A DNA stretch of 64,000 nucleotides from Mucilaginibacter endophyticus (GTDB lineage: Bacteria; Bacteroidota; Bacteroidia; Sphingobacteriales; Sphingobacteriaceae): NCBI RefSeq assembly GCF_003351025.1, contig NZ_QPCG01000002.1, positions 372,001-436,000 of the forward strand. The letters run 5' to 3'. Within the stretch, counting starts at the first letter, position 1; every line of letters starts with the position of its first letter. Under the pieces are notes generated by a model that did not search any database, was not told the DNA's origin, and saw nothing but the letters and a program-made list of their open reading frames with translations. Both the position numbers and the translations under genes were made by a program. Positions 1 through 64,000 of the stretch are shown here, in pieces.

Positions 1-962
1 CTAAAGTAAGCCAAACCAGTATGGAGCAAACTGTAAAGCTGCCTGCGCAACTTTCAGCTTACCAGGAAGTGAGCATTTTTCCAAAGGTTAATGGCTATGT
101 TAAGAATGTAGCGGTTGATATCGGCACAAAAGTGAATAAAAACCAGTTGCTGATGGAGGTTGACGCGCCCGAGATACAGCAAGCCTTATTGCAGGCTAAG
201 GAAAAATATGCCCGCGCAAAGGCTGATTATAACCTTGATAAGGAGAATTACTTTCGTTTAAAAACGGCCTCACGCACTGCCGGGGCTATTTCGCCAATGG
301 ATCTGGCTACCGCCAAATCAAAAATGGAGGCTGATAGTGCCCTGTGCAATGCCGAAAAGGCAAGCTGGCAAATGCAGCAGGCCATGAACAGCTATCTGCA
401 TGTTACTGCACCTTTCAGCGGGATCATTACTGAACGTAACACCCATCCGGGAGCGTTGGTGAGTGCCGAAGCTAAAGACGAACCCATGCTGGAACTTAAA
501 GAAGTAGATCACCTGCGCTTACAGGTTGATGTGCCCGAAGCCCTGGCTTCAGCGTTGAAAAGCAGGGACTCGGTAACCTTTTACCTGTCAGCCATGCCGG
601 GAAAAAAGATGGCAGCTACTGTAAGCCGCAAAGCCGGTAGCGTGAACATTCAATACCGTACAGAACGTGTCGAATTGGATGTTCCGAATAAGAAAGCTGA
701 ATTATCTCCGGGTATGTATGCCGAGGTTAACTTTAAGGCTAAAGGTAATTCTAATGCTTTGACGGTTCCGAAATCGGCCGTTGTCACATCAACTGAGCGG
801 AAATTTGTGATAGCTGTACGCGACGGAAAAACTATAAGGGTTGATGTAGCTACAGGTATCGAAAACAAAAACAACATACAGGTAGTTGGTAATTTGAACA
901 AAGGGGAAAAAGTAATAGCTTCAGCCACAGACGAAATTGAAGAAGGGATAGCGGTTAAATAA
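1..962 (+). CDS. RND efflux periplasmic adaptor subunit (HlyD/MFP family), 5' truncated
   Basis: Membrane-fusion protein that would link an inner-membrane RND pump to an outer-membrane channel in the periplasm. The frame is open from base 3 (KVSQTS before the Met at 21), so the true start and the signal peptide lie outside the window. Counting from Met21, one half of the lipoyl-like domain is at residues 15-45 (FPKVNGYVKNVAVDIGTKV), an alpha-helical hairpin rich in Ala, Lys and Glu at 50-120, the second lipoyl half at 125-150 (APFSGIITERNTHPGALV), then the beta-barrel and membrane-proximal parts ending near VIASATDEIEEGIAVK. The pump gene is not downstream, so it is probably upstream of the window. 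The substrate cannot be told. Family call firm, role inferred. Confidence 0.88.
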   Translation, partial: KVSQTSMEQTVKLPAQLSAYQEVSIFPKVNGYVKNVAVDIGTKVNKNQLLMEVDAPEIQQALLQAKEKYARAKADYNLDKENYFRLKTASRTAGAISPMDLATAKSKMEADSALCNAEKASWQMQQAMNSYLHVTAPFSGIITERNTHPGALVSAEAKDEPMLELKEVDHLRLQVDVPEALASALKSRDSVTFYLSAMPGKKMAATVSRKAGSVNIQYRTERVELDVPNKKAELSPGMYAEVNFKAKGNSNALTVPKSAVVTSTERKFVIAVRDGKTIRVDVATGIENKNNIQVVGNLNKGEKVIASATDEIEEGIAVK

Positions 963-991
963 CCGTTATCCGCCTTAAATTGTATAGCATT

Positions 992-2272
992 ATGGATCAT
1001 GAATTTTTGCATACACCTGCGGGGCCAATAGCTCTGAAAATGGCGGTGGCTATCTGCATTGGTATGCTTATAGGCATGGAGCGCAAATGGTCACACAAGG
1101 AGGCGGGTATCCGTACGTTCGGGATCATTTGCCTGCTAGGGATGCTTTCATCTATTATTGGTGACAGCATGATCATCGCCTCGATGATCGGTGTGTTTTT
1201 GCTGATCATCGCTACCAATACCCGTGGTTTGATGACCAATAAGACCCTTGAGATCACCACATCGGCAGCACTTATCGTAAACTACATTTTGGGTGTGCTT
1301 GTTGGACTAGGCCATATATTCACGCCTGTAGCAGGTGCCATTGTAATGACCATGCTGCTGGCGCTTAAAACTGAACTTAATCGCTTTGCTGGCGGCCTAC
1401 AGTTATCAGAGATCCGCAGTGCTATATTGCTTGGGTTGATAGGCTTTGTGATTTACCCGATCATGCCCGACAGATACATCGATCCATGGTCGTTGTTTAA
1501 TCCGTCGGATGCTTGGGTAAGTATTATTGCCATCGCAGGAATAGGCTTTATTAACTATGGTTTATTAAGAATATTCAGCACCGGGGGCTTGTACCTCGGT
1601 GCCATTTTCGGTGGATTGGTAAATAGCAGCGCCACAGTAGCAGAAGTAAGTAGCAGGGCGGAATCGTCAGGCATGACCTCAAAAATGACCACGCTGTGTT
1701 TGCTGACCACAATCGCGATGTTTGGTAGGAACCTGCTTATCGCTACCATATTTTCGCCTGCATCGATAACCGCTACGTTAATGCCATTGGCAGCGATGTC
1801 GCTCGTAGCGGCTTTGTTCATCTTCAGAGATAAGGTTACCAAAGGCAAACTTGCTGAACCGACAGGTACATTACAACTTGATTCTCCGATTTCAGTAAGC
1901 AAAGTATCGGGTTTTGGCTTGCTGTTCATACTGATACAGGTGGGAGGTACATTATTGACCCGTTTCTTTGGCAGCTACGGTTTATTGGTAACCGGCCTTT
2001 TCGGTGGCCTGGCAAGCAGCGCGAGTACCACAGCCGCGGCGGCAACCATGGCTATGCATGGCAAAATCACGGCATCATTGGCAGGAAGTGTGACCATAGT
2101 TTCATCTTTAGCCAGTGCAGTTGTTAACCTGCCGATTGTGTGGAAAACCATTAAAGATAAAAAAGTACTGCGTAAGCTAACTTTAGAGATTATGGCGGTA
2201 ATCATCATTGGTATTGCGGTTGTGGTGCTGGATCGTATTTTCCTGATTTCTGATATGTTATTGAAGCGATGA
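992..2272 (+). CDS. MgtC/SapB family membrane protein with DUF4010 domain
   Basis: Polytopic inner-membrane protein. The N-terminal ~130 residues carry the MgtC/SapB signature (GMLIGMERKW, then a Gly-rich helix and IATNTRGL). The rest matches the DUF4010 layout, with repeated small-residue helices such as GGLVNSSATVAEVSSRA and GGLASSASTTAAAATMAMHG. About a dozen hydrophobic helices are visible, and the length (~426 aa) is usual for this fused family. I chose ATG 992 over an in-frame TTG at 980. It follows the efflux adaptor by 29 bases on the same strand and could be co-transcribed. MgtC proteins in pathogens affect Mg2+ and phosphate physiology; the function of the long DUF4010 form is not established, so no substrate is claimed. 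Confidence 0.85.
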   Translation: MDHEFLHTPAGPIALKMAVAICIGMLIGMERKWSHKEAGIRTFGIICLLGMLSSIIGDSMIIASMIGVFLLIIATNTRGLMTNKTLEITTSAALIVNYILGVLVGLGHIFTPVAGAIVMTMLLALKTELNRFAGGLQLSEIRSAILLGLIGFVIYPIMPDRYIDPWSLFNPSDAWVSIIAIAGIGFINYGLLRIFSTGGLYLGAIFGGLVNSSATVAEVSSRAESSGMTSKMTTLCLLTTIAMFGRNLLIATIFSPASITATLMPLAAMSLVAALFIFRDKVTKGKLAEPTGTLQLDSPISVSKVSGFGLLFILIQVGGTLLTRFFGSYGLLVTGLFGGLASSASTTAAAATMAMHGKITASLAGSVTIVSSLASAVVNLPIVWKTIKDKKVLRKLTLEIMAVIIIGIAVVVLDRIFLISDMLLKR

Positions 2273-2399
2273 TTCAGCAGCCGGTCGATGTTTTAAAAAT
2301 ACCAGATGAAATTATACCTTCGCCAATTCAAAACAGTCAAAATGAACTACTAAGCTCTATAGTCTCTTAAGTAAATAGGTGTCAATATTGATAAGTACA

Positions 2400-2597
2400 A
2401 TGAGAACGAAGATCACCGGGCATTTCATCCTTTACGAAGTTTTTCAAACATCTACCGGTAATGCCGTAGGTGAGGTCATGATAGCCTGGGACGAGCCTGA
2501 TCATGAAAGGGCTTTGAAAAAAGAGCTAAAAGATCTCAGCAAGGAGATAGGCATCCGCATTGCGGATCTTGAATGGCGAGCTTTAGGAAAGCACTAA
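2400..2597 (+). CDS. small hypothetical protein
   Basis: A 65-residue cytoplasmic protein that I do not recognise. The N-terminal half looks like beta strands (TGHFILYEVFQTSTGNAVGEV) and the C-terminal half like a charged helix (HERALKKELKDLSKEIGIRI). There is no signal peptide and no cysteine. ATG 2400 is preferred; a GTG at 2379 would add seven residues. It stands alone between the MgtC-like gene and a terminator-like hairpin at 2647. Good codon-like composition and an intact frame suggest a real gene, but homology is needed to be sure. Confidence 0.5.
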   Translation: MRTKITGHFILYEVFQTSTGNAVGEVMIAWDEPDHERALKKELKDLSKEIGIRIADLEWRALGKH

Positions 2598-2646
2598 AAG
2601 AACGTATTACGAGATATCAAATTTCTGGATATCATGATATAACAAA

Positions 2647-2676
2647 GATTCCGTTCTCTGATTAAGAAACGGAATC
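2647..2676. terminator. terminator-like hairpin between convergent genes
   Basis: GATTCCGTT (2647-2655) pairs with AACGGAATC (2668-2676) around a 12-base loop. It lies between the plus-strand small gene and the minus-strand XRE regulator and could serve both. The flanking T tracts are short, so termination is likely but not certain. Confidence 0.55.
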
Positions 2677-2689
2677 ATTGTTTATAAGT

Positions 2690-3106
2690 TTAGCTTTTAT
2701 TCTTTAGTATCTCTACCTTTTCTCGCTCGCTTTGCAAAAGACGCTCGTAAAGTTTTTTGTTTTCTTCAATTACTTCAAGCCATTTGTCAATAGGATTGAA
2801 TGTTAATGTACAATTATTATTTATAGAACCCGCATTATCGTGCAGTGTACTAGAGATAATATTTATGGCAGCTTCTTCTGTGAAACTTTTAAAGGCTTCA
2901 ACCGGCACTTTAAGTATGGCGGCTACTTGCGCAAGAATATCATCTTCTATGGTGTCTTTGCCTTCTAACAACGAAACTCGTCTTTGGCTCCAGTCATCTC
3001 CTAACTCTAAAGCCAACGCTTCTTGTTTAATGCCCAGCATTTCTCTGAAACGTTTGATGTTACGGCCGTGGTGGATCTGGGTTGGTTTTTCGCTGGTAGT
3101 GCTCAT
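2690..3106 (-). CDS. XRE-family helix-turn-helix regulator
   Basis: Small DNA-binding regulator of 138 residues. A Cro/CI-type HTH covers residues ~14-72: IKRFREMLGIKQEALALELG, then WSQRRVSLLEGKDTIEDDIL and LAQVAAILKVPVEAFKSF. A short acidic linker and a C-terminal coiled-coil-like helix (IEENKKLYERLLQSEREKVEIL) follow and probably dimerise. This architecture is common in Bacteroidota, often as several copies per genome. It is divergent from the domain A/HEPN gene array with ~180 bases between, so it may control that array; this is inference from position only. No operator could be proven in the gap. Confidence 0.85.
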   Translation of the reverse strand: MSTTSEKPTQIHHGRNIKRFREMLGIKQEALALELGDDWSQRRVSLLEGKDTIEDDILAQVAAILKVPVEAFKSFTEEAAINIISSTLHDNAGSINNNCTLTFNPIDKWLEVIEENKKLYERLLQSEREKVEILKNKS

Positions 3107-3291
3107 TGGATGTTGTTTTAGTCAAAAATAAGAAAAATAATATATAGGTGCGGTCACGCTAAAATAGAAATAACAACAGCTAAAATATCGCTTCCCGCGT
3201 TTAAGATAAACCTTTTAAAGATGGTTTAGCATATTATGGTTCATCAATTTTGTCTTGCCGGTCAATGGAGAACGGCATCAAATTGAAGCTT

Positions 3292-4761
3292 ATGTATTGC
3301 GGTGTTTATGCTCCCTGGGATCACGCTCCAAAATTTCTGCGTTTATCAGAGGTAAAGAATCCCATGCTACCTGTAAAATATTTCTTTGATGCGCATGATG
3401 TTGAAGGCCATGAAGGAATATTAAAGCATTGGCGTGATCATGTCGTAAATGACGGATTTTATAATCATCAAAGGTTCGGGCCAGGAGTTATTTATCACGA
3501 TTACGAATTAAATGTCAGGCTTATAGAGGCTTTGCACTTACTAATGCTGGAGCATGAAAGTACGTCTTATCTTAAAAAGTCGGTAACCGCGGAGCAATTA
3601 GACACCGAAAAGGAGAAATGGGTTTGGTTTCCGTCTGGTTTATCAGAACAAGAATTATATAACCCTTACATAATAATTAAAGCTGCTTTCAAAGAAATAG
3701 AGCCACAGGAGTTCAGGGATCATCTCAGCGAGTGGCTCGTCGCTGCATTGTCGGTTCAGGCAATTGATGAATCTGTGACACCCGGGGAGATTATCACAGT
3801 GTTTGAGCACCTTAAAAAGCTCTACTCTGCCGCCTGGATAATCAGGCAACGCGAACACGATAAACCACTATTAAGAAAAAATCACTTAGGAAATAATGGA
3901 TCTGAAGACATTATGGAAACGGTAATTAAAAAATCGAATCAACCAATCCTTAGGGTCGTCCAAACACCTGCAGAAAAACTTGCACTGAAGGAGGTTACTA
4001 ATGCGATACTTAAAATAGTTCCCTCGGTTAAGGCTATTATTCATATCGGCAGGGTTAAAAACGCGGAAACATTTATGCTATATCTAATAGTTGACGATGC
4101 TAAAACCACTATCGACCGGAAGCTTAACAAGATAATTGAAAATGGAGTCGAAAATCTGATCACAATAATAACCGTAATTGAAAGCATAAACGTTTTACAG
4201 AAACAAGGTGACGAAAAATCGGCCTTCCTCAGATATGTAATAGCGAAAGGTATTATCGTTTACCAGGCCGTGGGTGTGGTTTTGAATGAGCTGCCGACGT
4301 TAGTTCCATATGCGAGTGCAAATTCCGAGGGAGGATACCTTCAGCAAAAGCTAAGAGAAGCCAGCATGTGTTACGATCTCATAGATTTTCAGATCGATGC
4401 TCAAAAGCCATTTGAATCGATTTCGTTGATCGCCCAATCTATGATTGCCACACTGCAAGGATTGCTGTTCTTTATGACTGGTTACAAAACTAATATGGCT
4501 GAAATTGAGAAATTATCCTGGTTAACACAGCTATTTACCAATGATATTGAAGAGCGTTTTTGCCGTCTTGCCACATTAGAGAGTGATTTATACACTCACC
4601 TAATGAGTGCGCAACCTGATATTATTGATATCGTACCTGACATAACACTTCCGGAAGTATTAAAGTTAAAAATTGAGCTTGTTAATCAACGAATGATCGT
4701 TCGAAACCTGATGAGCATCGGCAATATCCAAACGGATACAGCTGATCTTATTAATTCTTAA
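3292..4761 (+). CDS. domain A fused to a degenerate MNT/HEPN-like module, uncharacterised
   Basis: About 490 residues in two parts. Residues 1-200 are an unrecognised domain (A) found again at 4777 and 6519; shared marks are PWD/E-x-x-PK near the start, a W and FV motif near 55, NPY near 130, Q-x-F/Y-RD near 147, and an A-x-W-I/L-x-x-QR end. After a linker, residues ~230-470 resemble the HEPN protein encoded at 5386: a beta-rich nucleotidyltransferase-like half ending FLRYVIAKGIIVYQ, then a helical half with LLFFMTGYKT. The histidine expected after GYK is absent (GYKTNMAEI). ATG 3292 aligns best with the other copies; ATG 3265 and TTG 3250 are possible upstream starts. Function unknown; similarity judged by eye. 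Confidence 0.7.
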   Translation: MYCGVYAPWDHAPKFLRLSEVKNPMLPVKYFFDAHDVEGHEGILKHWRDHVVNDGFYNHQRFGPGVIYHDYELNVRLIEALHLLMLEHESTSYLKKSVTAEQLDTEKEKWVWFPSGLSEQELYNPYIIIKAAFKEIEPQEFRDHLSEWLVAALSVQAIDESVTPGEIITVFEHLKKLYSAAWIIRQREHDKPLLRKNHLGNNGSEDIMETVIKKSNQPILRVVQTPAEKLALKEVTNAILKIVPSVKAIIHIGRVKNAETFMLYLIVDDAKTTIDRKLNKIIENGVENLITIITVIESINVLQKQGDEKSAFLRYVIAKGIIVYQAVGVVLNELPTLVPYASANSEGGYLQQKLREASMCYDLIDFQIDAQKPFESISLIAQSMIATLQGLLFFMTGYKTNMAEIEKLSWLTQLFTNDIEERFCRLATLESDLYTHLMSAQPDIIDIVPDITLPEVLKLKIELVNQRMIVRNLMSIGNIQTDTADLINS

Positions 4762-4776
4762 ATTTTGACGTGTATA

Positions 4777-5358
4777 ATGATGTATAGCGGTAAACATGTC
4801 CCATGGGATAATTTTCCTAAAAGCCTTAGTTTTCAAGAAATACAATACCCACTATCCATTTTGAAAGAGTTTTTCGACTTTGACTGGCCCGAAGGGCATT
4901 TCGAAGATCTGAAAACTTGGCGATCATTTGTGATTTCAGATAGACACTATACCCACGAAAAATTTGGCGCCGGAAAGCTATTAAGCAAATATCATTCTAC
5001 TTTAAAACTACTCGATGCACTATACGTCCTGCATTTATTAAATCGTGATGATCCAAGTGAGGCAGTAAGTGAAGAGCAATTAGCTGACGAACGAAGCAAT
5101 TGGTATTGGATGCCTGAGAACCTTTCAGAAGAAGAAATACTGAATCCGTACTTGCTTACAAAGCGCATTTTCAAAAAAATTAAACCCCAACAATTCCGGG
5201 ACTATTTGATGGAATGTATAGATTTTGCACTTGGCCCCAACCCTGTCAATTCAATGACTGCAAAGGAAGTTATTTCTTTATTTAAAAAAATCAAAAAACT
5301 CATTTCTGTAGCCTGGATAATTCGTCAACGTGAAACTGAGACGCCAGTTTACAAATGA
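4777..5358 (+). CDS. stand-alone domain A protein, uncharacterised (copy 2)
   Basis: About 193 residues, made only of domain A. It begins MMYSGKHVPWDNFPK and ends SVAWIIRQRETETPVYK, aligning along its length with the N-terminal 200 residues of the 3292 protein (shared PWDxxPK, SEEEILNPYLL, PQQFRDYL, KKIKKL). It looks mostly helical, has no signal peptide or membrane segment, and is rich in aromatic residues. The gap from the previous stop is 15 bases, and 27 bases separate it from the HEPN gene, so the three are probably one transcript. A TTG at 4765 is an alternative start. I do not recognise the family; pairing with HEPN genes suggests a partner, antitoxin-like or sensor role, which is inference. 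Confidence 0.7.
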   Translation: MMYSGKHVPWDNFPKSLSFQEIQYPLSILKEFFDFDWPEGHFEDLKTWRSFVISDRHYTHEKFGAGKLLSKYHSTLKLLDALYVLHLLNRDDPSEAVSEEQLADERSNWYWMPENLSEEEILNPYLLTKRIFKKIKPQQFRDYLMECIDFALGPNPVNSMTAKEVISLFKKIKKLISVAWIIRQRETETPVYK

Positions 5359-5385
5359 GCAAAGTATATTAAATGAATTTTCAAC

Positions 5386-6288
5386 ATGAAAAACGACCCG
5401 ATTAAACTTTCCGATTCGCAAATCAAAGAACTGCAGGAAATAGCGACAGCGTTAACCAATCAGTATCAAATTGAGAAGATCATTTGCTTTGCTGCGATAA
5501 ATAAATCAAGCGGGGAAACTAATGTCTTTAATCGTTCAAAAGTTGTTTCAGTAAAAAATTACTATTTACTGGTAATGACTACTGAGGTTACCCGTGTCGA
5601 GCATGCAATGCAGGACTTCATCAGCAAGTTATTCCCAGGTACATTTGTGATCGCACATGGCCTTGAAACGGTGATGAACCTCGTTTACAAATACGACACT
5701 TTCTTTTTGAATGCCTGTTTAAACGGAGCATTGATTTATACATCCGACGGCTTTACGATGATTCCTGATTTCGACGAAGGAAAAGCCGAAGAAGCCATTT
5801 TGAAAGATTGCGAAGCTTTTAAAAGGATCTACAACCTTGCATTGGGCTTTTTGGAGAGTGCATGGAATTGCCTTGAAAATGACTTTGACAACAATGTTAT
5901 CTTTTTACTTCATCAGGCCGTTGAGCAGGGTTGCCGCGCATTGATAAGACTGCTTACAGGATATCGGTCTGACATCCATAATATCAGCCGGCTGCTGGAT
6001 TTCTGCAATTGCTTTTCGACAGAGCCATCGGCACTTTTCCGGCGACATTTTGCAAAAGAAAAGCATCTATTTAAGGTACTTGCCGCAAGCTACTCGGATG
6101 CCCGATATAAAGATAACTATCAGGTAGTTGACCATGAAGCTGATTTATTATGCACACAAGTGCAAGCCTTTCTTGATCTAATAGAAGAACTGGCAAAAAA
6201 AGAAACCGCACCGGGTACTGCTAGGACCACAGTTGAGGCATCGGCAGAGGTCGTGGATTATTCCCCGGCCCTGCCTGCTTCGCTGTGA
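5386..6288 (+). CDS. HEPN domain protein with nucleotidyltransferase-like N-terminus
   Basis: 300 residues. The N-terminal ~125 residues are a beta-alpha fold like the minimal nucleotidyltransferase-like part found before HEPN in Bacteroidota (IEKIICFAAI, then FFLNACLNGALIY), but the catalytic GSx10DxD motif is missing. The C-terminal helical HEPN domain (~145-265) carries IFLLHQAVEQGCRALIRLL, then TGYRSDIHNISRL and YSDARYKDNYQV, which match the family pattern. The RxxxH spacing (RSDIH) is one short of the usual RX4-6H ribonuclease motif, so activity is uncertain. A low-complexity tail ends ETAPGTARTTVEASAEVV. HEPN proteins are often RNases in defence and toxin systems. The 90-base 3' end is duplicated at 6386-6475. 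Confidence 0.72.
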   Translation: MKNDPIKLSDSQIKELQEIATALTNQYQIEKIICFAAINKSSGETNVFNRSKVVSVKNYYLLVMTTEVTRVEHAMQDFISKLFPGTFVIAHGLETVMNLVYKYDTFFLNACLNGALIYTSDGFTMIPDFDEGKAEEAILKDCEAFKRIYNLALGFLESAWNCLENDFDNNVIFLLHQAVEQGCRALIRLLTGYRSDIHNISRLLDFCNCFSTEPSALFRRHFAKEKHLFKVLAASYSDARYKDNYQVVDHEADLLCTQVQAFLDLIEELAKKETAPGTARTTVEASAEVVDYSPALPASL

Positions 6289-6385
6289 TTGCTCTAAGGA
6301 GTGTCCATCGAACTTCATAAAACAGGAACTGGCATCGGCTAATGAAGTCAGCAATGAAATTTAATAGGGATTGACGATTGATTAT

Positions 6386-6475
6386 AAAGAAACCGCACAG
6401 GGTACCGCTAAGGACGCAGCGAAAGTATCGGCAGAGGCCGTGAATTATTTCCCGGCCCTGTCAGCTTCGCTGTAG
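6386..6475 (+). pseudogene. remnant duplicate of the HEPN gene 3' end
   Basis: These 90 bases align without gaps to 6199-6288, the last codons of the HEPN gene, at about 80% identity by eye. They keep the frame: KETAQGTAKDAAKVSAEAVN, then YFPALSASL and a stop, against KETAPGTARTTVEASAEVVD, YSPALPASL and a stop. No matching body lies upstream, and an in-frame TAG stands at 6365. It is best read as the tail of a second HEPN gene that was otherwise deleted. Confidence 0.7.
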
Positions 6476-6518
6476 ATTTCACTTCTGGGATAATGACACG
6501 GATTTAAAATATAAAAAG

Positions 6519-7088
6519 ATGTATCGTAGAGAAACAGCCCCATGGGAGCATTTTCCAAAGAATCTAACGATTAGCGAATTGCTCGATCCGCTAATAACAA
6601 TAAGGGAATATTTTGAGGCAGGACCACCCAAAAAGAGGTTCAATAAAATAGATCGCTGGCAGTATTTCGTAATTAAAGAAGATTTTTATAACGACCCAAA
6701 TCTTGGCCCCGAACCATTACTTTTAGCTTATGACCAAAATTTGAGGTTTATGGAAGCCGCTTATCTATTACTACTAAAGCACAATGATCTTAATCGTTTC
6801 CCAGGAAGAATTGCAAAAGATGAATTGGAGGTAGAACGGCGAGCATGGGATTATTATCCAATCACTCTTACCGATGACGAAATCATTGATCCATATACGG
6901 TATTAGAAAATTGTTTCAAAGAATTTCCACCTCAAACTTACCGAGATAATCTACACGCCTGGTTACATGCTGCCTTATCTACGCAAACCGACCACGATGT
7001 ACTACCGCCAAGTGAGGTTATCGTTTTCCATGATTGTATAAAGCGCTTAATTGATGCTGGGTGGCTTCTTAAACAAAGACTAAAGTAA
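6519..7088 (+). CDS. stand-alone domain A protein, uncharacterised (copy 3)
   Basis: 189 residues, a third copy of the domain found at 3292 and 4777. Conserved points are APWEHFPKNL at the start, the W and YFVI near residue 47, FMEAAYLLLLKHND, DPYTVLENCF, PQTYRDNLHAWLHAALS and AGWLLKQR at the end. It is the most diverged copy at the extreme N-terminus. Soluble, no signal peptide. It directly follows the remnant HEPN tail and is itself followed by a short open frame with a similar-looking tail, as if each domain A gene once preceded a HEPN gene. Function unknown. Confidence 0.7.
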   Translation: MYRRETAPWEHFPKNLTISELLDPLITIREYFEAGPPKKRFNKIDRWQYFVIKEDFYNDPNLGPEPLLLAYDQNLRFMEAAYLLLLKHNDLNRFPGRIAKDELEVERRAWDYYPITLTDDEIIDPYTVLENCFKEFPPQTYRDNLHAWLHAALSTQTDHDVLPPSEVIVFHDCIKRLIDAGWLLKQRLK

Positions 7089-7115
7089 ATTTCCCGAATA
7101 TCGTTTTGAAAAAAA

Positions 7116-7199
7116 ATGAAGGCAGTGTCGGCAGGCGGTTCAGTTTCTCAGGCCGTCTCGCCACTCGGCCTAGACGGCCGCAAACCAAAGGTAGTGTAA
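7116..7199 (+). other. 27-codon open frame, possible third tail remnant
   Basis: A short frame from ATG 7116 to TAA 7197-7199 reads KAVSAGGSVSQAVSPLG. It faintly resembles the HEPN tail (KVSAEAVNYFPALSASL) and lies where a HEPN gene would be expected, 28 bases after the third domain A gene. Either a degraded tail, a small peptide gene, or chance. It contains a GC-rich hairpin. Confidence 0.25.
7151..7179. repeat. GC-rich inverted repeat
   Basis: GGCCGTCT (7151-7158) and AGACGGCC (7172-7179) can form an 8-bp stem with a 13-base loop after the domain A array. There is no T tract, so a simple intrinsic terminator is not indicated. Confidence 0.4.
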
Positions 7200-7574
7200 T
7201 AAGATAAGAAAATTAAACTGAGGACTGGTAGCTCGATGGAAGTGTTGCAAGGTCACTGATTTGTGATCTTGCTCACCCATTGGAATATGGATTTTCGGTT
7301 AAAATGACCTTAACCATAAACGGAGAATTGTTAATGAACGCCTGAAACTCTAACAGTTTAATATGATTAGGTTATCAGAAATACAGTTGAAACCTCGACA
7401 AACGGCTTGGTTAATTCGCAGAATCTGGCAGCTTAGCTTTTACCTGTTGATTAAATTATATTTAATTAATGAATAAATCGCATATCTGAATATCTGAGAC
7501 TTTACAAGGTCTCTTTATGATAAGGTTTAGGAAAAAGTCCCGGCGGCGAGCGTTTTGGGTTTATTATTTTTATA
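7200..7574. other. non-coding gap between domain A array and ORF6N gene
   Basis: About 375 bases with no convincing open frame on either strand. I see a weak hairpin GAGAC...GTCTC around 7496-7513 and otherwise AT-rich sequence with scattered stops. It may be decayed island sequence; I found no copy of the tRNA 3' end here. Confidence 0.5.
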
Positions 7575-8108
7575 TTAATTGTCACTGTCCGGCATGTATC
7601 CAATCCGTTTTCTCGCTAATTGTTGTGACTTTTTCTCGATTAATTCATCCAGATATCCAAATACCAACTCAAGGCTTTTATCCTGCCTGATCAACTTGCT
7701 TTTAATTTGTTCAATTTCCAACCGAAGCTCTGTATTATCAAGATACATATTTCTTATCCGGTTGAATATCCTCATAACCTGAATGTTAACCTGGATGGCC
7801 TGTTTGCTGTTCAATACGCTTGAAAGCATCAATACGCCATGCTCGGTAAAAACATAGGGGAGTTTTCGTCGCCCTCCACGTTTTGATGTCGCAATTTGCG
7901 ATATCAAACTTTCAAATTCGGATTCATTCAATCTAAACATAAAATCATCCGGGAACCTGTCCATGTTTCTGGTTACTTGTTCGTTCAGACGTCTTGTTTC
8001 TACGCCATAAAGTTCTGCGAGGTCGCTATCCAGCATTACTTTCTGATCCCTTATATAATAGATTTTAGTCATGATGATATCATCAGCTACTGATTTTATA
8101 TTGCTCAT
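7575..8108 (-). CDS. ORF6N domain protein (KilA-N-related, phage/island type)
   Basis: About 177 residues. The ORF6N domain fills residues ~10-105: KIYYIRDQKVMLDSDLAELY, then TRRLNEQVTRNMDRFP, DFMFRLNESEFESL, LPYVFTEHGVLMLSSVLNS. A helical, probably coiled-coil C-terminus (LRLEIEQIKSKLIRQDKSLE) follows. ORF6N proteins are found on phages, islands and in Bacteroidota chromosomes; DNA binding is suspected from relation to KilA-N but mostly untested. I start at the Met in MSNIKSV (8108); an upstream ATG at 8150 would fall inside the palindrome and give an unlikely leader. It is downstream of the integrase on the same strand. Confidence 0.82.
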   Translation of the reverse strand: MSNIKSVADDIIMTKIYYIRDQKVMLDSDLAELYGVETRRLNEQVTRNMDRFPDDFMFRLNESEFESLISQIATSKRGGRRKLPYVFTEHGVLMLSSVLNSKQAIQVNIQVMRIFNRIRNMYLDNTELRLEIEQIKSKLIRQDKSLELVFGYLDELIEKKSQQLARKRIGYMPDSDN

Positions 8109-8135
8109 GTATGTGTCGGTTATAAATGTGATAAT

Positions 8136-8167
8136 TAACCATAGAGCCATAATTGGCTCTATGGTTA
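8136..8167. repeat. 13-bp perfect palindrome between integrase and ORF6N gene
   Basis: TAACCATAGAGCC (8136-8148) and GGCTCTATGGTTA (8155-8167) form a perfect 13-bp stem with loop ATAATT. It sits 16 bases beyond the integrase stop and upstream of the ORF6N start. It could be the integrase terminator, although the following T tract is poor, or an operator for the ORF6N gene. Confidence 0.6.
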
Positions 8168-8183
8168 TTGAATAGCTTGTCTT

Positions 8184-9395
8184 TTAATAAATCTGCCTTA
8201 GCTTAGACATATCCTGGGCGACTTTCATATCAAGGATTTTCGCGTAGTGTTGGGTTGTTTTGATGTTCGTATGGCCTAGCATCTTAGATACACTTTCGAT
8301 AGAAACGCCATTTGCAAGCGTTACTGTAGTTGCAAAAGTATGGCGGGCTATGTGGTAAGTCAGTTCTTTATTGATGCTACAGGCATCAGCTATTTCCTTC
8401 AAATAGCTATTCATCTTCTGATTGCTCAATACAGGAAGCAATAAACCATCATTCACACATTGAGGGTGGTCCTCATATTTTGCCATTAATTCCATTGCTT
8501 GGGGAAGTAAAGGAATTCGGGACGAAGTATCTGTTTTCTGACGACTGGTATAAACCCATTTCTGGCCGTCGATTCCGGTTACGATTTCTGAACGTTTTAA
8601 TTTCTTTACGTCCGCATATGCCAAGCCTGTGTAGCAACTGAAAAGAAAAATATCCCTTACTTGTGATACTCTATCACTAACAAGCTTCTTTTTTGCCATC
8701 ACCTCCAGTTCCTCAGCGTTTAAGAAGTCGCGTTTAACCTCTTTAACTTTCGGCTTGTATTTGGCAAATGGATCTCTATCAAGCCATCCGTTGGCAATAC
8801 AGATCAGAATGATCTTCTTGAAGTTTTTTAGGTACTTAACGGTTGAGTTATTGTTGCAACTCCTTTCCGAACGCAAATAAAAGTCGTAAGCCATAATAAA
8901 CTCGTGGTCAATTGCCCGGATATCAATATCGCTGGAGTTAAACTTCCATTTCAGGAAGGCCTGCGTATGTTTCAAACTTGTTTCGTACCGATCAAGCGTC
9001 CCCTTTGCATATTCTTTGCCAATAAGCGCAGCAACCTGACGGTTATGTTCCTGGAATATTGGCACCAGCATTTTTCCGGGTGATGGTTTTCCGCCGAGAA
9101 GTCTGTCTTTTAAGTTGGGAGCGGTGATCAGCAACTTACGCTCTATCATATCCCGGTGGGCATCGTACACTTGGTGTGACAATGTTTTCAGGTAAGCATT
9201 GATACTTTTTGTATCCTCATTGTTCCCGGTTAACTTTTGGCCGTTTGTACTCCATTTGTCGGCATTGACATAGCGTTTAGAGGAGATTTCGATACGAACG
9301 CCATCGATAGTGATACGCAGGTAAACAGGGGCGAGGCCTTCGGCATTTGTTTTTGATCTCTTTACGTAAAAGAGGAGGTTAAAAGATTTGTTCAT
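8184..9395 (-). CDS. tyrosine recombinase / site-specific integrase (Bacteroidota type)
   Basis: About 403 residues. Order: N-terminal arm-type domain (NLLFYVKRSKTNAEGLAPVY), SAM-like core-binding domain (~110-210), and catalytic domain (~215-400). Visible catalytic parts are HIARH (~348-352), LGH (~375) and the nucleophile Tyr in TTQHYAKI (~384). The first catalytic arginine position reads CYTGLAYADVKKL, with Ala where classical members have Arg, as in some Bacteroidota element integrases. Start is the Met of MNKSFNLL; a longer frame to 9446 seems unlikely. It lies next to tRNA-Ser and reads away from it, as expected of an island integrase. Mobilises by strand exchange at att sites. Confidence 0.9.
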   Translation of the reverse strand: MNKSFNLLFYVKRSKTNAEGLAPVYLRITIDGVRIEISSKRYVNADKWSTNGQKLTGNNEDTKSINAYLKTLSHQVYDAHRDMIERKLLITAPNLKDRLLGGKPSPGKMLVPIFQEHNRQVAALIGKEYAKGTLDRYETSLKHTQAFLKWKFNSSDIDIRAIDHEFIMAYDFYLRSERSCNNNSTVKYLKNFKKIILICIANGWLDRDPFAKYKPKVKEVKRDFLNAEELEVMAKKKLVSDRVSQVRDIFLFSCYTGLAYADVKKLKRSEIVTGIDGQKWVYTSRQKTDTSSRIPLLPQAMELMAKYEDHPQCVNDGLLLPVLSNQKMNSYLKEIADACSINKELTYHIARHTFATTVTLANGVSIESVSKMLGHTNIKTTQHYAKILDMKVAQDMSKLRQIY

Positions 9396-9495
9396 CGCTG
9401 AAGCTTTTAAGTGAATAAAATTAGTTACATATCCTCCTGAAATCAAGATGTTTAAATACTAAACAGGCTCAATAACAGTGACTTATAAGCATTCT

Positions 9496-9540
9496 GGTGA
9501 CCAGCGATTATACCTTTAAAAAGGTCACCCGCAGGTCACC
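9496..9540. repeat. three GGTGACC/GGTCACC heptamers upstream of integrase
   Basis: GGTGACC at 9496-9502 is the reverse complement of GGTCACC at 9523-9529 and 9534-9540. The group lies between the integrase gene and the tRNA, where recombinase arm sites, excisionase sites or an autoregulatory operator would be expected. Function is inference. Confidence 0.45.
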
Positions 9541-9586
9541 GGAACAAAGCGATCTATTGGTTTATTTTGGTGTGGGCTAAAAACAG

Positions 9587-9620
9587 AAAACGCCGTAAAT
9601 GATTTATTTACAGCGCTTTT
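9587..9620 (-). terminator. intrinsic terminator downstream of tRNA-Ser
   Basis: Read on the minus strand, AAAAGCGCTGTAAAT pairs, with one bulge and one mismatch, with ATTTACGGCGTTTT and is followed by CTGTTTT. It starts 20 bases after the encoded CCA end of the tRNA. Confidence 0.7.
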
Positions 9621-9640
9621 GATCCTAATTGAATAATACT

Positions 9641-9730
9641 TGGCGGAGAGTTAGGGATTCGAACCCCAGGAACCTTTCACAGTTCAACAGTTTTCAAGAC
9701 TGCCGCAATCGACCACTCTGCCAACTCTCC
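9641..9730 (-). tRNA. tRNA-Ser(UGA)
   Basis: The minus strand folds as a type II tRNA: acceptor arms GGAGAGT (9730-9724) and ACTCTCC (9651-9645), discriminator G, encoded CCA (9643-9641). The anticodon loop CTTGAAA has anticodon TGA (9696-9694), reading UCA and related Ser codons. A long variable arm and the GGTTCGAATCC T-arm are present. The 3' end faces the integrase, a typical island target. Confidence 0.96.
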
Positions 9731-9735
9731 GGCGA

Positions 9736-9766
9736 CAAAAGTACAAATCTGAACCGAATTGCCAAA
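9736..9766 (-). promoter_or_regulatory. Bacteroidota promoter of tRNA-Ser
   Basis: On the minus strand TTTG (9766-9763), exactly 19 bases, then TACTTTTG (9743-9736), an exact fit to the Bacteroidota sigma-A form TTTG-N19-TAnnTTTG. The tRNA 5' end follows after 5 bases. Confidence 0.85.
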
Positions 9767-9828
9767 TTTGATTTGCACTTTTTTTAATTTAATTAAATAA
9801 TCTATATAAAATACTGATTAACAGAAAG

Positions 9829-10809
9829 TTAATTTTTTATTTGAGTAACTTTTTTCGTCCGAAAAGTATTAAAACGAGGTTTTACGATACGGATTGTACG
9901 CTTGGAAAGCTCTACCGACGCGTTTAATTCGAACCCGATGATCAAAATTAATGAGTTTATATACATCCAGATCATCACTACGATGAGCGTCCCGATAGAT
10001 CCGTAAACTTTATTATACGACGAGAAGTTATTGATGTAGTACGAGAAGCCGAGGGAAGTTAAAACCGCCAGTGCCGTAGCCAATATAGAACCCGGGTTTA
10101 CGAAGTTCCACTTCTTTTTATGTGCAGGCGCATAACGATACAAGCAACCTATAGTAACAAAAATAATCACCACAATAATCACCCATCTAAACAGCATTAC
10201 AGGGTACACCCAGAAGTGATTTTCGGAGGCTACGTGAGATTGGATGAACTTGATAATAGATTGGCCTAATATCAGGATAGAAATGGCCAGCAGTAATGCA
10301 AAGCTAATGGCAACTGTAATACCGGTGGCTACTAAACGACGTCGGAGCCACGTCCGCTTATCTTCAATTAATGACGACTTATTAAACGCTTTCATCAAGT
10401 TGATAACTCCGTTGGTCGCAAAATACAGGGTCGACAGAAAACCGAATGAAAGCAATTTTCCATTCTGATTGCTCACAATATCAAAAAGGGTTTCCCTGAA
10501 GGCCATATAAGCGTTTGTAGGCATTACAGAAGCCAACACCATCATCAGGTTACCCCTGAAATGCTTAATGGGTACATAGGGGATAAGCGTAAACAAAAAG
10601 ATGGTGGCTGGAAAAATGGCCAGCATAAAACTATAAGCCAACGCGTAAGCCCGGTTAATGAGCGAATTGTTGGTGATTTCCTTAACAAAGAAATCAATAA
10701 CAGTATAAAGCGGCAACGGCCTGAAACCGGGGATGATGACAGATTTTGTCCACTCGATGATGTACCTGTAGAACCTAAACCGGAGTAAAAAACGGTGCAG
10801 CCATTTCAT
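9829..10809 (-). CDS. YihY/BrkB family inner-membrane protein
   Basis: 326 residues with six predicted membrane helices. Family marks: RAYALAYSFMLAIFPATIFL near the N-terminus, the NGVINLMKAFN motif in the middle, RWVIIVVIIFVTIGCLYRYA, then GSILATALAVLTSLGFSYYI and YGSIGTLIVVMIWMYINSLI near the end. Ends in a basic tail. Members were once called ribonuclease BN in error; they are membrane proteins of uncertain role. It is the last gene of a minus-strand run that begins at 13389, with 10 bases to the thioesterase gene. Confidence 0.88.
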   Translation of the reverse strand: MKWLHRFLLRFRFYRYIIEWTKSVIIPGFRPLPLYTVIDFFVKEITNNSLINRAYALAYSFMLAIFPATIFLFTLIPYVPIKHFRGNLMMVLASVMPTNAYMAFRETLFDIVSNQNGKLLSFGFLSTLYFATNGVINLMKAFNKSSLIEDKRTWLRRRLVATGITVAISFALLLAISILILGQSIIKFIQSHVASENHFWVYPVMLFRWVIIVVIIFVTIGCLYRYAPAHKKKWNFVNPGSILATALAVLTSLGFSYYINNFSSYNKVYGSIGTLIVVMIWMYINSLILIIGFELNASVELSKRTIRIVKPRFNTFRTKKVTQIKN

Positions 10810-10819
10810 TTACCCAAAT

Positions 10820-11227
10820 TTACTTAAAAAAGGGTATTAATCTATCAGTAAAATCTTGCGGCGGTAAACACGGGCGATTGGTTTTCATATTGATGAATAC
10901 CAGCAGTGTTTCACCGGTATTAATGAGCTCACCTTTCGGGTTTGAAAGCTCATACCTGAAATGAATACGAATGCCCGGCAATTTATCCATAATTACCCTG
11001 ATGCTGATCTCTTCGTCGTACAAAGCAGGTTTCAGATACTTACAGTTCAGTTCAAGCACCGGCATCATAATGCCCGACTCTTCCATACCCTTGTAGGTAA
11101 GCCCAAGACTCCGGAGCATTTCTACACGGCCAACTTCATAAAACTCGGCATAATTGCCGTAGTACATATAACCCATCTGATCGGTTTCGCCATAGCGCAC
11201 CCGTATTTTGGTGGTGTGCTCAAACAT
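10820..11227 (-). CDS. acyl-CoA thioesterase, hotdog fold (YbgC/FadM type)
   Basis: 135 residues, one 4HBT hotdog domain. The N-terminal RVRYGETDQMGYMYYGNYAEF holds the catalytic Asp of the 4-hydroxybenzoyl-CoA thioesterase family (ETDQMGYMYYGNY). ELNCKYLKPALYDEEISIRV follows as the central strand pair. It would hydrolyse acyl-CoA esters in the cytoplasm; the true substrate is not known. Its ATG shares one base with the mltG stop codon (TAATG), a sign of translational coupling. Confidence 0.87.
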   Translation of the reverse strand: MFEHTTKIRVRYGETDQMGYMYYGNYAEFYEVGRVEMLRSLGLTYKGMEESGIMMPVLELNCKYLKPALYDEEISIRVIMDKLPGIRIHFRYELSNPKGELINTGETLLVFINMKTNRPCLPPQDFTDRLIPFFK

Positions 11228-12279
11228 TACCGGAGGATGTTACGTTCGTTAAGGGCTTGTTGAAATTTATGCGCGTTAACCAAATGGTCGGCCACATTGG
11301 TAGCAAAGGCATGGTAACCCGAAAAATCAGCTTTGGCACACATATAAATGTAATCGTTCTTTTGATAGTTGAGCACTGCCTTTACAGCATTAACTGATGG
11401 CATCATGATAGGCCCCGGAGGTAAACCTTTATGCAGATAAGTATTGTATGGCGAATTGTATGAAAGGTAACGCGTGAGTACACGTTTTATAGTAAAATCA
11501 TTCATCGCGAAGATCACTGTAGGATCAGCGTCCAGCGTCATGCCTTTTTTTAAACGGTTAAGATATAAACCCGCTACAGCAGGCATTTCATCATCATGCA
11601 GCGCTTCTGCATCAACTATTGACGCCAGGATAGATACTTCTTGCGGAGTAAGATTTATAGCGGCAGCTTGTTGTTTACGTTCAGGTGTCCAAAATGCCTG
11701 GTAATGGTCATACATCCGTTTAAAGAATTTCTCCGGACTTGTGTTCCAGTACATCTGGTATGAATCGGGCATGATCACGGTATACACGTTATCAGTAGTA
11801 AAGCCATATTTACTTACAAAACTTGCCGAATCAAGCAGACGGATAATTGCCATTGAATCGGGTTCAATCTTTTTGGAAATAAAACCGGCAAATTGCTCCT
11901 TAAGCCTCAAGCCATGAAACTCAACCTTAACGGGCTCCTGGGTACCCGATGCCAGCATATTGATAAGTTTACGGTTACCTAAACCTTCATGCAGACGGTA
12001 TTTACCCGGCTTTACACGGGTAGTATAATTCATGTTACGGGCTGCCCAAGCAAACGATGCCGTGTCTTTAACAATACCCTCATCCTTGATAGTTTTAAAA
12101 ACATCGTCGAAAGTCGCGCCCGTGTGAATACATAAATACTCTTGTTTGCCGGTAACGTTAGGGCCAAAGTACTTAAGGTAATAATTGAAACCTGTAAAAC
12201 CCAAAAGCACTACGATAACGACTACCAGTGCTATGATAAATTTTTTGAGCATGCCTGATCCTTGTTTTTTCGCGGTCAT
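11227..12279 (-). CDS. mltG: endolytic murein transglycosylase MltG
   Basis: 350 residues. A short basic N-terminus and one membrane helix (FIIALVVVIVVLLGFTGFNY) anchor it in the inner membrane; the YceG-like domain lies in the periplasm. Catalytic-region marks are ILASIVDAEALHDDEMPAVAG (the conserved Glu of the E-x-x family motif lies in VDAEAL), LYLNRLKKGMTLDADPTVIF and NSPYNTYLHKGLPPGPIMMP. MltG cleaves nascent peptidoglycan strands and influences glycan length. In operon with PASTA, rhodanese and thioesterase genes; overlap of one base with the latter. Confidence 0.93.
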   Translation of the reverse strand: MTAKKQGSGMLKKFIIALVVVIVVLLGFTGFNYYLKYFGPNVTGKQEYLCIHTGATFDDVFKTIKDEGIVKDTASFAWAARNMNYTTRVKPGKYRLHEGLGNRKLINMLASGTQEPVKVEFHGLRLKEQFAGFISKKIEPDSMAIIRLLDSASFVSKYGFTTDNVYTVIMPDSYQMYWNTSPEKFFKRMYDHYQAFWTPERKQQAAAINLTPQEVSILASIVDAEALHDDEMPAVAGLYLNRLKKGMTLDADPTVIFAMNDFTIKRVLTRYLSYNSPYNTYLHKGLPPGPIMMPSVNAVKAVLNYQKNDYIYMCAKADFSGYHAFATNVADHLVNAHKFQQALNERNILR

Positions 12280-12308
12280 GATATTGATAGATAGTGTATT
12301 TTTTGTAT

Positions 12309-12617
12309 TTATTTTAGTTTTTGAACAGCTATTAAGCCGCCGCTTAAATTGCGCACGTTGCTGTAGCCATGCTGTTCCAATATGGTTTGTGCTGTTTCGC
12401 TCCTTAAACCAACTTTGCAGATAACGATTATCTCATCGGTTTTGTTGTAGCTTAAACTGTTAAGTGCGCTTTCCAGTTTTGACAAAGGAATATTGCTACC
12501 TCCTATATTATAAGTGAGATATTCAATAACCTCGCGCACATCAATCAGGTTAAGGCTTTCACCTTTGTTTAAGCGCTCAAGCAGTTCTGTTGCTTTAATT
12601 TGCCGGTGGGGCTGCAT
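12309..12617 (-). CDS. rhodanese-like domain protein, single domain
   Basis: 102 residues forming one rhodanese domain. NLIDVREVIEYLTYNIGGSN is the CH2A-type entry motif, and the active loop is ICKVGLRSE, with the catalytic Cys followed by the usual GxRS. It ends at NVRNLSGGLIA. No signal peptide, so cytoplasmic. Could carry persulfide sulfur; partner not known. Its start overlaps the end of the PASTA gene by 23 bases, so translation is coupled. Confidence 0.87.
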   Translation of the reverse strand: MQPHRQIKATELLERLNKGESLNLIDVREVIEYLTYNIGGSNIPLSKLESALNSLSYNKTDEIIVICKVGLRSETAQTILEQHGYSNVRNLSGGLIAVQKLK

Positions 12618-13389
12618 CTGTTTTTGTACCTTGTGAAACAGTAAGGTTTATACGTGTACCAATACTTGTTTTGCTTAACGAATCGGTTTTCATTGGGTAT
12701 TGTGAAACAACTACTACGTTGGTCGAGTCGGTAATAGTACCCTGATAGGTAATAATACCTACGGTTAACCCGGCACCTTTAATTGCAAAACGGGCAGCAT
12801 CAAGGTCGAGGTTTACCAGCTCCGGGATTTCAACTTCGCTTGCGCCTTCGCCATCTCCCAAAACAAGATCTATCCGCGAACCTTTAGGAATCTTTGTGCC
12901 TGGCTTTATAACCTGGCCACCAAAACGCACCTCAAGGATCCTGTCGCGCGCAATATCCGAACGGTAAGTTGTGTCGCCAACTTTTAAGCCATAATTTGAT
13001 ATCGTGGCAATAGCTTCGCGGTAATTGCTTTGTTCAAGATCGGGGAGGGCTACATTTGGTGCCTGTAAGGTAACCATAGTAAGATATATTACCCGGTTCT
13101 CTTTAACGTTGGTTCCGGGATCGGGATCCTGCTCAACAATAGTTCCGGGGGCAACATCCTGTACATAAACAGAATCTATTTTATAGCCAAATCCCTGTTC
13201 TTTTAAAATGTCCATAGCCTTATCAATGGTAAGGCCTTTAAGCTTAGGTACAGGTATGCCTGAACCGTGACGGGTATAATAACCAAGACTGAAAAATGCT
13301 ATTAAAACAATAGCTATCATCGTGACGATAGCCATTAATAAGTTATTTCGGAATGATTTTGATTTTAAGTAAGCCCCAAATTTGCTCAT
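12595..13389 (-). CDS. PASTA domain membrane protein
   Basis: 264 residues: short cytoplasmic part, one membrane helix at ~15-38 (NLLMAIVTMIAIVLIAFFSL), then three PASTA repeats beginning near PVPKLKGLTIDKAMDILKEQ, ALPDLEQSNYREAIATISNY and EIPELVNLDLDAARFAIKGA. PASTA domains bind peptidoglycan or its precursors. No kinase domain is attached, unlike the PASTA kinases of Firmicutes. First gene of the envelope operon and divergent from ddl, which fits a cell-wall role. Confidence 0.9.
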   Translation of the reverse strand: MSKFGAYLKSKSFRNNLLMAIVTMIAIVLIAFFSLGYYTRHGSGIPVPKLKGLTIDKAMDILKEQGFGYKIDSVYVQDVAPGTIVEQDPDPGTNVKENRVIYLTMVTLQAPNVALPDLEQSNYREAIATISNYGLKVGDTTYRSDIARDRILEVRFGGQVIKPGTKIPKGSRIDLVLGDGEGASEVEIPELVNLDLDAARFAIKGAGLTVGIITYQGTITDSTNVVVVSQYPMKTDSLSKTSIGTRINLTVSQGTKTDAAPPAN

Positions 13390-13464
13390 CAGTATATGTA
13401 AGGATAAACCTTTTAATTAAGTATCAAACATAGGAATTATTTTGGACATGGGTATCAGGATGTC

Positions 13465-13637
13465 GGATTTCGGATGTTCGATTTCGGAATTAAAAATTTC
13501 AATATTTTAGAAATTTAGAACTCAAAATTTGAACTTTGGTGTTACTTGCAATGATATTTATTCTAAATTCGGCATCGAAAACAGGTCGCCCTTAACGGAC
13601 TGCCGATGATAAATCCGAAATCGAACATTCGAAATCC
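13465..13637. repeat. 23-bp inverted repeat in the PASTA/ddl divergent gap
   Basis: A 23-base arm at 13465-13487 (starts GGATTTCGGATG, ends GATTTCGG) is the reverse complement of 13615-13637 with one mismatch. A related partial copy (TTTCGATTTCGGATTT) is at 14651-14666 just after ddl. This looks like an interspersed intergenic repeat family rather than an operator. Confidence 0.6.
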
Positions 13638-13645
13638 AAAATAGT

Positions 13646-14635
13646 ATGAGTATAAAAAATATAGCCCTTTTGGCCGGAGGTTTTACCGGCGAATATGAAG
13701 TATCCCTTAACAGTGCAAAAAACATTGCCGCTAACCTGGCGTCAAATAGTAATTATAAAGTTTATACCATATTAGTTACCCGCGATAGGTGGTTTTTTGA
13801 AGCCGATGATACTACGGTGGACGTAGATAAAAATGATTTCACCATTACCCTTAACCAGGAAAAGATAAAATTCGATTTCGCTTTCATCACCATTCATGGT
13901 ACCCCAGGCGAGGATGGCAAACTGCAAGGTTATTTCGATATGCTTGGCATTCCATACAATACCTGCGATGCCACAACATCGGCCATTACCATGAACAAAG
14001 CCTATACAAAAGCAATTGTAAATGGCATTCATGGCTTACACACCGCGCATTCCATGCGTTTATTTGAGCGCGATGTACACGATGTTGCCACTATTGCCGC
14101 CAATTTGAAATTTCCGCTATTTGTTAAGCCAAACAATGGAGGCAGCAGTGTGGGTATGAGCAAAGTACAAAACATTGCAGGCTTACCAGAGGCATTGAAC
14201 AGGGCATTTCAGGAAGATGCACAGGTACTGGTTGAAGAATTTATAAAAGGCAGGGAGTTTAGTATTGGCATTGCCCGTTTGCACGGCAAAATCAAAGTAT
14301 TGCCTGCTACCGAGATCATTACTTCAAAAGATTTTTTTGATTACGAGGCAAAATATACCTCAGGCGTAACGCAGGAGATAACCCCTGCAGATCTGGCTCC
14401 TGAAAAGGTTCAGGAAATTGCAGGTATAGTTACCGAGGTATACACAAGGCTTAACTGCCGCGGCATGGCAAGGATTGATTTTATTTTGCTGGAAGGCAGT
14501 AACGATTTTTATTTCATCGAGATTAACACAACACCTGGCCAATCGGCTGCCAGCTTGATCCCGCAACAAGTGAGGGCTGCCGGCATGGATGTTGGCGAGT
14601 TTTATAGCGCCTTGATTGAAGGAGCAGCGTTGTAA
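13646..14635 (+). CDS. ddl: D-alanine--D-alanine ligase
   Basis: 329 residues. Makes the D-Ala-D-Ala dipeptide for peptidoglycan from two D-Ala and ATP. N-terminal domain starts NIALLAGGFTGEYEVSLNSA; the ATP-grasp parts are FPLFVKPNNGGSSVGMSKV, VLVEEFIKGREFSIG, the CRGMARIDFIL strand and the Mg-binding FYFIEINTTPGQ, then SLIPQQ. The ligase loop EITPADLAPEKV and a serine-containing GGSSVGMS are intact. Placed against the PASTA/MltG operon. Starts 8 bases beyond the right arm of the inverted repeat. Confidence 0.95.
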   Translation: MSIKNIALLAGGFTGEYEVSLNSAKNIAANLASNSNYKVYTILVTRDRWFFEADDTTVDVDKNDFTITLNQEKIKFDFAFITIHGTPGEDGKLQGYFDMLGIPYNTCDATTSAITMNKAYTKAIVNGIHGLHTAHSMRLFERDVHDVATIAANLKFPLFVKPNNGGSSVGMSKVQNIAGLPEALNRAFQEDAQVLVEEFIKGREFSIGIARLHGKIKVLPATEIITSKDFFDYEAKYTSGVTQEITPADLAPEKVQEIAGIVTEVYTRLNCRGMARIDFILLEGSNDFYFIEINTTPGQSAASLIPQQVRAAGMDVGEFYSALIEGAAL

Positions 14636-14687
14636 TTTTGGAATTGGAAATTTCGATTTCGGATTTATTTAAAATTCATATTAAAGG

Positions 14688-14712
14688 AGACGCTTTTGAT
14701 GCGTCTTTTTTT
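14688..14712 (+). terminator. intrinsic terminator after ddl
   Basis: AGACGC (14688-14693), loop TTTTGAT, GCGTCT (14701-14706) and a run of T to 14712. Ends ddl transcription before the ABC gene pair. Confidence 0.85.
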
Positions 14713-14749
14713 ATGTAACAACATATTCATTTTGTTATCAAAACCGACG

Positions 14750-15385
14750 ATGCTGCAATTTCAAAACTTTAAAAAATCATACGGCAATTATCCCGCCTTA
14801 AATGTTGACGACCTCAGGCTTGAAGCCGGTATTTATTGGATAAAAGGAGTCAACGGATCCGGTAAAAGCACCTTGCTGAAATCAATTGCAGGCATACTGG
14901 CATTTGATGGTGATATTTTGCTTGCTGACCATATCAGCATTAAAAAACAGCCGGTACCTTACCGTAAACTGGTGAATTTCGCCGAAGCTGAACCGGTGTT
15001 TCCTGATTTTTTAACCGGCACAGAAATGATAGCCCTGTTTGCTGATGCTAAAGATGCACCGACAGGCCAGCAGGATCACTATATTAAAAGTATGGGTATG
15101 CAAGGCTTTGTCGACCGACCTGTAGGTACCTACAGCAGCGGCATGATGAAAAAGCTGTCATTGTTGCTCGCATTTTTGGGCAAGCCGAAGCTAATTCTGC
15201 TTGATGAACCTTTGATTACCATTGATACAGCTTCATTAGGCATACTAAACAACTGGATACGGGAAAAACATGAACAGGAGGGAACCAGCTTTCTACTATC
15301 CTCGCATCAAATACTGGAAGGCGGTTCACTACCGGTATCCGGCGAACTTTTAGTTGAGGATCAAACTCTAAAATTTATCAGTTAA
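14750..15385 (+). CDS. ABC transporter ATP-binding protein
   Basis: 211 residues from ATG 14750 (MLQFQNFKKSYG). Walker A is GVNGSGKST (~36-44), the signature is YSSGMMKKL (~125), Walker B LILLDEPL (~145) and the switch His lies in LLSSHQ. Cytoplasmic ATPase of a small export-type system with the membrane protein encoded next, with which its stop shares one base (TAATG). Substrate not evident. An in-frame ATG at 14696 overlaps the terminator and is not credible as the start. Confidence 0.88.
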   Translation: MLQFQNFKKSYGNYPALNVDDLRLEAGIYWIKGVNGSGKSTLLKSIAGILAFDGDILLADHISIKKQPVPYRKLVNFAEAEPVFPDFLTGTEMIALFADAKDAPTGQQDHYIKSMGMQGFVDRPVGTYSSGMMKKLSLLLAFLGKPKLILLDEPLITIDTASLGILNNWIREKHEQEGTSFLLSSHQILEGGSLPVSGELLVEDQTLKFIS

Positions 15386-16494
15386 TGAAATCGCTAACCA
15401 ATATATTGTTAAAAATATTTGCCGGTGGCTTTTTCAGGGTACACGCGGGGATTTTGCTGTTTGTTTTTCTGGCAATGGTTGGTGTGGTGCCGCCTCAATA
15501 CCTGATAGGTTATCACAAAGCATTGATGCTGGCCATGGATAGCAGCTCGGCAGTAATGGCAATTGTATTTGTGATCTGGCTTATCTACGCCATCAAAAGC
15601 TGGCATTATGTATACGGGCAGATCTTTGCCGCCGAGCAACACTTCTTGTTTTACAGCAGCAACTCGTTAAGCAGGCAACAGCAATTAAAAAGTTGGTTTT
15701 GGGCACAGGCGGCGATACTATCACCAATAATAGTTTATGCATTCATAACAATTGGTGTTGGTTTTGCCAACCATTATTATGTGTTGCCTTTTTGCATTTT
15801 CCTTTATCTTTTGGCGCTTAGCTATTTGAGCGCGATTATTTATGTAAAACAAATCAATAGACTGATTGATGGCAATAATCAATCAATATTATTGAAGCTA
15901 AGCAGCAAATGGCGCAAACCTTATTTCAGCCTGTACATTTATCACCTGTTTGATAAACGCAAGGTTCCTTATCTGATCACCAAAGGGCTTTCATGGCTTA
16001 TCATTACCGGGGTGTTTTATGTATTTGCTGATGTAAAAACTGATGTACGGGTTGCCGGTATAGCCATACTCGCTGTTATAACCGCGCATATCGTTTTAAT
16101 ATTTGAGGAAAGAAAGTTTGAGGAAAACGCACTTAGCTTCTCCCGTAATTTGCCTTACAGCAGGAGAAAACGATTTCTGAACTTTATCGGCGTTTATTTC
16201 ATTCTGCTACTCCCCGAAAGCATCTGGCTCTTTAGCAGATTTAACCCATTGATGGCCATTGAGCTATTGCTTTTAGCTTTAAGCATTGTAATGCTTTTCC
16301 ATTGCCTGCTTTATTGGTTCGGGCTAAATATGGATAAATACCTGCAATGGATCCTCGGGTTATTTATTGTACTGTTCTGGGTTATCATGTTTAAGCTGCT
16401 ATGGATACTTGTACCGCTAAATATCGCAATAGCTTATTGGTTATTTTATCATAACTATTATAGGTTTGAGGGAGTGGCAAGCGATAAGCTTTAA
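15385..16494 (+). CDS. ABC transporter-associated polytopic membrane protein
   Basis: 369 residues with about ten hydrophobic helices and short basic loops, e.g. MVGVVPPQYLIGYHK, AQAAILSPIIVYAFITIGVG and YLQWILGLFIVLFWVIMFKL. It has no recognised catalytic motif and is translationally coupled to the ATPase, so it is almost certainly its permease partner. Hallmark EAA-type loops of importers are absent, which favours an exporter or an envelope process. I do not know the family name. Gene ends 3 bases before the convergent prmC stop. Confidence 0.72.
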   Translation: MKSLTNILLKIFAGGFFRVHAGILLFVFLAMVGVVPPQYLIGYHKALMLAMDSSSAVMAIVFVIWLIYAIKSWHYVYGQIFAAEQHFLFYSSNSLSRQQQLKSWFWAQAAILSPIIVYAFITIGVGFANHYYVLPFCIFLYLLALSYLSAIIYVKQINRLIDGNNQSILLKLSSKWRKPYFSLYIYHLFDKRKVPYLITKGLSWLIITGVFYVFADVKTDVRVAGIAILAVITAHIVLIFEERKFEENALSFSRNLPYSRRKRFLNFIGVYFILLLPESIWLFSRFNPLMAIELLLLALSIVMLFHCLLYWFGLNMDKYLQWILGLFIVLFWVIMFKLLWILVPLNIAIAYWLFYHNYYRFEGVASDKL

Positions 16495-16497
16495 CTC

Positions 16498-17361
16498 TTA
16501 AAGTTCAGCTTTTACCATCCTGTCCCTGCCACTCATATCCTTTCTTAATTCGATATTTTTAAATCCTTTATCAGCTAATAAAGCTACTGTTTCGTTACCC
16601 AGGTTTTCATTGATCTCAAAATATAGCAAACCCTCGGCCATTAAATTATTCAAAGCAAAATCGGCGATAGCCCGGTAAAATAGCAGCGGGTCATGCTCGG
16701 GGACAAACAATGCGGTATGCGGCTCAAAATCCGTAACATTAGTATGCATCTGCTTTTTATCCTCAAGCGTAACGTAAGGGGGGTTACTTACGATGATATT
16801 AAATTTCGAAAACACGTTATCAGGTTTGACATTCAAAATATCGGCATGAATAAAATTAACGTCAACCTCATTTAGCGATGCATTTCCTTTAGCCGTTTGT
16901 AAGGCTCCTTCAGATATATCTATCGCAGATACAAGTGCATCAGCCAAATTTTTTCTCAGGCTGATAGCAATACAGCCACTACCTGTACCTATATCCAAAA
17001 TAGAAAACCTTTCACCTTTAGCCTTTAATCTTTCACCTGAAATTATCCATTCCACCAGTTCCTCCGTTTCCGGGCGGGGGATTAACACGAAAGAGTTTAC
17101 TTTAAAAGGTAAGCCATAAAACTCGGTGATACCCAAAATGTATTGAACCGGCTTTCCCGTTTTTAGTTCTGTAAGGATATTTTTGATTTGATCGGCCTGT
17201 TCTGCAGTCAGTTCCCTTTCAGGAAAAGCTTTGATGGATGCCCTTGACAAGCCGGTAACTTCGGCAATAACCAACAGCGTAAGGGCTTCTGTTTCATTAA
17301 TATCGTAAACGCTGTTTATCTGCTGCCTGTAAACTTCAAAAACATCCTTAATCGTAATCAT
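16498..17361 (-). CDS. prmC: peptide chain release factor N5-glutamine methyltransferase
   Basis: 287 residues from the Met of MITIKDVFEVY. Methylates the Gln of the GGQ motif in release factors RF1 and RF2 using S-adenosylmethionine. The N-terminal helical domain binds the factor; FYGLPFKVNSFVLIPRPETE precedes the methyltransferase core, with SAM motif ILDIGTGSGCIAISL and the catalytic NPPY (SNPPYVTLED). Odd point: between EWIIS and FSILDIG is GERLKAKGER, coded by an AAAGG-type repeat also found elsewhere in this window, a lineage-specific insert. An upstream in-frame start at 17406 would overlap ribD. Confidence 0.93.
   Translation of the reverse strand: MITIKDVFEVYRQQINSVYDINETEALTLLVIAEVTGLSRASIKAFPERELTAEQADQIKNILTELKTGKPVQYILGITEFYGLPFKVNSFVLIPRPETEELVEWIISGERLKAKGERFSILDIGTGSGCIAISLRKNLADALVSAIDISEGALQTAKGNASLNEVDVNFIHADILNVKPDNVFSKFNIIVSNPPYVTLEDKKQMHTNVTDFEPHTALFVPEHDPLLFYRAIADFALNNLMAEGLLYFEINENLGNETVALLADKGFKNIELRKDMSGRDRMVKAEL
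17008..17038 (-). repeat. AAAGG-type repeat inserted in prmC
   Basis: On the minus strand this reads as GAAAGATTAAAGGCTAAAGG units, coding ERLKAKGER. Similar tracts occur at 49249-49275 between xylB and xylA and at 63474-63508 inside the glycosyltransferase gene. Confidence 0.55.
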
Positions 17362-17382
17362 GCAACAAAGTAACATAAAAGC

Positions 17383-17390
17383 TACTTTTG
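17383..17390 (+). promoter_or_regulatory. -7 box of ribD, possibly leaderless
   Basis: TACTTTTG matches the Bacteroidota -7 box TAnnTTTG and is followed after only four bases (CAGC) by the ribD ATG. No good -33 TTTG is seen at the expected place. Confidence 0.5.
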
Positions 17391-17394
17391 CAGC

Positions 17395-18450
17395 ATGCTT
17401 GAACATGAAAAATATATGCGTCGCTGTTTGGAGCTTGCCGAATTAGGGGCGGGCTATGTTAGTCCGAACCCTATGGTTGGCGCGGTAGTGGTTCACGATG
17501 GCCAAATAATAGGAGAGGGCTATCACCAAAAATACGGTCAGGCCCATGCCGAGGTTAACGCTATTGCACAGGTTACCCAAAAGTTTGACAACCATGCCGA
17601 ACTGCTCAAAAATTCTACTATATATGTTTCGTTAGAGCCATGCGCGCACTATGGCAAAACCCCACCTTGTGCCGATTTGATCATTAAGCATCAAATCCCT
17701 AAAGTAGTAGTGGGCTGTCGCGACCCTTTTGCCCAGGTTGACGGTAAAGGCATTGAAAAGCTACAGACAGCAGACATCGAAGTAATAAGCGGTGTATTGG
17801 AACAGGAATGCCAATGGCTTAATCGCCGCTTTTTTACCAAAGTACAAAAACACAGACCTTATATTATATTAAAATGGGCGCAAACACAGGACGGATTTTT
17901 TGCTCCTGCCAACGGTAGCCAGTTTTGGATCACCGGCCCTGAGTCAAAAAAACTGGTTCACAAATGGCGCAGCGAAGAAGACGCTATTCTGGTTGGCAAA
18001 AACACCGTATTGAGTGATAATCCGCAGTTAAATGTGCGTTATTGGGATGGCCGGTCACCTAAGCGGGTGGTAATTGACCGCAGGCTGGAATTAAATAAAG
18101 GGTTGAATATATTTGATCAATCTGCCGAAACGCTGATATTTAACGAGGTAAAGTTTGACATGGACGGTAAAAACAGGTACATAGCGCTTGAAGATTTTGA
18201 ACGCTTTGTGCCTCAATACATTTTGTACCAGTTATACCTTCAGGATATTCAATCCGTTATTATTGAAGGCGGCGCCCGTACGCTTGAGTCATTTATTGAA
18301 GCCGGTTTGTGGGATGAAGCCAGGGCATTTACCGGCGATAAAGTTTTAGGAAAAGGTATAAAAGCCCCACAAATAACCGGTATACTTGCGGACGAATATC
18401 CTGTAGGTGCCGATCACCTGCAATTGTTATACAATAAGCCAGTTATATAA
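17395..18450 (+). CDS. ribD: bifunctional riboflavin deaminase-reductase RibD
   Basis: 351 residues. Second and third steps of riboflavin synthesis: deamination of the pyrimidine from GTP and reduction of its ribosyl side chain. The N-terminal deaminase domain has the zinc motif HAEVNA and the PCAHYGKTPPC loop (~82-92). The C-terminal reductase domain (~150-350) carries ILKWAQTQDGFFAP and HKWRSEEDAILVGKNTVLSD. No FMN riboswitch was seen; the 33-base gap to divergent prmC is too short for one. Its stop abuts the next gene start directly. Confidence 0.94.
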   Translation: MLEHEKYMRRCLELAELGAGYVSPNPMVGAVVVHDGQIIGEGYHQKYGQAHAEVNAIAQVTQKFDNHAELLKNSTIYVSLEPCAHYGKTPPCADLIIKHQIPKVVVGCRDPFAQVDGKGIEKLQTADIEVISGVLEQECQWLNRRFFTKVQKHRPYIILKWAQTQDGFFAPANGSQFWITGPESKKLVHKWRSEEDAILVGKNTVLSDNPQLNVRYWDGRSPKRVVIDRRLELNKGLNIFDQSAETLIFNEVKFDMDGKNRYIALEDFERFVPQYILYQLYLQDIQSVIIEGGARTLESFIEAGLWDEARAFTGDKVLGKGIKAPQITGILADEYPVGADHLQLLYNKPVI

Positions 18451-19329
18451 ATGCTGTTCGTTTTTTTAAGTATTTGCTGTAGTGTTATCGTTTCTATTTT
18501 GCTAAAACTGGCAAAACGTTACCATGTAGATGTTTACCAGGCCATCACCTGGAATTATTCAATGGCTATTTTGCTTACCTGGTTCTTTTTTAAGCCTCAA
18601 TTAAGTATTATTCAAAACGGCCCCATTTATAACTATCTTGCTCTGGGCATCTTGTTCCCGTCGATATTTGTTATCATGGCTACATCGGTGCGCAAAGCCG
18701 GTATAGTACGTACAGACGTGGCTCAGCGCCTCTCACTGTTCATTCCTATCCTGGCAGCATTTGTTTTATTTGGCGAGGCCACAGGCACTGTAAAAGCTAT
18801 CGGTATTGTACTGGCGTTTATTGCTATTATCTGCTCTGTTCCCTGGCAAAAATCGGCCGGTAACAAAGTTGAAAAAGGTTCATGGATTTACCTGCTAATT
18901 GTATTCCTGGGCTTTGGCGTTATTGACGTATTACTAAAACAACTTACCAAGGTTAGCAACGTACCTTTCACTACGGCCATATTTGTGATCTTCATTATAG
19001 CTTTTGTGTTAACCTTTATAGGACTGCTTTACCGGGTATCCATTAAGAAAACGAAGTTCTCACTGCCTCAAATTATTATTGGCTGGATTTTGGGGATAGC
19101 TAACTTTGGCAATATCCTGTTTTATTTAAAAGCACACGAGGCTTTGGCCAATAGTCCGTCGGCAGTATTTTCGTCGGTGAACATCGGCGTTATTTTCGTA
19201 GGTACCTTGGTTGGGATTTTTGTATTTAAAGAGAAGTTGAGCCTGCTTAACAAGATTGGTATTATTGTGGCTGTTCTGGCCATTGTTATTATTTATTTCC
19301 CGCAGACCTTGGGTTTTCTGCACCTGTAA
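18451..19329 (+). CDS. EamA/DMT-family transporter
   Basis: 292 residues with ten hydrophobic helices in two five-helix halves, as in the drug/metabolite transporter superfamily. The second half contains ANSPSAVFSSVNIGVIFVGT and then VGIFVFKEKLSLLNKIGIIV, a typical EamA ending. It follows ribD with no spacer (stop 18448-18450, ATG 18451), so the two are co-transcribed; transport of a flavin-related metabolite is possible but only suggested by position. Confidence 0.8.
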   Translation: MLFVFLSICCSVIVSILLKLAKRYHVDVYQAITWNYSMAILLTWFFFKPQLSIIQNGPIYNYLALGILFPSIFVIMATSVRKAGIVRTDVAQRLSLFIPILAAFVLFGEATGTVKAIGIVLAFIAIICSVPWQKSAGNKVEKGSWIYLLIVFLGFGVIDVLLKQLTKVSNVPFTTAIFVIFIIAFVLTFIGLLYRVSIKKTKFSLPQIIIGWILGIANFGNILFYLKAHEALANSPSAVFSSVNIGVIFVGTLVGIFVFKEKLSLLNKIGIIVAVLAIVIIYFPQTLGFLHL

Positions 19330-19338
19330 TATTTTTGA

Positions 19339-19953
19339 ATGCTTTTTGACGATACTTATAAAACTATAGAAAATCCTGCCGAAGGTATTTTTCGCGACCG
19401 GGGTAGCAAATTCCTGGCCTATGCTTATCCCATCAATTCTGATAACGATATCAAGGCCATTGTTGCCCAATTAAAATCAGAACATCCAAAAGCCAATCAC
19501 CATTGCTGGGCAATGCGTCTAACTATCGATCGCTCTGTATTCAGGGTTAATGATGACGGAGAGCCGTCGGGTACAGCGGGCCGGCCAATTTTAAACACAT
19601 TGCTGTCAAAAGATCTTACTAATATCCTGGTTGTAGTTGTCCGTTACTTTGGAGGTACTTTATTAGGCGTTCCTGGTTTAATTAATGCTTACAAAGTGGC
19701 TACCGAAGAGGCACTAAATCAGGCCGTAATTATTTCAAAAACGGTAAATGACGTGTACAACATATCTTTTGATTACCTGCAAATGAACGATGTGATGCGG
19801 ATAATCAAAGAAGAAAACCTTATAGTACTTAGCCAGGCTTTTGATAATGACTGCAGCATTCAGCTTTCTATCCGTAAAACACAGGTTGAACAAGCCCTTT
19901 TTAAAATAAGCAAGGTAAGCGGATCAAAGGTCAAGTACGATCATAGTATCTAA
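19339..19953 (+). CDS. YigZ/IMPACT family protein
   Basis: 204 residues. The N-terminal IMPACT domain is marked by RGSKFLAYAYPI, ANHHCWAMRL, the NDDGEPSGTAGRPIL loop and NILVVVVRYFGGTLLGVPGL, the usual signature of UPF0029. A smaller C-terminal ferredoxin-like domain follows. YigZ in E. coli has no settled role; eukaryotic IMPACT regulates the Gcn2 kinase. Nine bases after the transporter gene, so probably the third gene of the ribD operon. Family call firm, function not. Confidence 0.9.
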   Translation: MLFDDTYKTIENPAEGIFRDRGSKFLAYAYPINSDNDIKAIVAQLKSEHPKANHHCWAMRLTIDRSVFRVNDDGEPSGTAGRPILNTLLSKDLTNILVVVVRYFGGTLLGVPGLINAYKVATEEALNQAVIISKTVNDVYNISFDYLQMNDVMRIIKEENLIVLSQAFDNDCSIQLSIRKTQVEQALFKISKVSGSKVKYDHSI

Positions 19954-20045
19954 CAGTTGAGCCCTTGTACCTTACCACTTCGGGCACTGTTTTTGTACCG
20001 ATTTAATTCCTTAATTGTGGTGTATTTGTTTTAATTTAGTCGGGT

Positions 20046-21401
20046 ATGCAATCTTTTGACTTAGATAAAACCGACCTGCTCCGCATTAAAACAGCGCTCG
20101 AAGCCGATGATGCTGAGTTAGAGAATGTTCTGAAGGAATATCACGCCTCGGAGATTGCTATACTATTTGAAAAACTTCAGCAGGAAGAAAAAGAAAGGAT
20201 CATCAATATCCTTCCGGCCGACATTGCTTCGGAAGTTTTATCCGAAATGGATGAGGAGCACGGGCCTGCCGAGCTATTGGTAAACCTTGACCCTGAGAAA
20301 CGTACTGAGATAGTTGAAGAGCTTGACTATGATGATGCCACCGACATCATTTCCCAGCTTGATGAAGAAGACCAGCAGGAGATCTTAGAGGATCTTGATC
20401 ATGAAGATGCCAGCAGCATCCGTGCGTTGATGACCTACGCCGAGGATACCGCGGGTGGTTTGATGAACTCCGAAATCATCAAGGTGAACATCAACATGGA
20501 TAAGAAGGATGCGCTTGATGAGATCATCCGTCAATCTGAAGAGATGGAGGAGTTTTATACCATCTGCGTGGTCGACAATAATGATATCCTGAAAGGGATC
20601 CTCTCCATCAAAACCGTCATCAAAGCCCGCGCTGATGCCCGCATCAGCGACCTCGTCACTACCGACTTCGTTTACGTAAAAGCAGAGCTTGACCAGGAGG
20701 AAGTGGCCCGCCTTATCAAGCAGTATAACCTTACCAGTATCCCGGTAGTTGACGACCATATGAAACTACTTGGTCGTGTTACGGTAGATGATATCATCGA
20801 CGTAATGGAGGAAGAGAACACCGAAGACATTTTGAAAATCTCCGGTGTATCTGAAGACGAAGAATTGAGTGGTAACTGGGTAGAAGCGGTAAAAAGCCGT
20901 CTGCCATGGTTGGTGATCAATCTCGGTACAGCATTCCTGGCCGCATCCATTATCCGGACATTTGATGATACGGTTGCCAAACTTTCTATTATCTCGGCTT
21001 ATATGACCATTATTGCAGGTATGGGTGGTAATGCTGCTACACAGGCCCTGGCGGTAACCGTTAGGCGTATTTCGTTAAGTGACCTTTCGGACAAACAGGC
21101 TTATAATACAGTATTAAAAGAGTTTTTAGTTGGCATGATAAACGGAGCCGCAAACGGGGTAATTGTTTTTATTGTGGCTTTCTTTTACGATGCAAACCCT
21201 ATGCTTGGCCTGGTGTTATTCCTGGCGATGACCGGCAACCTGATTATAGCAGGTTTAACAGGAGCTTCTATTCCACTGATATTAAAAAGGGTAGGGATAG
21301 ACCCTGCCGTGGCATCGTCTATTATTATCACCACTTTTACAGATTGTATTGGCTTCTTACTTCCCCTGTATCTTGCCACCAAACTGCTGCTAAAGAATTA
21401 A
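20046..21401 (+). CDS. mgtE: magnesium transporter MgtE
   Basis: 451 residues. The N-terminal superhelical MgtE_N domain (~20-130) is very acidic (EILEDLDHEDASSIRAL), then GGLMNSE leads to a CBS pair (~135-260) with VDDIIDVMEEE. Five membrane helices make up the C-terminal ~180 residues; SAYMTIIAGMGGNAATQALA and GSDLSDKQ-like stretches and the AMTGNLIIAGLTGASIPLIL pore region are typical. The acidic N and CBS domains sense Mg2+ and gate the channel. A corA gene also lies in the window at 59924. Confidence 0.93.
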   Translation: MQSFDLDKTDLLRIKTALEADDAELENVLKEYHASEIAILFEKLQQEEKERIINILPADIASEVLSEMDEEHGPAELLVNLDPEKRTEIVEELDYDDATDIISQLDEEDQQEILEDLDHEDASSIRALMTYAEDTAGGLMNSEIIKVNINMDKKDALDEIIRQSEEMEEFYTICVVDNNDILKGILSIKTVIKARADARISDLVTTDFVYVKAELDQEEVARLIKQYNLTSIPVVDDHMKLLGRVTVDDIIDVMEEENTEDILKISGVSEDEELSGNWVEAVKSRLPWLVINLGTAFLAASIIRTFDDTVAKLSIISAYMTIIAGMGGNAATQALAVTVRRISLSDLSDKQAYNTVLKEFLVGMINGAANGVIVFIVAFFYDANPMLGLVLFLAMTGNLIIAGLTGASIPLILKRVGIDPAVASSIIITTFTDCIGFLLPLYLATKLLLKN

Positions 21402-21552
21402 AGCCGGGTAACGTTAAATATTTAAAGCCTTGTTATATAGTTAGTTTCTTTTCGGGAGTTATCAAGAATGCTATATTTATAAATAATCTTTGAATATTTG
21501 CGTGTTTACAATAACTTAATAACATTGTTGGGACGAATTTAATCTGAAACTG

Positions 21553-22560
21553 ATGACAGAAGTTAGACATAACTGGACTAAAGAAGAAATAGCTGAAATA
21601 TATCACACGCCGTTGCTGGATCTTGTATACAAGGCAGCCACAATCCACCGTGAAAATAAGGATTATGCAGAAGTGCAGATCAGCTCGTTAATCTCTATCA
21701 AAACAGGCGGTTGCTCTGAGGATTGTGCTTATTGCCCGCAGGCGGCACGTTACAACACAGGTGTAAACGTACATGCCATGATGCCTAAAGATGAAGTAAT
21801 TGCCGCAGCCGAAAAGGCAAAAGCCGGTGGTGCTTCACGCTTATGTATGGGTGCCGCATGGCGCGAAGTACGTGATAACCGCGATTTTGATAAAGTTATC
21901 GACATGGTAAAAGCGGTTAATGAACTGGACATGGAAGTTTGCTGTACCCTGGGTATGCTTACCGAAGGTCAGGCACAACGTTTAGCCGATGCTGGTTTAT
22001 ACGCCTACAACCATAACCTTGATACCTCTGAAGAAGATTATAAACGTATCATTACCACCCGTACATACGACGAGCGCCTTAAGACGCTTGAACACGTGCG
22101 CAAAGCGAAGATCACAGTATGCAGCGGCGGTATCATAGGTTTAGGTGAAACTGTAGAAGACCGTGTGTCTATGCTAAAAACCTTATCAAATCTGCCTAAA
22201 CACCCGGAATCAGTGCCTATTAATGCCTTGGTACCTGTAGCAGGAACCCCGCTGGCCGATCAGCCTCGTGTTTCTGTTTGGGATATGGTACGTATGGTTG
22301 CTACTACACGTATTATCATGCCTAAAACTGTAGTACGTTTGTCGGCAGGCCGTACCGAAATGAGCACTGTTGAGCAGGCATTTTGCTTTATGGCAGGCGC
22401 CAATTCTATTTTTGCAGGCGAAAAATTGCTTACCACACCCAATCCGTCATTTGACACCGATATGGCTATGTTTGAATTGCTTGGTCTATCGCCTCGTAAA
22501 GCATTTAAAAACGGCCGCCCGAACGAAGTTAAAAAAGAAGAGATTGAAGTTGCAGGCTAA
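21553..22560 (+). CDS. bioB: biotin synthase
   Basis: 335 residues. Radical SAM enzyme that inserts sulfur into dethiobiotin. The [4Fe-4S] motif is CSEDCAYCPQ (~54-63), and the family stretches GAAWREVRDNRDF, YNHNLDTSEE and SAGRTEMS are present. The cysteine set for the second [2Fe-2S] cluster appears intact (VCCTLGML and CSGGIIGLGET), with Arg in RLSAGR as ligand. Stands alone; other bio genes are not in the window. A 150-base AT-rich leader precedes it; no BirA-type site could be confirmed. Confidence 0.95.
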   Translation: MTEVRHNWTKEEIAEIYHTPLLDLVYKAATIHRENKDYAEVQISSLISIKTGGCSEDCAYCPQAARYNTGVNVHAMMPKDEVIAAAEKAKAGGASRLCMGAAWREVRDNRDFDKVIDMVKAVNELDMEVCCTLGMLTEGQAQRLADAGLYAYNHNLDTSEEDYKRIITTRTYDERLKTLEHVRKAKITVCSGGIIGLGETVEDRVSMLKTLSNLPKHPESVPINALVPVAGTPLADQPRVSVWDMVRMVATTRIIMPKTVVRLSAGRTEMSTVEQAFCFMAGANSIFAGEKLLTTPNPSFDTDMAMFELLGLSPRKAFKNGRPNEVKKEEIEVAG

Positions 22561-22575
22561 AGCTACTTTAAGATT

Positions 22576-22615
22576 AAAAAGAAAAAGCCGGGTAAACACC
22601 TGGCTTTTTCTTTTT
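22576..22615. terminator. bidirectional terminator between bioB and yajQ-like gene
   Basis: AAAAAGAAAAAGCC (22576-22589) pairs perfectly with GGCTTTTTCTTTTT (22602-22615). Symmetrical A and T tracts serve both convergent genes. Confidence 0.88.
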
Positions 22616-22641
22616 AAATAATATATTAATTATCCAGCTGA

Positions 22642-23133
22642 TTAATCGCGCATATTGATGTATTGCAAAGGCTGACCGAAATCATCTGCGCGGCAAAGGC
22701 TGATAACTGCTTGCAGGTCATCAATTTTTTTGCCTTGCACGCGAACCTGGTCGTCCATGATAGAAGCCTGTACTTTAAGGCCACTGTCTTTTATCTTTTT
22801 TACAATCTTTTTCGCGGCTTCCTTATCAATACCTTCTTTAATTTTGATTTCCTTACGGATCATGTTGCCTGATGCGTATTGTTCTTTGCCAAAATCCAGG
22901 GCTTTAGGGTCAAGGTGTTGTTTAACCATACGACTTATAATGCTGTCCTGTATAGCTTTAAGTCGCATATCGTTTTCGGTAACAATAGTTACTTCGTTGG
23001 TCTTTTTATCTAAATCGATAGTACTTTTTGAATCGTTAAAATCATAACGATTAAGGATTTCTTTTTTGGCGGTATTTATCGCGTTATCAAGCGTTTGTCC
23101 GTCTATTTTGCTAACTATATCAAATGTAGGCAT
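22642..23133 (-). CDS. YajQ family nucleotide-binding protein
   Basis: 163 residues, the usual length for YajQ (DUF520). It starts MPTFDIVSKIDGQTLDNAIN and contains RYDFNDSKSTIDLDKK, AQ-like LKAIQDSIISRMVKQ, and DSGLKVQASIMDDQVRVQGK near the end, all family signatures. Two ferredoxin-like halves. Some members bind cyclic di-GMP, with others reported to bind tRNA or nucleotides; which applies here cannot be read from the sequence. Convergent with bioB across a shared terminator. Confidence 0.93.
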   Translation of the reverse strand: MPTFDIVSKIDGQTLDNAINTAKKEILNRYDFNDSKSTIDLDKKTNEVTIVTENDMRLKAIQDSIISRMVKQHLDPKALDFGKEQYASGNMIRKEIKIKEGIDKEAAKKIVKKIKDSGLKVQASIMDDQVRVQGKKIDDLQAVISLCRADDFGQPLQYINMRD

Positions 23134-23326
23134 ACGTGGTATATTGGTGGTAAATGTTTTGCAAAACTAATATATTGTTAACACAGATCGCAATTTCGCA
23201 ACAAATTGTTTAATTTCTGCAATAAATAATGATGAACGAAAACAGGTTAATTCCTCATGAGTTAATATTAAGTTAACAAATAAATAAGCAGATTTGTAAC
23301 ATCTGGCTGTAAAGCAAGAAATTCTT

Positions 23327-25372
23327 ATGGATAAACAGGCTCCCTTAATTAACAGAGAAATAAGTTGGTTATATTTTAACGATAGGGTTTTGCAGGAAGC
23401 TGCCGACCCGACAGTCCCGCTGATTGACAGGATCCGTTTTTTAGCCATATTTTCATCTAATCTCGATGAATTTTACCGTGTAAGGGTAGCCACTTTAAGC
23501 CGCTTAGCAGCCCTTAACGAAAAGTCGAAAGAAATATTAGGTTACAACCCCAAAAAGGTACTTAACCAGATCAAGAACATCGTAGTAAGGCAGGAGCGTA
23601 AGTTTAATAACCTTTATGAAAATATTATTGTTAAGCAGCTGGCCGAAGAAAAGATCTTCATCCTGAACGACAAGCAGCTTAACGTAACCCGTGGTACCTT
23701 CGTAAAAAATTATTTCAGGGAGAAACTATTGGCTACATTGGTGCCTATCATGCTTAATGATACCCTGCCGCTGCCAGAGCTTAGGGACAGGGCCGTTTAT
23801 TTTTTTGTAAAGCTTACTACCAATAAAAAAACACGGTTTGCGCTTATTGAATTTCCGGATAACCTTTCGCGCTTTGTTAAATTGCCCGATACTAATAACC
23901 TGAAGTTCATTATTCTGCTTGATGATATTATCAGGTACAGCCTGGAGGATATCTTTTTCATTTTTGAACACGATAGCATTGAAGCATACTCGATCCAGCT
24001 TACCCGCGACGCGGAACTTGACCTGGACAAGGAGGTGAGTGAAAAATTTGTGGACTCACTGGCCAAAAGCCTTCAGAAACGTAAAAAAGGTAAACCGATG
24101 CGCCTGCTGTATGACTCAGAAATGCCCATGGACATGCTGAAGTACCTGGTGAATAAAATGGGATTACATGGCGAAAGCCTTATTCCGGGCAACAGGTACC
24201 ATAACTTCAAAAACTTTATATCGTTTCCTAACGTGGGCGGGCCGGAGTTGGAGTACAGTAAGTATATACCCCTGCCGGTTTCAGACCTTTCGTTCGGCAA
24301 AAGCCTTATCGACCTTATTGCCAAGAAAGATTATTTGGTTAGCACTCCTTATCAGTCGTACGATTATGTGATCCACTTTTTACGTGAGGCCGCTATCGAC
24401 CCAAAAGTAAAAGAGATCAATATTTCTGTATATCGCTTAGCCGAAAATTCGCGGGTAATTCACGCGTTGATCAATGCCGCCAAAAATGGCAAAAAAGTAA
24501 ATTGTTTGGTGGAGTTGCGTGCCCGTTTTGATGAGCAAAACAATATCCACTGGAGTAACAGGTTGGAAGAAGAGGGCGTAACTGTACTTTACGGCGTTCC
24601 AGGCTATAAAGTGCATTCAAAAATTTGTTTGGTTAGCCGTACCGAAAAAGGGAAGCTGGCTTACTATGCCTGTCTTTCAACCGGAAACTTTAACGAAAAA
24701 ACCGCCCAGATCTACGCTGATCATACCTTGCTTACAGCAAATAAAAAGATCACTGACGACCTGGTAAATGTTTTCAAAGCAATTAACCGCGGTCAGTTAG
24801 CTAAAGGCCTAAAAAGCCTTATCGTATCGCCAATTGATTCAAGGCCTGCAATTTACAGGTTGATTGATAATGAGATTAAAAACGCTAAAGCCGGCAAACA
24901 GGCATACATGATCCTGAAAATGAATAGCCTTGCCGACGAGGATATGATCAACAAACTTTACCAGGCCAGCAACGCCGGTGTAAAGATCAAGATGATCATC
25001 AGGGGCATGTGCTGTTTAATAGCCGGGGTAAAGGGTTACAGCGAGAATATTGAAGTGATCAGTATTGTAGATAAGTACCTTGAGCATGCACGTGTACATA
25101 TTTATTGCAACGGAGGCAAGGAGCTGATCTATCTTACTTCGGCCGATTTTATGTCCCGCAATATTGATAACCGTGTTGAGGTTGGCTTCCCGATATATGA
25201 CGAAAAGTTACAAAAGGAGATACGGGACATTATCGATATCCAGCTTTCGGATAATACCAAAGCACGGGAGATCAATAGCCAGAATACCAATAAATACCAC
25301 AAGACAAATTCGCCCGAAAGCCATAGGGCTCAAATTGAAATATATAATTATCTAAAAAATAAAACGAAATAA
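23327..25372 (+). CDS. ppk1: polyphosphate kinase 1
   Basis: 681 residues. Reversibly makes polyphosphate from ATP. N domain begins INREISWLYFNDRVLQEA, a PPK1 hallmark, followed by SNLDEFYRVRVATLSRL; the helical head domain, then two PLD-like C domains. The phosphohistidine is the His in YGVPGYKVHSKICLV, and STGNFNEKTAQIYADHTLLT is the second catalytic block. Ends with a charged low-complexity tail. Operon with the exopolyphosphatase gene two bases after. A small hairpin (CAGAT...ATCTG) lies ~35 bases upstream of the ATG. Confidence 0.95.
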   Translation: MDKQAPLINREISWLYFNDRVLQEAADPTVPLIDRIRFLAIFSSNLDEFYRVRVATLSRLAALNEKSKEILGYNPKKVLNQIKNIVVRQERKFNNLYENIIVKQLAEEKIFILNDKQLNVTRGTFVKNYFREKLLATLVPIMLNDTLPLPELRDRAVYFFVKLTTNKKTRFALIEFPDNLSRFVKLPDTNNLKFIILLDDIIRYSLEDIFFIFEHDSIEAYSIQLTRDAELDLDKEVSEKFVDSLAKSLQKRKKGKPMRLLYDSEMPMDMLKYLVNKMGLHGESLIPGNRYHNFKNFISFPNVGGPELEYSKYIPLPVSDLSFGKSLIDLIAKKDYLVSTPYQSYDYVIHFLREAAIDPKVKEINISVYRLAENSRVIHALINAAKNGKKVNCLVELRARFDEQNNIHWSNRLEEEGVTVLYGVPGYKVHSKICLVSRTEKGKLAYYACLSTGNFNEKTAQIYADHTLLTANKKITDDLVNVFKAINRGQLAKGLKSLIVSPIDSRPAIYRLIDNEIKNAKAGKQAYMILKMNSLADEDMINKLYQASNAGVKIKMIIRGMCCLIAGVKGYSENIEVISIVDKYLEHARVHIYCNGGKELIYLTSADFMSRNIDNRVEVGFPIYDEKLQKEIRDIIDIQLSDNTKAREINSQNTNKYHKTNSPESHRAQIEIYNYLKNKTK

Positions 25373-25374
25373 CA

Positions 25375-26253
25375 TTGAGATACGCCGCCATTGATATAGG
25401 TTCAAACGCCGTGAGGCTGTTAATTGCCGACATAATTCAAAACACCGGATCGGTGTCATTTAAAAAAAACACATTGATCCGTGTTCCGTTACGTTTGGGA
25501 GATGATGCTTTTATACAACAACACATCTCAGAGAAAAAAACTACGGAACTTGTTAAATCAATGGTTGCCTTCCGCAATCTGATGGATGTATATAAGGTTA
25601 CAGATTATCTGGCCTGCGCAACATCGGCTATGCGCGAAGCCAAAAATGGGGACGATGTTGTTAAAATGATCAAGGATGAGGCCAATATTGACATTGATAT
25701 TATTCATGGATCAAAAGAAGCCAGCATCATTTATGCCAGTCACGCCGAGCAAAATATCGATAAAAGCAAAAACTATCTGTACATTGATGTAGGCGGCGGT
25801 AGCACCGAGCTTTCGTTGTTTTCGGCGGGGGAGCTTATTGTTTCCCGTTCATTTAATATTGGAACCATCCGCATTTTAGATAACCAGGATACCGAAGAAA
25901 CCTGGAATGAAATGAAGGACTTTGTACGCGACAATACCCGTAATTTTAAGCAATTGTCAGGTATTGGTACCGGCGGAAACATTAATAAGCTATTCAGGTT
26001 GTCTGAAGAAAAGGAAGATATGCCCTTAACTTTTGCCAAACTGAGGTCTTTATATACCTACCTGAGTTCATTTTCATTAAAAGACAGGATTAACGTGCTT
26101 GGCCTTAACCAGGACAGGGCCGACGTTATTATCCCAGCATGTGAAATTTACCTTACCTTAATGAAGAATGCCAACATCAAAAATATCTACGTACCACGGG
26201 TAGGTTTAGTTGACGGAATCATTCAAACTTTAATAGAAAAAAATCTCCAATAA
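25375..26253 (+). CDS. Ppx/GppA-family phosphatase (short form)
   Basis: 292 residues. ASKHA-fold enzyme likely to degrade polyphosphate or pppGpp. Phosphate loops: AAIDIGSNAVRLL at the start and YIDVGGGSTELSLF (~138-151); the acidic catalytic position is within ACATSAMREAKN. The C-terminal HD-like region of E. coli Ppx is absent, as is common in Bacteroidota. The start codon is TTG at 25375; no ATG or GTG gives a complete N-terminal strand, and it lies two bases after the ppk1 stop, implying coupled translation. Confidence 0.88.
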   Translation: MRYAAIDIGSNAVRLLIADIIQNTGSVSFKKNTLIRVPLRLGDDAFIQQHISEKKTTELVKSMVAFRNLMDVYKVTDYLACATSAMREAKNGDDVVKMIKDEANIDIDIIHGSKEASIIYASHAEQNIDKSKNYLYIDVGGGSTELSLFSAGELIVSRSFNIGTIRILDNQDTEETWNEMKDFVRDNTRNFKQLSGIGTGGNINKLFRLSEEKEDMPLTFAKLRSLYTYLSSFSLKDRINVLGLNQDRADVIIPACEIYLTLMKNANIKNIYVPRVGLVDGIIQTLIEKNLQ

Positions 26254-26303
26254 AGGGGTTAAAATTATTTTAAGAAATTGTTTAAAAATTAAAAAACTGT
26301 TAC

Positions 26304-26311
26304 TACATTTG
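26304..26311 (+). promoter_or_regulatory. -7 box before a possible small RNA
   Basis: TACATTTG fits TAnnTTTG, with TTGTTTA about 20 bases upstream as a weak -33. It is separated from ubiX by a terminator. Confidence 0.45.
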
Positions 26312-26315
26312 TAGT

Positions 26316-26382
26316 GCCCTCTCAAGGGCATGTTTTTCATAGGTAGATGTAGGGTCGGGTACAAGTTATTCGACCCTTTTTT
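26316..26382 (+). ncRNA. candidate small RNA or attenuator upstream of ubiX
   Basis: About 67 bases between a -7 box and a terminator. Hairpin 1 is TGCCCT-CTCA-AGGGCA (26315-26330); hairpin 2 is GGGTCG (26352-26357) with CGACCC (26371-26376) plus six T. No open frame inside. Either a free-standing small RNA or a leader that terminates transcription before ubiX. No Rfam family recognised. Confidence 0.4.
26352..26382 (+). terminator. intrinsic terminator between ppx and ubiX
   Basis: GGGTCG stem with CGACCC and a TTTTTT run; 13-base loop. Strong by form. Confidence 0.82.
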
Positions 26383-26426
26383 GTGCCCCTAACTTTTTGC
26401 GTGTTTGGGTTGTTGAAGGAGTAATT

Positions 26427-26990
26427 ATGAAGAAAAAGATAGTTGTTGCTGTTACGGGTGCCAGTGGTTCAATATATGCCAGCCTGCTACTAAAAAAGCT
26501 AAATGAATTACGGGATCAAATAGCCGAAGTAGGTGTTGTAATGTCAGACAATGCCAAAGATGTCTGGAAATTCGAGCTTGATAACGAAGATTATACACAG
26601 CTCCCTTTTAAGTTTTATGCCAAAAATGACTTCATGGCTCCGTTTGCCTCAGGCTCGGCCAAGTTTGATACCATGGTAGTAGTGCCTTGTTCAATGGGAA
26701 CACTCGGCCGGATAGCGGGAGGGATCTCCGATGATCTCATAACCCGTGCAGCGGATGTGGTCCTGAAAGAACGCCGCAAATTGATTCTCGTAGCGCGCGA
26801 TACGCCGCTTAATCTTATCCATATACGCAACATGGCCACGGTTACTGAAGCGGGAGGGATCATCTGCCCGGCAATTCCTTCATATTATAGCAAGCCTCAA
26901 ACCATTGAAGAACTGGCTATGACTGTAGTGAACCGGGTGATTGACCTGATCGGCTTAGAGAGCAAAAGCTATGAATGGAAGGGGATGTGA
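26427..26990 (+). CDS. ubiX: UbiX-type flavin prenyltransferase
   Basis: 187 residues from ATG 26427, with GAAGGA eight bases upstream as ribosome-binding site; an in-frame start at 26397 is less likely. Makes the prenylated FMN cofactor used by UbiD-type decarboxylases. Signatures: VAVTGASGSIYASLLL (flavin phosphate loop), VVVPCSMGTLGRIAGGISDD and VARDTPLNLIHIRNMATVTE. No ubiD gene in the window. In Bacteroidota it likely serves menaquinone-route decarboxylation or related aromatic acid reactions. Confidence 0.93.
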   Translation: MKKKIVVAVTGASGSIYASLLLKKLNELRDQIAEVGVVMSDNAKDVWKFELDNEDYTQLPFKFYAKNDFMAPFASGSAKFDTMVVVPCSMGTLGRIAGGISDDLITRAADVVLKERRKLILVARDTPLNLIHIRNMATVTEAGGIICPAIPSYYSKPQTIEELAMTVVNRVIDLIGLESKSYEWKGM

Positions 26991-27036
26991 GCCTCCGCGA
27001 TTATTCCAGGCTGTGAATTATTGTTAAATTCATATT

Positions 27037-27534
27037 ATGAACCTTAAATACATTTTTCCTGCAATCATTGGCTTTATTTTGATATCTGGTAACAGCTTCG
27101 CGCAAGTTAACAAAGCAAGCGTTAAGCAACTGGCCTTTATGGCCGGTACCTGGACACAAAAGCACGAATGGGGCGATATGGAAGAATTTTGGGGCGAGCC
27201 GATGGGAGAGAGCATGATCAGCAGTTTCAGGGTAGTTAAGGATGGCAAAGCGGTGTTTTACGAGTTTGTGGTTGTTGAAGAACAAAACGGGGTGCCCATT
27301 TTTAAGATGCGTCATTTTAACCGTGGCAGCATAGGATGGGAAGATAAAGATAAGCCGCTGCTATTTTACCTCACCAATATTCAAAAAAACAAAGCCGAGT
27401 TTGAACTGAAAGATAAATCGGTTCATTTAACCTATCAACTAACCGCACCTGATAAATTGGACGTGACAGTTATTGAAAAGGATAAAAAAGGAAAATGGCA
27501 AAAGGATATTTTTAACTATACCCGAAAGAAATAG
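27037..27534 (+). CDS. DUF6265 family exported protein
   Basis: 165 residues. Cleavable signal peptide (IFPAIIGFILISGNSFAQ, cut after AQ), then a domain with FMAGTWTQKHEWGDMEEFWG, GESMISSFRVV and FYEFVVVEEQNGVP, which is the pattern of DUF6265, a lipocalin-like periplasmic fold of unknown role. No cysteine for lipidation. Alone between ubiX and convergent mqo. Family assignment from memory of the pattern; function unknown. Confidence 0.7.
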   Translation: MNLKYIFPAIIGFILISGNSFAQVNKASVKQLAFMAGTWTQKHEWGDMEEFWGEPMGESMISSFRVVKDGKAVFYEFVVVEEQNGVPIFKMRHFNRGSIGWEDKDKPLLFYLTNIQKNKAEFELKDKSVHLTYQLTAPDKLDVTVIEKDKKGKWQKDIFNYTRKK

Positions 27535-27579
27535 TTTCTTTAAATATACCCTTCTGCCAATTAATATTTTGAAGGATAG

Positions 27580-29079
27580 CTAAATCAACCCCAATACTTT
27601 ACTTGTTCTTGCCCTGGTTTCGTCGCTTAAAGCTTCGTTATTAGCTAACGATTGTCCGTACGAAGGGATCATTTCTTTAAGCCTTTGCTGCCATGCATCG
27701 GTTTTGATATGATTTTTAAAACAGCGTTCAATAAGCTGGATCATGATAGGCACAGAGGTTGATGCACCTGGCGAAGCACCCAATAAAGCTGAAATACTAC
27801 CATCGGCAGAAGTTACAACTTCGGTACCAAACTCAAGTACGCCGGTATGTTTAGCATCCTTTTTAATAACCTGCACACGCTGACCGGCAATATCCAAGTC
27901 CCAATCTTCGGCTTTAGCTGTTGGCATATAATCTTTAAGCGCATTCAACCTATCGGCAGGCGATTGCATTACCTGAGAGATAAGATATTTGGTTAGAGGC
28001 CAGTTATCGCGCCCTACAGCAAGCAGGGGTAGTATATTGTTTAGTTTAATAGATTTGAACAAGTCAAGCAATGAACCTTTTTTAAGAAAACGGGTTGAAA
28101 AGCCTGCGTATGGACCAAAAAGCAGCGCACGTTTTCCATCAATCATACGGGTATCAAGGTGAGGAACTGACATTGGCGGCGAACCTACCGATGCCTTGCC
28201 ATAAACTTTAGCCTCGTGTTGCTTCACTATCTCAGGTTTATTACAAACCAACCATTGGCCACTTACCGGGAAGCCGCCGAAGCCTTTACTTTCGGCAATA
28301 CCTGATTTTTGTAGTAAGTGCAAAGCACCGCCGCCTGCACCAACAAAAACAAATTTGGCATTAAGCTTTCTTTTGTTGCCCGTAACTTTATCTTTTACAA
28401 CTACTTTCCAGGTGCCGTCAGCATTACGTTTAAGATCTTGAACATCATGGTTAAGACTTACATTTACACTTGATTTTTGTTTGAGTTCGTCAATCAGCGC
28501 GCTGGTAAGGCTTCCAAAGTTTACATCTGTACCAATATCCATAAATGTTGCCGACACTTTTTCATCAGCAGCGCGACCTTCCATAACCAGCGGGATCCAT
28601 TTTTTGATCTGAGCTTTATCCTCAGAATATTCCATCCCTTTGAAAAAGTGATGTTTAACAAGGGCCTGCTGGCGTTTTTTAAGATACTCAACATTTTCGG
28701 CTCCCCAAACAAAACTCATGTGAGGCACTTTGCGGATAAAATTTTGAGGATCTTTTATCAGGCCCTTCCCGATAAGATGGGCCCAAAACTCCTTGCTTGT
28801 TTCAAATTGCTCGGCAATTTTGATAGCTTTTTTTATTTCAACGCTACCATCCGGAAGCTGGGGGGTATAATTCAATTCGCAAAAAGCGGAGTGACCGGTG
28901 CCGGCATTGTTCATCGGGGCCGAACTTTCAGCCGCTATGACATCCAGGCGCTCAAAAATCTCAATCGTCAGATCGGGCTGCAGTTCTTTAAGCATTACAC
29001 CAAGTGTAGCGCTCATAATACCTGCGCCAATTAAAACCACATCAACTGTTAAATTTGAACCTGTACCGTTATTAGTCAT
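27580..29079 (-). CDS. mqo: malate:quinone oxidoreductase
   Basis: 499 residues. FAD enzyme at the inner membrane that oxidises malate to oxaloacetate and reduces quinone. N-terminal dinucleotide fold [17 protein letters not shown], then [20 protein letters not shown], a hallmark of MQO, and [25 protein letters not shown] near the C-terminus. Length is normal. Monocistronic and divergent from the lipoprotein gene. With the cytochrome bd genes it feeds the respiratory chain. Confidence 0.95.
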
Positions 29080-29382
29080 CTTAGTATTATAGCCTGCAAA
29101 GCCTGCAGTGTTATTTATTACAAGGTAAACCCCGTTTTTGAAAATTTGTTATGATGGTTTAAGTCCTGTCGGGCAACTAACCGACCGGGGCAAAATAAAT
29201 CAGGCAATTTTAAGAAATTTTTAGAGAAAAACTGTCCTTTAGTCCCCCAATTAATGCAATAAAATCTATGTTTAAATTGTTTAAACTTAATTTATAGATT
29301 AAACTCACATTTGGTATATCCAAACACATCAACACAAAACAGTTAAAATGATGTATATAAATAAAGTGCTAATTTATAAACC
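29080..29382. other. intergenic region between mqo and lipoprotein gene
   Basis: About 300 AT-rich bases with no credible frame. A short GC hairpin (GTCGG...CCGAC, ~29169-29188) and a nested inverted repeat AATCTAT (29263-29269)/ATAGATT (29294-29300) enclosing TTTAAATTGTTTAAA are present; the latter could be an operator for either gene. Confidence 0.45.
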
Positions 29383-29913
29383 ATGAATCTGTTTAAACCA
29401 TCTATTTATTTTTGTGTTTTGGTCATGACAATTTCGGCCTGTAAACAAAGTAAACTCAAACCATTATCAAATGATATTTCAAAAACAACAGTAACAGTGG
29501 CCGGCAAAAAGGATAGTGTGTTCAACAACCCGCGTAAAAAATATGGTGCTGCAACTGTAGCCGAACCTTGTGTCAAGTGCCTGCTGGCAGTTATACAGGA
29601 TAGTAAAAGCTATAAAGAAAATACAGAAGGCCTTTCGGCACAGAATATAAATTATACCATTAACTGGGTTAAGGCATCGGCCCCGGCATTAACGCCTGAT
29701 ACAAGCAACAAAACCAATGGCATAAGGATAGATGTCAAGAAAGATGAAAACGGAGAGGATACCCGTTTGTGCTCGTATGTATATAACAACAGCAGCGGTA
29801 CCATGTACCTGCTCAACAACCAAAACAAGTATGAGCACGAAATTTCAAGTATCACACCTGCTATCCTCAAAAAAATCCGCAATAGCTGTTACTGGGGCGT
29901 AGCCTCGCGATAA
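29383..29913 (+). CDS. hypothetical lipoprotein
   Basis: 176 residues. Lipoprotein signal peptide with lipobox ISAC at residues ~17-20 (VLVMTISAC), so anchored in a membrane on the periplasmic side. The mature part has a CVKC pair and two further cysteines (RLCSY, RNSCYW) and is otherwise polar with many Asn and Thr. I recognise no domain. The gene faces the hybrid kinase gene convergently with three bases between the two stops. A link to the kinase is not shown. Confidence 0.7.
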   Translation: MNLFKPSIYFCVLVMTISACKQSKLKPLSNDISKTTVTVAGKKDSVFNNPRKKYGAATVAEPCVKCLLAVIQDSKSYKENTEGLSAQNINYTINWVKASAPALTPDTSNKTNGIRIDVKKDENGEDTRLCSYVYNNSSGTMYLLNNQNKYEHEISSITPAILKKIRNSCYWGVASR

Positions 29914-29916
29914 TGC

Positions 29917-32900
29917 TTAAACGTATTTACCTTTTACGTTTTTCATCATTTTGTACGCCCCTTTTAATACATTAATAAGCGCGTCGGTTTTCATAGGCTT
30001 GGCAATGTAATCATCCATGCCTTCGCTTATGCACATATCGCGATCGTCGGGGCCTGCATTGGCAGTCATTGCAATGATAAAAGGCTGCTTAAAGGCATAC
30101 TGCCTGATATGGCGGGTTGCCTCAAAGCCATCCATCTCCGGCATTTGTACATCCATAAATATCACGTCGAAAGTTGGGTTGGCTTTTAACTTTTCCAGGG
30201 TATCATAACCATTATGTGCCAGTTCAAAATCATAGCCAAGCTTCTCCAGCATCCGGCTGATCAGTTTTTGGTTAACCGTATTATCCTCGGCCACCAGGAT
30301 ACTAAGTGGATGTTCATTGGCAAAGTTGGCATCAAAAAGCTTATCCGGTTTAGTTTCTGCAACCTGAACTTGTGTTTTACCCTGAAACTCGGCCTGTAGG
30401 CTTTTACCCAATTGTGATTGTTTAACAGGCTTGGTTAATATAGCCGAAAACAAACCGGGATATTTCTTCTTTGAACCATCGCCGATGGAGCTCAGCATAA
30501 CCACCGGTAAGTTTTTGTAATTATCTTTTATCTCCCTGGCCAGTCCAACGCCATCCATTTCCGGCATTTCCATATCGGTTATAACAAGGTTAAAGCCGTT
30601 GTTAGCGCCCAAAATGTCAAGTGCCTGCCTACCCGATGCGGCAGCTACCGTTTGTATACCCCATTGTTCAAGTTGGGTTTGCAGGATAAAACGGTTGGTT
30701 TTATTATCATCAACAATAAGCACTTTCTTGCCTTCAAGTTCGTCGGCATTAAAAACGATAGGGATTTGTTTTGATTGTTTTTTACTTATTGCCGACTTAA
30801 TAGTAAATACAAAAACAGAGCCTTCACCAAAAACGCTTTCAACCCAAATTTCGCCACCCATTAATTTTACCAGGCGCTCACTGATCACCAAACCTAAACC
30901 TGTACCACCATATTTGCGCGTAGTAGACGAATCAACCTGCGAAAACGCGTTAAACAACGTTATCAGCTTATCTTCAGGGATGCCGATGCCGGTATCCATC
31001 ACGCTAAATCCGATTTCAATTTCCTTATCACCAATATTTTTAGATAAAAACACCTTAATAAACACCTCGCCACGTTCAGTAAACTTGAGTGCATTACCCG
31101 TCAGATTGGTTAATACCTGCTTCAACCTCAAACTATCGCCAATAATTTGCTGGGGTAGGGCGGGATCAATCTGGTAAACCAGTTCCAACTCTCGCTTGGC
31201 AGCATTTTGGGAAAAAATGTCCATCACTTCTTCAATACACTGGCGTAGGTCGAAATCTTCCTGCTCCATTTCCATTTTTCCCGACTCGATTTTGGAGAAA
31301 TCAAGGATGTCATTGATTACGTTCACCAAACTATCACCGCATGAAATAATGGTATCTGTATATTCACGCTGTTCGGTATTCAATTCGGTTTCGCCCAACA
31401 GGGAAGCCATACCAATAACACCATTCATCGGGGTCCTGATCTCATGGCTCATGGTAGCCAAAAATATGCTCTTGGCCTGGTTAGCTTTGTCAGCTTCTTC
31501 ACGGGCCTCACGTTCCTGTTCCTTCTGCAGCTGCAATTCTTCTGACTGTGCCTGCAACTCTTCATTCAGGGCCTGTAACTCTTCCGATTGATTTTGAAGT
31601 TCAATATTCAGTGTTTGCAAATTTTCGGACTGTGCTTTCAATTCTTCCGATTGCTGCATAACCTCGGCCGTGCGTTCAGTAACCTGTTCTTCAAGCAGGT
31701 TCTTTTGTTGTATGATAGCCTTTACCCTAAGCCGGTGCCAGGTATAAACCACCACTATAGTAACTAAAACAAGCAAACTTATAAACCACCATGTAAGCCA
31801 GAAGGGTGGGAGCACCGTAACATTTAGGCTCACCTCTCTTAATGACCACTTACCATCGGTACTCCGGCTTTTCACCCTGAATATATAATTGCCTGCAGGC
31901 AAATTGGTATAAGTTGCCGTGTTTTTATTACCAACGTAATTCCAGCCTTTATCAAACCCTTCAAGCTGATAAGCATATGATTCTTTATTGCTCAGGCTAT
32001 AGTCCATCGACACATACTCGAATGATATAACCGATTGATCATGAGTTAGCGTTATGGACTTTGTTTCTGCAATATCTTCCTTTAAAGGCGATGGATCATT
32101 ATTGTTTTGCGCTACGTGAATTGATTTATTATAGATCTGAAAATCGGTAAGCACCAACGTAGGATCGTAAATATTGTTCCTTATTCCTGCCGGATCAAAC
32201 ATATTAAACCCGTTAACGCCACCAAAATACATGATGCCATCGTGACCCTTTACTGCGGAGTGAGGTTTAAACTCTTCTGCCTGCAAACCATCCGCAACAG
32301 TGAAGTTTCTAAATTTATTGGTATTGGGGTTATACCTGGAGATGCCTCTGTTGGTACTGATCCATAAATTACCAGCTGCATCTTCTTCAATAGCATACGT
32401 GTAATCATTAGGCAAGCCATCTTTTGCTTTAAAGTTTGTAACCTTACCGGTAACCGGGTTTAATCTGTAAATACCGCTATAAGTACAGATCCAGATATTA
32501 CCCAAATGATCTTCAAAAAGATCAAGCGCAGTGTTATTGCCGAGGGCACTGTTCAGTTTTTCGTATTGTACCGGTTTAAATGAATTGGTGGCGGCATCAT
32601 ACAGGTTTACACCACCATCATTAGTACCTACCCAAAGGTTGCCTTTTGAATCGCCAAGCAATGAATTGATATTATCGCTACTAATACTTTTAGGGTTACC
32701 GGCATCATGACGGTAATGAATAAACTTGTTGGTTTTAGGGTCGAACAGATCAAGTCCGGTACCAAGAGTGCCAAACCATAGTTTCCCATCAAGGGTTTTG
32801 GCTATAGCGTAAATGTTGTTACCACTTATACTTGTACTGTCATCCGGATTGTGTTTAAACGATCTGAAGGTGCGGGTCTGCGGGTTCATCATGCTTACCC

Positions 32901-34212
32901 CATCGCCCCAGGTACCTATCCACAGGTTACTTTTAGCATCTTCCTGAATGGTTAAAACATAATCGCCACATATATTGCTATTGCTTCTTTTATAATATTT
33001 AAACTCACCCTTTTCAGGGTTAAACAGATTTAAACCGCCACCGTCTGTGCCTACCCATATGTTGTTCTTTTTGTCTTCATATACACTCAGCACAAAATTA
33101 TTGGACAAGCTAATGGATTGCGCTCCATGCTGATAATGAGTAAAGTTTTCACTCGCTTTTTTATAAAAGTTAAGCCCCGATGCAAAAGCGCCTATCCACA
33201 TATTCCCGCTTTTATCTTTCAGGATCACGTCTACCGAGTTATTAGCAATACTGCTGTTATCTACGTCATCTTCCTGGTGGTTATTGAAGGTATTGAGGGC
33301 GTAATTAAAAATATTCAGACCGCCGTTTTCCGTGCCGATCCATAAATCGTGGTTACTATCTTCGGCAAGGCATTGTACACTATTATATGAAAGCGAATTC
33401 TTGTTGTTCGGATCGTTTTTATAATGGGTGAAAGTTTTGTCGGCCGGGTTAAACAGGTTAAGTCCGCCATCGCTAACGCCAACCCATAAGCGACGGCTAC
33501 TATCTTCTAAAATTGCATTGACCTTATTTGCCGAAAGTGATGACGATTTATTCTCATCATGAACAAAACGCGTAAAATTATGGCTTTGCGGATTGTAAAG
33601 GTCCAGACCGCCATAAGTTGTGCCTACCCATAATTTATTCTGGCTGTCTACATATACAACCCGGACATTATTATCGCTTAAACTGCTGTTATCTGCTTCA
33701 TTATAGCCGTAATGAGTAAATTTCTTTTGAGCGATGTTAAACTGATCAAGTCCTTCCTTTTGATTACAGATCCACAGGTTATCGCTTTTATCAAGGGCTA
33801 TCTTAACCAGGATGTCACTTGCAATTGAATTTTTGTTATTGGGGTTATGACGATAATGGATAAAACGATCAAGCTTGCGGTCGTACATATTTAAACCGCC
33901 GCCGCTGGTGGAGATCCACAGGTTTCCATTCTTGTCCTCAACTATATCCTGAACAAAGCTGTTACTGATGCTGTTATTATCGCCAATAATATTTTTAAAT
34001 ATCTTGAATTTGTTGCCGTCATAACGGTTAAGGCCGTCACGTGTACCAACCCATATAAAGCCGCGGCTATCCTGTATAATGCAATTAATATTTAATTCGG
34101 AAAGCCCCTCACGGCTACCAAGGTGTTGAAAATGAATAGGGCGGTTTTGTGAGAACACGCATAACGAAATAGCTTGCAACAACAAAACAAGGTAACACTT
34201 ATAGCTATTCAT
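29917..34212 (-). CDS. propeller-type hybrid sensor histidine kinase with two receiver domains
   Basis: 1431 residues from the Met of MNSYKCYL. Signal peptide; ~690 residues of repeated beta-propeller blades with the D-x-x-G-N-L-W-I/V-G-T motif (e.g. [20 protein letters not shown]); Y_Y_Y domain (~725-790, FEYVSMDYS); membrane helix (~800-820); a coiled coil with QSEEL repeats; HisKA with phospho-His in [13 protein letters not shown] (~920); HATPase ending [13 protein letters not shown] (~1105); receivers with [17 protein letters not shown] (~1160-1275) and [17 protein letters not shown] (~1300-1420). Unlike classic hybrid two-component systems of Bacteroidota it has no C-terminal AraC-type HTH, so output must pass to another protein. 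An in-frame TTG at 34230 is a weaker start. Ligand unknown. Confidence 0.93.
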
Positions 34213-34374
34213 TAAAATATTTTTGGGCAACTTGAAGAAGTGGTTTTAAACGTGCTTTATTAGCTGCATTAAATTAAACAAAATTTACCATTTATTAAAT
34301 ATCAGCTAATATAATTTAGTAGTTAAACGACTTTGCGACAAATTTTGTTATGGTATTTTACCGAAACAAACCTT

Positions 34375-34382
34375 TACTTTTG
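34375..34382 (+). promoter_or_regulatory. -7 box of VF530-type gene, possibly leaderless
   Basis: TACTTTTG, then CCCC and the ATG: the same spacing (four bases) as at ribD. No clear -33 motif. A long inverted repeat ATTAGCTG (34259-34266)/CAGCTAAT (34313-34320) lies further upstream. Confidence 0.45.
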
Positions 34383-34386
34383 CCCC

Positions 34387-34599
34387 ATGCAGCAACAGCC
34401 CAACAACCCTTTACATGGCAAAACGCTTGAGATGATACTCAATGAACTGGTAGCTCATTTTGGCTGGAAGGAACTGGGTATTCGGATCAGGATTAATTGC
34501 TTTAATGATAACCCGAGTGTAAAATCAAGCCTCAAGTTTTTGAGAAAAACCGATTGGGCAAGGAAGAAGGTGGAAGACTTGTATCTGGAGATAGCGTGA
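34387..34599 (+). CDS. VF530/DUF2132 family small protein
   Basis: 70 residues from ATG 34387. The pattern [20 protein letters not shown], then [14 protein letters not shown] and [20 protein letters not shown], is that of VF530, a small helical protein with a structure from Vibrio; DNA binding is proposed from the fold. Cytoplasmic. It is alone on the plus strand between the kinase and helicase-like genes. In-frame codons before 34387 do not match the family start. Confidence 0.85.
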
Positions 34600-34671
34600 T
34601 ATTACTAAAGTTAAGACTTACGAAGTTTTAAAAACTTCGTAAATCTGGGCAGAACTTAAAGGTGGAATTTC

Positions 34672-35970
34672 TTACCCGTGCTTTTTCTTCTTATTCATTT
34701 TAGCCTTGGTACTGGCGCTCAGGTTATATGTTTTGGCGTTTGACGCCTTTTTTTCGTGGAAGGCTTCACCAACGCCGGCAGGTTTCTTATCTTCCTTTGC
34801 ATCCGTTTTCTTCGGCTTCGATTCGGTTACAATCACCAGGTCTTCGGGCAACTCAGCTACCTGAATCTTATGTCCAATTAGCTGCTCAATCTTTTTTACC
34901 TGCCCCAATTCAATATCGGTAGCAAAGGTCATGGCCAGCGTTTCTTCTTCACTATCAGGGCTATGATTTACTATGCGACTAATAAACACCTCGTTATCTG
35001 CCGGCAAATCAAACTGAATCAGGAAAGGGATATCACTTAGATTAAGCTCTTCCTCGTTTTCGTTAGTAACGATTAGGATTCTCGTAGCCGGATCAGCTTT
35101 AAAATCTTCAATATTTTTAAAACCTTTGGTGTCGAAGAACTTTGGGTTCAAGTATGCCACACCTGTACGTAAGCGACTTTTAAGGCTTTGAAAAACCTTT
35201 TCGGCAGTTGTTTGGGTATTTACAAACACAACCGTTTTTGTAAACAGCTCTTCGTCATACATAAACAAATTGAGCAGGTTTAGCTTAGTGCCAAAGTTGG
35301 GCACATTGTATAAAAGCTGCTCGTGCGTTTCAATAACGGTATCACTTAATTCGTCAACCTCAATTATAGCAGGATCTCTCATAAACGGATCAAGCATTTT
35401 TTCCAGTTTAGCGTGAATAACCTCGGTAAACACAAGGTGCTGTGCTTTATCAATGCTATTGGCAAGTTCAACAACGGGTAATTGTAAGCCCTTTTTTACT
35501 ATCTGGTCGGCATCATCAACTACCAGCAGGTCAACTTTATTTAAATTCAAAGCCAATTTGAGGTAAATAGCCCTTGCCCTGTCGGGGGTGGCCACAACAA
35601 TATCAGCGCCGTCGGCTAAGTCATCCATCTGGCTTTCAAAGCCGGGGGTAACATATAAACCAACTATGCGGATAGATTTATTTTTATTGAGACGGTCAAA
35701 CTGCTCAATAACCGCAAATACGTTTTCTTTTTCAGGCACAAGTATCAACACACGCGGAACACCTTCCGGAGCATAGTTGAAGCGGTTTAAAACACCTAAC
35801 ACATAGGTAGTGGTTTTTCCGCTACCTTCGGGGCCAATAGCTATAATGTCCTGCCCACCAATTATACGGTTGATGGTTTTTAGCTGCAACTCTTTAGGGT
35901 TTGTAAAACCTACTTCATTTACAGAACGTAACAGTTGCTTATTAAGCTTCAATTTATCAGACCACGCCAT
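34672..35970 (-). CDS. divergent DEAD-box helicase-like protein
   Basis: 432 residues with the layout of a DEAD-box RNA helicase: Q-motif region (GFTNPKELQLKTINRI), Walker A GPEGSGKTTT (~43-52), RecA domain 2 with VVFVNTQTTAEKVF, and a basic C-terminal tail rich in Lys. Several catalytic motifs are altered: motif II is VVDDADQI in place of DEAD, motif III SAT is FTE, and the motif VI HRxGRxGR region reads SRIVNHSPDSEEE. ATP binding is likely, unwinding doubtful. I infer an RNA-binding or ribosome-related role. It is alone, about 80 bases from truA. Confidence 0.82.
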   Translation of the reverse strand: MAWSDKLKLNKQLLRSVNEVGFTNPKELQLKTINRIIGGQDIIAIGPEGSGKTTTYVLGVLNRFNYAPEGVPRVLILVPEKENVFAVIEQFDRLNKNKSIRIVGLYVTPGFESQMDDLADGADIVVATPDRARAIYLKLALNLNKVDLLVVDDADQIVKKGLQLPVVELANSIDKAQHLVFTEVIHAKLEKMLDPFMRDPAIIEVDELSDTVIETHEQLLYNVPNFGTKLNLLNLFMYDEELFTKTVVFVNTQTTAEKVFQSLKSRLRTGVAYLNPKFFDTKGFKNIEDFKADPATRILIVTNENEEELNLSDIPFLIQFDLPADNEVFISRIVNHSPDSEEETLAMTFATDIELGQVKKIEQLIGHKIQVAELPEDLVIVTESKPKKTDAKEDKKPAGVGEAFHEKKASNAKTYNLSASTKAKMNKKKKHG

Positions 35971-36052
35971 CAGGATATTTATTAAAAATTAAAATGAGGG
36001 TGCAAAAGTACCAAATTACCGCGTCATATTTTTAAAAATCAGCAGATAAGCG

Positions 36053-36850
36053 TTATAGGGGATACCAATCGGCACCGTTAAGTAATGAAAAGGCCGACCG
36101 CGGTTCGAGATCAAGATAGCGATAAGTTACTTTTGAAAGGTATAAGCCCTGAGGATGGGCAGGTATAATGATTTTTGGTGTTTGTTTATTGGCAAGATAA
36201 AATTCAAATTCATCAGTACTCATCTTCCCCTGTCCAATTTCAAGCAAGCGCCCTACAGTAATTCTGATCATCTTATACAAAAAGCGATTGGCAGTAATAT
36301 TAAACCTCAGTTTACTGCCATTGCCGTCAATATAAAGCCCGGCAGATTTCACGTGACAAATAGTATGCTCTATTTTATCGGGCGTTTTACATAAGGCGCG
36401 GTAATCATTATAATTTGGCAGAATAGAAACCGCCTTTTTCATCGCATCCAGGTCGAGATCCTGGTCGGAATAATGTGAACTGAAACGGCTCAGGAAGGGA
36501 TCTTTATAATTATGGATGAAATAATCGTATGATCGGATCACGCCATCAAAACGGGCATGCGGATCGCCCTGCATCGGGATAATATCAAATACAGCAATAT
36601 CATCAGGAAGCAGTTTATTTAGCCGGAACAACAGATCAAAGTCTAAATTATCGTCAATATCGGCGTGAAAAAAATACTGACTTGCATGTACTTTCGCATC
36701 GGTACGGCCACAGCCATTAATGGCTACGGGATGTTTCAGAATTTTCTCGAGGGCTGTTTCAATTACCTCCTGTACAGTAATTGCTTTTGAAAGCTTTTGC
36801 CAGCCCGAATACCTTGCACCATGATAGCCAATATGAAAAAAGTAACGCAT
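36053..36850 (-). CDS. truA: tRNA pseudouridine synthase A family
   Basis: 265 residues. TruA isomerises uridines 38-40 of the tRNA anticodon arm. Starts MRYFFHIGYHGARYSGWQ, and the catalytic Asp lies in GCGRTDAKVHASQ; most TruA have Gly after the RTDA where Lys stands here, so this is a divergent member or a paralogue. ITANRFLYKMIRITVGRLLE and PAHPQGLYL near the C-terminus are standard family blocks. Gene symbol likely but a second TruA in the genome would question it. Confidence 0.83.
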   Translation of the reverse strand: MRYFFHIGYHGARYSGWQKLSKAITVQEVIETALEKILKHPVAINGCGRTDAKVHASQYFFHADIDDNLDFDLLFRLNKLLPDDIAVFDIIPMQGDPHARFDGVIRSYDYFIHNYKDPFLSRFSSHYSDQDLDLDAMKKAVSILPNYNDYRALCKTPDKIEHTICHVKSAGLYIDGNGSKLRFNITANRFLYKMIRITVGRLLEIGQGKMSTDEFEFYLANKQTPKIIIPAHPQGLYLSKVTYRYLDLEPRSAFSLLNGADWYPL

Positions 36851-36909
36851 TATTATTTATAAGTATAGTTTCAAAAATGCAGATTATTTTAGGAATACTG
36901 CATAAAACA

Positions 36910-36939
36910 AAAGCCCAATGTAATTAAACACCGGGCTTT
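36910..36939 (-). terminator. terminator of the CDGSH gene
   Basis: AAAGCCC (36910-36916) and GGGCTTT (36933-36939), 16-base loop, with T on the minus strand after the stem (TTTTGTTTTATG). Downstream of the 36960 gene. Confidence 0.7.
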
Positions 36940-36959
36940 ATGTATATAAAAACAATTGT

Positions 36960-37184
36960 TTATACTTTTTTCGGTGGAAGATCAAAGGCAATGGCATTAT
37001 GCTCAAAATGGCCTTTGTGAGAGCCATCGCAAAATGGTTTGTTAGCTGATAAACCGCAACGGCAGATAGATACTACTGTACGGCCTTGCAAACCGTAAGC
37101 ATTGCCCTGCATATCCACAATTTCAAAATCGCCTTCTATTTTAACCGAACCGTTATTATTAATGGTAAGTTTAGTTTTCTCCAT
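36960..37184 (-). CDS. CDGSH iron-sulfur domain protein
   Basis: 74 residues. The CDGSH motif is ICRCGLSANKPFCDGSHK, with three Cys and one His as ligands of a [2Fe-2S] cluster. N-terminal half contains INNNGSVKIEGDFEIVD, giving the beta-cradle. Cytoplasmic, redox or cluster transfer protein; partner unknown. Ends in a terminator at 36910. Confidence 0.9.
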   Translation of the reverse strand: MEKTKLTINNNGSVKIEGDFEIVDMQGNAYGLQGRTVVSICRCGLSANKPFCDGSHKGHFEHNAIAFDLPPKKV

Positions 37185-37283
37185 GTCTTAAATTTTGCGC
37201 AAAGTTAAAATATGGCATCAGCCTCAACGGGTTTATTTGTTATTTAGAAGTGTTCCTGATTGGATAAAATGGGGGAGGTTATT

Positions 37284-37511
37284 CTAATTAAATGATTGGT
37301 TAAACGCAACCAGAACCTGTAAAAAAACATCCCTGTCGAGGGCAAAAGAAGCAGGTTGTTCAGGTTTTACAGGTTTGCCGTTTTTTATTTTGAGTGGAAA
37401 CAGGGCGATAAAATCGCGAATAGTAATTTCATACCTCAGCATAGGGTCATGACGGTGGATCTCTTCCAGCCTCATTTCAAAAAGGGAAACGCTTAGCGGG
37501 TCTGCAATCAT
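37284..37511 (-). CDS. small hypothetical protein
   Basis: 75 residues, cytoplasmic, unrecognised. It contains RLEEIHRHDPMLRYEITIRD, then FIALFPLKI and VFLQVLVAFNQSFN. Intact frame with ATG and a hydrophobic-polar pattern of helices. Lies behind the CDGSH gene on the same strand with ~100 bases between. Real by coding look, function unknown. Confidence 0.5.
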   Translation of the reverse strand: MIADPLSVSLFEMRLEEIHRHDPMLRYEITIRDFIALFPLKIKNGKPVKPEQPASFALDRDVFLQVLVAFNQSFN

Positions 37512-37658
37512 ATTTCAAAACTACTGTTTGTTTATCTCAACGCAGTAAAATATCAACCATAAATGACAAACTTATGATACGTAAAAATGCCTTCAGCAAT
37601 CGATTCCGCATAAATTTGTGAAACAGGCTACCGCCTTTTACATCATAAAATATACACT

Positions 37659-38690
37659 ATGGAATACAGACAATTAGGTGCATCCGGCCTGCGGGTGCCT
37701 ATCTTAAGTTTCGGCACTGCCACATTTGGCGGCGGCAACGAATTTTTTAAGGCCTGGGGCAACACCCAGGTTGATGAGGCAAAAAAGCTGATCAATATTT
37801 GCCTTGATGCCGGTGTTAATTTATTTGATACGGCCAATGTTTACTCGCAAGGTACCTCTGAAGAAATATTGGGCAAAGCGTTGGAAGGCATTCGTAACGA
37901 GGTGCTAATTTCTACCAAGGCTACATTTACTATGGGGCAGGGTGTTAACGACTTCGGTTCGTCCCGCTATCACCTGATCAAATCGGCAGAAGATAGTCTT
38001 CGTCGTTTAAATACCGACAGGATAGATATTTACCACATGCACGGTTTTGATGCCAATACGCCTGTTGAAGAAACATTAAGAGCGCTTGATGACCTGGTAA
38101 CCAGTGGTAAAGTACGATACATTGCCTGCTCTAATTTTTCGGGCTGGCATTTGATGAAATCGCTTTCGGTATCTGAAAGATATGGATGGAGCCGTTACGT
38201 AGCCCACCAGGCATATTACTCACTGCTTAACCGCGAATTTGAATGGGAATTGATGCCATTAGGGATCGACCAGAAAGTAAGCACTATTGTATGGAGCCCG
38301 CTATCATCAGGCCAACTAAGCGGTAAATTCAGGAGAGGAGCGCCAATTCCGGAAAGTTCAAGAACGGTACAGGGTGGTGCGCATGGCCCGGCAACAAACT
38401 TTGACCATTTATATAATATTGTTGACGCGCTTGATGAAGTTGCCGAAGAAACCGGCAAATCTGTAGCGCAGGTAGCGCTGAACTGGTTATTGCAGAGGCC
38501 AACAGTAGCTAACCTGGTAATTGGTGCACGTAACGAAGAACAACTTAAGCAAAACCTTGGTGCTATAGGATGGAATTTAACCCTCGATCAGGTTAAAAAA
38601 CTGGATGCGGCCAGCGAGGTTGATCCAATATATCCGTACTGGCACCAGCGCCAGAATTTAAAACTGGTTCCGTTGCCGATACAATATTAA
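37659..38690 (+). CDS. aldo/keto reductase
   Basis: 343 residues, an (alpha/beta)8 NADPH-dependent oxidoreductase of the AKR superfamily (YghZ/Kv-beta-like group). LGASGLRVPILSFGTATFGG at the start, catalytic Asp in NLFDTANVYSQGTSEEILG with the Tyr in VYSQG, Lys in LISTKATF, and His in DIYHMHGFD; cofactor region SPLSSGQLSGKFRRG and VIGARNEEQLKQNL. Substrate cannot be inferred. Single gene, with its own terminator at 38721. Confidence 0.92.
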   Translation: MEYRQLGASGLRVPILSFGTATFGGGNEFFKAWGNTQVDEAKKLINICLDAGVNLFDTANVYSQGTSEEILGKALEGIRNEVLISTKATFTMGQGVNDFGSSRYHLIKSAEDSLRRLNTDRIDIYHMHGFDANTPVEETLRALDDLVTSGKVRYIACSNFSGWHLMKSLSVSERYGWSRYVAHQAYYSLLNREFEWELMPLGIDQKVSTIVWSPLSSGQLSGKFRRGAPIPESSRTVQGGAHGPATNFDHLYNIVDALDEVAEETGKSVAQVALNWLLQRPTVANLVIGARNEEQLKQNLGAIGWNLTLDQVKKLDAASEVDPIYPYWHQRQNLKLVPLPIQY

Positions 38691-38720
38691 GTACCGACAT
38701 AGGTTTTATAACCTTGATTC

Positions 38721-38753
38721 AAAAAAGCTTACGTAAAACTACGTAGGCTTTTT
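38721..38753 (+). terminator. intrinsic terminator after aldo/keto reductase
   Basis: AAAAAAGC-TTACGTA, loop AAAC, TACGTAG-GCTTTTT: perfect inner stem plus A/T outer pairs. Confidence 0.85.
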
Positions 38754-38870
38754 GCTTTAAATACGTATCACTACGCTGGTTAAATTGCAGGCGTTGATTT
38801 AATTTCATCCCGTTGAGTAAAGTACCCCATTTACATCATCTAAACTTATCATAATTAAATCCTGCAACCA

Positions 38871-39689
38871 ATGATCAAAAAACAGTACCTCAAAGAAACA
38901 GTGATAGCGGCAACCCAACAAAAGGGCAGCGCCTCAAACAACCAGAAAGAAGTAGCTAAAATTCAAAGCTGGCTTAACTTGTATGCTGTTACCAACCCTT
39001 CCGCAGGAACAGCAACAGGCATTGATGGCAGCTTTGGCTCCGGAACGGAAACGGCAGTTAAGAATTTCCAAAAAGCGAAAAACCTTCCACAAACAGGCAT
39101 TGTTGACAGCAGCGTTTTCTCGGCCCTATCTCAACCTATGACAAACGCGTTTAAAAGTCCCGTTGCCGGTACCGGATTAAGAGAATTGATTGTAAATACG
39201 GCAATGCAGCACTTAAGCAACGCACCGTTTGAACTTGTAATTAAAGGCCAAAGTAATAGCGGTCCCTGGGTACGGGCTTATATGGATAATAACGAAGGCA
39301 CCGAATGGTTCTGGTGCATGGGCTTTGTACAAACCATCATTGATCAGGCCGCAAGCCAACTTGGAAAAGATTTCCGGACGGTGATGCCGCTTACCTATAG
39401 TTGTGATACCGTAGGCACTACGGGCATTAGTAAAGGTTTGTTAAGCCGTGTCGCGACAGTAAGAGCCAATCCATCTATAGTTAAACCGGGCGATATCTTC
39501 CTGGTTCAAAAAACACCTAACGACTGGTTTCACACAGGTCTTGTAACCGGCGTTCATGGTGATCTTTTTGAAACCATTGAGGGAAACACAAACACAGATG
39601 GAAGCAGCAACGGAAATGGCGTATATAAAAGGGTACGTAACTTCCAAGCCTCAAAACTGGATGTATTTTCAATACAGCCACTTGTATAA
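38871..39689 (+). CDS. CHAP-like peptidase with peptidoglycan-binding domain
   Basis: 272 residues. A PG_binding_1 domain covers ~25-85 (VAKIQSWLNLYAV, GIDGSFGSGTETAVKNFQ). The C-terminal ~150 residues resemble a CHAP/NlpC cysteine peptidase: Cys in EWFWCMGFVQTII, His in DWFHTGLVTGV and an acid in FETIEGNTNTDG. It would cut cell-wall peptide or amide bonds. The N-terminus (MIKKQYLKETVIAATQQ) has no clear secretion signal, so it may be an endolysin-like or toxin-system effector, or act after lysis. Between two terminators, so monocistronic. Confidence 0.78.
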   Translation: MIKKQYLKETVIAATQQKGSASNNQKEVAKIQSWLNLYAVTNPSAGTATGIDGSFGSGTETAVKNFQKAKNLPQTGIVDSSVFSALSQPMTNAFKSPVAGTGLRELIVNTAMQHLSNAPFELVIKGQSNSGPWVRAYMDNNEGTEWFWCMGFVQTIIDQAASQLGKDFRTVMPLTYSCDTVGTTGISKGLLSRVATVRANPSIVKPGDIFLVQKTPNDWFHTGLVTGVHGDLFETIEGNTNTDGSSNGNGVYKRVRNFQASKLDVFSIQPLV

Positions 39690-39716
39690 CGCTTTCCTGC
39701 AATTAATACCCCCTTG

Positions 39717-39744
39717 AGCCCCTTTAATGGGGCTTTCTGTTTTT
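39717..39744 (+). terminator. terminator after CHAP-like gene
   Basis: AGCCCC, loop TTTAAT, GGGGCT, then TTCTGTTTTT. Confidence 0.8.
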
Positions 39745-39745
39745 G

Positions 39746-39828
39746 GAGCTTAAAGCCGAAGGCGGAAAGCTTAAAGCTATTGAATGTCTAATACAGTCTT
39801 TTTGCCTTAAGCGTTCCGCTTTCAGCTC
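39746..39828. repeat. imperfect inverted repeat, AAAGC-rich
   Basis: A left arm at 39746-39777 (GAGCTTAAAGCC...GCTTAAAGC) is imperfectly complementary to 39804-39828 (GCCTTAAGCG...CAGCTC). It lies in the gap before the oxidoreductase gene and resembles degraded interspersed repeats. Confidence 0.4.
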
Positions 39829-39964
39829 AATTAAGTAACAGTTAAATTACAATTGCTTCATAAAAAAATTGCCCGATAGCTTTAGCCCTTTATAAATCTT
39901 AGCTAATTTGCGGCGCGGCCCGCCGGGGTACGCGTATTAAAACCCAATTAACCTGTTTTGAAAA

Positions 39965-41296
39965 ATGATTAACCGTAGAAAGTTTATTCAATCAACCGCT
40001 GTTGCGGGTACAAGTTTTCTGCTTGCGCCACAACTATCAAAAGCTGCCGGATTTTTTAAGGGATCGCCCAACGAAAAAGTAGTATTAGGCATGATGGGGA
40101 CCAATAGCCGTGGCCTGTACCTTGCCCAAAGCTTTGCCAAATTGCCTAACGTGGAGATTGGATATATCTGCGATGTGGACTCAAATGTAGTTGCTAAAAC
40201 GATTGACGCGATCTACAAGCAAACAGGCAAAAAGCCGCAGGGCTTAACAGATATCCGCAAAATGTTGGAGATAAAAGATATCGACGCGGTTGTTGTAGCT
40301 CCTCCGGATCATTGGCACGCCCCCGCGACTATCATGGCTTGCCAGGCAGGCAAACACGTATACGTAGAGAAACCGTGCAGCCACAACCCGCACGAAGGAG
40401 AAATGGCTGTAGAAGCAGCAAATAAGTACAAACGACTGGTACAAATGGGTAGCCAGCGCCGTTCATTTTCAAACGTGCAGGCTATGGTAAAGGAGTTGCA
40501 TGACGGCGTAATCGGTCGTACTTATTATGCGAAAGGTTGGTATACCAATCATCGCGCAAGCATTGGCAAAGGCAAACAGGTACCTGTACCTGCCAACTTA
40601 AATTATGATTTATGGCAGGGCCCGGCACCAAGAAAGCCGTATCAGGATAACCTGATCCACTATAACTGGCACTGGTTCTGGAACTGGGGCACAGGCGAGG
40701 CTTTAAACAACGGCACGCACGAACTGGATGTAATTAGATGGGGGCTGGGTGTTGATTATCCTAACAAAGTGGTATCAACCGGTGGGCGCTTCCATTTTGA
40801 TGACGACTGGCAAACTCCCGATACGCAAAATATCCTTTATAACTTCCCTAATAACACTGCTGCAGAATGGGAATGCCGTAGTTGCAATGGTTTCGAAATT
40901 GAAAAATTAAGCAGGGGAGTTGTGTTTTATGGTGATAAAGGAACCTTGTTTTATGACAGTGGTAACAGCTACCGGGTTTATGATGGCGACAACAAACTGG
41001 TAAAAGAAATTAAAGACGATACTAAAGTTGACGGCACCAACAAAGTAAGCCCTACAGAAGCGTTGGACGGCTTCCACATGAAAAACTTTGCCGACTCGAT
41101 ACGTGGAACAGATAAATTGAACTGCCCGATAGAGATTGGTTTCAAATCGACGCTATTGCCGCAATTGGGTAATATCTCATACCGTGTTGATCGGGTGCTG
41201 CACATTGATCCGAATAACGGCCATATATTAAAGGATCCCGAAGCTCAAAAGCTTTGGAGCCGTGACTATGAGAAGGGCTGGGAGGTAAAGGTTTAA
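39965..41296 (+). CDS. Gfo/Idh/MocA family oxidoreductase, Tat-exported
   Basis: 443 residues. The N-terminus NRRKFIQSTAVAGTSFLLAP is a twin-arginine signal, so it folds in the cytoplasm with its NAD cofactor and acts in the periplasm. Rossmann domain with LGMMGTNSRGLYLAQSFAKL and the family EKPCSHNPHEGE motif (Lys in VEKP); substrate region NLIHYNWHWFWNWGTGEALN and the TELDVIRWGL-type NNGTHELDVI block. Next to a DUF1080 protein, a common pair in Bacteroidota for 3-keto-glycoside or related sugar conversion. Confidence 0.9.
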   Translation: MINRRKFIQSTAVAGTSFLLAPQLSKAAGFFKGSPNEKVVLGMMGTNSRGLYLAQSFAKLPNVEIGYICDVDSNVVAKTIDAIYKQTGKKPQGLTDIRKMLEIKDIDAVVVAPPDHWHAPATIMACQAGKHVYVEKPCSHNPHEGEMAVEAANKYKRLVQMGSQRRSFSNVQAMVKELHDGVIGRTYYAKGWYTNHRASIGKGKQVPVPANLNYDLWQGPAPRKPYQDNLIHYNWHWFWNWGTGEALNNGTHELDVIRWGLGVDYPNKVVSTGGRFHFDDDWQTPDTQNILYNFPNNTAAEWECRSCNGFEIEKLSRGVVFYGDKGTLFYDSGNSYRVYDGDNKLVKEIKDDTKVDGTNKVSPTEALDGFHMKNFADSIRGTDKLNCPIEIGFKSTLLPQLGNISYRVDRVLHIDPNNGHILKDPEAQKLWSRDYEKGWEVKV

Positions 41297-41353
41297 CTCC
41301 TAAGCACATCGTTCCCGACGATTTTAATTTATTCAAACAAGAAAATATCGATC

Positions 41354-42715
41354 ATGAAAAAAATAATCTACCCTGCTATTATGCTATTAGCGTCGGCGGC
41401 ATTAAGTCCGGCAAGCGCGCAAACCAAGTTATTTGATGGTAAAACACTTAAAGGCTGGAAACAACTTGCCGGCTCTGCTAACTATAAAGTAGAAGACGGA
41501 GCCATAGTTGGTACCACCGTACTTAACTCTGGCAATTCATTCTTAGTTACCGAAAAAGAATACGGCAACTTCATATTGGAACTGGACGCTAAAATCGAAA
41601 GCGAACTGAGCAATTCGGGCGTGCAAACCCGCAGCCATTACGATCCGGAAGGCAATAAAGGTAAAGGCAAAGTGTATGGCAGGCAATTTGAAATAGATCC
41701 ATCGTCGCGCAAATGGACTGGCGGTATCTATGATGAGGGCAGAAGAGATTGGCTGTATCCGCTTGATCTGAACCCAAAAGCTAAGGACGCTTTTAAAGTT
41801 GGCGAATACAATCACATCAAAATTGAATGTATTGGTAATGAAATAAAAACATGGGTAAATGGCGTGCCTGCCGGCGATGTAGTTGATACTGTTGACAGCA
41901 AAGGTTTTATAGCCTTACAGGTACACGCTGTAAGTGAAGAAAAACAGGCGGGTAAAAAAGTGTATTTCAAAAACATCAACCTTAAAACCACCAATTTAAA
42001 AGCTACACCATTTCCAAAGGATGTATATGTAGTTAACCTTACGCCAAACAGCATAACAACTGCCGAAAAAGCAAACGGCTGGAAACTATTGTACGATGGC
42101 AAAACCAATACAGGCTGGCACGGTGCAACCCTTAAAGCGTTCCCTGAAAAAGGCTGGGAATATGCTAATGGCACCATGCATGTATTACCGTCTGCCGGTC
42201 AGGAAGAATCAGGTGGAGGCGATATCGTGACTAATGATAATTACAGCGCTTTTGACCTGTCGTTTGAATTTAAGCTTACGCCAGGTGCCAACAGTGGTGT
42301 TAAATATTTTGTTACACTGTCTGAAGTTACCAAAGGTTCGGCAATCGGTCTGGAATACCAGGTACTTGACGATAAACTGCACCCTGATGCCAAACTTGGC
42401 CGTGATGGTGACCGTACTTTAGCCTCGTTATATGACCTCATCAAAGCTAATAAACAAGAACGTTTTGTACACCCGATAGGGGCGTGGAATACTGGCCGCG
42501 TGGTGGTATATCCTAACAATCACGTTGAGCATTATCTAAACGGTGTTAAAGTATTGGAATATGAGCGTGGTTCAAAAGCTTTCCGCGATTTGGTAGCTAT
42601 CAGCAAATACACGATCTGGAAAAACTTCGGCGAAGCTCCTTCCGGCCATTTATTGTTGCAGGATCATGGTAACGAAGTATTTTTCAGAAGCATAAAAGTC
42701 AGGGAACTGAAGTAA
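41354..42715 (+). CDS. exported protein with two DUF1080 (3-keto-disaccharide hydrolase) domains
   Basis: 453 residues. Signal peptide (AIMLLASAALSPASAQ). Two DUF1080 modules in tandem: residues ~22-215 (TKLFDGKTLKGWKQLAG...GVQTRSHYDPEGNKG) and ~235-450 (WKLLYDGKTNTGWHGATL...SGVKYFVTLSEV). DUF1080 is a concanavalin-like fold linked to hydrolysis of 3-keto-disaccharides. The partner oxidoreductase gene ends 57 bases upstream on the same strand, so they form an operon. Substrate not known. Confidence 0.87.
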   Translation: MKKIIYPAIMLLASAALSPASAQTKLFDGKTLKGWKQLAGSANYKVEDGAIVGTTVLNSGNSFLVTEKEYGNFILELDAKIESELSNSGVQTRSHYDPEGNKGKGKVYGRQFEIDPSSRKWTGGIYDEGRRDWLYPLDLNPKAKDAFKVGEYNHIKIECIGNEIKTWVNGVPAGDVVDTVDSKGFIALQVHAVSEEKQAGKKVYFKNINLKTTNLKATPFPKDVYVVNLTPNSITTAEKANGWKLLYDGKTNTGWHGATLKAFPEKGWEYANGTMHVLPSAGQEESGGGDIVTNDNYSAFDLSFEFKLTPGANSGVKYFVTLSEVTKGSAIGLEYQVLDDKLHPDAKLGRDGDRTLASLYDLIKANKQERFVHPIGAWNTGRVVVYPNNHVEHYLNGVKVLEYERGSKAFRDLVAISKYTIWKNFGEAPSGHLLLQDHGNEVFFRSIKVRELK

Positions 42716-42726
42716 GAAATTCCATC

Positions 42727-42822
42727 ATGTCATTGCGGGGAGGAACGACGAAGCAATCTCGTAGCTATGCATCTTCGATATGCATTGGCAACGAGATTGC
42801 CACGCTGCGCTCGCAATGACAT
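42727..42822. repeat. 96-bp palindromic interspersed repeat (TGTCATTGCG family)
   Basis: Perfect 11-base ends ATGTCATTGCG/CGCAATGACAT, an inner pair GCAATCTCGT (42753-42762)/ACGAGATTGC (42791-42800) and a central ATGCAT pair. The whole can fold into one long hairpin between convergent genes. Related to the copy at 46494. Confidence 0.75.
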
Positions 42823-42876
42823 ATTTAATTAAGAGTTTAATCTCTCCCGTTATTCTTCCTTTAGAGGATTAGACGC

Positions 42877-43905
42877 TCACAACGAGCTTCTCAACCTAAC
42901 CGTAAACGGTACTGCAAAATGCTCATGGCAATTGTTCAGTGCAAACTCGGCCGCTTTGCTGCCCATCAATTTAAAGTCGGTTGAAATGGTGGTGATACCA
43001 TCAAGAATAATTTCCTTAAGTGCGGTTTCGTTGTAAGATATCACACCTACGTCTTTAGCAACCTTTAAATCGGAGGCGATGACCTTTTTAATAAGTTCAA
43101 CCAGGTCATCCTCGGTAAGACTTATGTATACCGTATTTTTCTGAATAGCCTCGGTGGATAGGGTTTCAACTATATCATATTCAAAAGCATACTGCCTGCA
43201 AAAATTCAGGAAGCCCTTCATGATCTCCTTGGAGTGGTAGGTTTTGCCGGGGAAGATCAGTTTAAGCGTATGGTATTTGCTCAGGCTATCCAGCATACTT
43301 TTCAGCGCCTCGTAAACATCAGTAGCGAAGTTTTCATAAATAGCCGCGAATTTGCCACTAACGCCCGGCACCATGTTATCCAGTAAGATCAGTTTATCCT
43401 TAGGGATAGTGTTAATGATCTCATGGGCCTTGGTTTCATTATCCAGGAAATGCGGAATGACGATGTATTTGGCATAGTCACTCTGGATACTTTCGGTAAT
43501 GATCTTTTTGAAGAAATAGAAATCGTTATTGTAGATATAAAAATCTATGGCTGCCTGCTCGCCTATAGTAGCAACAAAGGCATCATAGATGATCTTTTTG
43601 TGCGCACTAAGCTTATTGAATAGCAGAAATATTTTAAGCGGCTTCTGAAAATCGGTATTCGATATAAAAAAACCTTTACCGGGTACTGAGCTTACAATTC
43701 CTTTCTCCTTTAATTCCTTGTAAACGCGCTCGATGGTATTGCGTGAAGTATCCAGCGCATAGCTCAGATCATTGATAGAGGGGAGCATATCATCCTTCAC
43801 AATCTGCCCGCTTTCAATGGCCCTGATAATGGCATTAGATAGTTGCAGGTACTTAGGCGTAATCGAATACTCGTCGATTGATAAGATCTTTAAATAATTC
43901 TTCAC
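42877..43905 (-). CDS. GntR-family regulator with sugar-binding-like C-terminal domain
   Basis: 342 residues. GntR winged HTH at ~10-75: YLQLSNAIIRAIESGQIVKD, then LPSINDLSYALDTSRNTIER and the wing PGKGFFIS. The C-terminal part (~85-340) has the alternating strands of a periplasmic-binding/LacI-like fold (IYISLTEDDLVELIKKV, SDLKVAKDVGVISYNE, TTISTDFKLMG) that would bind a small sugar-like ligand and change DNA affinity. Located between the DUF1080 pair and cydAB; the nearby sugar genes are likely targets, but this is inference. Confidence 0.88.
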   Translation of the reverse strand: MKNYLKILSIDEYSITPKYLQLSNAIIRAIESGQIVKDDMLPSINDLSYALDTSRNTIERVYKELKEKGIVSSVPGKGFFISNTDFQKPLKIFLLFNKLSAHKKIIYDAFVATIGEQAAIDFYIYNNDFYFFKKIITESIQSDYAKYIVIPHFLDNETKAHEIINTIPKDKLILLDNMVPGVSGKFAAIYENFATDVYEALKSMLDSLSKYHTLKLIFPGKTYHSKEIMKGFLNFCRQYAFEYDIVETLSTEAIQKNTVYISLTEDDLVELIKKVIASDLKVAKDVGVISYNETALKEIILDGITTISTDFKLMGSKAAEFALNNCHEHFAVPFTVRLRSSL

Positions 43906-44025
43906 AACACAAATGTAATATTTGACAGCACATCTTTATTAATCAGTAAGGATGGACAGTGATAGTTATCTAAAATTCTCCAAACACCGGTCAAGCAATC
44001 AACGAAATCAGCGTAATCAAAAAAC

Positions 44026-45039
44026 TCAACGGTCTTTCTTCTTAAACGCATAATATAGATACCCCAATGCCGGCAATATAAACAAGCTACCAACCAGCAG
44101 GCCAATGCCCAGATCATCAATACTATTGCTATTAGCGTGTTCAGTAAGCAAGGACATTGAACTGCCATCTTTAAAAATAACAAACCTTGGGAAGCGCGAA
44201 AAACCAACCGATATCAGGATCATACACACCTGAAAAGCTGCAAGCACCCTGATCCATTGCCTGTTTTTCCGATGCGATATGATCAGATAAAGCACTACCA
44301 GTGAAATAGTTGCCGCTATTACCGCAACTAAACTTACCGGGTTTCCAAAGATCCAGTTGGCCAGGTGAACACGCTCAAAATGAGAAGCTAAAAATACCAA
44401 CGCCCCACAAATCACAGCAGCAATGTTCATGATTTTTGCTTTGCGGATGTAGCGTTTTATTTCATCTACGTCTTCCGTTTCACCAACTATATAAATAGCG
44501 GCAAGGAAGCCGCAAAGTGCAACAGTAAAGAAGCCAACCGATACCGAAAACCAGTTAAACCAGCTAAAAATGTAAGCATGGGCAAAATCGGTAGCTTTAG
44601 GATCAATCTGTCCGGATAGCGCACTCCCTGCAATAATGCCTAAAAATAAAGGGGTAACAAAGCTCGAGTAAACAAATATGTGCGTATAAAATGCCTGTGT
44701 TTTTTCGTCCTTAACAGCATCATAATTGCGGAACGAAAATGCGGTACCGCGGGCTATTACACCAAGCAGCATGATTAGTAAAGGGATATGCAGGTAGATA
44801 CACATCTCGCTGTAAATTACAGGAAAACCCACAAACAGCACCACCACGGTAATAATGAGCCACATGTGATTTGCCTCCCAAATAGGGCCTATAGCCTGGT
44901 ACATGATTTTACGGGTACGGTGTTTATTGTCGGTTGAAGTAAAAAGCTCAATTATACCTGCACCGAAATCAGCCCCGCCCAATAAAAAGTAAAGGGTGAT
45001 AGCCGCAAACAGGAAAAGGATTACAATATAAAGCATCAT
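44026..45039 (-). CDS. cydB: cytochrome bd oxidase subunit II
   Basis: 337 residues with about nine membrane helices. Starts with FLFAAITLYFLLGGADFGAG, the conserved CydB entry, followed by GPIWEANHMWLIITVVVLFVG, both family hallmarks. Works with CydA as a quinol oxidase with high oxygen affinity. Two bases separate it from cydA. No small CydX-like frame was identified after it. Confidence 0.95.
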   Translation of the reverse strand: MMLYIVILFLFAAITLYFLLGGADFGAGIIELFTSTDNKHRTRKIMYQAIGPIWEANHMWLIITVVVLFVGFPVIYSEMCIYLHIPLLIMLLGVIARGTAFSFRNYDAVKDEKTQAFYTHIFVYSSFVTPLFLGIIAGSALSGQIDPKATDFAHAYIFSWFNWFSVSVGFFTVALCGFLAAIYIVGETEDVDEIKRYIRKAKIMNIAAVICGALVFLASHFERVHLANWIFGNPVSLVAVIAATISLVVLYLIISHRKNRQWIRVLAAFQVCMILISVGFSRFPRFVIFKDGSSMSLLTEHANSNSIDDLGIGLLVGSLFILPALGYLYYAFKKKDR

Positions 45040-45041
45040 GG

Positions 45042-46358
45042 TCAGGCGGTTTTACGGTCATACAATTCTGGCACCATCTGGATCTGCCTTTTTAATAAAA
45101 ATATAACAGCCACGCTCAGCGTAAAATAAATAAAGCTGAACAGGTAAAACGAATACTGGATTCCAGGCATAGGTGTAACCGCCTCGCTAGTACGCATAAC
45201 ATCCTGAATGATCCAGGGCTGGCGACCAACTTCGGTCACCGTCCAACCGGCTTCAAGGGCGATAAAACCAAGCGGGGTTGCCCAAATGAAAGTTTTCAGA
45301 AACCAGGATTTAGAAAGCAGATCTTTCTTCTTCCAGAGTTCATAAAAGTAGATAATTCCTATCAGCATCATCAAAACACCAATGCCTACCATAATTTGAA
45401 AAGCGTAATGGGTAACTGCCACCGGGGGCTGATTTTTCACCGGGATTTTATCCAAACCATTTACAGGTGTTTTGAAATTGTCATGAACCAAGAAGCTTAA
45501 CAAACCGGGGATCTCTATTCCGTAGTTAACTTTTTTAGCCGCTGTATCCGGTATACCTCCTATAACCAGCGGGGCATATTCCTGGGTATGGAAATAAGCC
45601 TCCATGGCTGCCAGTTTTGCAGGTTGACGCTTGGCAGCGTTTTTAGCCGAAAGGTCACCGCTGAATGGTTGTAAAATGGCAGCCGCAGCGCCAAAAAGGA
45701 TAGCGATTTTAAAAGCCTTAGTATGAAAAAGTACATTCTGTTTGCGGTAGATCATGAGCGCGTGAATGCCAGCCACAGCAAAACCCGTAGCTGAAAAAGC
45801 CGCTATGATCATATGCAGCGATTCTGAAAACCAGGCTTTGTTAAACATGGCTTTTACAGGATCGATATTAATATACTGCCCGTTCACAAAGTCGAAACCG
45901 GAAGGACTGTTCATCCATGAATTAGCAGCTACCACTAAGATGCCAGATGCTACACCACTTACACCAACAATGATCCCCGCTGTCCAATGTACCCAGTTGT
46001 TGAGTCGGTTCCAGCCATACAAGAACAAGCCCAGCGCTATTGCCTCAATAAAAAAGGCCACACCTTCAAGGGAGAATGGCATACCAAAGATAGGCCCGGC
46101 ATGCTTCATAAAACCAGGCCAAAGCAACCCAAGTTCAAATGAAAGCATTGTACCGGATACGGCTCCGGTTGCAAAAAAAATAGCTACGCCCTTGCTCCAG
46201 GCAACAGTAATATTTTTATACACTGGATCCTGAGTTTTTATCCATTTAAAGTGGGATATAGCCATAAAAACAGGCATCACCATACCGATACAGGAATATA
46301 TGATATGAAACCCTAACGATAAGGCCATTTGGGATCTGGCCGCTAAAAAATCATCCAT
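45042..46358 (-). CDS. cydA: cytochrome bd oxidase subunit I
   Basis: 438 residues. Holds the heme b558, b595 and d sites and the quinol loop. Heme ligands: His in LGFHIIYSCIGM (heme b595 type), His in SLHMIIAAFSATGFAVAGIH, Met in the fifth helix. The block GWTVTEVGRQPW is typical, and the Q-loop is short, the form common in Bacteroidota. Forms an operon with cydB. A palindrome ATCCAA (46454-46459)/TTGGAT (46465-46470) lies ~95 bases upstream of its start. Confidence 0.95.
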   Translation of the reverse strand: MDDFLAARSQMALSLGFHIIYSCIGMVMPVFMAISHFKWIKTQDPVYKNITVAWSKGVAIFFATGAVSGTMLSFELGLLWPGFMKHAGPIFGMPFSLEGVAFFIEAIALGLFLYGWNRLNNWVHWTAGIIVGVSGVASGILVVAANSWMNSPSGFDFVNGQYINIDPVKAMFNKAWFSESLHMIIAAFSATGFAVAGIHALMIYRKQNVLFHTKAFKIAILFGAAAAILQPFSGDLSAKNAAKRQPAKLAAMEAYFHTQEYAPLVIGGIPDTAAKKVNYGIEIPGLLSFLVHDNFKTPVNGLDKIPVKNQPPVAVTHYAFQIMVGIGVLMMLIGIIYFYELWKKKDLLSKSWFLKTFIWATPLGFIALEAGWTVTEVGRQPWIIQDVMRTSEAVTPMPGIQYSFYLFSFIYFTLSVAVIFLLKRQIQMVPELYDRKTA

Positions 46359-46493
46359 ACGTATTATAATTAAATAATGGCTGAAATTAAAGCTTAATGT
46401 AACAAATATGTAACTAAATGCTTATCGATATTGAATTTAAAATGAAAATACCAATCCAAAGAAATTGGATTAATGGGGATTATTTAGTAAAAA

Positions 46494-46585
46494 ATGTCAT
46501 TGCGCGGAACGCAGCTCACAGGCTGTAAAGAGACCAAGCACGTCGCTCTGTGACGTTTGGGACTGCTTCATGCCTCGCAATGACG
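46494..46585. repeat. second palindromic repeat of the TGTCATTGCG family
   Basis: GTCATTGCG at 46496-46504 pairs with CGCAATGAC at 46576-46584; inner sequence differs from the copy at 42727 but keeps the GGAACG/CTGCTTC-like parts. Confidence 0.7.
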
Positions 46586-46610
46586 ATTGTTGGGAAGGAA
46601 TGGTGAAGAA

Positions 46611-47642
46611 TTATCCCTTCTTCGCTGTAGAGCCTCTGATGATCAATTCTGGTTTTATGCTGATGATCTTAGGTTTAACCGAAACCTCAGTATTGCCAAT
46701 CTCCTGGAAAAACAGGTTGCCTATGGTTTTACCCATATAAACGCTAAACTGATCTATCGATGTTATGGACGGACTGGTTATTTCTGTAAAAGCTTCGTTA
46801 GAGTAACCGCAGATGCCAAGTTCTGATGGTACCTGTATTTTCATAGCATTAGCTACCTCCAAAACACCCAGTGCGGAAAAGTCTGAGGTCGAAGCAAATA
46901 TCGCGTCAGGAGGCTGGGGGAGGTTAAGCAGTTTGCGGGTAGCTTCGGCACCGAGTTCTTTTGTCCAGGCGTTTTCTACTACCAATTCATCAATAACGGC
47001 AACCTTGTGGGTTTCCAACGCCCGCAGATAACCGGTTTTTCGCTGGCGGAAGATGTTCAGGTTTTGCGGGCCCTCAAGCAGGGCAATGCGCTTATATCCA
47101 TTTTCAATCAGGTGCGATACCGCCTCAAACGAAGCCTGCTCATTGTCATTGATCACTTTAAGGGTTTCCAACTCTTCGGCAACACGGTCAAACTGGATCA
47201 GTTGTATGCCGTGGTCTAGCACATTCTGCAGATGCTGATAATCATAACTATCGGCCGATACAGAGATCACGATACAATCCACATGCTGATTAATAAGGGT
47301 GTTTACGCATTGAATTTCCTTATCATGTACCTCGCCTGATTGGCAAATGATCAGGTTATAGCCTTTTTGATAGGTTGTTTCCTCAATCCCGGCTATTACA
47401 TTGGCGAAAAAGTTCTGGTTTATACGGGGTACCACCACGCCAATGGTTTTTGAATGCCCCTTTCGCAGATTGGAGGCAAGCGTATTACGTTTATAATTGA
47501 GCTCGTCGGCGGTTTTAATGATCAGCTCGCGGGTCTTTTCATTTACCTGGCTGCTGTTGTTCAGCGCCCTTGATACCGAGGATGCGGTTATGCCGAGCTT
47601 GGCGGCAATGTCATAAATGGTTGTGCGTTTTACTTTCTTCAT
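46611..47642 (-). CDS. LacI-family transcriptional regulator
   Basis: 343 residues from the Met of MKKVKRTTIYD. HTH at ~6-28: YDIAAKLGITASSVSRALNN, hinge NYKRNTLASNLRKG, then a periplasmic-binding-type domain (IGVVVPRINQNFFANVIAGI...CYSNEAFT-type loop GYSNEAFTEITSPSITSIDQ). It is divergent from the xylose genes with a perfect palindrome between, so it likely represses xylBA and perhaps the uronate genes until a pentose or its phosphate binds. A TTG at 47654 is a less likely start. Confidence 0.92.
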   Translation of the reverse strand: MKKVKRTTIYDIAAKLGITASSVSRALNNSSQVNEKTRELIIKTADELNYKRNTLASNLRKGHSKTIGVVVPRINQNFFANVIAGIEETTYQKGYNLIICQSGEVHDKEIQCVNTLINQHVDCIVISVSADSYDYQHLQNVLDHGIQLIQFDRVAEELETLKVINDNEQASFEAVSHLIENGYKRIALLEGPQNLNIFRQRKTGYLRALETHKVAVIDELVVENAWTKELGAEATRKLLNLPQPPDAIFASTSDFSALGVLEVANAMKIQVPSELGICGYSNEAFTEITSPSITSIDQFSVYMGKTIGNLFFQEIGNTEVSVKPKIISIKPELIIRGSTAKKG

Positions 47643-47673
47643 TGGTGAGTGCAATTTGGAAAAAATATTTTAC

Positions 47674-47685
47674 GCAATCGATTGC
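47674..47685. promoter_or_regulatory. LacI-type operator GCAATCGATTGC
   Basis: A perfect 12-base palindrome with CG in the centre, extended by A/T on both sides, of the shape bound by LacI-family proteins. It lies 32 bases before the regulator start and ~88 bases before xylB. Confidence 0.7.
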
Positions 47686-47772
47686 AATTTTTATTTATTT
47701 ATTTATTTTCGTTGCGTTAAGTTACCAATTAATAAATACAACCAAAAAATCACACAAAAATCTGAATAGGCT

Positions 47773-49248
47773 ATGCTATTATTAGGGATTGATATAGGTA
47801 CTTCGTCGGTAAAAGTAAGTGTAGTGGATGCCGCTACGCAAAATACGATTGCGTCTGCGCAATACCCGGACGAGGAGTCGCCAATAAAAGCATTGCATCC
47901 CGGTTGGGCCGAGCAATCTCCATCCATGTGGTGGGAACAGGCACAAAAGGCACTTGAACGCTGCCATGCCAAAGGTGGTTATAATTCAAAGGATATCGCC
48001 GCAATAGGTATAGCATATCAAATGCACGGCCTTGTGCTTGTTGATAAAGATCAAAATGTACTTCGCGATAGCATTATATGGTGTGATAGCCGCGCTGTCG
48101 AAATAGGAGATAAGGCATTTGCCGCAATTGGCGAGGAGCATTGTCTTTCGCATCTGCTTAATTCGCCCGGTAACTTCACGGCCTCAAAACTGGCCTGGGT
48201 AAAAGAAAACGAACCGGAGATCTATAATAAAATTGATAAGATCATGCTGCCAGGCGATTATCTCGCCATGAAACTTACCGGCGAGATCACCACATCGGTA
48301 TCAGCGCTGTCCGAAGGTGTATTTTTCGATTTCAAAACCAACAGCATCTCTAAAGAGATCATTAACTACTTTGGTTTTGATGGGAATTTATTCCCAGTTA
48401 TCAATCCTGTATTTTCATCGCACGGAACTTTGCAGGCGTCGGTTGCCGAAAAACTGAATTTAAAAGCGGGTATCCCGGTTACTTATAAATCAGGAGATCA
48501 GCCCAACAACGCTTTATCATTAAATGTGCTTAATCCAGGCGAAGTAGCAGCTACAGCGGGCACCTCAGGTGTTATTTATGGTGTAGATGATCAGTTAGTT
48601 TATGACCAGCAATCGCGCATCAACACTTTCGCGCATGTTAACTATACCGATGAGCAAAAGAGACTTGGCGTACTGTTATGCATTAACGGCACAGGCAGTT
48701 TATACCGGTGGGTAAAAAATACATTCGGTACAGGCTACAGTTATAATCAGATGAACGCTGAAGCCGAAAAAGCCCCATTAGGTGCCGATGGTTTACAGGT
48801 ACTTCCTTTTGGCAACGGCGCCGAGCGCATGTTAAACAATAAACAGGTGGGCGCGCATTTTCAAAACATCGATCTTAACCTGCATACGCCAGCTCATATT
48901 TTCAGGGCTGTACAGGAGGGCATAGCTTCATCGTTCCGTTATGGTTTTGACATTATGCGCGGGAATGGTATGAACCCAACTGTGATCCGTGCGGGTAAAA
49001 GCAATCTTTTCCTGAGCGATCTGTTTACACAAACATTTGTAAATGCTACCGGCGTACCCGTCGAGCTTTATAATAATGACGGCAGCGTTGGCGCGGCCTT
49101 AGGGGCAGGCATTGGCGCGGGCATTTTCAAGTCACCATCTGAAGCATTCAGCAATATCAAAGCTATTAAACTGGTAGAACCTACAACAGATCAGTTTGAA
49201 CCTGTTTACCAGGAGTGGAAAGCTCTTTTAGACGCAAAACTGAGGTAA
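47773..49248 (+). CDS. xylB: xylulokinase
   Basis: 491 residues. FGGY kinase that phosphorylates D-xylulose. Phosphate loop LLLGIDIGTSSVKVSVVD at the N-terminus, QMHGLVLVDKDQNVLRDSIIWCD with the substrate region, TAGTSGVIYGV in the second ATPase fold and NDGSVGAALGAGIGAG near the C-terminus. First gene of the run xylB-xylA-symporter. The 106-base gap to xylA holds an AAAGG-type repeat and AT-rich sequence. Confidence 0.94.
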   Translation: MLLLGIDIGTSSVKVSVVDAATQNTIASAQYPDEESPIKALHPGWAEQSPSMWWEQAQKALERCHAKGGYNSKDIAAIGIAYQMHGLVLVDKDQNVLRDSIIWCDSRAVEIGDKAFAAIGEEHCLSHLLNSPGNFTASKLAWVKENEPEIYNKIDKIMLPGDYLAMKLTGEITTSVSALSEGVFFDFKTNSISKEIINYFGFDGNLFPVINPVFSSHGTLQASVAEKLNLKAGIPVTYKSGDQPNNALSLNVLNPGEVAATAGTSGVIYGVDDQLVYDQQSRINTFAHVNYTDEQKRLGVLLCINGTGSLYRWVKNTFGTGYSYNQMNAEAEKAPLGADGLQVLPFGNGAERMLNNKQVGAHFQNIDLNLHTPAHIFRAVQEGIASSFRYGFDIMRGNGMNPTVIRAGKSNLFLSDLFTQTFVNATGVPVELYNNDGSVGAALGAGIGAGIFKSPSEAFSNIKAIKLVEPTTDQFEPVYQEWKALLDAKLR

Positions 49249-49275
49249 AAGGAAAAAGGTTAAAGGCGAAAGGTG
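49249..49275 (+). repeat. AAAGG-type repeat between xylB and xylA
   Basis: Tract of AAAGG units (AAAAAGGTTAAAGGCGAAAG) directly after the xylB stop; same family as the inserts in prmC and the glycosyltransferase gene. Confidence 0.5.
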
Positions 49276-49354
49276 TTTTCTGTAATAACTCAACAACTAC
49301 AAAATAAAACAATTCATTAAATCATTAATTCGATAATTAAATAATTAAAATAAC

Positions 49355-50683
49355 ATGAGCATAGTAACAGGCGAAAAGGAATTTTTCAAAGAAATAGGCC
49401 AGGTAAAATTTGAAGGCCTTGAATCAGATAACCCACTGGCGTTTCGCTGGTATGATGCGGATAGGGTAGTAGCCGGCAAAACCATGAAAGATCATTTGCG
49501 TTTTGCAGGAGCTTACTGGCATTCGTTCTGCGGTACCGGTGCTGATCCATTTGGCGGCGCTACTCATGTTTTCCCATGGGATGAAAAAGCGGATGCCGTT
49601 GAGCGTGCTAAAGACAAAATGGATGCAGCGTTTGAGTTTCTTACCAAAATGAACCTGCCATATTACTGTTTTCACGATGTTGACGTGGTTGACTATGGTA
49701 ATGATGTTGCCGAAAACGACCGTCGTTTACAGGCTTTGGTTGAATATGCCAAACAAAAACAGGCTGCCAGCGGCGTAAAACTGCTTTGGGGCACCGCAAA
49801 CCTGTTCAGCCACAAACGCTATATGAATGGGGCATCAACCAACCCTGATTTTCATGTATTGGCCCATGCAGGTGCACAGGTAAAAGCAGCGCTTGATGCT
49901 ACAATTGCCCTGGGTGGCGAAAACTATGTATTCTGGGGCGGCCGCGAAGGCTATATGAGCCTGCTTAACACCAACATGAAACGCGAGCAGGAGCATTTAG
50001 CTAAGTTTTTACATACCGCTAAAGATTATGCCCGCAAACAAGGCTTTAAGGGTACTTTCTTTATCGAGCCAAAACCATGTGAGCCAACAAAACACCAGTA
50101 TGATTATGATGCTGCCACCGTATTAGGTTTCTTACAGAAATACGATCTCATCAATGATTTTAAACTGAACCTTGAGGTTAACCATGCTACTTTAGCTGGG
50201 CATACTTTCCAGCACGAATTACAGGTTGCTGCTGATTCTGGTTTATTAGGTTCGATAGATGCCAACCGTGGTGATTCACAGAACGGCTGGGATACAGACC
50301 AGTTCCCGAACGACATCAATGAGATCACGGAATGCATGCTGATCATTCTTGAAGCAGGCGGTTTCCAGGGTGGCGGTATTAACTTTGATGCCAAGATCCG
50401 TCGTAACTCAACCGATCCTGCTGATCTGTTCTACGCCCATATTGGTGGTATGGACCTTTTTGCAAGGGCATTGGTAACTGCTGATAACATCCTGCAAAAA
50501 TCAGAATACAAAAAATTACGTACCGAAAGGTATGCCTCATTTGATTCAGGTACCGGAAAAGATTTTGAAGCGGGTAAGGTTTCTTTGGAAGATTTGCGTA
50601 ACTATGCGATAGCTAACGGCGAACCAAAAGTGACAAGCGGTAAACAAGAATATATCGAAAATTTGATAAATCGATATATATAG
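49355..50683 (+). CDS. xylA: xylose isomerase
   Basis: 442 residues. Isomerises D-xylose to D-xylulose, divalent metal-dependent. Family blocks: [56 protein letters not shown] with the metal Glu, and [20 protein letters not shown] with the metal Asp. Length and N-terminal extension fit the class II type of Bacteroidota. Followed after 48 bases by the symporter gene. Confidence 0.96.
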
Positions 50684-50731
50684 TTTATAATTGTCAATCA
50701 TACATATTAAACCCAAAGACAAACCAAAACA

Positions 50732-52438
50732 ATGAACCTCAAAACCCTCTCGAATGGCGATTATGCTGTTTTCTTTATCTACTTTATAATTGTTGCCAGC
50801 TATGGCTGGTGGGTGTATAAGCGTAAACACAACGCCGATGCCACTTCAAAAGACTATTTTTTGGCCGAAGGGTCGTTAACCTGGTGGGCCATCGGAGCAT
50901 CGTTAATCGCTTCAAATATCTCTGCCGAACAATTTATAGGTACAAGTGGGTCTGCGTTTAAAATGGGCTTAGCTATATCTACTTACGAGTGGATGGCTGC
51001 TATTACCCTTATCATTGTGGCGGTTTTCTTTATCCCGGTATATCTTAAAAATAAGATCTTTACCATGCCACAGTTCCTGCATCAGCGGTACAACGGAACA
51101 GTAGCCATGATCATGGCTATCTTTTGGCTGCTGCTGTACATTGTGGTTAATTTAATGTCAATCCTTTACCTTGGCGCCTTGGCCATCAGTGGTATCTCGG
51201 GGCTTGATATCCACCTGTGTATCTGGCTGCTGGCTATATTCTCGGCAGTTATTACACTGGGAGGTATGAAGGTTATTGGATATACCGACGTTATTCAGGT
51301 AGCTGTACTTATACTGGGTGGTTTAATGGCATCTTATCTCGCACTTACTTTGTTAAGCGAAAAAGAGGGTACCACAGGCTTACTGAACGGTTTCAAAATT
51401 CTGCACAGCGAAGCTACGGATCACTTCCATATGATCTTCAAAAAGGATAATCCAAACTATATGGACCTGCCTGGCTTATCAGTATTGATAGGTGGTATGT
51501 GGATCACCAACCTTAACTATTGGGGCTGTAACCAGTACATCACTCAAAGGGCTTTAGGTGCAAACCTGAAAACCGCTCGTGGTGGTATCCTGTTCGCCGC
51601 CTTCCTTAAATTGCTGATGCCGGTTATTGTGGTGCTGCCGGGTATTGCCGCTTACCTTTTATATCAAAAAGGCATGTTCCACCAGGAAATGGCGAGTTCA
51701 TCGGGTGTATTGGATCCTAACAAAGCTTATCCATCGTTGTTAAACTTATTGCCTACCGGCTTAAAAGGTCTTTCATTTGCCGCATTAACTGCTGCAATTG
51801 TAGCTTCGTTAGCAGGTAAAGCAAACAGTATCGCTACTATTTTTACGTTAGACATTTACAAAAAAGCCATCAACCCTGAAGCTACCGATAAGAAACTGGT
51901 TAACCTGGGTAAGATATCTGTTCTTGTAGCCTTATTATTAGGTATCCTGTTATCTGAGCTTATTGGTAAAGCCTTAATGGGCGAAGGTAAACAAGGCTTC
52001 CAGTACATTCAGGAATATACGGGCTTTGTATCTCCGGGTATTTTTGCCATGTTCATTCTTGGTTTCTTCTGGAAAAAGGCTACATCAAACGCGGCTTTAT
52101 TTGCAACCGTTGGTGGTTTCATCTTCTCATGTTTCTTTAAACTTTGCCCAAGGTTTATTGATTTGAGCTTCCTTTCTCCATATGGCTTTTCAAAGTTGGC
52201 GCTACAGGATGATAAGGTAACCCAGCTTTATGAAATTCCTTTTCTTGACCGTATGGGCTTTGTATTTATCATCTGCGTTATCGGTATGTATATTATATCG
52301 AAAATTGATCAGGCCAGGGGCATTACTACAAATGGTCTTGAAATTGAAAGTTCAATGTTTAAAACTTCAAGAGGATTTTTAGCCGGTGCACTAATTGTAA
52401 CAGGTATTGTAGTAGCATTGTACTCTATTTTCTGGTAG
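50732..52438 (+). CDS. sodium:solute symporter (SSS family), probably xylose
   Basis: 568 residues with about 14 membrane helices. SSS/SGLT marks: SLIASNISAEQFIGTSGSAF, the GGMKVIGYTDVIQVAVLILG block, WITNLNYWGCNQYITQRALG, and SFAALTAAIVASLAGKANSI with the Na+ site. The Gln/Asn-rich NYWGCNQ stretch is typical of sugar-transporting members. Position after xylBA makes D-xylose the likely cargo (inference). Ended by a terminator at 52461. Confidence 0.9.
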   Translation: MNLKTLSNGDYAVFFIYFIIVASYGWWVYKRKHNADATSKDYFLAEGSLTWWAIGASLIASNISAEQFIGTSGSAFKMGLAISTYEWMAAITLIIVAVFFIPVYLKNKIFTMPQFLHQRYNGTVAMIMAIFWLLLYIVVNLMSILYLGALAISGISGLDIHLCIWLLAIFSAVITLGGMKVIGYTDVIQVAVLILGGLMASYLALTLLSEKEGTTGLLNGFKILHSEATDHFHMIFKKDNPNYMDLPGLSVLIGGMWITNLNYWGCNQYITQRALGANLKTARGGILFAAFLKLLMPVIVVLPGIAAYLLYQKGMFHQEMASSSGVLDPNKAYPSLLNLLPTGLKGLSFAALTAAIVASLAGKANSIATIFTLDIYKKAINPEATDKKLVNLGKISVLVALLLGILLSELIGKALMGEGKQGFQYIQEYTGFVSPGIFAMFILGFFWKKATSNAALFATVGGFIFSCFFKLCPRFIDLSFLSPYGFSKLALQDDKVTQLYEIPFLDRMGFVFIICVIGMYIISKIDQARGITTNGLEIESSMFKTSRGFLAGALIVTGIVVALYSIFW

Positions 52439-52460
52439 CATAAATTTTACCAATAGCTAT

Positions 52461-52497
52461 AAAAGGCGATGGGTTTGGTACCTGTCGCCTTTTTTTA
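52461..52497 (+). terminator. terminator after the symporter gene
   Basis: AAAAGGCGA (52461-52469) pairs with TCGCCTTTT (52485-52493), T run to 52497. Confidence 0.85.
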
Positions 52498-52524
52498 TTA
52501 TAATAAATGTGTTTTAACGTTGAA

Positions 52525-52538
52525 CGAAAACGTTTGCG
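52525..52538. promoter_or_regulatory. possible operator upstream of uxaC
   Basis: CGAAAACGTTTGCG is a near-palindrome centred on AAACGTTT, of LacI/GntR-like form, in the leader of the uronate operon. It differs from the operator at 47674, so a different regulator may act. Confidence 0.4.
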
Positions 52539-52648
52539 TGGATTGTTTGGACTTATTACTTCCAACTTGCCTATATGATGTGTAATTTGCCCCTTACAAG
52601 TATAAACTATAATACCATTGAGCCTGGTATTACATCTGTTAATAACCA

Positions 52649-54049
52649 ATGAAGAATTTTTTAGATCAGGATTTTTTACTCCAAACTAAAACGGCGCAGC
52701 GATTATACCATGAGTTCGCAAGTCATCAGCCTATAATCGATTATCATTGCCATTTGCCGCCAGACCAGATTGCCGACAATATCAATTTTAAAAACATAAC
52801 CCAAATCTGGCTTTATGGCGATCATTACAAATGGCGCGCCATGCGGGCAAACGGGGTTAATGAAGCTTACATCACCGGCAATAAAACCGACGAGGAAAAA
52901 TTTACAGCCTGGGCGGCAACTGTACCATACACATTAAGAAACCCGTTATATCACTGGACTCACCTCGAGTTACAGCGTTATTTTGGCATTAACGAATTGC
53001 TTTCACCTGCATCTGCACAAAAAATATACGCTCAGTGTAATGAAAAACTGCAATCGCCGGAGTTTAGCATCCGTAATATTCTTAAAAACAAAAACGTAGA
53101 GGTTGTTGGCACCACGGATGATCCGCTGGATAATCTCAGCCATCATCAGAAGTTAAAACAAGACGATTATAGCGTAAAGGTGTTACCGGCATATCGCCCG
53201 GATAAAGCCATGAATGCTGATGATATCCCGGGACTTAACAAATACATAGACCAGTTGCAAACTGTTGCTAACGTCGATATTTCAAACTTCGACGATTATT
53301 TAAAAGCGCTTAAAAGCCGTCATGATTATTTTGCAGAGAATGGCTGCAAACTATCGGATCATGGCCTGGAACAGATCTACGCTGAGGACTATACCGATGC
53401 GGAGATAGCTGCGATCTTTATTAAAATAAGAAACAACGAAGTGTTATTGCCGTTGGAGATCCTGAAATTCAAATCGGCCATGTTGTATTACTTCGCTATT
53501 TGGGATCACGAGAAAGGCTGGGTTCAGCAATTCCACCTCGGAGCGCTGCGAAATAACAATGCCCGTGCTTTAACTAATCTGGGCCCTGATACCGGTTGGG
53601 ATTCAATCGGTGATTTTACACAGGGCAGGGCATTATCTAAATTCCTGAACAGGCTGGATACTACCAATCAACTGGCGAAAACCATTATTTATAACCTTAA
53701 CCCTGCCGATAACGAGTTATTTGCCACCATGGTAGGCAATTACAATGATGGCTCCGTAGCCGGTAAAATGCAGTTTGGTTCGGCATGGTGGTTTTTGGAT
53801 CAGAAGGATGGCATGATCAAACAGATGAATGCCCTATCAAACATGGGCTTATTAAGCCGCATGGTGGGTATGCTTACCGATTCACGGAGCTTTATGTCGT
53901 TCCCGAGACATGAGTATTTCCGCAGGCTACTTTGTAACCTTTTGGGTGATGATATTGAAAACGGAGAACTGCCAAATGATATTGAATGGACGGGTAAGAT
54001 CGTGAGTGATATTTGCTATTTTAACGCCAAAAACTATTTCAATTTTTAA
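52649..54049 (+). CDS. uxaC: glucuronate isomerase
   Basis: 466 residues. Isomerises D-glucuronate to D-fructuronate and D-galacturonate to D-tagaturonate. Amidohydrolase-like barrel with HxH at PIIDYHCHLPPDQIADN, ITQIWLYGDHYKWRAMRANG, VVGTTDDPLDNLSHH and LTDSRSFMSFPRHEYFRR near the end, all UxaC blocks. First gene of uxaC-kdgK-eda-exuT, with its stop codon directly before the next ATG. Confidence 0.95.
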   Translation: MKNFLDQDFLLQTKTAQRLYHEFASHQPIIDYHCHLPPDQIADNINFKNITQIWLYGDHYKWRAMRANGVNEAYITGNKTDEEKFTAWAATVPYTLRNPLYHWTHLELQRYFGINELLSPASAQKIYAQCNEKLQSPEFSIRNILKNKNVEVVGTTDDPLDNLSHHQKLKQDDYSVKVLPAYRPDKAMNADDIPGLNKYIDQLQTVANVDISNFDDYLKALKSRHDYFAENGCKLSDHGLEQIYAEDYTDAEIAAIFIKIRNNEVLLPLEILKFKSAMLYYFAIWDHEKGWVQQFHLGALRNNNARALTNLGPDTGWDSIGDFTQGRALSKFLNRLDTTNQLAKTIIYNLNPADNELFATMVGNYNDGSVAGKMQFGSAWWFLDQKDGMIKQMNALSNMGLLSRMVGMLTDSRSFMSFPRHEYFRRLLCNLLGDDIENGELPNDIEWTGKIVSDICYFNAKNYFNF

Positions 54050-55081
54050 ATGAGCAATATCGAAAATACAAAGGGGAGCATCCTGTCATTCGGTGAGTTG
54101 TTATTACGCATGTGCCCGGACGGCGAAGGCCAATGGCTGGCGAAAAACAAGCTGCCATTTTTCATCGGTGGTGCCGAACTTAACGTTGCCAATGCTTTGG
54201 CTTTATGGGAGCAGCCGATAAAGTATTTTACCGCCCTGCCCGATAATGCATTGTCAGAACAGATCATCAGTTACCTGCAAGAAAAAAGCATTGACACATC
54301 TGCCATACATAAAAGCGGTAACAGGATAGGGCTTTACTACCTTACCCGTGGTAAAGATGTAAAGAACAATGCCATTGTATATGATCGTGCGGGCTCATCC
54401 TTTGCCGATCTTAAGCCAGGCATGGTTAACTGGGATGCCGTGCTTGAAGGCGTAAGCTGGTTTCATTTCAGCGCTATTTGCCCGGCCCTAAGCCAACTGG
54501 CTGCCGATGTTTGCGAGGAGGTTTTACAGGCCGCAAGCAGGAAACATATCACCATATCTGTCGATCTTAACTATCGGCCTAAATTATGGCAATATGGCAA
54601 AAAGCCAGTAGAGATCATGCCGAAACTGGTTCAATATGCTGATATCATAATGGGCAACGTTTGGGCGGAGGAAACTATGTTAGGCATTCCGGTTACGCCG
54701 GATATCCACGAATCGGGACAGCAAAGTATTTACCTGAAAGAAGGACTTTATTCTTCAGAAAAAATAATGGATGCTTACCCGCGTTGCCGTGCCGTTGCAA
54801 ATACCTTCCGTTTTGATGCAGGTAAAGGTGTTGAATATTATACTTCACTTTTTACGGGAAACCGCTTTTATCACTCGGCAACTTACAATACCGAAACTGT
54901 GGTTGATAAAGTAGGCAGTGGCGATTGCTTCATGGCCGGACTTATTTACGGCTTTTACAACAAGCAGGATCCGCAGCAGTTGCTGGATTTTGCCACGGCC
55001 GCAGCTTTTGAAAAGCTGTTTATTGAAGGCGACGCGACCACCAAAACAGTTGATGAAATTTATAATGCTATGAAACAATGA
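54050..55081 (+). CDS. kdgK: 2-dehydro-3-deoxygluconokinase (PfkB family)
   Basis: 343 residues. Phosphorylates KDG to KDPG. PfkB fold: GGAELNVANALALW at the substrate lid, DLNYRPKLW, and the ATP/anion-hole motif VVDKVGSGDCFMAGLIYG with the catalytic Asp. No gap from uxaC and a four-base ATGA overlap with eda. A plain sugar kinase by fold; the KDG specificity is inferred from operon partners. Confidence 0.9.
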   Translation: MSNIENTKGSILSFGELLLRMCPDGEGQWLAKNKLPFFIGGAELNVANALALWEQPIKYFTALPDNALSEQIISYLQEKSIDTSAIHKSGNRIGLYYLTRGKDVKNNAIVYDRAGSSFADLKPGMVNWDAVLEGVSWFHFSAICPALSQLAADVCEEVLQAASRKHITISVDLNYRPKLWQYGKKPVEIMPKLVQYADIIMGNVWAEETMLGIPVTPDIHESGQQSIYLKEGLYSSEKIMDAYPRCRAVANTFRFDAGKGVEYYTSLFTGNRFYHSATYNTETVVDKVGSGDCFMAGLIYGFYNKQDPQQLLDFATAAAFEKLFIEGDATTKTVDEIYNAMKQ

Positions 55082-55740
55082 GTAAAAAAGATATCGTACT
55101 TGATGCCATATTAAAACAGGGAACACTGCCGTTGTTCTTTTACAAAGATCCGGAAGTGAGCCTGCAAATAACCCGCACGCTGTATAAAGCAGGGATCAGG
55201 GTATTTGAATATACAAACCGCGGTGCAGCGGCCCTCGAAAATTTTAAAGTTTTAAAACAAGCCCTGGCCAACGGCGAAATGCCCGGCCTTGAATTGGGTA
55301 TAGGCACCATTAAAAGTGTTCATGAAGCAGAGGCCTTTATTGCGGCGGGAGCCGACTTTATCGTATCGCCAATTGTTAACCCCGAAGTTGGGAAGCTGGC
55401 CGCGCAGCACAACCTGTTGTGGATTCCGGGCTGTATGACGCCAACCGAGATCTATTTAGCCCAACAAAATAGCGCTGCTTTGATAAAAATATTCCCGGCC
55501 AATATCTTAGGGCCAGAGTTTGTATCCTCTATAAGGGATTTGTTTGCCGGTCAGTTGTTCATGCCAACAGGTGGGGTTGATTTGAACCATGACAGCATCA
55601 GTACCTGGTTTAAAGCAGGGGTATGCGCGGTGGGTATGGGCAGTAAGCTCATCAGCAAAAACGTGCTCGAAAACCAGGAGTATGACAAGCTGTATAATGA
55701 TACCTTGAAACTGCTGGAGATAGTACAAACCATTAAATAG
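55078..55740 (+). CDS. eda: KDPG / 4-hydroxy-2-oxoglutarate aldolase
   Basis: 220 residues, class I aldolase barrel. Splits KDPG to pyruvate and glyceraldehyde-3-phosphate. Schiff-base Lys in ALIKIFPANILGPEFV, catalytic Glu in FEYTNRGAAALENF, and GAGT-type loop ELGIGTIKSVHEAEAFIAAG; FMPTGGVDLN holds the phosphate. Overlaps kdgK by four bases. Completes the hexuronate route with kdgK. Confidence 0.94.
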   Translation: MSKKDIVLDAILKQGTLPLFFYKDPEVSLQITRTLYKAGIRVFEYTNRGAAALENFKVLKQALANGEMPGLELGIGTIKSVHEAEAFIAAGADFIVSPIVNPEVGKLAAQHNLLWIPGCMTPTEIYLAQQNSAALIKIFPANILGPEFVSSIRDLFAGQLFMPTGGVDLNHDSISTWFKAGVCAVGMGSKLISKNVLENQEYDKLYNDTLKLLEIVQTIK

Positions 55741-55759
55741 CCAGTTAACCTAAATTATA

Positions 55760-57070
55760 ATGAGAGAAGAAAAAGTTGGGAACTACCGCTGGGTGATCTG
55801 TTCGCTGGTGTTTTTTGCAACAACTGTCAATTACCTTGACAGGGCAGTGATCAGTTTACTTAAGTCAGACCTTACAAAAGAATTTAAATGGAACGATGGC
55901 GATTATGCCAATATTGAAATAGCATTTAAAATAGCGTACTCTATAGGCCTGCTTGCTGCCGGCCGCATCATCGATAAAATAGGAACCAAATTAGGATATT
56001 TCCTTTCAACGCTGTTATGGAGTATTTCGGCAGTATGCCACGCATTCGTTGGTAGCACCTTTGGCTTCGGCGTAGTACGTTCGGCATTGGGGATTAGCGA
56101 AGCAGGAAATTTTCCGGCAGCAATTAAGACAGTTGCCGAGTGGTTTCCCAAAAAAGAACGTGCTTTTGCAACCGGCATTTTTAACTCGGGTGCAAACGTA
56201 GGTGCAATAGTTGCCCCTTTAACAGTTCCGTTTATCGCGGTTACATGGGGATGGAGATGGGCCTTTATCATAACCGGTTCAATCGGCTTTATTTGGCTGG
56301 TATTATGGCAGGTTATTTACCGCGCGCCTTCAAAACACAGCAAGGTATCAAAAGCGGAGCTTGATTATATTAACAGTGATCACGACAGCCAAGCAGAGAT
56401 ACTGCAACCTGCCGAGCAAAAGAAAATATCATGGGGCAAGCTGTTATCCTTTAAACAAACCTGGGCGTTTGTTATTGGCAAGTTTCTAACGGATCCTATC
56501 TGGTGGTTTTACCTGTTTTGGTTACCTGATTTCCTGGAAAGCCAGTATAACTTGAACGGCACAGCAATAGCTATTCCTGTCGCGTTGGTTTACACAATGT
56601 CTACTTTCGGCAGTGTTGGCGGCGGCTGGCTGCCCATGAACCTGATTAAAAATAACTGGCCCGTATTTAAGGCCCGCAAAACATCCATGTTTATTTATGC
56701 GCTGGCGGTAATACCAATCATATTCGCACAAATTCTTGGCGGCATAAATATGTGGCTTGCAGTAATCGTAATCGGGATAGCTGCATCGGCACACCAGGCC
56801 TGGAGCGCCAATATTTTCACAACAGTTTCGGATATGTTTCCGAAACGTACAATTGGCTCGGTAACCGGGTTGGGAGGGATGTTTGGCTCTATCGGCGGAG
56901 TATTCTTATCGCTTGCTGTGCAAAAAAATCTGTTTGTATACTATCGTTCTATCCATAAAATTGAGATAGCCTATTACATCATGTTTTTTGTTTGCGGTAG
57001 CGCTTACATTTTAGCATGGCTTATCATGCACTTTTTAGTGCCTAAAATGAAGCCAATTGAACTGGACTAA
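55760..57070 (+). CDS. exuT: MFS hexuronate transporter (ExuT-like)
   Basis: 436 residues with 12 membrane helices. MFS anion:cation symporter family: RWVICSLVFFATTVNYLDRA at the start, then GRIIDKIGTKLGY (loop 2-3 motif), GISEAGNFPAAIKTVAEWFP and GWRWAFIITGSIGF, as in ExuT and GudP. Cargo inferred from uxaC, kdgK and eda in the same operon: D-glucuronate or D-galacturonate. Ends before a strong terminator at 57083. Confidence 0.9.
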   Translation: MREEKVGNYRWVICSLVFFATTVNYLDRAVISLLKSDLTKEFKWNDGDYANIEIAFKIAYSIGLLAAGRIIDKIGTKLGYFLSTLLWSISAVCHAFVGSTFGFGVVRSALGISEAGNFPAAIKTVAEWFPKKERAFATGIFNSGANVGAIVAPLTVPFIAVTWGWRWAFIITGSIGFIWLVLWQVIYRAPSKHSKVSKAELDYINSDHDSQAEILQPAEQKKISWGKLLSFKQTWAFVIGKFLTDPIWWFYLFWLPDFLESQYNLNGTAIAIPVALVYTMSTFGSVGGGWLPMNLIKNNWPVFKARKTSMFIYALAVIPIIFAQILGGINMWLAVIVIGIAASAHQAWSANIFTTVSDMFPKRTIGSVTGLGGMFGSIGGVFLSLAVQKNLFVYYRSIHKIEIAYYIMFFVCGSAYILAWLIMHFLVPKMKPIELD

Positions 57071-57082
57071 ACAATAAGTTCT

Positions 57083-57122
57083 AAAAGAGAAAGCCGGGTC
57101 AAATGATCCGGCTTTCTCTTTT
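57083..57122. terminator. bidirectional terminator after exuT
   Basis: AAAAGAGAAAGCCGG (57083-57097) pairs perfectly with CCGGCTTTCTCTTTT (57108-57122), loop of 10 bases. Confidence 0.9.
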
Positions 57123-57123
57123 A

Positions 57124-57360
57124 TTAGGCATGACTTGTTGCTTGCTCGGCAAGCTCATCAATCCAGCTTGATAGGTAAGGCTCGGTGCCATCAATCCTTA
57201 TCCATTCGCCATCCTCATCTTTAGCAATCACCAAATGTAGTGTGCCATCTACTGATCTAAATTCAAAGGCTTCTGAGTAATCAGCATGTGTTATTTGTTG
57301 GGCAGTTCCGTCTATTTCACTGTCGGTTCCGGTAAGTGTAGCATCAAATTGCTGTTTCAT
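57124..57360 (-). CDS. small acidic hypothetical protein
   Basis: 78 residues, strongly acidic and cytoplasmic; unrecognised. Contains FEFRSVDGTLHLVIAKDEDG, EWIRIDGTEP and YLSSWIDELAEQATS. Pattern of short strands followed by one helix. Convergent with exuT and using the shared terminator. Coding look is good; no function proposed. Confidence 0.55.
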   Translation of the reverse strand: MKQQFDATLTGTDSEIDGTAQQITHADYSEAFEFRSVDGTLHLVIAKDEDGEWIRIDGTEPYLSSWIDELAEQATSHA

Positions 57361-57525
57361 GGTATCTATAATTTTTAACCTAACACGCTTTGGATAATTT
57401 CTGTTTGCATTGAAACCGTTCAGACAGGTATCTTATTTATTTTTAGGCTGATAAAAATTGTTCTTAAATTTAACTCACCTAAAACTTTTAATATAGGAGT
57501 TATGTTTTGTTAACAATTATAAACC

Positions 57526-58461
57526 ATGAACAGAAGGCTCAGTACAAAGTATTTCCAGGTATCGCAAAGGGTATGGGGAACCAAACTATTATTCGTTAAT
57601 ATTTATATGATAGCAAACCGCCCCGGTGCTGCCAAAGGCTGGGTTTTGGTTGATACCGGGTTAAAAGGATCGGCAAGCAAAATCATTGCTATGGCCGAAG
57701 ATCTTTTTGGCCCGGGGACAAGGCCAGCTGCTATTGTACTTACACACGGACATGCTGATCACGCCGGAGGCCTTGAAGAACTTTTAAAAATCTGGAATGT
57801 TCCGGTTTATGCTCATACGCTGGAATTGCCGTATTTAACGGGTTTATCAGCATACCCACCTGCCGATCCTTCATTGAGGGATGGAATGATGAGCCTGCTA
57901 TCTACATTTTTCCCTACCGCGCCAATAAACCTCGGTAATAAAGTAAAGGCTATTGAAATGGAAGAAGGGATTCCAGAGCTGCCGGAATGGAAGGTAATCC
58001 ATACTCCCGGTCATACACCTGGTCATATTTCTTTGTTTTTGCCGATAAATTCAACCTTGATAGCCGGCGACGCGTTTTCTACCACTAAAGCCGAATCCGC
58101 TTTATATTCTTTTAGTTCGCTCAAAAAGCTAACCGGTCCGCCGCGATATTTCACTACCGATTGGGACGCTGCAGCTCAATCGGTTCGAAGGCTTACAGCG
58201 CTTGAGCCTCGCACGGTAGCCGCAGGCCACGGCCCTGCAATGCGTGGTCGCGAACTGCATGACGAATTGCATGAACTGGCTGATAATTTTGAACAGGTCG
58301 CGATACCCTCAAACGGGCGCTATGTTAAGCACCCGGCCGTTGCGGATGAAATGGGCGTAAAATACATTCCTCCATATGTAAGCAGCGGCATTTTAAAAGC
58401 GTCCGTTGGTTTAGCGGCAGCACTGGCAACATTTTTTATTATACGCGGATTTCAGGAATAG
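57526..58461 (+). CDS. MBL-fold metallo-hydrolase
   Basis: 311 residues. Metallo-beta-lactamase fold with zinc motif LTHGHADHAGG (~78-88), a further His in HTPGHTPGHISLF, Asp in LIAGDAFSTT, and His in AAGHGPAMRG. Two-metal hydrolase of unknown substrate (glyoxalase II-like or lactonase-like range). The C-terminus ends in a hydrophobic stretch (VGLAAALATFFIIRGF), which suggests a membrane tail. Next gene is 37 bases downstream. Confidence 0.87.
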   Translation: MNRRLSTKYFQVSQRVWGTKLLFVNIYMIANRPGAAKGWVLVDTGLKGSASKIIAMAEDLFGPGTRPAAIVLTHGHADHAGGLEELLKIWNVPVYAHTLELPYLTGLSAYPPADPSLRDGMMSLLSTFFPTAPINLGNKVKAIEMEEGIPELPEWKVIHTPGHTPGHISLFLPINSTLIAGDAFSTTKAESALYSFSSLKKLTGPPRYFTTDWDAAAQSVRRLTALEPRTVAAGHGPAMRGRELHDELHELADNFEQVAIPSNGRYVKHPAVADEMGVKYIPPYVSSGILKASVGLAAALATFFIIRGFQE

Positions 58462-58497
58462 GATGTAACCATAGCGGTTTGTTTTTACCTTTACCCC

Positions 58498-58749
58498 GTG
58501 GAAAATTTACAACCAGACCCCAAAATTCTCATCGATATAGTGCAAACCCGGATGCCCTACGGTAAATACAAGGGGACTATTATAGCCGATATACCTGTAT
58601 CATACCTGGAGTGGATGGCGGGCAAAGGTTTTACTAAAGATAAAATGGGGATGTTGCTTTCAACCACATTTGAGATCAAGACCAATGGCCTGAGCGAAAT
58701 CCTCTTCATGGTGAAAAAATCGCTTATGCAGCAGGCAAAAAGGCCCTAA
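58498..58749 (+). CDS. DUF3820 family protein
   Basis: 83 residues, start GTG at 58498; no ATG lies near it. The DUF3820 core is TRMPYGKYKGTIIADIPVSY, then LEWMAGKGF. Such proteins are small, often DNA-metabolism-associated or phage-related, and of unknown role. Downstream of the MBL gene on the same strand. Confidence 0.78.
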   Translation: MENLQPDPKILIDIVQTRMPYGKYKGTIIADIPVSYLEWMAGKGFTKDKMGMLLSTTFEIKTNGLSEILFMVKKSLMQQAKRP

Positions 58750-58823
58750 GCTTGTTTACACGGGCGTGACCATCTGCTGGTGTCAAGGCATCGTATATTA
58801 GTAAACTAATAGTGATATCCATT

Positions 58824-59480
58824 ATGAAAAAGTTGCTCTTATACGCTGCAGGCATATTCCTGTTTTTAAGCAGTTGTGCCGATGGACAAGCATCAAAAGG
58901 TGATAATTTTGCCGTGTTACCCGCGCCGAAAGCAGGAGAGGCCGTAGCAACCTTTGGAGGCGGCTGTTTCTGGAGTATGAGCGAGGCAATGGCTGAACTA
59001 AAGGGCGTTGATAAAGTAATATCCGGCTATGCAGGGGGAACTACCAAAAAACCCACTTATAGGGAAGTATGTTCTGATAACACCAATCATGCCGAGACAG
59101 TGCAGGTGTATTATGACCCTAAGGTGATCAGCTATGACAAATTAGTTGAAGCATTCTTCTCAGCGCATGATCCAACTACGCTTAACCGCCAGGGGCCGGA
59201 TGAAGGAACAGATTACCGCTCAATAGCTTTTTATCGTAACGACGCGGAAAAAAGCACAATTGAAGCAACCATAAAAAAGGTAAATGAATCAAAGCATTAT
59301 GCCAATCCTGTAGTTACCCAGGTTGTGCCTTTCAAGGTATTTTATCCCGCCGAGAACTATCACCAGGGATATTACCGGTCTCATCCGGATCAGCCGTATA
59401 TCCTTGCTGTTTCAGAGCCCAAAGTAATAAAGTTCAGGAAGGCAATGAAAGCGGAGCTTAAGCCTGAGTTTCAGAAATAA
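58824..59480 (+). CDS. msrA: peptide methionine sulfoxide reductase MsrA, exported lipoprotein
   Basis: 218 residues from ATG 58824. Lipobox in LFLSSCADGQ, so the enzyme is held in a membrane at the periplasmic side. Active site GGGCFWSMSEAMAE with the catalytic Cys, followed by GYAGGTTKKPTYREVCSD and NHAETVQVYYDP, the standard MsrA set. Reduces Met-S-sulfoxide. MsrB is not fused or adjacent. A GTG at 58812 is a weaker start. Its stop abuts the stop of the convergent 59481 gene. Confidence 0.94.
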   Translation: MKKLLLYAAGIFLFLSSCADGQASKGDNFAVLPAPKAGEAVATFGGGCFWSMSEAMAELKGVDKVISGYAGGTTKKPTYREVCSDNTNHAETVQVYYDPKVISYDKLVEAFFSAHDPTTLNRQGPDEGTDYRSIAFYRNDAEKSTIEATIKKVNESKHYANPVVTQVVPFKVFYPAENYHQGYYRSHPDQPYILAVSEPKVIKFRKAMKAELKPEFQK

Positions 59481-59921
59481 TTATTCGATGTAATTTAATA
59501 CGATAGCCGAACCTCCTACTTTTTCATCAAGAACGGCGTTTACATTGCCCCATGCAAAGTTTCTTTGAGAGCCTATTTGGTTCGATAGCCAATTCTCAAA
59601 GAAACTTTTGTTTTTTTCTTCTGTTTCCTTATTCCAGTCATTCCATGAGGACTCTGAGAATGGATGGCTTGAAATAACAAAGCTGATGGTTTTTATAAGG
59701 TCTTTGTAAAACAGGAAAATAAAAATGAAATAGTTATCTTCTACCTGGATATTTTTAATTGAATAATGCACCCAGCCATTTCCCATGCTTAATGTTCTGA
59801 GTTCTTTTTGACCAAAGTACTCCTTTAATTTCGCAGGCCGGGTAATTGAAGAAATACGAATACTTTCAGATAAAACAATCTCACCGGTTATGGAATTCAA
59901 TATTTTACCTTTGAAGTCCAT
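59481..59921 (-). CDS. hypothetical protein
   Basis: 146 residues, cytoplasmic, unrecognised. Beta strands at the start (KGKILNSITGEIVLSESIRI), an aromatic-rich middle (YFIFIFLFYKDLIKTISFVI) and an end FAWGNVNAVLDEKVGGSAIV. The pattern recalls small immunity-type proteins, but I cannot name a family. Three bases from corA on the same strand, so probably cotranscribed after it. Confidence 0.6.
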   Translation of the reverse strand: MDFKGKILNSITGEIVLSESIRISSITRPAKLKEYFGQKELRTLSMGNGWVHYSIKNIQVEDNYFIFIFLFYKDLIKTISFVISSHPFSESSWNDWNKETEEKNKSFFENWLSNQIGSQRNFAWGNVNAVLDEKVGGSAIVLNYIE

Positions 59922-59923
59922 AA

Positions 59924-61048
59924 CTACAAACGATTAAACCAGCCTTTTTTCCAGAATACAAAAACCTGTACAACCGCAATTAGCAGCATAAATACAATAG
60001 CATATACATAGCCGTGACGCCAGTAAAGCTCGGGCATATTATCCGGAAGGACATGGCCTTTATCATCCTGGCGCGAAAAGTTCATGCCGTAAATACCGGC
60101 AATAAAGGTAAGCGGGATAAAGATCACCGAAATAATGGTAAGCACTTTCATGATCTCATTCATGCGGTTGCTCACCATCGACAAGTACAGATCAATGATG
60201 CTTGACGTTACCTCTTTATAGTTTTCGATAAGATCCATAGCCTGGATACAATGATCATAGGCATCGCGCAAAAATAATTTAACTTCCGGCGTTATCAGTG
60301 GACTTTCCGACCGGATCATATCGTTGATCTTATCGCGCTCGGGCCAGCTGGCGCGGCGTACAACAATAAGCGTGCGTTTTAGTTGCTGGGCATCAAACAT
60401 GATGGTTTTATCGGCGCTTTCATAAAGTTTATCTTCAAGCGCGTCCAGATGATCTCCAATTTGCGCCAGCAAAACAAAATAGTTATCAATTATAGTATCG
60501 GTAAGCGCATAGCACATATAACCGGGCCCAGCAGTACGAATGGCGCCTTTACCGGCTTTTAACCGGGCCTTTACCGCGTCAAAACGATCTGTGTGATCTT
60601 CCTCAAAGCTAACGATGATGTTATCTTTTATAATAGCCGAAAACTGGCAGTTGATGATCTCATTTTCTTTATTGAAATGAACTATCCTACTGGTGGAAAA
60701 GGCATAATCATCATACTCATCAAATTTAGGGCGTTGGTGGGTATTGGCAATATCCTCCAAAACCAAAGAATTGATATTACAATGAGCGCCAATTTGCTCA
60801 ATCAGATCGGCATCGCCCAAACCATTTATCTTAATCCAGTGGGTGTGATTATCACATTTGTTAAGTTGTTTTAAGGCCGTTTTTATATCCTTGCCTTCGC
60901 AGGTTACAAGCTCATCCTTATTGTACGAATAAACCGAGATTATGGGCTTAAGCGCATCGCTTGGCACGTTGATGGTGCCTGGTCGGTCGCCTACATTGCC
61001 TGCACGTTTATGTTTTTTAAAGCGTAAACGCTTCAAGTTGCCATTCAT
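59924..61048 (-). CDS. corA: CorA magnesium/cobalt transporter
   Basis: 374 residues. Long cytoplasmic domain with alpha/beta part, then two membrane helices at the C-terminus; the pore motif is in FIAGIYGMNFSRQ (GMN) after ISVIFIPLTF. Ends in a basic tail KKGWFNRL. Pentameric channel for Mg2+, Co2+ or Ni2+. The minus-strand run also includes the WbqC gene that ends where corA starts. Confidence 0.94.
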   Translation of the reverse strand: MNGNLKRLRFKKHKRAGNVGDRPGTINVPSDALKPIISVYSYNKDELVTCEGKDIKTALKQLNKCDNHTHWIKINGLGDADLIEQIGAHCNINSLVLEDIANTHQRPKFDEYDDYAFSTSRIVHFNKENEIINCQFSAIIKDNIIVSFEEDHTDRFDAVKARLKAGKGAIRTAGPGYMCYALTDTIIDNYFVLLAQIGDHLDALEDKLYESADKTIMFDAQQLKRTLIVVRRASWPERDKINDMIRSESPLITPEVKLFLRDAYDHCIQAMDLIENYKEVTSSIIDLYLSMVSNRMNEIMKVLTIISVIFIPLTFIAGIYGMNFSRQDDKGHVLPDNMPELYWRHGYVYAIVFMLLIAVVQVFVFWKKGWFNRL

Positions 61049-61660
61049 TTACAAATAGTTTATTGTTTGCGGTCCCTGGTTAAACAGCAGGTCAATGATG
61101 CTCAGGTTTTTCATAAAGCCCCGGCGGTCTTCAAATACCTGAAAATATGGTTTCTGCTGCATTTCGCTTTCTTTTTTGGGATGGATAGAAAACCGAAAAT
61201 CGTGCAGGTTAGGATATTCGGCCTGGTATTCATCCGTGAAATTTAATTCTGTTTTTATTTTGGTAAGCTTTAGCAGCAGGTTCAAAAGCTCCTGATTATA
61301 ATCAAATAAATAGGTAATTTGTTTTTCATAAAAAGGCGCAAAATCGTCTTCGTAAAACTCAAAATAAGCCGAACGCCGATAACAGGCCTGTAAGCTTTGC
61401 CAGTGCAGGCGCTGCCACATAAAGTCGTAACTTATTTTTACATCTTTAACTTTCGTATGATTTTTTGAACCTTTAATCACCGGCACTACTAACGCCAGTA
61501 CACCATCGGGCGAGTAGATATTTGCCCGGTTGCGGTAAGTTTGTTTAGGAAAGTGCTCTTCTCTTTCTATCAGTATATCAGGCTTGTACGTATTTATCTG
61601 TACAAAATAATCTACCGGTGGAAGATAAAACATCGGTAACACAGCGCCTTTTTCAATCAT
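61049..61660 (-). CDS. WbqC-family protein
   Basis: 203 residues from the Met of MIEKGAVLPMFYLPPVDYF. WbqC family (PF08889-type) marks: NRANIYSPDGVLALVVPVIKG, and HWQSLQACYRRSAYFEFYED. WbqC genes often lie in polysaccharide or O-antigen loci, and their catalytic role is not settled. Divergent from the acyltransferase gene with 35 bases between, and adjacent to a glycosyltransferase gene, so an envelope role is likely. Abuts corA. Confidence 0.85.
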   Translation of the reverse strand: MIEKGAVLPMFYLPPVDYFVQINTYKPDILIEREEHFPKQTYRNRANIYSPDGVLALVVPVIKGSKNHTKVKDVKISYDFMWQRLHWQSLQACYRRSAYFEFYEDDFAPFYEKQITYLFDYNQELLNLLLKLTKIKTELNFTDEYQAEYPNLHDFRFSIHPKKESEMQQKPYFQVFEDRRGFMKNLSIIDLLFNQGPQTINYL

Positions 61661-61695
61661 ATATTTTATGTTTGTGCTCGAAATTTGCAAAAATA

Positions 61696-62580
61696 ATGAT
61701 AAAAAAGGGCTTTACTAAGTTAGGTATATTAATTTTATACCTTATATCGCTGCTCCCCTTTTGGATTTTATACATTTTATCTGATATAGCGTTTGTTTTT
61801 GTTTACTACATCGTTAATTATCGACGCGATGTTGTACAGCAAAACCTGCGCAATGCCTTTCCCGAAAAAACAGACCGGGAGCGGCATGATATTGAGCGTA
61901 AATACTACCGTTACCTGGCCGACCTGATTGTGGAAACCGTTAAAATGATTACCATATCAGAAAAACAGATCAGGAAAAGGGTAGTGGCCACTAACTCCGA
62001 GCTTGTTTTTGAATACTTTGCTAAAGGTAAGAGTATTATTGCAGTTGCCGGTCATTATTGTAACTGGGAAATGGCCGCCCTCAATTTTAACTTTGTTACC
62101 GATAAAAGGTTCATGATTGTTTACAAGCCTTTAAACAACCATACGTTTAACGATTTCTTTATTGAGATCCGGTCGAGGTTTGGCGGACAACCCATAGCAA
62201 TGAAACAAACCTTGCGTAAAATGATCGAATACCGCAAGGAACTTACTGTTACCGTACTGGTTGGCGATCAAACACCGGTGGCGAGCGATACACACTATTT
62301 TGCCAATTTTTTAAATCAGCCAACTGCTATGTTTTTAGGAATTGAAAAAATTGCTAAAACAATTGATACAGCTGTTGTTTTTTACGACATGAAAAGGGTA
62401 AAGCGCGGGTACTATGAATATACACTCGTTCCGCTTACCGAAACACCAAAAGAAACTGCCGAATACGAAATAACAAATATGCACGTGAAATACCTGGAGG
62501 GGATGATTAAAAGAGAACCGCAATATTGGTTATGGTCGCACCGGAGATGGAAGTTTAAGCCGGAGGATTTAAATAGATGA
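61696..62580 (+). CDS. LpxL/HtrB-family lysophospholipid acyltransferase
   Basis: 294 residues from ATG 61696 (MIKKGFTKLG). One membrane helix near the N-terminus (LGILILYLISLLPFWILYIL), then the HX4E acyltransferase motif GHYCNWEMAAL. Family blocks NYRRDVVQQNLRNAFPEK and LVGDQTPVASDTHYF are present. Likely adds the secondary acyl chain to lipid A at the inner membrane. Upstream in-frame codons would overlap the divergent WbqC gene. Overlaps the next gene by four bases. Confidence 0.9.
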   Translation: MIKKGFTKLGILILYLISLLPFWILYILSDIAFVFVYYIVNYRRDVVQQNLRNAFPEKTDRERHDIERKYYRYLADLIVETVKMITISEKQIRKRVVATNSELVFEYFAKGKSIIAVAGHYCNWEMAALNFNFVTDKRFMIVYKPLNNHTFNDFFIEIRSRFGGQPIAMKQTLRKMIEYRKELTVTVLVGDQTPVASDTHYFANFLNQPTAMFLGIEKIAKTIDTAVVFYDMKRVKRGYYEYTLVPLTETPKETAEYEITNMHVKYLEGMIKREPQYWLWSHRRWKFKPEDLNR

Positions 62581-63611
62581 CCCATACACCCAAAGTTGCT
62601 GTAGTTATTTTAAACTGGAACGGCCTAAAATACCTTAAACAATTTCTTCCATCGGTATTATCATCAACATATCCTAACCTGGAGATTGTGATGGGCGACA
62701 ATGCCTCATCCGATGATTCTGTAGCGTTTATGCGCGAAAACCATCCTTCGGTAAGGATCATCCAGAACGATAAGAACTACGGCTTTACAGGCGGTTATAA
62801 CCGGGTATTAGCCCAGGTTAATGCTGATTATTATATCCTCCTTAACTCAGACGTTGAGGTTATACCCGGCTGGATAGAGCCAGTTATCGAGCTCATGGAA
62901 AGCGACAGCTTAATTGCTGCTGCCGCACCTAAAATCAGGTCATATGCTCAAAAAGATTACTTTGAGCATGCCGGTGCTGCCGGCGGTTTTATTGATAAAC
63001 ATGGTTACCCGTTTTGCCGTGGCAGGATCTTTTATGAACTGGAGAAAGATAATGGACAATATGAGCAATCAGGCGAGGTTTTCTGGGCTTCAGGTGCTTC
63101 ATTATTTATCAAAAAAAGCATCTGGGATGAGGTTGGGGGCTTTGATGAAAGCTTTTTCGCCCACATGGAAGAAATTGACCTTTGCTGGCGCTTGAAAAAC
63201 ATGGGCTACAAGGTGATGTACTGCGCGCAATCAACCATATACCATGTTGGTGGCGGTACGCTTAACGCCGAAAATCCTTTTAAAACTTACCTCAACTTCC
63301 GGAACAACCTGTTTCTTATAAAAAAGAACCTTCCTTTCGGTCGGGCTGTCTGGGTGATCTGTATCCGCTTCATGATGGATCTGCTCGCCCTGATCCGTTT
63401 TTTAATGGAAGGCAAGCGCAAAGATGCCTGGGCGGTAAGCAGGGCCCATCAAAGCTTTGTATTAAGCTTATTTAAGGCGAAAGGCAAAAGGCAAAAGGCG
63501 AAAGGTGATGCAGCGCAAAACACTGCCGGTATATTCAAAGGCAGTATTGTTTGGGCTTTCTTTGTGAAAAAGAAAATCCATTTTACTGATCTCGATCCTT
63601 CGGAGTTTTAG
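62577..63611 (+). CDS. family 2 glycosyltransferase
   Basis: 344 residues, GT-A fold. VAVVILNWNGLKYLKQFLPS at the start, MGDNASSDDSVAFM, and a DXD-like NSDVEVIPGWIEPV; the acceptor region is SGEVFWASGASLFIKKSIWD, then MEEIDLCWRLKNMGYKVMYC. The type is that of rhamnosyl- or other cell-surface glycosyltransferases. Coding sequence near the end holds a repeat (KAKGKRQKAKG), inserted from the AAAGG-type family, and then a hydrophobic tail. ATGA overlap with the acyltransferase gene. Ends 29 bases into the convergent MscS gene. Confidence 0.9.
   Translation: MTHTPKVAVVILNWNGLKYLKQFLPSVLSSTYPNLEIVMGDNASSDDSVAFMRENHPSVRIIQNDKNYGFTGGYNRVLAQVNADYYILLNSDVEVIPGWIEPVIELMESDSLIAAAAPKIRSYAQKDYFEHAGAAGGFIDKHGYPFCRGRIFYELEKDNGQYEQSGEVFWASGASLFIKKSIWDEVGGFDESFFAHMEEIDLCWRLKNMGYKVMYCAQSTIYHVGGGTLNAENPFKTYLNFRNNLFLIKKNLPFGRAVWVICIRFMMDLLALIRFLMEGKRKDAWAVSRAHQSFVLSLFKAKGKRQKAKGDAAQNTAGIFKGSIVWAFFVKKKIHFTDLDPSEF
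63474..63508 (+). repeat. AAAGG-type repeat inside the glycosyltransferase gene
   Basis: Units of AAGGCGAAAGGCAAAAGGC coding KAKGKRQKAKG near the C-terminus. Same type as at 17008 and 49249. Confidence 0.55.
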
Positions 63612-64000
63612 TATCGTCTATATCCTTTTGTTCTTCTTCGCCATTGCTTAAGCCTGGTGCTTCTATTGTAATAGGAGGTAAGCCTTTGGGCCATATTACC
63701 CGAACGTCCTGCTGGCGGAATGGGATATCAATACCCTCTCTGTTGAATGCATCATAAATGTTGCCCAATACGCGGCTTTTTAAGCCCAGCCAGGTATTGA
63801 TATCGGCAGCCCAGAAAAACACCCGGAAATCAACCGAGCTTTCATTCAGATTATGCAGAAATACCGATGGTGAAGGCTGGCTCATGATATCATCATGGTT
63901 GGTCAATACACTTAACAACACCCCTTTTACTTTTTCTATATCCGAGCCGTAGGCTACCCCAATAATTAATTCAACCCGGCGGTTATTATTACTTAAGGTC
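63583..64000 (-). CDS. mechanosensitive ion channel (MscS family), 5' truncated
   Basis: The C-terminal ~139 residues of an MscS-type channel; the start is beyond the window, and the frame is open to base 64000. The lower beta domain is seen: RRVELIIGVAYGSDIEKVKG, then PSPSVFLHNLNESSVDFRVF, and the alpha/beta end GNIYDAFNREGIDIPFRQQD. It ends with an acidic, Lys-rich tail (EEEQKDIDDTKTPKDRDQ). Relieves hypo-osmotic pressure. The stop-proximal 29 bases overlap the glycosyltransferase gene on the other strand. Confidence 0.85.
   Translation of the reverse strand, partial: TLSNNNRRVELIIGVAYGSDIEKVKGVLLSVLTNHDDIMSQPSPSVFLHNLNESSVDFRVFFWAADINTWLGLKSRVLGNIYDAFNREGIDIPFRQQDVRVIWPKGLPPITIEAPGLSNGEEEQKDIDDTKTPKDRDQ

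Follow-up and report, generated by a model that had tools for sequence, protein, structure and literature searches.

HEPN RNases are dimers with the active site at the interface. In MntA-HepT, the HEPN-MNT type VII toxin-antitoxin, HEPN and minimal-nucleotidyltransferase (NTase) folds occur together, as they do at the locus described here, which lies in a 64,000-nt stretch of the 7.5 Mb genome of Mucilaginibacter endophyticus (contig NZ_QPCG01000002.1, positions 372,001 to 436,000; hereafter the window). Unlike in MntA-HepT, a single chain here holds both the NTase and the HEPN part, the NTase motif is absent, and the role of inhibitor may fall to a second, apparently dead, HEPN chain. The genes upstream of the HEPN gene are a stand-alone copy of a helical domain that we call A (A2) and a fusion of domain A to a HEPN-like half, and the NTase-like fold is in the HEPN chain itself. 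Because the GS...DxD motif and a separate MNT gene upstream of the HEPN gene are both missing, neither protein makes a HEPN-MNT pair, and assignment to the type VII systems was rejected.

The same NTase plus HEPN layout is seen in the bacterial 'nucleotidyltransferase and HEPN domain-containing protein' WP_280736483.1 from a Sinorhizobium numidicum plasmid, which has FLLHQAVE, SHNL and ARY in common with the stand-alone HEPN protein of the window. The rhizobial copy has GSYAR...SDFD and Polbeta/NTP_transf_2 matches, whereas the pattern SDxD[LIVFY] is found in none of the 105 Sphingobacteriaceae rows that we compared, and a looser GS...DxD in one solo fusion; the NTase-like part is probably inactive across this whole Sphingobacteriaceae set. 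The rhizobial locus table contains no domain A and no pseudo-HEPN partner. Rhizobial relatives (L188, 2411-3325) are carried on conjugative plasmids with the NTase motif intact, the motif being lost in the Sphingobacteriaceae set.

For AbiV and some HEPN-T proteins (AF0298), the passages of PMC3710099 on these families describe an alternative active site: a conserved His that lies between helices 2 and 3, and the usual motif's basic residue at the Rx4-6H place. His198 and Arg240 of the stand-alone protein fit this description, by position only. The similarity to AbiV is weak (Z 8.0-8.5). The best structural match of both HEPN parts is the HEPN protein of PDB 4nqf, where the compared chain is the HEPN part alone. 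Among the anti-phage defence profiles of PADLOC 2.0.0 no family matched any of four proteins from the locus at E<=1. Within open-access PMC text we found no paper joining HEPN with pseudoenzyme, none joining 'HEPN domain' with Mucilaginibacter or HEPN with Pedobacter mobile elements, and no use of the phrase 'nucleotidyltransferase and HEPN'.

The fusion is encoded on the forward strand at 3292-4761 (489 aa from ATG 3292, or 503 aa from an alternative TTG at 3250) and is defined by its ORF, a profile match and a structural model. Domain A takes up 3292-3855 (~188 aa), as judged from the secondary structure of the model and a DNA similarity boundary at 3837-3843; an NTase-like fold without the GS...DxD motif follows at 3967-4266 (model residues 226-325) and a degenerate HEPN domain at 4330-4719, placed by 4nqf_A and by the alignments. 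Upstream, an XRE/Cro-C1-type HTH gene (2690-3106, reverse strand; PF01381 at 23.2 bits, cut-off 23) is divergent from the fusion, and a 5'-leader hairpin, TGCCG...CGGCA (3256-3277, forward strand), lies directly before the fusion ATG. Downstream on the forward strand are A2 (4765-5358; TTG at 4765, ATGs at 4777 and 4780), the stand-alone NTase-like plus HEPN protein (5386-6288; PF05168, E=9.5e-10) and A3 (6519-7088), a stand-alone domain A whose ortholog in M. oryzae (L106) is the A gene that follows the HEPN gene there. An ORF6N gene (7575-8150), the tyrosine recombinase of the element (8184-9446; PF00589, PF17293, PF13102) and the tRNA-Ser that it adjoins (9641-9730) are all on the reverse strand. 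No convincing attachment-site duplicate of the tRNA-Ser was found in 1-9900 (D2, 73% over 26 nt), and in an Rfam scan of 1-10000 the tRNA alone was above the gathering score.

Several smaller features surround the HEPN gene. A2 is in frame with the HEPN gene across a single TGA and 27 nt (5356-5386), so that the two make up a 508-aa frame interrupted by one stop. All seven of the 300-aa partner proteins discussed below end in SPALPASL or nearly so, an end not common to six other stand-alone HEPNs compared. An 88-nt partial duplicate of the 3' end of the HEPN gene lies downstream of it (6386-6473, forward strand; a tblastn match), 82% identical to 6199-6286 of the partner tail at 6199-6288. At L065 (5794-7778) and L107 (7514-9462) the HEPN gene is directly followed by an additional gene resembling a recombinase (PF00589 in L065) and by a gene for a ~351-aa protein.

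The original prediction, made by eye, held that the C-terminal half of the fusion parallels the stand-alone HEPN protein. Taken alone, a two-sequence BLASTP comparison of the two is not significant (E=0.025, 23% over 90 aa). A family profile built from intact C-halves and stand-alone HEPNs, with the degenerate fusions left out, does match the window fusion at E=1.1e-28 (for the ORF set of this analysis), so that with relatives as stepping stones the resemblance is firm. AlphaFold2 models of the stand-alone protein (mean pLDDT 78.7, pTM 0.80) and of the fusion (mean pLDDT 77.3, pTM just 0.53) agree in all 14 elements and in their order: the NTase-like part runs H E E H E H H E, and the six helices of the HEPN follow. 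The HEPN parts both match 4nqf best (fusion, Z 16.0 over 140 residues, 2.9 A; stand-alone, Z 19.4 over 141), while the N-terminal, NTase-like parts both have MntA and aminoglycoside nucleotidyltransferases as matches, at Z of about 8-10. Among the VIA structure matches the fusion gave MntA 7aer_A (Z 9.9; rows covering residues 222-476) and the stand-alone protein the HEPN toxin 8xdj_B (Z 9.5). The two halves thus share common ancestry and the HEPN fold, and both the proposed fusion and the likeness noticed by eye proved right; different folds in the two halves, which would have spoken against the prediction, were not what the models gave.

Fold, Pfam score and residues all identify the stand-alone protein as a HEPN protein. 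The window fusion has no Pfam family at E<=1 and misses the PF05168 cut-off, a family that scores 24.9 bits (cut-off 22) in its degenerate relative L106 and 16 bits in L107. Since the C-half has the four-/five-helix HEPN fold in its predicted model (4nqf_A) but fails both the Pfam cut-off and the residue comparison below, it is best called a pseudo-HEPN. A search of 399 genomes of the family, with at most three fusion candidates scored in many of them, gave fusion or A-domain matches in 108 and the HEPN protein in 215.

For the residue comparison we used 67 distinct fusions, taken from the loci fetched and so a subset of all genome matches, together with 38 HEPN ORFs that either stand alone or are split. 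Fusion ORFs of at least 420 aa were taken, the broken L030/L122 and L085 were left out and a locus present in several copies was counted once. Seven fusions are paired with a 300-aa HEPN gene directly downstream: those of the window, L007, L065, L106 (= L008), L009, L105 and L107. His198 of the stand-alone protein (codon 5977-5979) shares its column with Ala403 of the window fusion (codon 4498-4500). This His is kept in 58 of 60 unpaired fusions and in all 38 stand-alone or split ORFs, compared with none of the seven paired fusions, where the residues are P, P, P, N, I, R and A. Arg240 of ARY is present in 54/60 unpaired versus 2/7 paired fusions, Glu180 in 59/60 versus 4/7 and His176 in 56/60 versus 2/7; across the three motifs the Gly of GY is the sole residue retained in all seven. 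The window fusion has also lost the SYSxARY segment by deletion and has no LHQxxE, so neither the His nor the Arg of the conserved catalytic positions is found in its C-half. All seven stand-alone partners, on the other hand, retain His176, Glu180, His198 and Arg240. Loss of the conserved residues is confined to the fusion, in an operon that is itself conserved. With its fold, PF05168 match, His198, Arg240 and Glu180 all present, the 5386 protein is likely to be the active HEPN RNase partner.

The original prediction had set GYKTNMAEI of the fusion against GYRSDIHNI of the stand-alone protein and read the fusion as a degenerate HEPN joined to a partner-type domain. Loss of the His stands, as does its conservation in the wider family, and it extends to SYSxARY and LHQxxE with the fold retained. 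The Arg of GYRSDIH carries less weight, being present in only 52 of 60 solo fusions. It is absent as well from the rhizobial relative with the intact NTase motif, which has LHQAVE, SHNL and ARY but no Arg before SHNL, so that His plus ARY is the deeper signature; judged from these alignments, LHQxxE, His198 and ARY (Arg240) are firmer markers than this Arg. Two unpaired fusions also lack the His, L010 (Tyr) and L004 (Gly), and neither has a partner next door. L004 (1483-3009) is a second, unpaired fusion of the same genome (L175, positions 1-12000 of the same contig) with a degenerate GYNRQDGKF. Its XRE gene is almost the same as that of the window, and its position in the tree is unsure on account of its long branch.

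Domain A is not confined to the fusion. The N-terminal ~190 aa of the fusion match A2 at 41% (E=5e-47) and A3 at 33% (E=1e-42), and A-only genes are known as A2, A3 and L134. There was no match above cut-off in Pfam, NCBIfam, PADLOC or PHROGs; the best PHROGs match of the fusion was phrog_11472 alone, at E=0.099. The possibility that domain A is a second HEPN was rejected, there being no profile similarity. In the domain-A tree six of the seven paired fusions form a clade with the A-only L134 (100/99), the A domain of L007 groups with A2 of the window (97/98), and A3 joins its M. oryzae (L106) counterpart at 100/100; DNA at 6386-7311 of the window matches L187. In all 19 loci fetched from another genus of the family, A and HEPN are encoded by two neighbouring genes with the HEPN first, which supports a functional link between the two. 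The His is kept in all 19 of these HEPNs (18 by pattern, with SYRSDIHHL in L165), though the HEPN frame of L170 is broken. Separate A and HEPN genes also occur in some Mucilaginibacter loci (L095, L098).

Taken together we put at a little short of an even chance that the fusion, as a HEPN pseudo-enzyme without catalysis, acts as a regulatory or specificity subunit for the intact NTase*-HEPN protein of the gene immediately downstream. Loss of the His beside an intact HEPN partner in all seven distinct loci fits a non-catalytic regulatory subunit, though a single origin of pairing is the simplest view and the seven losses are then not seven independent events. The pairing in the loci examined suggests that the dead HEPN controls the live one. 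As HEPN RNases are dimers with an interface site, a live:dead heterodimer is an obvious way to restrain the enzyme. Catalysis would reside in the stand-alone protein, presumably an RNase, and the fusion and the intact HEPN would heteromerise through the HEPN interface, with the dead subunit restraining or placing the live one. Domain A would be a sensing or docking domain, and sensing of a trigger would release or activate the live HEPN. The divergent XRE protein may repress the operon, and in the solo fusions of the same family both roles would be combined in one chain. The fusion may also be an immunity protein in the toxin-antitoxin sense.

How the dead half has evolved bears on what it might be doing. 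The window is similar in DNA to five other paired loci, L186, L187, L105, L185 and L107, over part of the XRE gene, the leader and domain A; the similarity ends at 3837-3843 and restarts at 5369-5460, with the HEPN gene. L184 alone has traces of DNA similarity in the C-half, and its A domain matches A2 of the window. Between the window and L065 the amino-acid identity is 73% for A, 28% for the C-half and 78% for the partner. Where the A domains are 0.55-0.70 identical, identity of the HEPN part is 0.25 in paired fusions (10 pairs) versus 0.60 in solo fusions (244 pairs).

The trees of the three parts conflict. For the domain-A partition of the seven loci the C-half tree was worse by 96.8 log units (p-AU 7e-150) and the partner tree was accepted (p-AU 0.105); for the partner partition the loss was 169 log units with the C-half tree (p-AU 3e-8) and 26.6 with the A tree (p-AU 2e-4); and for the C-half partition the A and partner trees were both rejected. 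As a control we used 12 overlapping random sets of seven solo fusions. With the same script, placing the C tree on A cost 2.9-18.9 log units in these sets versus 101.5 in the paired set, and placing the A tree on C cost 0.07-79 versus 326.6. The A tree on the C-half was rejected in 4 of the 12 solo sets (p-AU 7e-6 or less), which indicates that there is some exchange or rate conflict in solo fusions too. The dead half is exchanged modularly between lineages, like a swapped cassette, in conflict with the trees of A and of the partner. All seven partners fall into a single clade (100/100), which lies among the stand-alone HEPNs and outside the fusions, and an origin of the stand-alone HEPN from the fusion's own C-half is therefore unsupported; the paired-fusion C-halves unite at 91/96 (not starred), on long branches.

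Exchange of a half between conserved flanks is the pattern expected of a specificity or control cassette. It is possible, though on the doubtful side, that the dead HEPN works as a control cassette, hypervariable and exchangeable, in a mobile-element conflict module. Set between a conserved A and a conserved live HEPN RNase, it would be swapped or diversified from one element to the next, as happens with specificity subunits. The main rival to a regulatory subunit is that the C-half is a superseded remnant, in which the fused HEPN has been drifting since the operon gained a stand-alone HEPN, and only domain A still matters. The very fast divergence of the dead half, with P, N, I, R and A at the His column, fits such a loss of constraint, and the A-only genes A2, A3 and L134 show that A occurs by itself. 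Set against this, the half is exchanged between lineages as a unit, which would be odd for dead weight, its predicted fold is kept and all seven ORFs remain open over its ~250 codons though amino-acid identity drops to 28%. Its pN is also below pS (pN/pS 0.40-0.63 in six pairs), but with pS near saturation this ratio speaks only weakly for constraint. Part of the pattern is explained by a useless half drifting fast; as an account of the whole we regard such drift as rather doubtful.

The surroundings of the fusion raise a different alternative. In 57 distinct fusion loci with longer flanks, an XRE homologue is on the opposite strand in 53, within 400 nt in 51 of these, and at least one relaxase (23), DUF5712 (11) or integrase (11) cluster gene is present in 40; the XRE motif is also on the opposite strand in the paired loci L184, L185 and L187. 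Over 27 sequences and five pairs, 89.6% of cells in the leader hairpin are paired, a value reached by none of 500 shuffles and compared with 27-60% in slid versions; the L004 row fits poorly, the hairpin being weakly present there. Upstream of the fusions L105-L138 the hairpin covaries and follows a TTTG-containing, promoter-like stretch. The upstream sequences compared for A2, HEPN and A3 do not show it. A genome-wide regulon was rejected, as the single exact match in the own genome is at the locus itself; allowing up to two mismatches, the hairpin pattern has 11 matches there versus 3 for a reversed control. Between the XRE gene and the fusion, at about 3180-3235, are group-specific, operator-like repeats, GATAGAAA/TTAGAAA in some loci and GTAAATGTACAAA and TGTAAAGTACAA at the same place in others. 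No tblastn match of the fusion was found in plasmid and phage records, where near relatives of the window may be missing.

The flanking mobility genes at 40 of 57 loci, the divergent XRE gene and the conserved leader hairpin would all be expected if the system were a mobile-element regulator rather than a toxin or defence system, controlling transfer or excision in the manner of RteC in CTnDOT, with the HEPN binding or trimming the element's own mRNA, perhaps the leader hairpin. RteC is a protein of Bacteroidota mobile elements, a setting like that from which the fusion comes. Domain A, however, has no profile similarity to the RteC of CTnDOT-like conjugative transposons, with no PF09357 match at E<=1 and an hhalign probability of 0.4% against five RteC rows, so its identification as RteC was rejected; a search of the own genome with the RteC model found nothing. 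The HEPN-A pairs of the other genus, moreover, mostly occur without an XRE gene (present in 3/19), and we consider an element regulator of this kind unlikely. That the fusion is still an RNase acting through other residues is very improbable, since, although HEPN families using alternative active-site residues are described in the parts of PMC3710099 on such families, the three motifs keep just one common residue in the seven paired fusions and the window copy lacks the ARY segment.

The locus adds to Mucilaginibacter a common protein family with a domain that is unnamed in the libraries used. Within it, the solo fusions with the full HEPN signature and the paired fusions, decayed and modular, form a natural before-and-after series for the birth of a pseudo-enzyme. 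Should the dead half indeed be an exchangeable control cassette, the type of pseudo-HEPN would set what restrains the live RNase, or the live RNase's recognition. With two genes as the system, it becomes testable whether a live HEPN can be held back by a dead one.
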